DNA of 23,376 bases from contig JAPTVL010000208.1 of NCBI GenBank assembly GCA_028065725.1, positions 1 to 23,376 on the forward strand. Direction: 5' to 3'. The first letter of the stretch is position 1, and every line of letters begins with the position of its first letter. The DNA is from Betaproteobacteria bacterium (GTDB taxonomy: Bacteria > Pseudomonadota > Gammaproteobacteria > Burkholderiales > Rhodocyclaceae). The position numbers and the translations under genes are program-made. The notes beneath the pieces are model-generated. The model made no database searches. It worked only from the letters and a program-made list of their open reading frames with translations, and was not told the origin of the DNA. Positions 1-23,376 of this stretch are shown in pieces.

Positions 1-532
1 TCCATCCTGATTCTCCTTTTCGTGTGCTTGGCGGCTCACGATTTGAAGTTTCTCGATGGACTCCCGTATAAGTCAAACTTTTACTGCCACCCCGGCAAAG
101 CCGGGGGAACTCCTATGTTGTTTTAGGATTGGTCATCAAGCGAACCAGCGCGCGAAGTAATGCGCTGCTGACTTGTTAAGCCACATGGCCAGCGCGGAAA
201 GGACAAGAGTCGGCGCTGGCGGTACGGCGGTTAGTCGAAGCGGTCGGTCACCGCATCAGTATGGATGCCACTTCAAGGCCGATTACGGACCGACCGTTAT
301 TCAAGCCAGCGGACGGCAGCCGGTCTAATAAACCGGTCGCGGTGCAGTGTCCAAACGACCGCAGCACAGCAATCTGCCTTGACCGAACGCGACTCATGAC
401 TGCCTGCCAAGCAGACCAAAGAATTCATTGGATTACCCGGCAGTACAATTGATTAGATGCAGCCATTTTCGAGGCACCTTCCCTAACGCCATCGGCCAAC
501 GCTGAAAGGCAACTTTCCGGCCACCGCCAACC
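1..532. other. Gene-poor leader region with hairpins
   Basis: I see no convincing gene in this stretch. A 63-codon open frame at 261-452 has no recognisable domain and no good ribosome site. Two inverted repeats stand out. CCCCGGC/GCCGGGG at 90-96 and 100-106 has a 3-base AAA loop, and GCCAGCGC/GCGCTGGC lies at 188-195 and 213-220. Neither is followed by a T-run on either strand, so neither is a standard terminator. Composition is less GC-rich than the operons further right, which fits an intergenic or recombined segment. Confidence 0.5.
90..106. repeat. Short perfect hairpin, 7-bp stem
   Basis: CCCCGGC, loop AAA, then GCCGGGG: a very stable GC-only stem. No T-run follows in either direction. 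It could be the end of an upstream transcript or of a degraded mobile element, but no other mark of an element is visible here. Confidence 0.4.
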
Positions 533-886
533 ATGTCAGCACAGCGTCAACACATCGGGTTTCCTGCATCCCGTGATGGCGTCCGTATCGCGTACGCGAA
601 ACTCGGCAAGGGTTCTCCGCTGGTCCGTGCAGCGCACTTTCTCACCCATCTCGATCACGATTTGGGAAGTCCGGTTTGGCGGCCCTGGCTCGACGAGCTT
701 TCACGGAACAATACCCTGGTCCGCTATGATGGGCGCGGCTGTGGCCTTTCGGATAGAACATGTGCCGATCTCTCGCTCGAGGCAGCTGTCGCAGATATTG
801 AAGCAGCGGTCGACGCGGCCGGCATCGAGAAATTTGCATTGCTTGGGGGCTCACAGGGCAGTGCCATTTCGATAGCCTATCGATTC
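533..886 (+). pseudogene. Truncated alpha/beta-hydrolase, N-terminal fragment
   Basis: The first ~118 codons match the start of alpha/beta-fold hydrolases often fused to or linked with transcriptional regulators. The RDGVRIAY start, THL and SPVW segments, RYDGRGCGLSD motif and nucleophile elbow GGSQG (Ser107) are all visible. Right after the elbow helix (about residue 118) the similarity stops. The frame runs on to 1126 through arginine-rich sequence that looks like chance coding. The usual ~150 further residues, with the catalytic acid and histidine, are absent, so it cannot be an active hydrolase. The break lies just before a 9-G run (963-971) and a strong GC hairpin (983-1009), suggesting a recombination scar. 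The family call is fairly sure; the exact junction is not. Confidence 0.7.
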
Positions 887-982
887 AACGTACCCGTGGT
901 CAGACTCGATGACGCCGGACTGTTGTCTGGCAGCTCTCGCCATCGCCAACCGGGCAAGGTCCGGGGGGGGGCGGATTGCGGC

Positions 983-1009
983 GCGGCGGCGGAGCGGCAC
1001 CGCCGCCGC
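983..1009 (-). terminator. Strong GC hairpin after the DUF302 gene
   Basis: GCGGCGGCGG at 983-992 and CCGCCGCCGC at 1000-1009 form a perfect 10-bp stem with a 7-base loop. It lies about 20 bases past the stop of the leftward DUF302 gene. No T-run follows in the leftward direction, so if it ends transcription it is not a textbook intrinsic terminator. It may instead protect the 3' end of the mRNA. Confidence 0.35.
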
Positions 1010-1029
1010 AAAAAGCAGATGAGGAATCG

Positions 1030-1479
1030 CTATTCGAGGGCCTTGCCGGCAAGGGCTTCCATGAAGGCGTCGAGCCGCTTGAAGATATCTTCCTTTCCCG
1101 CGACCGCGTGCCGATTCTTCAAATAGTCGCTGGCGTTGTAACTGATCCAGACCTTTCCCTCGCCGTCTTCCCAAGCCAGCACTTTGAGCGGCAAATCGAC
1201 TGCGATCATCGGTGTCGCCGGCAACAGCGGGGGAAGTATTCCGCCGCGGCCGAAGAGCAGCAGTTGGCTGGGGCGGACATTCCCGTTGTTGGCGGCGGCC
1301 AGCGCCTGGAAATCCACCCGGGCGAAGATCTGCACTTTCTCGGCTTTCGCCACCGACTCGAACCGGTCGATGGTCTCGGCGACCGAATAGCGGCTGGATC
1401 GGGTTACCAGACCCTGGTCGCCGGCGGCACAGGCCAAGCTTGATACCAGAACGATGAGAACTCCAACTATGCGCTTCAT
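1030..1479 (-). CDS. Secreted DUF302-domain protein
   Basis: The protein has 149 residues. An N-terminal signal peptide (MKR, then a hydrophobic stretch ending at CAA-GD) suggests export to the periplasm. The remainder is a DUF302 domain: the TIDRFESVAK helix, the IFARVDF strand, the RPSQLLLFG segment, the IAVDLPLKVLAWED core and the WISYNASDYL segment are all recognisable. DUF302 proteins are small alpha/beta proteins of unclear function, often found near redox or envelope-stress genes. The ATG at 1479 is well supported by an AAGGAG ribosome site 6 bases upstream. It is transcribed away from the CadC-like regulator at 1785, and the ~305 bases between them must hold both promoters. Family confident, function unknown. 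Confidence 0.85.
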   Translation of the reverse strand: MKRIVGVLIVLVSSLACAAGDQGLVTRSSRYSVAETIDRFESVAKAEKVQIFARVDFQALAAANNGNVRPSQLLLFGRGGILPPLLPATPMIAVDLPLKVLAWEDGEGKVWISYNASDYLKNRHAVAGKEDIFKRLDAFMEALAGKALE

Positions 1480-1784
1480 GGCTGACTCCTTGTCTCGTTT
1501 GCCAACAGTGCCGGCGGATGAATGAACCCATCACTCGGCGTTCGGTGCGACGCAACATAAGCATCACATCATCTGCGAGCCGGCCAGGCTACGTTCGTCG
1601 GCTCCTGCAGACCGCCCGGCTCTGCCCACACCATGGACGAAAACGCCGGGTCGCACCCAAACATTCTGATATCCTTTTCGCAAGAATTTACTGCTGCCGG
1701 TGTCTGAACCCTCCCGACGCAGGCGAACGCCATTCCGTTCGCTGCGCGGCCGCCAAACGAGAAGCTGGTCATGAGGTGCGCTGA
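1480..1784. promoter_or_regulatory. Divergent intergenic region with operator-like dyad
   Basis: I see no gene here. The region separates the leftward DUF302 gene from the rightward CadC-like gene. A perfect 7-bp dyad, GCGAACG/CGTTCGC (1723-1729 and 1736-1742, 6-base loop), lies about 43 bases before the regulator's start. That is a plausible site for self-regulation or a leader hairpin. I could not assign convincing -35/-10 pairs. Confidence 0.35.
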
Positions 1785-3494
1785 TTGGACATGACGCAAG
1801 AGCCGACGAGTCGGGAAGCGGCACCTGTCGTGATCGGGTCGTGGACCGCGGATCCGGAAGCCAACGAATTGCAGCGGGATGGCGAGATCCTTCGTCTCGA
1901 GCCGAAGACCATGGCGGTACTGCTGGCTCTGGCCAGGCGCCGGGGTCAGGTCGTGACGCGCGAGCAGTTGCTTGACGAGATATGGAACGGGGTGATCGTC
2001 GGCGACGCATCGCTCACGCAAACCGTCATAAAACTGCGCAAGGCGCTGGGCGATACCGCCCAGTCGCCAACCTACATCGAAACCATACCGAAGCGCGGTT
2101 ATCGCCTGTTACCCGCTATCGGCCAAGGGCATGACGCCAGCACCACTGCGGCCCCCCCTCAAGGCAAACATCGCCGGGTACTACCGGCGTTTCTCTTTGT
2201 CCTTGTCGCCGGCATGCTGTACGCGCTGTATGGCGTCGGGATCAACCAGACATCCACTAGCCGCGGCAATGATCTGGCCGGCGAGCGAACCGGGGAACCA
2301 TCTCCGTTCGATGAAGCCCGCCTCGCCAAGCTGGCCGAGACACTACCCTCCATTTCGATCCGGCCTTTCGAGGCGATTGGCGACGACAAGAGCACGATGG
2401 CGCTGGCCCGGGGACTAAGCTGGGAAATTGCGGATCGGCTCAGTCGCCTTGCCGAACTTCGCGTGGTGGCATCCGATGGGCGCGATGCCGCGGTGGATGG
2501 GCAATCCCTGTCGCGCTATCTGGTGCTGGGCAGCATTGGAAGGACACGTCAGGCCGTGACCGTGAGCGTCCGGCTGATCGAACGGACTTCCGGTATCCGG
2601 ATCTGGTCGGAGCAGTTCGAAGAAGCATCGAAGGATGTGCTCCGCGTGCAGGAAGCCCTGGTGAGAAACCTGGTTGCCGCACTGCCAGTCAAGGTTTCGG
2701 AAGCAGAGAAACAAAGTCTTGCGAAGCGGATGACCAAAAGCATGGTGGCCTACGAGACCTACCTCCAGGCGCGTGAGGCCTTTCTGATCCGAACCGCCCA
2801 GGATAATGCCCGGGCGCGCGATCTGTTCAAGGCTGCCGTCGAACACGATCCCCAGTTTGCGCAAGCCTATGCGGGAATCGGGCTCACGCACATCGAAGAT
2901 TTCCGGCTATGGAAAGACGAACGGCGCGATGAATCCCTCGCAAGTGCGGCGCGAATGGCGGAAACGGCTTACCAGATCAACCCGGATTCGCGCGAGGCGC
3001 ACTGGTTGCGATCCTATCTCGCCTTGTATGAAAGCAAGTACGGCGAGGCAGCGGCGTACCTGCGCAAGGCGCTGGCGATCGACGGCTCCTATGCCGATGC
3101 CTACGCATTGATGGCCTGGATCCACATCTTCGAGGGAAATCCCGCCCGCGCCGTCCTGATGATGCGCACAGCCATGCGCCTGAATCCGGGGGCGGGCCAC
3201 ATCTACTTTGCCCACATCGGTACCGCGTATTATCTGCAGGGCGACCAGGAGCAGGCGCTGATCAATCTGAACGAGGCAAAGGCGAGAAACCTGGCCGACC
3301 TCAGCACGCACGTCTGGCTTGGGTTGGCGCTGGTGGCGGCAGGAAAAAGCGACGAATCCCTTTGGGAAGCGGACGAGGTCCGCATGCTGCGTCCGGCATT
3401 TTCCGGAAAGGCCTGGCTGGCGCGGATGCCGATAAAAGAGGCCGGGCATCGCGACAGGATCGAGGCCGGACTGAAGACTCTGAACCTCTGGTGA
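1785..3494 (+). CDS. CadC-like membrane transcriptional regulator with TPRs
   Basis: This 569-residue protein has three parts. Residues ~16-111 form an OmpR/PhoB-type winged helix (LRLEPKTMAVLLALA, REQLLDEIW, the recognition helix around SLTQTVIKLRKALGD, and the IETIPKRGYRL wing). A single membrane helix follows at ~132-153. The large periplasmic part starts with a TolB/CyaB-like segment (~185-310) and continues with several TPR units (~330-540). The architecture is that of ToxR/CadC-type one-component regulators, which sense periplasmic signals and bind DNA directly from the membrane. The TTG start at 1785 has a GAGG 8 bases upstream; the alternative ATG at 1791 is 14 bases from it, so TTG is preferred. 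The target is unknown; the divergent DUF302 gene is the nearest candidate. Confidence 0.85.
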   Translation: MDMTQEPTSREAAPVVIGSWTADPEANELQRDGEILRLEPKTMAVLLALARRRGQVVTREQLLDEIWNGVIVGDASLTQTVIKLRKALGDTAQSPTYIETIPKRGYRLLPAIGQGHDASTTAAPPQGKHRRVLPAFLFVLVAGMLYALYGVGINQTSTSRGNDLAGERTGEPSPFDEARLAKLAETLPSISIRPFEAIGDDKSTMALARGLSWEIADRLSRLAELRVVASDGRDAAVDGQSLSRYLVLGSIGRTRQAVTVSVRLIERTSGIRIWSEQFEEASKDVLRVQEALVRNLVAALPVKVSEAEKQSLAKRMTKSMVAYETYLQAREAFLIRTAQDNARARDLFKAAVEHDPQFAQAYAGIGLTHIEDFRLWKDERRDESLASAARMAETAYQINPDSREAHWLRSYLALYESKYGEAAAYLRKALAIDGSYADAYALMAWIHIFEGNPARAVLMMRTAMRLNPGAGHIYFAHIGTAYYLQGDQEQALINLNEAKARNLADLSTHVWLGLALVAAGKSDESLWEADEVRMLRPAFSGKAWLARMPIKEAGHRDRIEAGLKTLNLW

Positions 3495-3496
3495 AA

Positions 3497-3512
3497 GCAA
3501 GCTGTGGCTTGC
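3497..3512 (+). terminator. Small hairpin directly after the CadC-like gene
   Basis: GCAAGC, loop TGTG, GCTTGC: a 6-bp perfect stem starting 2 bases after the TGA stop. There is no T-run, so its role as a terminator is only suggested by position. The remaining intergenic DNA to 3720 shows no gene. Confidence 0.3.
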
Positions 3513-3720
3513 GGCCCTCTGGCGCAGCTCAGCACAACCAGCCCGGATTAGGGATGGGCAGAGGCGAAGTAGATCATCGGCTTGCCAGGATAGCTCGCCT
3601 GACGGCGACCTCCCCACATACCCACAGCCCCGCCAAACGCCAAACCTTTTTTGATTTCCGATTCAACGTCAAAACCGATCGCTCAGACTCAAACCTGGAT
3701 TGGAATGGACTGTATTGCGG

Positions 3721-4509
3721 CTAGGGCAGTTCCTCGACCTTCAGCAAAAGTCGGCGCTGGTGCGACGCCGATTGCGTGCCGTAGCTGGCGATGCCGGCGG
3801 TATTTCCGCTTTGTTCGCCGGTCGACCCGCCGAGTTCCAGCCATTCGCCGAGGCGACCGCTGACCGTGGTGAGCAGGCGCTGAATGTTCACCGAGCCCGG
3901 CAGCGGGCCGGGCGTGTCGTCGCGCGGACTGATTTCCAGCGTGACGCGATCGCCATTCAGGCGCGGCACGGCGACGAAGCCGGTGCCGAGGTCACGCTGC
4001 ACCAGGCTTTCCGACACGATGACGCCGGTGGGTGTCAGCACCACCTGGCGCAGCGGCAGGAAGAAGCTCTGGCCGACCATGATCGCGGCGCGGCCGCCGT
4101 CGATGGTCTGCACCTGCTGCGAGATATCGCGCCGGCTGCGGCTGTCGGACTGGCTGAGATGGCCGCGGCCGCTGATCGCCGGGGCGCCGCCGCCGATCAC
4201 CACGCGTCCGGAAATACCGCCGCTCTGTTCCGAACCGCTGTCCGTCCCGTCCTGGCGCACGCTGATCATCAACCGCCGCAAAGGCGTATCGAGCGCGGCG
4301 ACCAGATCGCGAATCTCGGCCTGGTTGCGTGCCGATGCACGCAGGAAGAGCTTGTCGTTGACGCCCGAGAGAGCACCGCCCGACTCGACGAAAGGCGCCA
4401 GTTGCGGCAGCAGTTGCTCGGCGCTGCGATGCCTGAGGTCGATGATTTCCAGCCCCTGGCCCCAGGCCAGCGAACAGCTCATAAGCAAAGCAAAAAAGAG
4501 TCGTTTCAT
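3721..4509 (-). CDS. Exported short secretin-like (NolW-type) protein
   Basis: The protein has 262 residues from the ATG at 4509, chosen because MKRLFFALLMSCSLAWGQG is a clear signal peptide; the frame extends upstream to 4563 without need. Residues ~20-90 resemble the N1/NolW subdomain of secretins (LEIIDLRHRSAEQLLPQL, FLRASARNQAEIRDLVAALD). Residues ~145-215 resemble the start of the secretin beta-domain (VQTIDGGRAAIMVGQSF, VPRLNGDRVTLEISP). At about half the length of the smallest true secretins it lacks most of the pore-forming barrel, so it is unlikely to be an outer-membrane channel by itself. No type II, III or IV-pilus genes lie nearby. It is divergent from the broken metY gene. Function unknown; an accessory or evolutionary remnant of a secretin is an inference. 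Confidence 0.7.
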   Translation of the reverse strand: MKRLFFALLMSCSLAWGQGLEIIDLRHRSAEQLLPQLAPFVESGGALSGVNDKLFLRASARNQAEIRDLVAALDTPLRRLMISVRQDGTDSGSEQSGGISGRVVIGGGAPAISGRGHLSQSDSRSRRDISQQVQTIDGGRAAIMVGQSFFLPLRQVVLTPTGVIVSESLVQRDLGTGFVAVPRLNGDRVTLEISPRDDTPGPLPGSVNIQRLLTTVSGRLGEWLELGGSTGEQSGNTAGIASYGTQSASHQRRLLLKVEELP

Positions 4510-4565
4510 CAGTTCGCCCCAGGACCCTATACTGCCGCCTTTTGCCGATACCGGGGAGCACAAGA

Positions 4566-5609
4566 ATGAAAATCGAAACCATCGCCGTGCATGGCGGCTA
4601 CAGTCCCGATCCCACCACCAAGGCCGTGGCGGTACCGATCTACTAGACTACATCCTACGCCTTCGACGACACCCAGCATGGCGCCGACCTGTTCGACCTC
4701 AAGGTCGCCGGCAACATCTACACCCGCATCATGAACCCGACCACCGACGTGCTGGAAAAGCGCATGGCGGAGCTCGAAGGCGGCATCGCGGCGCTCGGCG
4801 TGGCCTCCGGCATGGCGGCGATCACCTATGCGATACAGACCATCGCCGAAGCCGGCGACAACATCGTCTCGGTCGGCACGCTCTACGGCGGCACCTACAA
4901 CCTGTTCGCCCACACCCTGCCGCAATACGGCATCGAAGTGCGCTTCGCCGACTACCGCAATCCCGAATCATTCTGCCCGCTGATCGATGGCCGCACCAAG
5001 GCGCTGTTCTGCGAATCGATCGGCAACCCTCTGGGCAACGTGGTCGACCTCGCCGCGCTGGCGAAGATCGCCCACGAGGCCGGTGTGCCGCTGATCGTGG
5101 ACAACACGGTGCCGACGCCCTATCTCTGCCGCCCCTTCGAGCACGGCGCCGACATCGTGGTGCACGCGCTGACCAAATACCTCGGCGGCCATGGCAACAG
5201 CATCGGCGGCGTCATCGTCGATTCCGGCAGGTTCCCCTGGGCGCAGCATAAGGAGCGCTTCAAGCGCCTCAACACGCCGGACGTCTCCTACCACGGCGTG
5301 GTGTACACCGAGGCGCTCGGCCCGGTGGCCTACATCGGCCGCGCCTCGGGCATCCTGTCCTTCGGCGTGAAAGGCGGCGCCGCCGCCGGCGCGCGCTTCC
5401 AGGATGCGCTGAAGCTGGTCACGCGGCTGGTGAACATCGGCGATGCCAAGAGCCTGGCCTGCCATCCGGCCTCGACCACGCATCGCCAATTGTCGGCCGA
5501 GGAAATGAAGAAGGCCGGCGTCTCGGAAGACATGGTGCGCCTGTCGATCGGCATCGAGCACATCGACGACATCATGGCCAACCTGGAGCAGGCGCTGGCG
5601 GCGGTTTAA
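4566..5609 (+). pseudogene. metY: Broken O-acetylhomoserine sulfhydrylase (MetY-type)
   Basis: The product would be a PLP enzyme of the Cys/Met metabolism family that makes homocysteine from O-acetylhomoserine and sulfide. The ATG at 4566 (GGAG 6 bases upstream) opens the standard start MKIETIAVHGGYSPDP. Codon 27 (4644-4646) is TAG where the family has a glutamine (PIY-Q-TTSYAF); CAG to TAG is one base change. A second lesion lies near 5335-5350. The sequence passes from the GPVAYIGRA segment straight into SGILSFGVKGG, skipping roughly 75-80 residues that family members have between them. The encoded length is 347 codons instead of about 425-430. The PLP lysine (LTKYLGGHG) and the C-terminal VRLSIGIEHIDD segment remain. 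Two independent defects argue for a pseudogene rather than a read error. The first possible restart is the ATG at 4731. Confidence 0.8.
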
Positions 5610-5613
5610 GGAT

Positions 5614-5943
5614 TCAGCCTTCGAGCAACCGGCGCGCCAGCAAATCCTGCATGTCACGCCGGCCATCAACGATCAGATAGATATAGACGCGGGTCCCGAT
5701 CGTCCGATAGATCACTCGATATGGCTTGAAGAAAACTTGGCGATAGTCACGAATGCCCAAGGCGAGCATCTCCTTGGGGAAGGAACCGCGCTCGGGAAAT
5801 GTAGTCAGACTGACGATCGACTTTTCGACCCGGTCAAGTACATGATTCGCTGCGCCAGGCGAGTGGTGCTCGGCTATGTAGTCAAAGATTTCCTCGAGGT
5901 CGCGTTCGGCATCGCCGGTCAGCAACACCTCATAACGCTGCAT
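5614..5943 (-). CDS. RelE/ParE-family toxin
   Basis: The 109-residue protein has the RelE/ParE toxin fold. Its marks are the YEVLLTGDAERDLEEIFDYIAEHHSP N-terminal helix pair, the central LTTFPERGSFPKEM segment, and the YRQVFFKPYRVIYRT...VYIYLIVDGRRDM core strands. Family members act in the cytoplasm, either as ribosome-dependent mRNA interferases (RelE) or gyrase poisons (ParE). The length and FPERG segment lean to the ParE side, but the target cannot be fixed from sequence. Its ATG overlaps the antitoxin stop by one base (TGATG), so translation is probably coupled. The stop lies only 4 bases from the convergent end of the broken metY gene. Confidence 0.88.
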   Translation of the reverse strand: MQRYEVLLTGDAERDLEEIFDYIAEHHSPGAANHVLDRVEKSIVSLTTFPERGSFPKEMLALGIRDYRQVFFKPYRVIYRTIGTRVYIYLIVDGRRDMQDLLARRLLEG

Positions 5944-6218
5944 CAGGCGGCAGCCTTCCTGCGGCGCAGACGATCGATGACGCTGGCGGCGGGAGCGACT
6001 TTCCCCGCCTCGATCTGACGATTGCCGAGCGCAAGGATCTTCAGCATGGCAAGGGTCTCCTGGGTCGCCTCATAGGACGCAATGTCCTGAATCACCGCCG
6101 TGGCCTCGCCATTCTGGGTAATCACCATCGGCTCGCGCTGTTCCGCCAACTGCCGGACGACCTCGGCGGCATTCGCCTTGAAATAGCTGATGGGCTTGAT
6201 CTGGCTGGAGAATTTCAT
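5943..6218 (-). CDS. Phd/YefM-family antitoxin
   Basis: The 91-residue antitoxin has the Phd/YefM N-terminal DNA-binding fold (ISYFKANAAEVVRQLAEQREPMVITQNGEATAVIQDIASYE). The basic C-terminal tail (VIDRLRRRKAAA) would wrap the toxin. It is the first gene of a two-gene operon, overlapping the toxin start by one base. It probably represses its own promoter through the palindrome at 6243-6269, as in related systems. Codon use matches neighbouring genes, but such modules move readily, and here one sits beside a decayed metabolic gene. Confidence 0.88.
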   Translation of the reverse strand: MKFSSQIKPISYFKANAAEVVRQLAEQREPMVITQNGEATAVIQDIASYEATQETLAMLKILALGNRQIEAGKVAPAASVIDRLRRRKAAA

Positions 6219-6242
6219 GAGGGCCTTCCCTGGAATCGACAG

Positions 6243-6277
6243 AGACTGAATATAGACCTTATTCAGTCTTCCCGCAA
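6243..6277 (-). promoter_or_regulatory. Toxin-antitoxin promoter and palindromic operator
   Basis: Read leftward, TTGCGG (6272-6277) and TATATT (6249-6254) are spaced by exactly 17 bases and form a good sigma-70 promoter. The perfect 10-bp inverted repeat AGACTGAATA/TATTCAGTCT (6243-6252 and 6260-6269) covers the -10 element and half the spacer. It lies 25 bases before the antitoxin ATG. A repressor bound here would block RNA polymerase, as expected for an autoregulated toxin-antitoxin operon. Confidence 0.75.
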
Positions 6278-6284
6278 TCCAGCA

Positions 6285-8213
<1,929 letters not shown>

Positions 8214-9425
8214 CTACAACCAGCGCTGCATCGGGTAGCCGCCGAACAGCGGCCGCTGCAGGGCCGCGGCGGCGATCTGGCGGCCCCACTTGAATTCCTT
8301 GAACAGCACGATGAAGTTCCACATGTCGCGCAGCACCAGGCCGCGCTCGCGCCAGGACAGCTTCATCAGCGCCTCCGGGAAATCCGCCTCGTGCGGGCGG
8401 TCGAAGGCGATCTTCAGCGGGTTCCACTGATCCGAGCAGCGGCGCACCTCGGAGGCGATCATCTTGCGGTAAATCTCCTGCACCGGCCGGTTGCGGCGCT
8501 GCGCCTCGACGATGGCCTCGCCCGAGATCGCGCCCGAGTGCAGCGCACAGCTCATGCCTTCGCCGATCATGTTGAGAAAGCCCGCGGCCTGGCCGGTGAC
8601 CAGTACATTGCCCTGGCCGAAGACGTAGCGGTTGATCAGCGAGGGGCCGAAGTTCTCGGCGCAGCCTTCATGGTCGTCGTCCGCCGGCTTGAGCTGCACG
8701 CCGTGCTTGTCGCGCAGGTATTGCTCGACGACCTGGTGCTTCTTCGCGAAATTGTCGCCGCGCTTGAAGCCGACGCCGACGATCTGCCGTCCGTCGCGGG
8801 CGTGGCTCCAGGTGTAATGGCCGAGGCCGGGATGGAACCAGAAATGGAAATACTCGGGCGAGAGCGGACAGTCGATGATCTCGTGGAACTTCTGGCCGAC
8901 GAAGAACCAGGGAATCTGCTTCGGATAGTCGGGATAGACCGCGCGCACCACCAGCGAACTGGGGCCGTCGGCGCCGACCACCTGGCGCGCGCGGTACTCG
9001 ACCGGCGCGCCCTGCTGCCTGGCATGCACCAGCACGTGGTCGCCCTTGTCTTCCAGTCCGGCAAAGGAGGTCTGGTCATGCACCTCGGCGCCGCTGCGCT
9101 GGATCGCCCAATGGTCGGAATACTTGCGGTGCAGGTGGGGCGTGGTGCCGTGGAAGAAGTCCATCGGCATTTCGACGCGGCAGGGAAAGTGGAAAGTCAC
9201 GCCGCGGCAGGAGGTCGGCTCGTGCAGCACCTCGCGCGGCAACGGGCCGAAGTTCTCCAGCAGGAAGCGATGGCCGCGCGGCGAGAGGATGCCGGAACAG
9301 ATCTTGTGGCGCGGCAGCTCCTTGCGCTCCAGCACCACGGTTTCCAGCCCGGCGTCCACGGTGCGTTTGGCGGCGGCGGCGGCGGCGAGGCTGGCGCCGA
9401 CTATGACGACATCAACGCTACGCAT
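8214..9425 (-). CDS. Geranylgeranyl reductase-family FAD protein
   Basis: This 403-residue flavoprotein belongs to the PHBH-like group that includes geranylgeranyl reductases. It has an FAD dinucleotide fold at residues 5-35 (VDVVIVGASLAAAAAAK, then LERK), the HKICSGILSP motif near 41-48 typical of this family, and the VVGADGPSSLVVR (DG) motif. The second FAD motif is also present, but its usual GDAAG reads GQAAG (Gln279). That aspartate normally binds the FAD ribityl chain, so FAD affinity or chemistry may differ. The ATG at 9425 has GAGG 9 bases upstream; an in-frame TTG at 9440 would overlap the Fe-S gene by 4 bases. The substrate could be an isoprenoid, quinone or other hydrophobic ring. 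The adjacent Fe-S and FAD oxidase genes suggest a shared electron route. Confidence 0.82.
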   Translation of the reverse strand: MRSVDVVIVGASLAAAAAAKRTVDAGLETVVLERKELPRHKICSGILSPRGHRFLLENFGPLPREVLHEPTSCRGVTFHFPCRVEMPMDFFHGTTPHLHRKYSDHWAIQRSGAEVHDQTSFAGLEDKGDHVLVHARQQGAPVEYRARQVVGADGPSSLVVRAVYPDYPKQIPWFFVGQKFHEIIDCPLSPEYFHFWFHPGLGHYTWSHARDGRQIVGVGFKRGDNFAKKHQVVEQYLRDKHGVQLKPADDDHEGCAENFGPSLINRYVFGQGNVLVTGQAAGFLNMIGEGMSCALHSGAISGEAIVEAQRRNRPVQEIYRKMIASEVRRCSDQWNPLKIAFDRPHEADFPEALMKLSWRERGLVLRDMWNFIVLFKEFKWGRQIAAAALQRPLFGGYPMQRWL

Positions 9426-9436
9426 ATCCTGCTTCC

Positions 9437-10441
9437 TCAATCATCTTTTGCTTCCTGCACCAGCTCGGCGACATGCAAGACAGGGATATCGGTGACGCCC
9501 TGCAGCGCGCTCCGGTCGGCCAGGCTTTCGACCACGATACGCGCCGGCCGGCGCCCCTGCAGCAACCATTTTGCCTGCGCGGCGCCGCCATCGGCGGTCA
9601 CGCCGGATGCCAAGCCGAGCTTCTGCGACAAGCCGAGGGCCGCCGCCGGGATGGCAATGCGCTGCAAATCGAAGCTCAGGCCGCATCCGGTTTCGCGCTG
9701 CAACCGGTCATAGTGTCCCACCATCCGCTCGTAGTCGGCATGAAAGGCGCGCGGCTCGATCACGTAGAGGTCGGTAGCCTCTAGCCTGGCGCGTACCGCG
9801 ACACGGATGCTCAGTGCCGTGCCCAGACCCATGCGTTGCGATCCGGGCAGCCAGCGGCGCAACTGGCGCACCAGCAGGCCCTCCCCGGCGACGACGGCAT
9901 GGCCGCTCAGCCCGGCGAGAAAGGATCGCATCCGCTGCTGAGGAATCGGCACGCCGGCCTCCAGTGCGAGGACGATGTCGGCACCGTCGTCATCGACCGC
10001 GGCGAGTCCGAGCAGTGCCTGCACCTTTGCCAGCAGGGCCGCATCGGCGCGCAGTTCGGCACCGGGCAGGAACAGTACCTTGGCACCCTGGTTCGGCACC
10101 ACCCCGGTCTCGGATACCTGTTGCAGACGGGCATCGAGATCGTCGAGCAGCGCGGGGCGCGGTGACTGCGGCGGCAACGAGTTTGCCAAGGTCTGACGCA
10201 AGTCCATGATCATGCCGGACAGATCGATGCATTCCGGGCACACCGGATCGCAGGCGCCGCACAGCGAGCAGGCCTCCAGCGGCGCCGTCAGTTCGACTGC
10301 GGTCGCACCGCACTGCAGCGCCTTGGCAATGCCTTCCGGACTGAAGCGCGGATCGCGCTGCGCGCGCCACATCGGGCACACCAGCCGGCACAGGCTGCAG
10401 CCGCTGCAGGCGGCATGGTCAATGGGAGCGGTGCCGAGCAT
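9437..10441 (-). CDS. Two-[4Fe-4S] protein, GlpC/GlcF-like
   Basis: The protein has 334 residues. Two ferredoxin-type cluster motifs occupy the N-terminus: Cys12-15-18-22 and Cys58-61-64-68, each CxxCxxCxxxCP. This spacing is typical of the Fe-S subunits of glycolate, lactate and glycerol-3-phosphate dehydrogenases. The C-terminal ~240 residues are hydrophilic and lack clear CCG cysteine-rich repeats, which normally complete GlcF/GlpC proteins; those could be degenerate or replaced. The ATG at 10441 overlaps the FAD oxidase stop by one base (TGATG), so translation is coupled. It probably accepts electrons from the FAD oxidase and passes them to quinone or to the flavoprotein downstream. Confidence 0.8.
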   Translation of the reverse strand: MLGTAPIDHAACSGCSLCRLVCPMWRAQRDPRFSPEGIAKALQCGATAVELTAPLEACSLCGACDPVCPECIDLSGMIMDLRQTLANSLPPQSPRPALLDDLDARLQQVSETGVVPNQGAKVLFLPGAELRADAALLAKVQALLGLAAVDDDGADIVLALEAGVPIPQQRMRSFLAGLSGHAVVAGEGLLVRQLRRWLPGSQRMGLGTALSIRVAVRARLEATDLYVIEPRAFHADYERMVGHYDRLQRETGCGLSFDLQRIAIPAAALGLSQKLGLASGVTADGGAAQAKWLLQGRRPARIVVESLADRSALQGVTDIPVLHVAELVQEAKDD

Positions 10442-11997
10442 CAGAAAATCACGTCGCGGTTGAGGATCATCGCCGGGTCGGCCTTGCGCTTCATGGCCAG
10501 GTGCCTGTCCACCAGCGCGTCGCCGAAAACGCGGCGGATATAACCCTTCATCATGCCGCCGAAGCGATAGTAGCTGGCGCCCAGGTCGACGCCGATGTCG
10601 TAGATGGCGTTCTTGAAGGACTGAAAATGGTCGCGGCTGTAGACCTCGCCCTCGATCATCGGCTCGAATTCGCAGCCATAGGCCCAGCCCTCGGCATCGG
10701 GTGGTACACAGGACATCTCGTAGTGCGGCTTGTGCTCCGGGCGCAGCTTGATGCCGACGCAATACAGCGTGTAATGCGGAAAGAATTTGCGGCAGACCGC
10801 GTTGCCGCGTTCCACGGCCTCGATGAAACGCTCCGCGGGCAGCGCCAGGTCGGGGATCACCATGTTGCGCGAGCCCCAGTGTTTCCATACCGCCCGCGAA
10901 TAGACCACCGTGCGGTCGTGCATCTTCCCCTCGCGCATGTACTCGGTGCGGCGGAACTCGGGAAACACCGCCTGCTTGCGCCGCAGCAGGTAGAGCGCCT
11001 CGCCGACCTTCCATGGCCGCAGGGCATAGTGGCCGGCCATGCACAGGGCGAAGCCGAACTCGCCGTAGCCGCGCAGGCGTGACGCCCAGTCCTTGCGGAA
11101 CGCCGTCTCGCGCTCGGCCGTATCGAAGGCCACCAGCAGGTTCACCGCGCAGTCCATGATGGTCAGGATGCCCGAGTAGTCGCTGGCATCGTTGCGGTCG
11201 AGCATCTGCAGATCCTCGATCGCCGTGCGCAGCGAGGAATAGTAGTAGTAATGCATGGCCAGCGGCGTGTAGCGACGCACCCGCAGCGTCGCTTCGGTGA
11301 TCACGCCGAACTGGCCGTAGCCGAGGATCACGCGCTGGAACAGCTCCGCATTCTCGCTGTCCGAGCATTCGACGATCTCGCCGGTCGGAGTCACCACCTG
11401 CAGCGACAGCGCCTGGTCGGCGCTGCAGCCGAGGCGCGCGGAATTCACGTCGATGCCGCCGACACCCAGCGTGCCGCCGACCGAGGAGGTCATGTTGAGC
11501 GGCGCCGAGAGGTAGTCGAGGCCTTCCCGGCGCAGTTCCTCGGCCAGGCCGTGCCAGTAGATGCCGGCTTCGGTGCGCACCGTCAGCGCCGCCGCATCGA
11601 TCTTCAGAACCCGGCTCATGCCGCTCATGTCGAGCAGCACGCCGCCATAGGCCACCGACTCGCCTTCCGTGGTCAAGCCGCCGCCGCGCACCGTGACCGG
11701 CACCCGATGCGCCTGCGCCGCGCGCAGCAACGTTGCTACCTGGGCCGCGCTCTTCGCGATGACCACGCCGTGCGGCATGCCATAGGCGGTGCCGCCCGCA
11801 TCGGTGGCATAGACGCCGCAGGCCACGGCGCCCTCGGCCAGTTCGACGCCGGCGGCGCGCAGGGCGACGACGAAGTCCTGCCAGCCGGCGCCGTTCCAGC
11901 GCGCGGGATTGGTCTGCTGTCGCTTGATGCCCTGCAAGGCATCGGGGGCTACCGGGCAGGGGCCGACGGTGCCGGGTTCAACGGGAGGGATGTTCAA
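10441..11997 (-). CDS. GlcD/cytokinin-dehydrogenase-like FAD oxidase
   Basis: This ~518-residue flavoprotein has the FAD_binding_4 (VAO/PCMH) fold. Key parts are VTVRGGGLTTEGESVAYGG, VLLDMSGMSRVLKID, the SSVGGTLGVGGIDVNSARLGCSADQ loop, and the ILGYGQFGVITEATLRV segment. These resemble cytokinin dehydrogenases and alditol or glycolate oxidases; the C-terminal half carries the substrate cap. With the Fe-S gene next door it most likely forms a two-subunit dehydrogenase for a hydroxy-acid, alcohol or amine, using an internal electron acceptor rather than oxygen. Start choice is uncertain. The frame reaches a TTG at 12066 inside the tRNA terminator, which is unlikely. The TTG at 11997 lies about 23 bases after a TATCAT (-10-like) element at 12027-12032 and is preferred. 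Confidence 0.78.
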   Translation of the reverse strand: MNIPPVEPGTVGPCPVAPDALQGIKRQQTNPARWNGAGWQDFVVALRAAGVELAEGAVACGVYATDAGGTAYGMPHGVVIAKSAAQVATLLRAAQAHRVPVTVRGGGLTTEGESVAYGGVLLDMSGMSRVLKIDAAALTVRTEAGIYWHGLAEELRREGLDYLSAPLNMTSSVGGTLGVGGIDVNSARLGCSADQALSLQVVTPTGEIVECSDSENAELFQRVILGYGQFGVITEATLRVRRYTPLAMHYYYYSSLRTAIEDLQMLDRNDASDYSGILTIMDCAVNLLVAFDTAERETAFRKDWASRLRGYGEFGFALCMAGHYALRPWKVGEALYLLRRKQAVFPEFRRTEYMREGKMHDRTVVYSRAVWKHWGSRNMVIPDLALPAERFIEAVERGNAVCRKFFPHYTLYCVGIKLRPEHKPHYEMSCVPPDAEGWAYGCEFEPMIEGEVYSRDHFQSFKNAIYDIGVDLGASYYRFGGMMKGYIRRVFGDALVDRHLAMKRKADPAMILNRDVIF

Positions 11998-12066
11998 TGC
12001 AGATGCCCGATCGTAGGTCAGCAGGAATGATAACCCGCGAGCCGACGCTGCCGGCGCAGGCAACAA

Positions 12067-12090
12067 AAAAGCGCCCCGCGAGGCGCTTTT
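12067..12090 (-). terminator. Intrinsic terminator of tRNA-Asp
   Basis: A GCGCC/GGCGC stem (12071-12075 and 12082-12086) is extended by A/T pairs on both sides. Read leftward it is followed by six T's, making a strong intrinsic terminator directly after the leftward tRNA. The T4 on the other side could let it work weakly in both directions. Confidence 0.85.
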
Positions 12091-12104
12091 CTGCTTGAAA
12101 CATG

Positions 12105-12181
12105 TGGCGGAGTGGACGGGACTCGAACCCGCGACCCCCGGCGTGACAGGCCGGTATTCTAACCAACTGAACTACCACTCC
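12105..12181 (-). tRNA. tRNA-Asp (GTC)
   Basis: The leftward strand reads as a complete 77-base tRNA. The acceptor stem GGAGTGG pairs with CCACTCC, followed by discriminator G and an encoded CCA (12105-12107). The D-arm (GTAGTTCAGTTGGTTAGAATAC) and the T-arm with GGTTCGAGTCC are intact. The anticodon loop CTGTCAC has anticodon GTC (12145-12147), which reads Asp codons. It is a single gene followed by an intrinsic terminator. Confidence 0.97.
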
Positions 12182-12244
12182 GCGTTGGAAGGCGCGCATT
12201 GTGCCACAGGCAACCCGACCGTGCAATGAATTACGCGGGAAATT

Positions 12245-13138
12245 TCACGCCATGGCCCATACGGCGTCGATCACACTGAAGGCGGCGGCGATCGCCGGCT
12301 CCTTGCGCCGCTCACACAGACAGAGGAAACCCAGCTCGGCCGACACCTGCACGCGGTCGGCAATCACGATTCCACCGGCATGCGCCGCGCGCAGCGCGAT
12401 GCTGTCGCGCGCCAGCGAGAGGCCGACGCCGGACTTGACCAGGTCGAGCATCGAGGGTTCCAGGTCGACCTGGGCGACGATGCGCTGGCTGACGCCAGCC
12501 TTGCGAAAGATTCCTTCCAGCAGGCGGTGGTGAACCGAATCGGGCGGCGTGCCGATCCAGGGCAGTTGCGCCAGATCCTTCCAGTCCTTGCCGCGTACCC
12601 TTTCCTGCCAGCCCGGCGGCGCGATCACGCGGTAGTCGAAGCCGGTCAGGGTCAGCACCGTGAAGGCATCATCGACATCGCCCATGCCCGGCTGGCCCAG
12701 GGTATAAGCCACGTCGAGGCGGTTGGCGGCAACCTCGCGCCGCAGCGCGCCCGACATACCGTGGGCGAGGTCGGTGCTGAGGCCGGGGTGGTACTCGACC
12801 AGGCGCTTGAGGAAGGGCCCGAGGCGCAGGAACTCGGGATCGACGATGGTGCCGATGCGCAGCCGGCCGCCGATCTGGCCGCTGATGCCGGCCGCCAGGC
12901 TGACCAGCTCGCTCGACGCCTCCAGCGCGCGCTGCGCGGCCGGCAGCAGCTGTTCCCCGGCGCGCGTCAGGCGCATGCCGCGCGGCGTGCGCTCGAACAG
13001 CACCAGGCCGAGTTGCTCGTGCAGCTTCTTGAGTTGCAGCGACAGGGCCGGCTGGGTCAGGTGCAGGCGCTGCGCGGTGCGCGTCAGGTTGCCCTCGCGC
13101 GCCAGGGTGACGAAGCTGCGGATCAGGTTGAAGTCCAT
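12245..13138 (-). CDS. LysR-family transcriptional regulator
   Basis: The 297-residue protein has the LysR layout. An N-terminal winged helix-turn-helix spans residues 1-60 ([50 protein letters not shown], typical of the family). A linker helix and a periplasmic-binding-protein-like effector domain from ~90 follow ([45 protein letters not shown]). It is divergent from the MmsA/GMC/MBL operon, and by family rule it probably controls that operon with a pathway intermediate as coinducer. A palindrome at 13141-13167 abuts its ATG and could be its own binding site. Confidence 0.92.
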
Positions 13139-13140
13139 GG

Positions 13141-13167
13141 CTGGATATTAGCGCCGCAAATATCCAG
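13141..13167. promoter_or_regulatory. Palindromic LysR-type operator candidate
   Basis: CTGGATATT (13141-13149) and AATATCCAG (13159-13167) are perfect 9-base inverted arms around a 9-base spacer. The inner part fits the T-N11-A rule of LysR sites. It lies 2 bases before the LysR start and about 83 bases before the MmsA-type gene, a usual place for a regulator that controls both divergent promoters. Confidence 0.6.
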
Positions 13168-13249
13168 CGCAAGCATTTCTCATTGGATTTCGCTCCGGGA
13201 AAGCGCTCTAATGAGCCTCCCCATCCCAAATCCCGACCACGAGACCGCC

Positions 13250-14767
<1,518 letters not shown>

Positions 14768-14785
14768 GTTCTTGAAGGATTCCGA

Positions 14786-16408
14786 ATGAAGGATTTCGGC
14801 GAGTTCGACTACGTCATCGCCGGCGGCGGCACGGCCGGCTGCGTGCTGGCCAACCGCCTCTCGGCCGATCCCGAGGTCACGGTGCTGCTGCTGGAAGCCG
14901 GCGGCAAGGACGACTGGATCTGGATCCACATCCCGATCGGCTACCTGAAATGCATCAACAATCCGCGCACCGACTGGTGCTACAAGACCGAGGCCGAGCC
15001 GGGCCTCAACGGCCGTTCGATCATCTACGCGCGCGGCAAGGTGCTGGGCGGCTGCTCGTCGATCAACGGCATGCTCTACCTGCGCGGCCAGGTGCGCGAC
15101 TACGACGAGTGGGCGCGAATCACCGGCGATTCGCGCTGGAACTGGGACAGCGTGTTGCCGGTGTTCAAACAGAGCGAGGATTACTGGGGCGGCGCCGACG
15201 AAATGCACGGCGACCAGGGCGAATGGCGCGTCGAAAAGCAGCGTCTGCACTGGGACATCCTCGACCGCTATACCGAGGCGGCCAAGCAGGCCGGCATCCC
15301 GTTCAAGCAGGACTACAACCGCGGCGACAATTTCGGCATCGGCCACTTCGAGGTAAACCAGAAGAAGGGCGTACGCTGGAACGCCTCGAAAGCCATGCTG
15401 CGCCCGGTGCTGCACCGGCCCAACCTCAAGGTCGTCACCGGCGCGCTGATCGACAAGCTGGTCATGGACGGCAAGGAAGCGCGCGGCGTCGAGTTCAGCC
15501 TCAACGGTGTGCCGCACAAGGTCACGGCGCGCATCGAGACCCTGCTCACGGCCGGCGCCATCGGCTCGCCGACCATCCTGCAGCGGTCGGGCATCGGCCC
15601 TGCGGCGCTGCTGCAACAACATGGTGTGCCGCTGGTGCATGAAAGTCCCGGCGTCGGCGGCAACCTGCAGGACCACCTGCAGCTGCGCATGATCTTCAAG
15701 GTGCATGGCATCACCACGCTGAACCAGCGCGCCAACAGCCTCTGGGGCAAGGCGATGATGGGCCTCGAATACGCGCTGTTCCGCTCCGGGCCGCTGTCGA
15801 TGGCGCCGAGCCAGCTCGGCGGCTTTTTCCATTCCTCGCCCGAAGTTGCGACACCCGACCTCGAATTCCATGTTCAGCCGCTCTCGCTGAACAAGTTCGG
15901 CGAACCGCTGCACTCCTTCGCCGCCTTCACCGCGAGCGTCTGCAACCTGCGTCCGACCTCGCGCGGCGTGGTGCACATCCGCGACCGCGATCCGGCGACG
16001 GCGCCGGTCATCGCGCCGAATTACCTGTCGACCGACAACGACCGCCTGGTCGCCGCGCGCGCGCTGCGCCTGACGCGGCGCGTGGTCGAGCAGCCGGCCA
16101 TGGCGCCCTACCGGCCCGAGGAATACCAGCCCGGCGCACAAGCCCAGAGCGACGCGGAACTGGCCAAGGCCGCCGGCGACATCGGTACCACGATCTTCCA
16201 CCCCACCTGCACCTGCGCCATGGGCCGCGCCGACGATGCGAATGCCGTGGTCGATTCCGAGCTGCGCGTGCAGGGGATCGGCCGACTGCGCATAGTCGAT
16301 GCCTCGATCATGCCAACCATCACTTCGGGTAATACCAACGCACCAACCGTGATGATCGCCGAACGCGGCGCACAGCTGATCCGCACCGCACGACGCGGCC
16401 AGGCCTGA
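14786..16408 (+). CDS. GMC-family alcohol oxidoreductase (choline-dehydrogenase-like)
   Basis: The 540-residue FAD enzyme has the GMC pattern: FAD motif AGGGTAGCVLANRLS (~12-26) with LLLEAGG, the ARGKVLGGCSSINGMLYLRG signature, and AGAIGSPTILQRSGIGP (GMC signature 2). The C-terminal catalytic pair is His472 (IFHPTCTCAMG) and Asn516/Asn518 (SGNTNAPTVMIAE). Bacterial relatives oxidise primary or secondary alcohols such as choline, PEG, alkanols and sterol side chains. In most of them electrons go to a quinone or cytochrome rather than to oxygen. Placed between an acylating aldehyde dehydrogenase and a hydrolase, it most likely makes the aldehyde for MmsA. Substrate not known; no signal peptide is visible. 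Confidence 0.9.
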   Translation: MKDFGEFDYVIAGGGTAGCVLANRLSADPEVTVLLLEAGGKDDWIWIHIPIGYLKCINNPRTDWCYKTEAEPGLNGRSIIYARGKVLGGCSSINGMLYLRGQVRDYDEWARITGDSRWNWDSVLPVFKQSEDYWGGADEMHGDQGEWRVEKQRLHWDILDRYTEAAKQAGIPFKQDYNRGDNFGIGHFEVNQKKGVRWNASKAMLRPVLHRPNLKVVTGALIDKLVMDGKEARGVEFSLNGVPHKVTARIETLLTAGAIGSPTILQRSGIGPAALLQQHGVPLVHESPGVGGNLQDHLQLRMIFKVHGITTLNQRANSLWGKAMMGLEYALFRSGPLSMAPSQLGGFFHSSPEVATPDLEFHVQPLSLNKFGEPLHSFAAFTASVCNLRPTSRGVVHIRDRDPATAPVIAPNYLSTDNDRLVAARALRLTRRVVEQPAMAPYRPEEYQPGAQAQSDAELAKAAGDIGTTIFHPTCTCAMGRADDANAVVDSELRVQGIGRLRIVDASIMPTITSGNTNAPTVMIAERGAQLIRTARRGQA

Positions 16409-16413
16409 AACCC

Positions 16414-17364
16414 ATGCCCAACCCGTTGATCGATTACCACAACGGCATCTATGCCTTCGATGCCGGCTATGTGCGGCCGCTGCTGGCGGCCATCCACCTG
16501 ATCGAAAGCGAGGGCCGCGCCGCCTTCGTCGATACCGCCAATTTCGAGGTCATGCCGCAGGCGCTGGCAGCGCTGGAAGCGCGCGGCCTCGGCCCGGAGA
16601 GCGTGGATTACGTGATCCTGACCCACATCCATCTCGACCATGCCGGCGGCGCCGGCGTGATGATGCAGGCCTTCCCCAATGCCAGACTTGTCGTCCATCC
16701 GCGCGGCGCGCGGCACATGATCGAACCGAGCAAACTGATGGCCGGCGTCGAGGGCGTCTACGGCCAGGAGCGGGCGCGCCGGATGTACGGCAAGCTGCTG
16801 CCGATCCCCGCCGAACGCATCATCGAGGCCCACGACAACACGGTACTGAAACTCGGTTCGCGCGAACTGCTCTGCATCGACGCGCCGGGCCATGCCAAAC
16901 ACCACATCGCCATCGTCGACCGGCAGTCGAACGGGATTTTTACCGGAGACACCTTCGGCATTTCCTATCGCGAACTGGATGTCTCTGGCCGCCCGCTGAT
17001 CTTCCCTTCCTCGACCCCGATCCAGTTCGACCCGGACGAAATGCGCGCATCCATCGAACGCATGCTGTCCTTCAACCCCGAGGCGGTCTATCTGACCCAC
17101 TTCAGCCGTTTGGCGCCGCCTGCCGAGCTCGGTCGCCGTGTACTCGACCTGCTCGACCGCTATGTCGCGATCGCCCTGGCGGCCAGCGAAGACGAGGACA
17201 AGACGGCGCGCATCCGCGACGGCCTGACTGCGCTGCTGCTCGATGAAGCGCACCGTCATGGCTGCCGGCTCAGCGACGAGAAAATCCTCGACATCTGGCA
17301 TCTCGACCTGGAACTCAACGCCCAGGGGCTGGCCTACTGGCTCGAAGCCCAGGACGCTGTCTAG
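16414..17364 (+). CDS. MBL-fold metallo-hydrolase
   Basis: The 316-residue protein has a metallo-beta-lactamase fold: the THIHLDHAGG metal motif (His71, His73, Asp75, His76), then APGHAKHH, FTGDTFG with the bridging aspartate, and a final LTHFSR histidine. It starts 5 bases after the GMC stop, so it is in the same operon. Family members hydrolyse thioesters, lactones or other esters. In this setting, acting on an acyl-CoA or a lactone made by the alcohol/aldehyde oxidation is reasonable, but that is inference. The C-terminal ~90 residues form a helical extension (LDRYVAIALAASEDEDKTARIRDG) that may help bind substrate or form dimers. Confidence 0.85.
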   Translation: MPNPLIDYHNGIYAFDAGYVRPLLAAIHLIESEGRAAFVDTANFEVMPQALAALEARGLGPESVDYVILTHIHLDHAGGAGVMMQAFPNARLVVHPRGARHMIEPSKLMAGVEGVYGQERARRMYGKLLPIPAERIIEAHDNTVLKLGSRELLCIDAPGHAKHHIAIVDRQSNGIFTGDTFGISYRELDVSGRPLIFPSSTPIQFDPDEMRASIERMLSFNPEAVYLTHFSRLAPPAELGRRVLDLLDRYVAIALAASEDEDKTARIRDGLTALLLDEAHRHGCRLSDEKILDIWHLDLELNAQGLAYWLEAQDAV

Positions 17365-17417
17365 GCACCGCCAAGACCGGCATCCCCTCCGACCCGGCAC
17401 AGACCGGGCAAAACCCA

Positions 17418-17443
17418 CGACAAATCGCCACGGGGGTTTGTCG
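17418..17443. repeat. Dyad after the MBL gene
   Basis: CGACAAA (17418-17424) and TTTGTCG (17437-17443) form a 7-bp inverted repeat; a competing AAACCC/GGGTTT pairing (17411-17416 and 17434-17439) overlaps it. Placed between the end of the MBL operon and the reductase promoter, it may end the upstream transcript or bind a second regulator. There is no T-run. Confidence 0.35.
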
Positions 17444-17481
17444 CAGCGCAGCATGGAATGCCTTGCCTACCCTCGGATTTC

Positions 17482-17524
17482 TTGTTCTGGATCAAATACC
17501 AGACAAGCCCGCTCGGGATATCCT
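17482..17524 (+). promoter_or_regulatory. FNR/DNR-type promoter of the heme-copper reductase operon
   Basis: TTGTT-CTGG-ATCAA (17482-17495) matches the FNR/DNR/NnrR consensus TTGAT-N4-ATCAA at 9 of 10 fixed bases. A TATCCT element at 17519-17524 is a plausible -10, predicting a start near 17530. That puts the box centre at about -41.5, the classic class II activator position. No other copy this good was seen before the other genes. Such boxes respond to low oxygen (FNR) or NO (DNR, NnrR), so the operon is probably induced under oxygen limitation or denitrification. The leader is about 66 bases to the first ATG at 17597. Confidence 0.7.
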
Positions 17525-17596
17525 CGGCCGCACCAGTACTCCGGTAGTTCGTTTCCACCGCGCGCTGCAGCGCGCCAACCGTTAGAGGGCAGAAAC

Positions 17597-17749
17597 ATGG
17601 CGAATAACAATGACGACGACGATGTTCCATTCATGCAGAAGTTGCTGGACAACCACTTCCTGCTCCTGTTCCTGGGGGTAGCGTCTCCCACGGTTCTTTA
17701 TATCTTGTGGGGCGTCGTGGACATCATGAGTGTCCCCCTCGCCAAGTAA
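17597..17749 (+). CDS. 50-aa single-TM protein, candidate subunit IIa
   Basis: This short protein of 50 residues has an acidic start (NNNDDDDVPF) and one membrane helix (about 19-41, LLLFLGVASPTVLYILWGVVDIM). A GAGGG ribosome site lies 7 bases before the ATG. It is the first gene of the reductase operon, 27 bases before the CuA subunit. Its size, single helix and position match the small extra subunit (IIa, CbaD) of Thermus-type ba3 oxidases, which fills the missing second helix of subunit II. Assignment is by position and topology, not by sequence motif. Confidence 0.65.
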   Translation: MANNNDDDDVPFMQKLLDNHFLLLFLGVASPTVLYILWGVVDIMSVPLAK

Positions 17750-17776
17750 GCAATCCAGTCAATCAGGGAGAATCAT

Positions 17777-18316
17777 ATGAGCGCAATCCTGCCGCCTTCA
17801 GAGCGGTTGTGGTGGAAACAGCCGATCGCCGGTCAAGAGTGGGCCTGGATCGGTATCGCCTTCGTCTGGGCCATGATCATGTTCGTCATGATGGTCTATT
17901 GGCACATCAACGGTAAGCAGAACCTCTCGAACGAGGTTTACAAGACCACCACCGAGATGTTCACGGCCAAGACGGAAGCCTTCGTCAAGGAAAACACCAT
18001 CCGTACCGAGACCGACCAGCAGATTCCGGTCGCCAAGCCGAACGCCAACGGCGAAGCCTGGCTGCTGGCCCGCCTCTGGTCCTGGTATCCGATCCTGGAA
18101 CTGGAAGCCGGCAAGACCTACAAGATCCACCTGTCGGCGGTCGACTACAACCACGGCTTCTCGCTGCAGCCGACCAACATCAACATCCAGGTCATCCCCG
18201 GCTACGAGCACGTGGTCAAGATGACGCCGACCAAGGCGGGCACTTACGCCATCGTCTGCAACGAATACTGCGGCATCGGGCACCACACGATGCTCGGCCG
18301 TATCTACGTGAAATAA
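17777..18316 (+). CDS. CuA-binding subunit II of heme-copper reductase (NorS/CoxB-like)
   Basis: The 179-residue subunit has one N-terminal membrane helix (~22-45, EWAWIGIAFVWAMIMFVMMVYW) and a periplasmic cupredoxin domain. The CuA ligands are complete: His126 (YNHGFS) and Cys161, Cys165, His169, Met172 in CNEYCGIGHHTM, with Glu163 as the usual backbone ligand. It would take electrons from a soluble cytochrome c or cupredoxin and pass them to subunit I. The short, single-TM form is typical of B-family (ba3-type) oxidases and of NorS-like subunits rather than two-TM aa3 CoxB. An AGGGAG ribosome site lies 9 bases before the ATG. Confidence 0.93.
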   Translation: MSAILPPSERLWWKQPIAGQEWAWIGIAFVWAMIMFVMMVYWHINGKQNLSNEVYKTTTEMFTAKTEAFVKENTIRTETDQQIPVAKPNANGEAWLLARLWSWYPILELEAGKTYKIHLSAVDYNHGFSLQPTNINIQVIPGYEHVVKMTPTKAGTYAIVCNEYCGIGHHTMLGRIYVK

Positions 18317-18328
18317 GGGGAGCAACAG

Positions 18329-20026
18329 ATGGCAACTACTTACCGTACCTGTCCGCGCACCGGGCTGCAGTTCGACCTCGATGCCGACAAGCTGATGCGC
18401 TGGAACGCCGTAGCCGGCGTGCTCTGGCTGCTGGTGGGCGGCATCACCGCCCTCTTGGTGATCCTGACCCGCTGGCCGGCGATCAAGCTGCTGCCGGCCG
18501 ACCAGTTCTACCTGATCCTGACCGCGCACGGCATCGACATGCTGATCCTGTGGATCATCTTCTTCGAAATGGCGGTGCTCTACTTCGCCTCATCGACCCT
18601 GCTGCGATGCCGAATCGCCACGCCATGGCTGGGCTGGGTGCAGTTCTGGCTGATGGTCGTCGGCGGCATCATGACCAACGTCGCCATCTTCCAGGGCGAG
18701 TCGAGCGTGATGTTCACCTCCTACGTACCGATGCAGGCCGCGCCGCACTTCTACCTCGGCATCATCCTGTTCGCCGTGGGTGCGCTGATCGGCTGCGGCG
18801 TGTTCTTCGGCACGCTGGTGGTCGCCAAGCGCGAGAAGACCTACACCGGTTCGCTGCCGCTGGTGACGTTCGGCGCCATGACCGCGGCGATCATCGCCGT
18901 ATTCACCATCGCCTCCGGTGCCGCGATCCTGATCCCGACCTTCGCCTGGTCGATGGGCTGGATCAAGGAAATCGACGCCCAGCTGTATCGCATGGTGTGG
19001 TGGGCGCTGGGTCACTCCTCGCAGCAGATCAACGTCTCTGCCCACGTCTCGATCTGGTATCTGGTCGCTGCCGTGGCCTTCGGCGCCAAGCCGCTGTCCG
19101 AGAAAGTGTCGCGCTTCGCCTTCCTGCTCTACATCCTGTTCCTGCAACTGGCCAGCGCGCACCATCTGCTGTCCGACCCGGGCATGAGCGCGGAGTGGAA
19201 GGTGCTGAACACCTCCTACTTCATGTACTTCGCGGTACTGGCCTCGATGATCCACGGCTTCACGGTTCCGGGTGCGATCGAAGCAGCCCAGCGCAAGAAG
19301 GGCTTCAACAACGGCCTGTTCGAGTGGCTGCGCAAGGCACCCTGGGGCAGCCCGGTGTTCTCGGGCATGTTCATCTCGCTGGTCGGCTTCGGCTTCATCG
19401 GCGGCATCTCCGGCGTCGTGCTGGGTACCGAGCAGATCAACATGCTGATGCACAACACCTTCTACGTGCCGGGCCACTTCCACGCCACGGTCGTCGTCGG
19501 TACCACGCTGGCCTTCATGTCGATCACCTATCTGCTGGTGCCGACGCTGTTCAAGCGCGAAATGATGTTCCCCAAGCTGTGCCAGATCCAGCCCTACCTC
19601 TACGGCCTCAGCATGATCGTGCTGTCGCTGGTGATGATGGGCGCCGGCACGCTGGGCGTATCGCGCCGGCACTGGGACATGGCCTTCTCGGGCGCACCGT
19701 TCCAGTATGAATGGCCGGGTGCGGCTTACCTGATGATGGGTCTTACCGGCATCTTCGGCGTGATCGCGGTCATCGGCGGCGGTCTGTGGATCTTCCTGGT
19801 GGTCTGGTCCCTGCTGTTCGGCAAGAAGCTCGACGGTGGTGCGGCACACGACAAGCCGGTACCGATCCCCGACCAGAGCGCGGCGGCCGCCGCGTCCCAC
19901 ACCGGCAGCGCCGACCACGTTGGCGTACCGGGTACGGTGGTACTGGCCATGACGCTGCTGGTCTGCTTCGTGCTCTACTACTTCGTGAATTGGAAGTACC
20001 TGTCCGAGGTATGGGGTCTGAGCTGA
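18329..20026 (+). CDS. Heme-copper reductase subunit I, putative NO reductase (NorY-like)
   Basis: The 565-residue multi-spanning protein has the length of Thermus-type B-family subunit I. All metal ligands are present: His67 (TAHG) and His385 for the low-spin heme, His383 for the high-spin heme (VPGHFHA), and His229, His278, His279 for CuB (LGHSSQQ; SAHHLL). The His-x3-Tyr whose tyrosine is crosslinked to CuB His in oxygen reductases is missing: the His+4 residue is Gln233. That residue is essential for O2 chemistry and is lost in nitric oxide reductases. So this is probably an NO reductase derived from a B-family oxidase, like the NorSY/sNOR type described in ammonia oxidisers. Automated naming would call it a cbb3-type or cytochrome c oxidase. 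Fold certain; NO activity is inference. Confidence 0.85.
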   Translation: MATTYRTCPRTGLQFDLDADKLMRWNAVAGVLWLLVGGITALLVILTRWPAIKLLPADQFYLILTAHGIDMLILWIIFFEMAVLYFASSTLLRCRIATPWLGWVQFWLMVVGGIMTNVAIFQGESSVMFTSYVPMQAAPHFYLGIILFAVGALIGCGVFFGTLVVAKREKTYTGSLPLVTFGAMTAAIIAVFTIASGAAILIPTFAWSMGWIKEIDAQLYRMVWWALGHSSQQINVSAHVSIWYLVAAVAFGAKPLSEKVSRFAFLLYILFLQLASAHHLLSDPGMSAEWKVLNTSYFMYFAVLASMIHGFTVPGAIEAAQRKKGFNNGLFEWLRKAPWGSPVFSGMFISLVGFGFIGGISGVVLGTEQINMLMHNTFYVPGHFHATVVVGTTLAFMSITYLLVPTLFKREMMFPKLCQIQPYLYGLSMIVLSLVMMGAGTLGVSRRHWDMAFSGAPFQYEWPGAAYLMMGLTGIFGVIAVIGGGLWIFLVVWSLLFGKKLDGGAAHDKPVPIPDQSAAAAASHTGSADHVGVPGTVVLAMTLLVCFVLYYFVNWKYLSEVWGLS

Positions 20027-20044
20027 TCATCGGCTGATCCGGGC

Positions 20045-20068
20045 ATCCCCGCACTGCGGTGCGGGGAT
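20045..20068 (+). terminator. 10-bp hairpin after subunit I
   Basis: ATCCCCGCAC, loop TGCG, GTGCGGGGAT: a perfect stem starting 19 bases after the subunit I stop. There is no T-run after it. It forms a tandem pair with the next hairpin, so attenuation or mRNA processing before ctaB is more likely than simple termination. Confidence 0.45.
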
Positions 20069-20073
20069 CTGCC

Positions 20074-20104
20074 TGAATCGGGCTTGGCCGACAGGCCCGA
20101 TTCA
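20074..20104 (+). promoter_or_regulatory. Second 10-bp hairpin before ctaB
   Basis: TGAATCGGGC (20074-20083) pairs perfectly with GCCCGATTCA (20095-20104) around an 11-base loop. It lies 5 bases after the first hairpin and about 55 bases before the preferred ctaB ATG. A TTG that would start a longer ctaB (20084) is inside the loop. The pair may lower expression of the assembly genes relative to the enzyme genes. Confidence 0.45.
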
Positions 20105-20158
20105 AGCAGCTTGTACCAGAGAAAACAAACCCACGAGACCACCCCCACGAACACACCT

Positions 20159-21049
20159 ATGGAATCGACGCTGCCCACCAAATCGTCTCCCGGCCTGACA
20201 TTGCGGGCCATCGCCGGAGTCTTCAAGCTGCGCATCGGCGTAGTCATCACCTTTACCGCACTGGCCGGCCTTTCGGTCAGCGGCGGACCCAGCCTGAGCC
20301 TGGCGCAACTCGTCACGCTGACCCTGGCGGTGCTGGTTTCCTCGGCCAGCGCCGGCGCCTTCAACCAGTATTACGAACACGACACCGATCCCCTGATGTC
20401 GCGTACCAAAAACCGCCCCTTCGCCACCGGCGAAATTCAGCACGGCCCGGTCTGGCTGGTCATCATCTTCGGCCTGATGGCCGTGTCGGTTGCCGCGGCC
20501 TGGGTCGCACTGAATGCGTGGGCGGCATTGTTCACCTTCCTCGGCGCCTTCTTCTACGCCATCGTCTATACGGTGTGGCTCAAGCGCCGCACCTGGCTCA
20601 ACATCGTCTTCGGCGGACTGGCCGGCAGCTGGGCCGTGCTGGCCGGCGCCACTGCCGCCGATCCGCAGGTCGGCGCGGTGCCGCTGACGCTGGCCTTCGT
20701 GCTCTTCCTGTGGACGCCGCCGCACTTCTGGAGCCTGGCCATCGCCTACCGCGACGACTACGCCGCGGCCGGCGTACCGATGCTGCCGGTGGTGGTCGGC
20801 GACCAGCGCGCGGCCAAGGCGATTTTCGGCAGCACCCTGCTGCTGGTGGCGGCTTCCCTGCTGCCGCTGGCCTTCGGCCTCGGCGCGGTCTATTTCGCCG
20901 GTGCCGCGGTCGGCGGCTTCCTGTTCATCCAGAAGGCCTGGCGCCTGGTGCAGAACACCAATCGCGAGACGGCGATGACCTGTTTCCATGCCTCGCTGGC
21001 TCAGTTGACTCTGGTTCTGACTGCTGCAATCATCGACGCCCGCTTCTAG
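20159..21049 (+). CDS. ctaB: Protoheme IX farnesyltransferase (heme O synthase)
   Basis: This 296-residue integral membrane UbiA-family prenyltransferase joins farnesyl diphosphate to heme b, making heme O for terminal oxidases. Both Mg/diphosphate motifs are visible: NQYYEHDTDPLMSRTKNRP near residue 65-85 and YRDDYAAAGVPMLPVV. About eight or nine hydrophobic helices follow. The ATG at 20159 gives the usual length; an in-frame TTG at 20084 lies in a hairpin loop. Being in this operon suggests that subunit I, or another oxidase in the cell, uses a farnesylated heme. No ctaA gene for the heme O to A step is in the window. This is the main point against a plain heme-b NO reductase. Confidence 0.93.
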   Translation: MESTLPTKSSPGLTLRAIAGVFKLRIGVVITFTALAGLSVSGGPSLSLAQLVTLTLAVLVSSASAGAFNQYYEHDTDPLMSRTKNRPFATGEIQHGPVWLVIIFGLMAVSVAAAWVALNAWAALFTFLGAFFYAIVYTVWLKRRTWLNIVFGGLAGSWAVLAGATAADPQVGAVPLTLAFVLFLWTPPHFWSLAIAYRDDYAAAGVPMLPVVVGDQRAAKAIFGSTLLLVAASLLPLAFGLGAVYFAGAAVGGFLFIQKAWRLVQNTNRETAMTCFHASLAQLTLVLTAAIIDARF

Positions 21050-21064
21050 CTAGGGCTTCACCCC

Positions 21065-21970
21065 GTGATTCATTCCATGTTCCGTGCCGCGCTCGCGGCA
21101 CTCGTGCTTGCCGCGGCGCCAGGAGTCGGCGCCGGCGACACGCCGAAGGAAAACCCCGCCCCCGCGTCCACGCCTGCGCCCGGCCTTACCGCGGTGCCGC
21201 AGGGCGCCCGCACCGGCCTGACGCTGACCACGCTCGACAACAAGGCGGCATTCGAGTTGTCGCAGGGCGTCATCGGCAAGCCGGTAGGCGACCATGTCCT
21301 GCTCGACCGCCAGGGGCGTCCGACGCGGCTTGCGAATTACCGCGGCAAGCCGCTGCTGGTGAATTTCATCTACACCGCCTGCTTCCAGGTCTGCCCCACC
21401 ACTACCAAGAACCTGCAGAAGGCCGTCGAAAATACCGTTGGCATGCTCGGCGCCAACCGCTTCAACGTGGTCAGCATCGGCTTCAACCAGCCTTTCGATT
21501 CGCCCGAAGCGATGAAATCCTTTGCCCAGCAGCACGGCATCCACCTGCCCAACTGGGAGTTCCTCAGCCCCGCCGCGGCCATCGTCGACGAGCTGACGCA
21601 GAACTTCGGCTTCAGTTTTGTTTCCACCACCGCCGGTTTCGACCACCTGAACCAGGTCACCATCGTCGATGCCGAGGGCCGCATATTCAGGCAGATCTAT
21701 GGCGAAAAATTTACCGCCGCGGATCTGGCGGAACCGCTCAAGGCGATGATCACCGGCGCGCCGATTCCGCCGCAGACCAGCACCCTGGCGGAGCTGGTCG
21801 ACCGCGTCCGGATCATCTGCTCGGTGTATGACCCGATCAGCGGCAAGTACCGCACCAACTACGCACTGTATTTCGAAGTCGCCGGCTTCATCAGCTTCAC
21901 CTTCTTCATGATGTGGGTAGGCTGGAGCTTCATGCGCAAGCGCCGCGACGAGAAGATTCAATCGGGTTGA
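21065..21970 (+). CDS. SCO/SenC-type copper chaperone
   Basis: The 301-residue protein is of the SCO1/SenC family, which delivers copper to CuA or keeps its cysteines reduced. It has an N-terminal signal sequence (LAALVLAAAPGVGAG), then a thioredoxin-like domain with Cys106-x3-Cys110-Pro (YTACFQVCPTTT) and the copper ligand His194 (GFDHLNQ). Unlike common SCOs, which are anchored at the N-terminus, it also has a C-terminal membrane helix (~268-290) ending in positive residues (MRKRRDEK). The GTG start at 21065 could be replaced by ATG at 21077. It follows ctaB by 15 bases. A SenC gene also accompanies the norSY genes of ammonia oxidisers, which fits the NorSY-like reading. Confidence 0.9.
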   Translation: MIHSMFRAALAALVLAAAPGVGAGDTPKENPAPASTPAPGLTAVPQGARTGLTLTTLDNKAAFELSQGVIGKPVGDHVLLDRQGRPTRLANYRGKPLLVNFIYTACFQVCPTTTKNLQKAVENTVGMLGANRFNVVSIGFNQPFDSPEAMKSFAQQHGIHLPNWEFLSPAAAIVDELTQNFGFSFVSTTAGFDHLNQVTIVDAEGRIFRQIYGEKFTAADLAEPLKAMITGAPIPPQTSTLAELVDRVRIICSVYDPISGKYRTNYALYFEVAGFISFTFFMMWVGWSFMRKRRDEKIQSG

Positions 21971-22064
21971 TGCGAGTCAAGTCGGGACGCGGCCGACTTA
22001 TATATCATCAACCGCTAATAGTCGGCGGTCGTCTCCTAGTACCGACGTTACGGAATCTCCCAAC

Positions 22065-23376
22065 GTGAGCTTGCACGCAGTCTTGCGCGGCAACGCGCGA
22101 ACCCTCTTCGAAAACGTCGAGAACCTGTTCGATGGATTTTTCGGCGGTGCCGACAACCCCCTGCGCCATCTGGGCGCACTGGGCCTGTTCTGCCTCTGGA
22201 TCCTGGTCGCCACCGGGCTCTATCTCTACACGGTGCTGGACACCAGCATCGAAGGTGTCTACAGGTCGATCGGCGACCTGTCGCGCGAGCAGTGGTATCT
22301 CGGCGGCGTGCTGCGCAGCCTGCACCGCTACGCCGCCGACGCCTTCGTGCTGATGATGCTGCTGCACCTGATCCGCGAATGGGCCTACGGCCGCTACCAC
22401 GGCTTCCGCCTGTATTCATGGGTCACCGGCGTGCCGCTGATCTGGCTCGCCTACATCTCGGGCATCGGCGGCTACTGGATCACCTGGGATCGCCTGGCGC
22501 AGTTCTCCGCCGTCGCCACCACAGAGCTGCTCGACTGGCTGCCGATTTTCAGCGAACCGAGCGCGCGCAACTTCCTCGCCCCGGATTCGATCAACGACCG
22601 CTTTTTCACGGTGCTGGTGTTCATCCACATCGGCGTACCGCTGATGCTGGTACTCGGCCTCTGGGCCCATGTCAATCGCATCAGCCGGGTGGATTACCTG
22701 CCGTCGCGCCGCGTGATGCTGGCCACCCTGGCCAGCTTCCTGCTGCTCGCGGCGATCAAGCCGGCGCTGTCCGACGCGCCCGCCGACCTGGCCCTGGTGC
22801 CGGCCGAGATCCGCCTCGACTGGTTCATGATGTTCATCCACCCGCTGACCGACCTCACTTCGCCGGCCGCGATGTGGACGCTGATCTTCGGCGCCACGCT
22901 GCTGCTCTTCGCCCTGCCCTTCCGGCCCCATGCGCAGGCGCGGCCGATTGCCGTGGTCGATGCGGCCAACTGCAACGGCTGCGCCCGCTGCCACGTCGAT
23001 TGCCCCTACGAGGCGATCACCATGGCGCCGCATCCGTACAAGCCGAATCACCGCATCGCCATCGTCGATGCCGACCATTGCGCCGGCTGCGGCATCTGTG
23101 CCGGCGCCTGCCCGTCATCAACCCCGTTCCGCAGCCAGGAACGGCTGGTGACCGGCATCGACATGCCGCAGCAACCGGTCGACGTGATGCGCCAGCAACT
23201 CGAAGCGAAGGTGACGCAGCTGTCCGGCAGCACCAAACTGGTCGTCTTCGGTTGCGCCCAAGGCGCCGATGTCGGCGCGCTCGCAGCAGCCGACACCGCC
23301 ACGCTGAGCCTGATCTGCACCGGCATGCTGCCGCCCTCCTTCATCGAATACGCGCTGCGCAGCGGCGTCGATGGCA
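22065..23376 (+). CDS. Cytochrome b / 2x[4Fe-4S] / MvhD-like fusion (partial)
   Basis: This 3'-truncated gene has at least 437 codons from the GTG at 22065, with a weak ribosome site. Residues ~25-290 form a diheme cytochrome b with histidine pairs His87/His101 and His188/His202, 14 residues apart, as in the cytochrome b of bc complexes. Next come two ferredoxin motifs, CNGCARCHVDCP and CAGCGICAGACP. The C-terminal part (KLVVFGCAQGADV, LICTGMLPPSFIEYALRSGVDG) resembles the MvhD/FlpD domain that passes electrons in Hdr complexes. It lies 94 bases after the SCO gene. The likely job is electron exchange between the quinone pool and a soluble carrier, possibly feeding the reductase. This is inference, since the end is missing. 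Confidence 0.82.
   Translation, partial: MSLHAVLRGNARTLFENVENLFDGFFGGADNPLRHLGALGLFCLWILVATGLYLYTVLDTSIEGVYRSIGDLSREQWYLGGVLRSLHRYAADAFVLMMLLHLIREWAYGRYHGFRLYSWVTGVPLIWLAYISGIGGYWITWDRLAQFSAVATTELLDWLPIFSEPSARNFLAPDSINDRFFTVLVFIHIGVPLMLVLGLWAHVNRISRVDYLPSRRVMLATLASFLLLAAIKPALSDAPADLALVPAEIRLDWFMMFIHPLTDLTSPAAMWTLIFGATLLLFALPFRPHAQARPIAVVDAANCNGCARCHVDCPYEAITMAPHPYKPNHRIAIVDADHCAGCGICAGACPSSTPFRSQERLVTGIDMPQQPVDVMRQQLEAKVTQLSGSTKLVVFGCAQGADVGALAAADTATLSLICTGMLPPSFIEYALRSGVDG

What the first reader, a model, noticed from the sequence alone, without database searches (positions are those of the whole stretch)
18329..20026. Heme-copper subunit I with glutamine in place of the active-site tyrosine
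All six metal-ligand histidines are present (67, 229, 278, 279, 383, 385), but His+4 after the first CuB ligand is Gln233, not Tyr. Oxygen reductases need a Tyr near CuB. B-family length, a complete CuA subunit II and a SenC neighbour point to a NorSY/sNOR-like NO reductase that annotation pipelines would mislabel as cytochrome c oxidase. A caveat is ctaB in the same operon. A tyrosine supplied from another helix, as in C-family oxidases, is not excluded.
Basis: partly seen in the sequence, partly recalled or inferred. Interest (0 to 1): 0.85.

Follow-up and report, generated by a model that had tools for sequence, protein, structure and literature searches.

The report
Misnamed nitric oxide reductase, eNOR type
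A gene that databases call cytochrome c oxidase has a glutamine where oxygen-reducing enzymes have an essential tyrosine, and its relatives and gene neighbours point to a nitric oxide reductase of the already described eNOR family that may fill a missing step in several well-known denitrifying bacteria.

Summary
In detail: the 565-aa subunit I at 18329-20026 has all six ligand histidines and Gln233 at the CuB-tyrosine position. It is a family trait: Gln in the 80 closest genome loci plus one plasmid copy (81 of 81) and in 240 of 240 listed homologues. The sNOR label is wrong: a published table gives sNOR Asn and eNOR Gln (PMC8756737), and a NorSY-SenC-like locus I read has Asn. Gln proteins form one clade (100/99), apart from Tyr-bearing ba3-type oxidases (97/96) and that sNOR. 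Among 300 Burkholderiales genomes, 22 of 23 carriers have a cd1-type (PF02239) gene versus 56 of 277 others (p = 2e-13); 14 of the 23 showed no cNOR or qNOR. Best reading: an eNOR, a known family, mislabelled as an oxidase. The interest is in consequences: it is a NOR candidate in Ca. Desulfobacillus denitrificans (published as lacking NOR), in Accumulibacter (probably its 'ba3 oxidase') and in two Ca. Nitricoxid- NO reducers. No activity was measured, and a tyrosine from helix VIII is not excluded (no coordinates).

The parts
17482..17495 (+). FNR/DNR-like box TTGTTCTGGATCAA, about 100 bases upstream of the small ORF
   Evidence: One mismatch to TTGAT-N4-ATCAA; two such matches in the window against 0.23 expected by shuffles; a box with at most 1 mismatch in 35 of 77 upstream regions (window included) against 2% of random 300-base stretches of the same loci
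17597..17749 (+). 50-aa ORF with one membrane helix (judged by eye), probable small subunit
   Evidence: A homologue precedes subunit II in 71 of 71 close loci with enough upstream sequence; no Pfam or NCBIfam match
17777..18316 (+). Subunit II with CuA motif (CNEYCGIGHHTM)
   Evidence: Pfam COX2 9.6e-5; present in 71 of 71 close loci with enough upstream sequence; motif read in the translation
18329..20026 (+). Heme-copper subunit I, eNOR type, Gln233 at the CuB-tyrosine position
   Evidence: Pfam COX1 3.5e-64; motif and ligands; tree; fold
20159..21049 (+). ctaB/cyoE, heme O synthase (296 aa; the ORF list's start 20084 is probably too early)
   Evidence: TIGR01473 9.2e-79 above its cut-off; start by comparison with the homologues in L154 and L034
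21065..21970 (+). SCO1/SenC-like copper assembly protein
   Evidence: PF02630 9.2e-14; present in 58 of 58 close loci with enough downstream sequence
22065..23376 (+). Cytochrome b (N-terminal domain) fused to two 4Fe-4S clusters; cut by the window end (homologues continue into an FlpD domain)
   Evidence: PF00033 and Fer4 families; full-length homologue in L154 with FlpD 1.1e-14; FlpD part present in 49 of 58 close loci

Best explanation
The gene encodes the catalytic subunit of an eNOR: a heme-copper nitric oxide reductase derived from the B-family of oxygen reductases. Electrons enter at CuA of subunit II (from a cytochrome c or cupredoxin; inferred), pass over a low-spin heme (H67, H385; by homology) to the high-spin heme (H383) and CuB (H229, H278, H279), where two NO become N2O. 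Gln233 stands where O2 reductases have the His-linked tyrosine that helps to cleave the O-O bond; making N2O does not need it (general knowledge of NORs, recalled). Protons probably come from the cytoplasm along a K-channel-like path, of which S306, H309 and Y244 are invariant (inference). In the cell it removes or respires the NO made by cd1 nitrite reductase NirS, under FNR/DNR-like control. Shown here: sequence, clade, gene order, co-occurrence with cd1-type genes, no recognised other NOR in many carriers. Inferred: substrate, proton path, donor, energy gain.
For: Gln trait constant and equal to the tabulated eNOR signature (PMC8756737); clade 100/99 with Ardenticatenales, Thermomicrobium and Thermus homologues, apart from Tyr-bearing B-family. 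A Thermus homologue lies on a plasmid about 3.6 kb from nirS. 22 of 23 carriers in 300 Burkholderiales genomes have a PF02239 gene at E <= 1e-100 vs 56 of 277 (p 2e-13); within ten families 18 of 19 vs 2 of 49 listed non-carriers; a PF02239 gene within 20 kb in 9 of 23 (lower bound). No cNOR/qNOR in 14 of 23. FNR/DNR-like box.
Against: No enzyme assay; no coordinates to exclude Y297 or Y300 near CuB. 9 of 23 carriers also have cNOR or qNOR. nosZ is not enriched (5 of 23 vs 43 of 277). ctaA lies nearby in 46 loci, as in oxidase loci. In Accumulibacter UW-LDO-IC the 'ba3' genes, probably this enzyme, changed little over the cycle and clustered with aa3 as repressed by FNR and higher with oxygen, though in UW-1 they were high anaerobically and fell on aeration (PMC6446978). 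No named, assayed eNOR sequence was at hand for the tree.
Confidence: 0.82

Rival explanations
1. It is an oxygen reductase (ba3-like) that works without, or with a relocated, active-site tyrosine.
For: Closest solved sequences and Foldseek matches are ba3 oxidases; Y297 and Y300 are invariant in 60 of 60; ctaB/SCO and often ctaA neighbours; oxygen-linked transcription of the probable orthologue in UW-LDO-IC.
Against: No Tyr at the canonical position in the relatives of this clade nor at the C-family position; separate clade from Tyr-bearing B-family; strong tie to cd1-type genes; closed genome G003 already has two A-type and one cbb3 oxidase.
Confidence: 0.1
2. It is a NorSY-type sNOR, as first proposed.
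For: CuA subunit II, subunit I and a SCO/SenC gene in the same order as in the AMO-bearing genome locus L123.
Against: sNOR has Asn (HVVIN in L123 and HVFIN in L149); L123 falls outside the Gln clade (one row, long branch); G001 holds both the sNOR-like L149 and the eNOR-type gene, so the two are distinct genes, with the caution that G001 is rated 6% contaminated.
Confidence: 0.03
3. It handles NO in another way: an NO-sensing or NO-dismutating heme-copper protein, or a stand-by detoxifier without energy gain.
For: Activity unknown for the betaproteobacterial branch; 9 of 23 carriers have a second NOR.
Against: Ligands of all redox centres including CuA are intact; conserved K-channel-like residues; the family is called biochemically characterised as a NOR (PMC11388526).
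Confidence: 0.05

Closest known systems
eNOR family (putative members in PMC8756737; called biochemically characterised in PMC11388526, whose reference 22 I take to be Murali et al.)
   Same: Gln at the tyrosine position, cupredoxin subunit II upstream, derived from B-family oxygen reductases, mislabelled as cytochrome c oxidase, already reported in Betaproteobacteria including Gallionellaceae (PMC10734462)
   Different: Site motif of the betaproteobacterial rows is HSSQQ(I/V)N, that of the Thermus and Chloroflexota-type rows HGAQQ(I/V)N; operon carries SCO, usually cyoE, and mostly two cytochrome b fusion proteins
sNOR / NorSY of ammonia oxidisers
   Same: B-family-related, CuA subunit II, SCO/SenC neighbour, no active-site tyrosine
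   Different: Asn instead of Gln; distant in the tree; no cyoE between subunit I and SCO in L123
Thermus ba3 oxygen reductase (PDB 1xme and relatives)
   Same: Fold (Foldseek E 2.5e-20 to 1xme), six ligands, CuA subunit II, small extra subunit (recalled for ba3)
   Different: Tyr237 replaced by Gln233; by alignment (ba3 numbers recalled) Trp239 by Asn235 and Thr312 by His309
bNOR (CuANOR) of Bacillus
   Same: B-family-derived CuA-containing NO reductase
   Different: Asn at the site in the table of PMC8756737; reported only in Bacillota

Membership tests
eNOR | Gln at the CuB-tyrosine position | tested here: met
   Q233 in 81/81, 60/60 and 240/240; definition from PMC8756737 Table A4 and Fig. 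6 legend
eNOR | All six heme and CuB histidine ligands | tested here: met
   two Thermus plasmid homologues have Lys for the last one
eNOR | Cupredoxin (CuA) subunit II immediately upstream | tested here: met
   17777-18316
eNOR | Same clade as named, assayed eNORs | tested here: inconclusive
   Groups with Ardenticatenales, Thermomicrobium and Thermus homologues; Ardenticatena, a Thermus and a Rhodocyclaceae sequence figure in published eNOR reports, but the very R. marinus, A. maritima and Natronomonas sequences were not at hand
eNOR | One conserved proton channel | tested here: inconclusive
   S306, H309, Y244 invariant at K-channel-like positions; mapping to ba3 residues partly recalled
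eNOR | NO reductase activity | not testable with these tools
   Needs protein
sNOR (NorSY) | Asn at the CuB-tyrosine position | tested here: not met
   Gln233; L123 and L149 have Asn
sNOR (NorSY) | Groups with NorY | tested here: not met
   L123 outside the Gln clade (100/99), but on a long branch and one row only
B-family oxygen reductase (ba3) | Tyr four residues after the first CuB ligand | tested here: not met
   Gln in the window protein and its clade; Tyr in 15 of 15 B-family comparison rows
C-family oxygen reductase (cbb3) | Tyr on helix VII, six residues before the CuB His pair (position from recall; L115 shows it) | tested here: not met
   Residue 272 is L/I/V in 60 of 60
cNOR/qNOR | WWVVHLWVEG-type motif with Glu | tested here: not met
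   Motif absent from the window protein; present in the cNOR L139 and qNOR L146

The most novel reading that the evidence does not exclude
In NirS-type betaproteobacteria that lack cNOR and qNOR (most of the Sulfuritalea-like genomes searched, 4 of 9 Accumulibacter genomes checked, and possibly Ca. Desulfobacillus denitrificans), this eNOR is the main respiratory NO reductase, and its operon supplies its own electron-input proteins: a cytochrome b-ferredoxin-FlpD fusion and a cytochrome b-2Fe2S-flavin/NAD(P) reductase fusion. NO reduction would then be linked to NAD(P)H or ferredoxin through a b-cytochrome module that I know from no other NOR, and the view that these organisms stop at NO and feed it to neighbours would fall.
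Probability: 0.3. Interest if true: 0.7.

Novelty: new member of a known kind. Interest (0 to 1): 0.5.

Why it matters
A whole step of denitrification is hidden under the name 'cytochrome c oxidase' in environmentally important bacteria. Ca. Desulfobacillus denitrificans was published as lacking NO reductase and hence as a possible source of NO for anammox bacteria (PMC8402940, abstract and passages); its complete genome record holds a 74% identical copy (L065). An Accumulibacter paper reports norZ in only a few genomes and a little-understood 'ba3 oxidase' in all clades (PMC6446978); in the UW-LDO-IC genome the eNOR-type gene is, by elimination, the likely identity of that oxidase. The two NO-respiring Ca. 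Nitricoxid- bacteria were credited with cNOR for NO reduction (PMC10390337), yet both also hold this gene (P0009, L046). N2O and NO budgets inferred from gene content would change.

Tried and rejected

Limits of the counts. cNOR/qNOR absence means 'not found at E 1e-8 with one cNOR and one qNOR query' or 'no hit of that score and frame length' (most of these hits not read). G324 (Ca. D. denitrificans record) has two further weak heme-copper hits besides its oxidases, one of them similar in score and length to an odd protein read elsewhere, so eNOR is not proven to be its only candidate; G003 had no such hit except the divergent protein. The stratified test used only genomes that searches listed with a family label (49 non-carriers in ten families, compiled by hand); genomes without any listed match were left out. 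Family f1 (all nirS-positive among those listed), f12 and f30 (no listed non-carrier) were dropped. The PF02239 cut of E 1e-100 is mine and lets NirF/NirN pass; 21 of 23 carriers have a NirS-strength hit (E below 1e-140), G308 only a weaker one, G113 none. Of the 23 carriers I read the Gln motif in G001, G200, G051 and G105; the rest are taken as Gln-type from 64-72% identity to the window protein. The FNR-box control used random, mostly coding, stretches, and the 77 regions are related, so no p-value is claimed.

Full report
Observation. The window ORF 18329-20026 encodes 565 aa matching Pfam COX1 (3.5e-64). The NCBIfam oxidase models listed all score far below their cut-offs (best CtaD_CoxA, 64.7 of 670.75 bits), and public sources name relatives 'cytochrome c oxidase subunit 1' or 'cbb3-type cytochrome c oxidase subunit I'. 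The site reads GHSSQQIN. It is the same in the 80 genome loci returned plus a Defluviimonas plasmid copy (81 of 81; 568 genome stretches encoded relatives and the tool kept the best 80), and all 240 homologues listed by two protein searches (120 each; 8000 and 6011 proteins passed) carry H..QQ.N. So it is a family property.

What it is. [quoted passage not shown] a Rhodocyclaceae sequence is among those treated. PMC10734462 (passages) reports eNOR in Gallionellaceae. PMC11388526 (passages) counts eNOR among the biochemically characterised NORs. The primary paper (recalled as Murali et al., PNAS 2024) is not held under the identifier I tried. To test the sNOR label I looked for ammonia-oxidiser genomes in the same order by the AMO family (8 of 300) and found in one of these 8 (G076) a CuA subunit II - subunit I - SCO/SenC locus whose subunit I reads HVVIN, Asn at the site (L123); G001 holds a similar HVFIN protein (L149).

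Tree. A 47-row maximum-likelihood tree puts all 25 Gln rows in one clade (100/99; 100% of 200 bootstrap trees), all 15 Tyr B-family rows, including the two PDB ba3 oxidases, in another (97/96), and L123 elsewhere on a long branch. The tool warns that the join of three 'YH' rows with the Gln clade brings long branches together, so I draw nothing from that.

Active site and fold. In 60 rows (42-93% identity to the window protein) Q232, Q233, N235, Y244, S306, H309, Y297 and Y300 are invariant and the C-family tyrosine position is L/I/V. AlphaFold2 gave mean pLDDT 83.3; Foldseek ranks ba3 chains first, while VIA-align ties ba3 with A-type chains.

Genome context. In Burkholderiales, 25 of 300 genomes matched at E 1e-20; 23 of them at 64% identity or more, while the other 2 (and second hits in 2 of the 23) are 28-30% matches whose sites are Tyr-type or of the 'YH' kind. 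Of these 23, 22 have a PF02239 hit at E 1e-100 or better, against 56 of 277 others (Fisher p 2e-13); NirK 0 of 23 against 37 of 277; nosZ 5 of 23 against 43 of 277. Within ten families, 18 of 19 carriers against 2 of 49 listed non-carriers (stratified p 1.8e-10). In 9 of 23 a PF02239 gene lies within 20 kb (a lower bound because match lists were cut). cNOR or qNOR was found in 9 of the 23 and not in 14.

In the genus of the genome nearest the window (13 genomes), NirS-strength hits occur in 12, cNOR in none and a qNOR-like protein in 3, and a full or nearly full-length hit of eNOR score in 10 (motif read in G001, G003 and G009). The closed genome G003 has two A-type oxidases, one cbb3, the eNOR-type gene and one divergent protein, no cNOR or qNOR, and two NirS-strength genes.

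Operon. In the close loci with enough flank: small ORF 71 of 71, subunit II 71 of 71, SCO 58 of 58, cyoE 45 of 58, cytochrome b-4Fe4S-FlpD 49 of 58, a protein of about 195 aa without Pfam match 52 of 58, cytochrome b-2Fe2S-FAD/NAD reductase 49 of 58 (domains). The window ends inside the first cytochrome b gene, so the rest is unseen in the window itself. An FNR/DNR-like box with at most one mismatch lies upstream in 35 of 77 regions against 2% of random stretches, mostly 105-145 bases before the small ORF; the window has one at 17482-17495. PMC6446978 (section 9 and passages) also predicted FNR control of the Accumulibacter 'ba3' operon.

Consequences. Ca. Desulfobacillus denitrificans: the abstract and passages of PMC8402940 say it has all denitrification genes except NO reductase and may feed NO to anammox bacteria; its complete genome (AP021857.1) has this gene at 74% identity (L065). 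Its PF00115 list (G324) has no hit of NorB or qNOR score and length but two further weak hits, so the eNOR is a strong, not the only, candidate. Accumulibacter: PMC6446978 reports ba3 oxidase genes in all clades and norZ in only a few genomes; the UW-LDO-IC genome (L034, G313) has one A-type-sized, one cbb3-sized, one qNOR-sized, one eNOR-type and one weak hit, so its 'ba3' is most likely the eNOR-type protein, whose site is HSSQQ. Of nine Accumulibacter genomes checked, four show no qNOR- or cNOR-like hit by score and length (G316, G317, G318, G321). PMC12766714 (passages) found nirS in 122 MAGs and norB in 44. PMC7054561 (passages) likewise notes many Rhodocyclaceae genomes without norB. Ca. 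Nitricoxidivorans perseverans and Ca. Nitricoxidireducens bremensis: PMC10390337 (sections 10 and 11 read) credits cNOR for NO reduction and mentions two heme-copper oxidases; both organisms have this protein with the Gln site (P0009, L046). Searches for eNOR with Accumulibacter, or with cytochrome b and Rhodocyclaceae, found no held paper; the primary eNOR paper is not held, so I cannot say these cases are unreported.

Against the reading. In UW-LDO-IC the 'ba3' transcripts changed little and were grouped with aa3 as FNR-repressed, while in UW-1 they were high anaerobically and fell on aeration. 9 of 23 carriers have another NOR. No activity is known for this branch.

Verdict. A member of a known but easily missed family. 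The specialist surprise is modest; the consequence for published 'NOR-less' organisms and the unusual electron-input genes make it worth testing.

Noticed in passing
L051:6160-7557, L068:15600-16991, L048:15923-17266(-), L154:18593-19873(-): A second, divergent heme-copper-like protein near the eNOR operon in 26 loci: H76, GGGH223-x-LQF, H354, H356 and H401 the same in 26 of 26, but the helix VII CuB His pair is gone (Tyr273 in 26 of 26; a His283 in 25 of 26). None of five copies scanned matched an NCBIfam heme-copper model.
   Followed up: partly
window 22065-23376; L154:11642-13201 and 13886-15796: Two cytochrome b fusion proteins in the operon: one with two 4Fe-4S clusters and an FlpD domain, one with 2Fe-2S, FAD and NAD domains; possible dedicated electron input.
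   Followed up: partly
L083, L090 (Thermus thermophilus plasmids): Gln-type homologues with HFK instead of HFH: Lys replaces the expected low-spin heme ligand; nirS (L083) or a multicopper oxidase gene (L090) nearby.
   Followed up: no
L150 (G009), L153 (G001): Another unusual heme-copper protein with Glu at the tyrosine position (AHNLME) and GHTMT instead of GHFH; hits of similar score and length, not read, in other genomes including G324.
   Followed up: no
L093, L099, L101: B-family-like proteins with LFHN(L/M)HY, LYHM and PGYFH: some ligand histidines replaced.
   Followed up: no
L123 and L149 (G001): sNOR-type proteins (Asn at the site); G001 seems to carry both sNOR and eNOR types, though it is rated 6% contaminated.
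   Followed up: partly
L065 (AP021857.1): Ca. Desulfobacillus denitrificans, published as lacking NO reductase, holds the eNOR-type gene.
   Followed up: partly
window 21967-21980: A second one-mismatch TTGAT-N4-ATCAA match, between the SCO and cytochrome b genes; could be chance.
   Followed up: no
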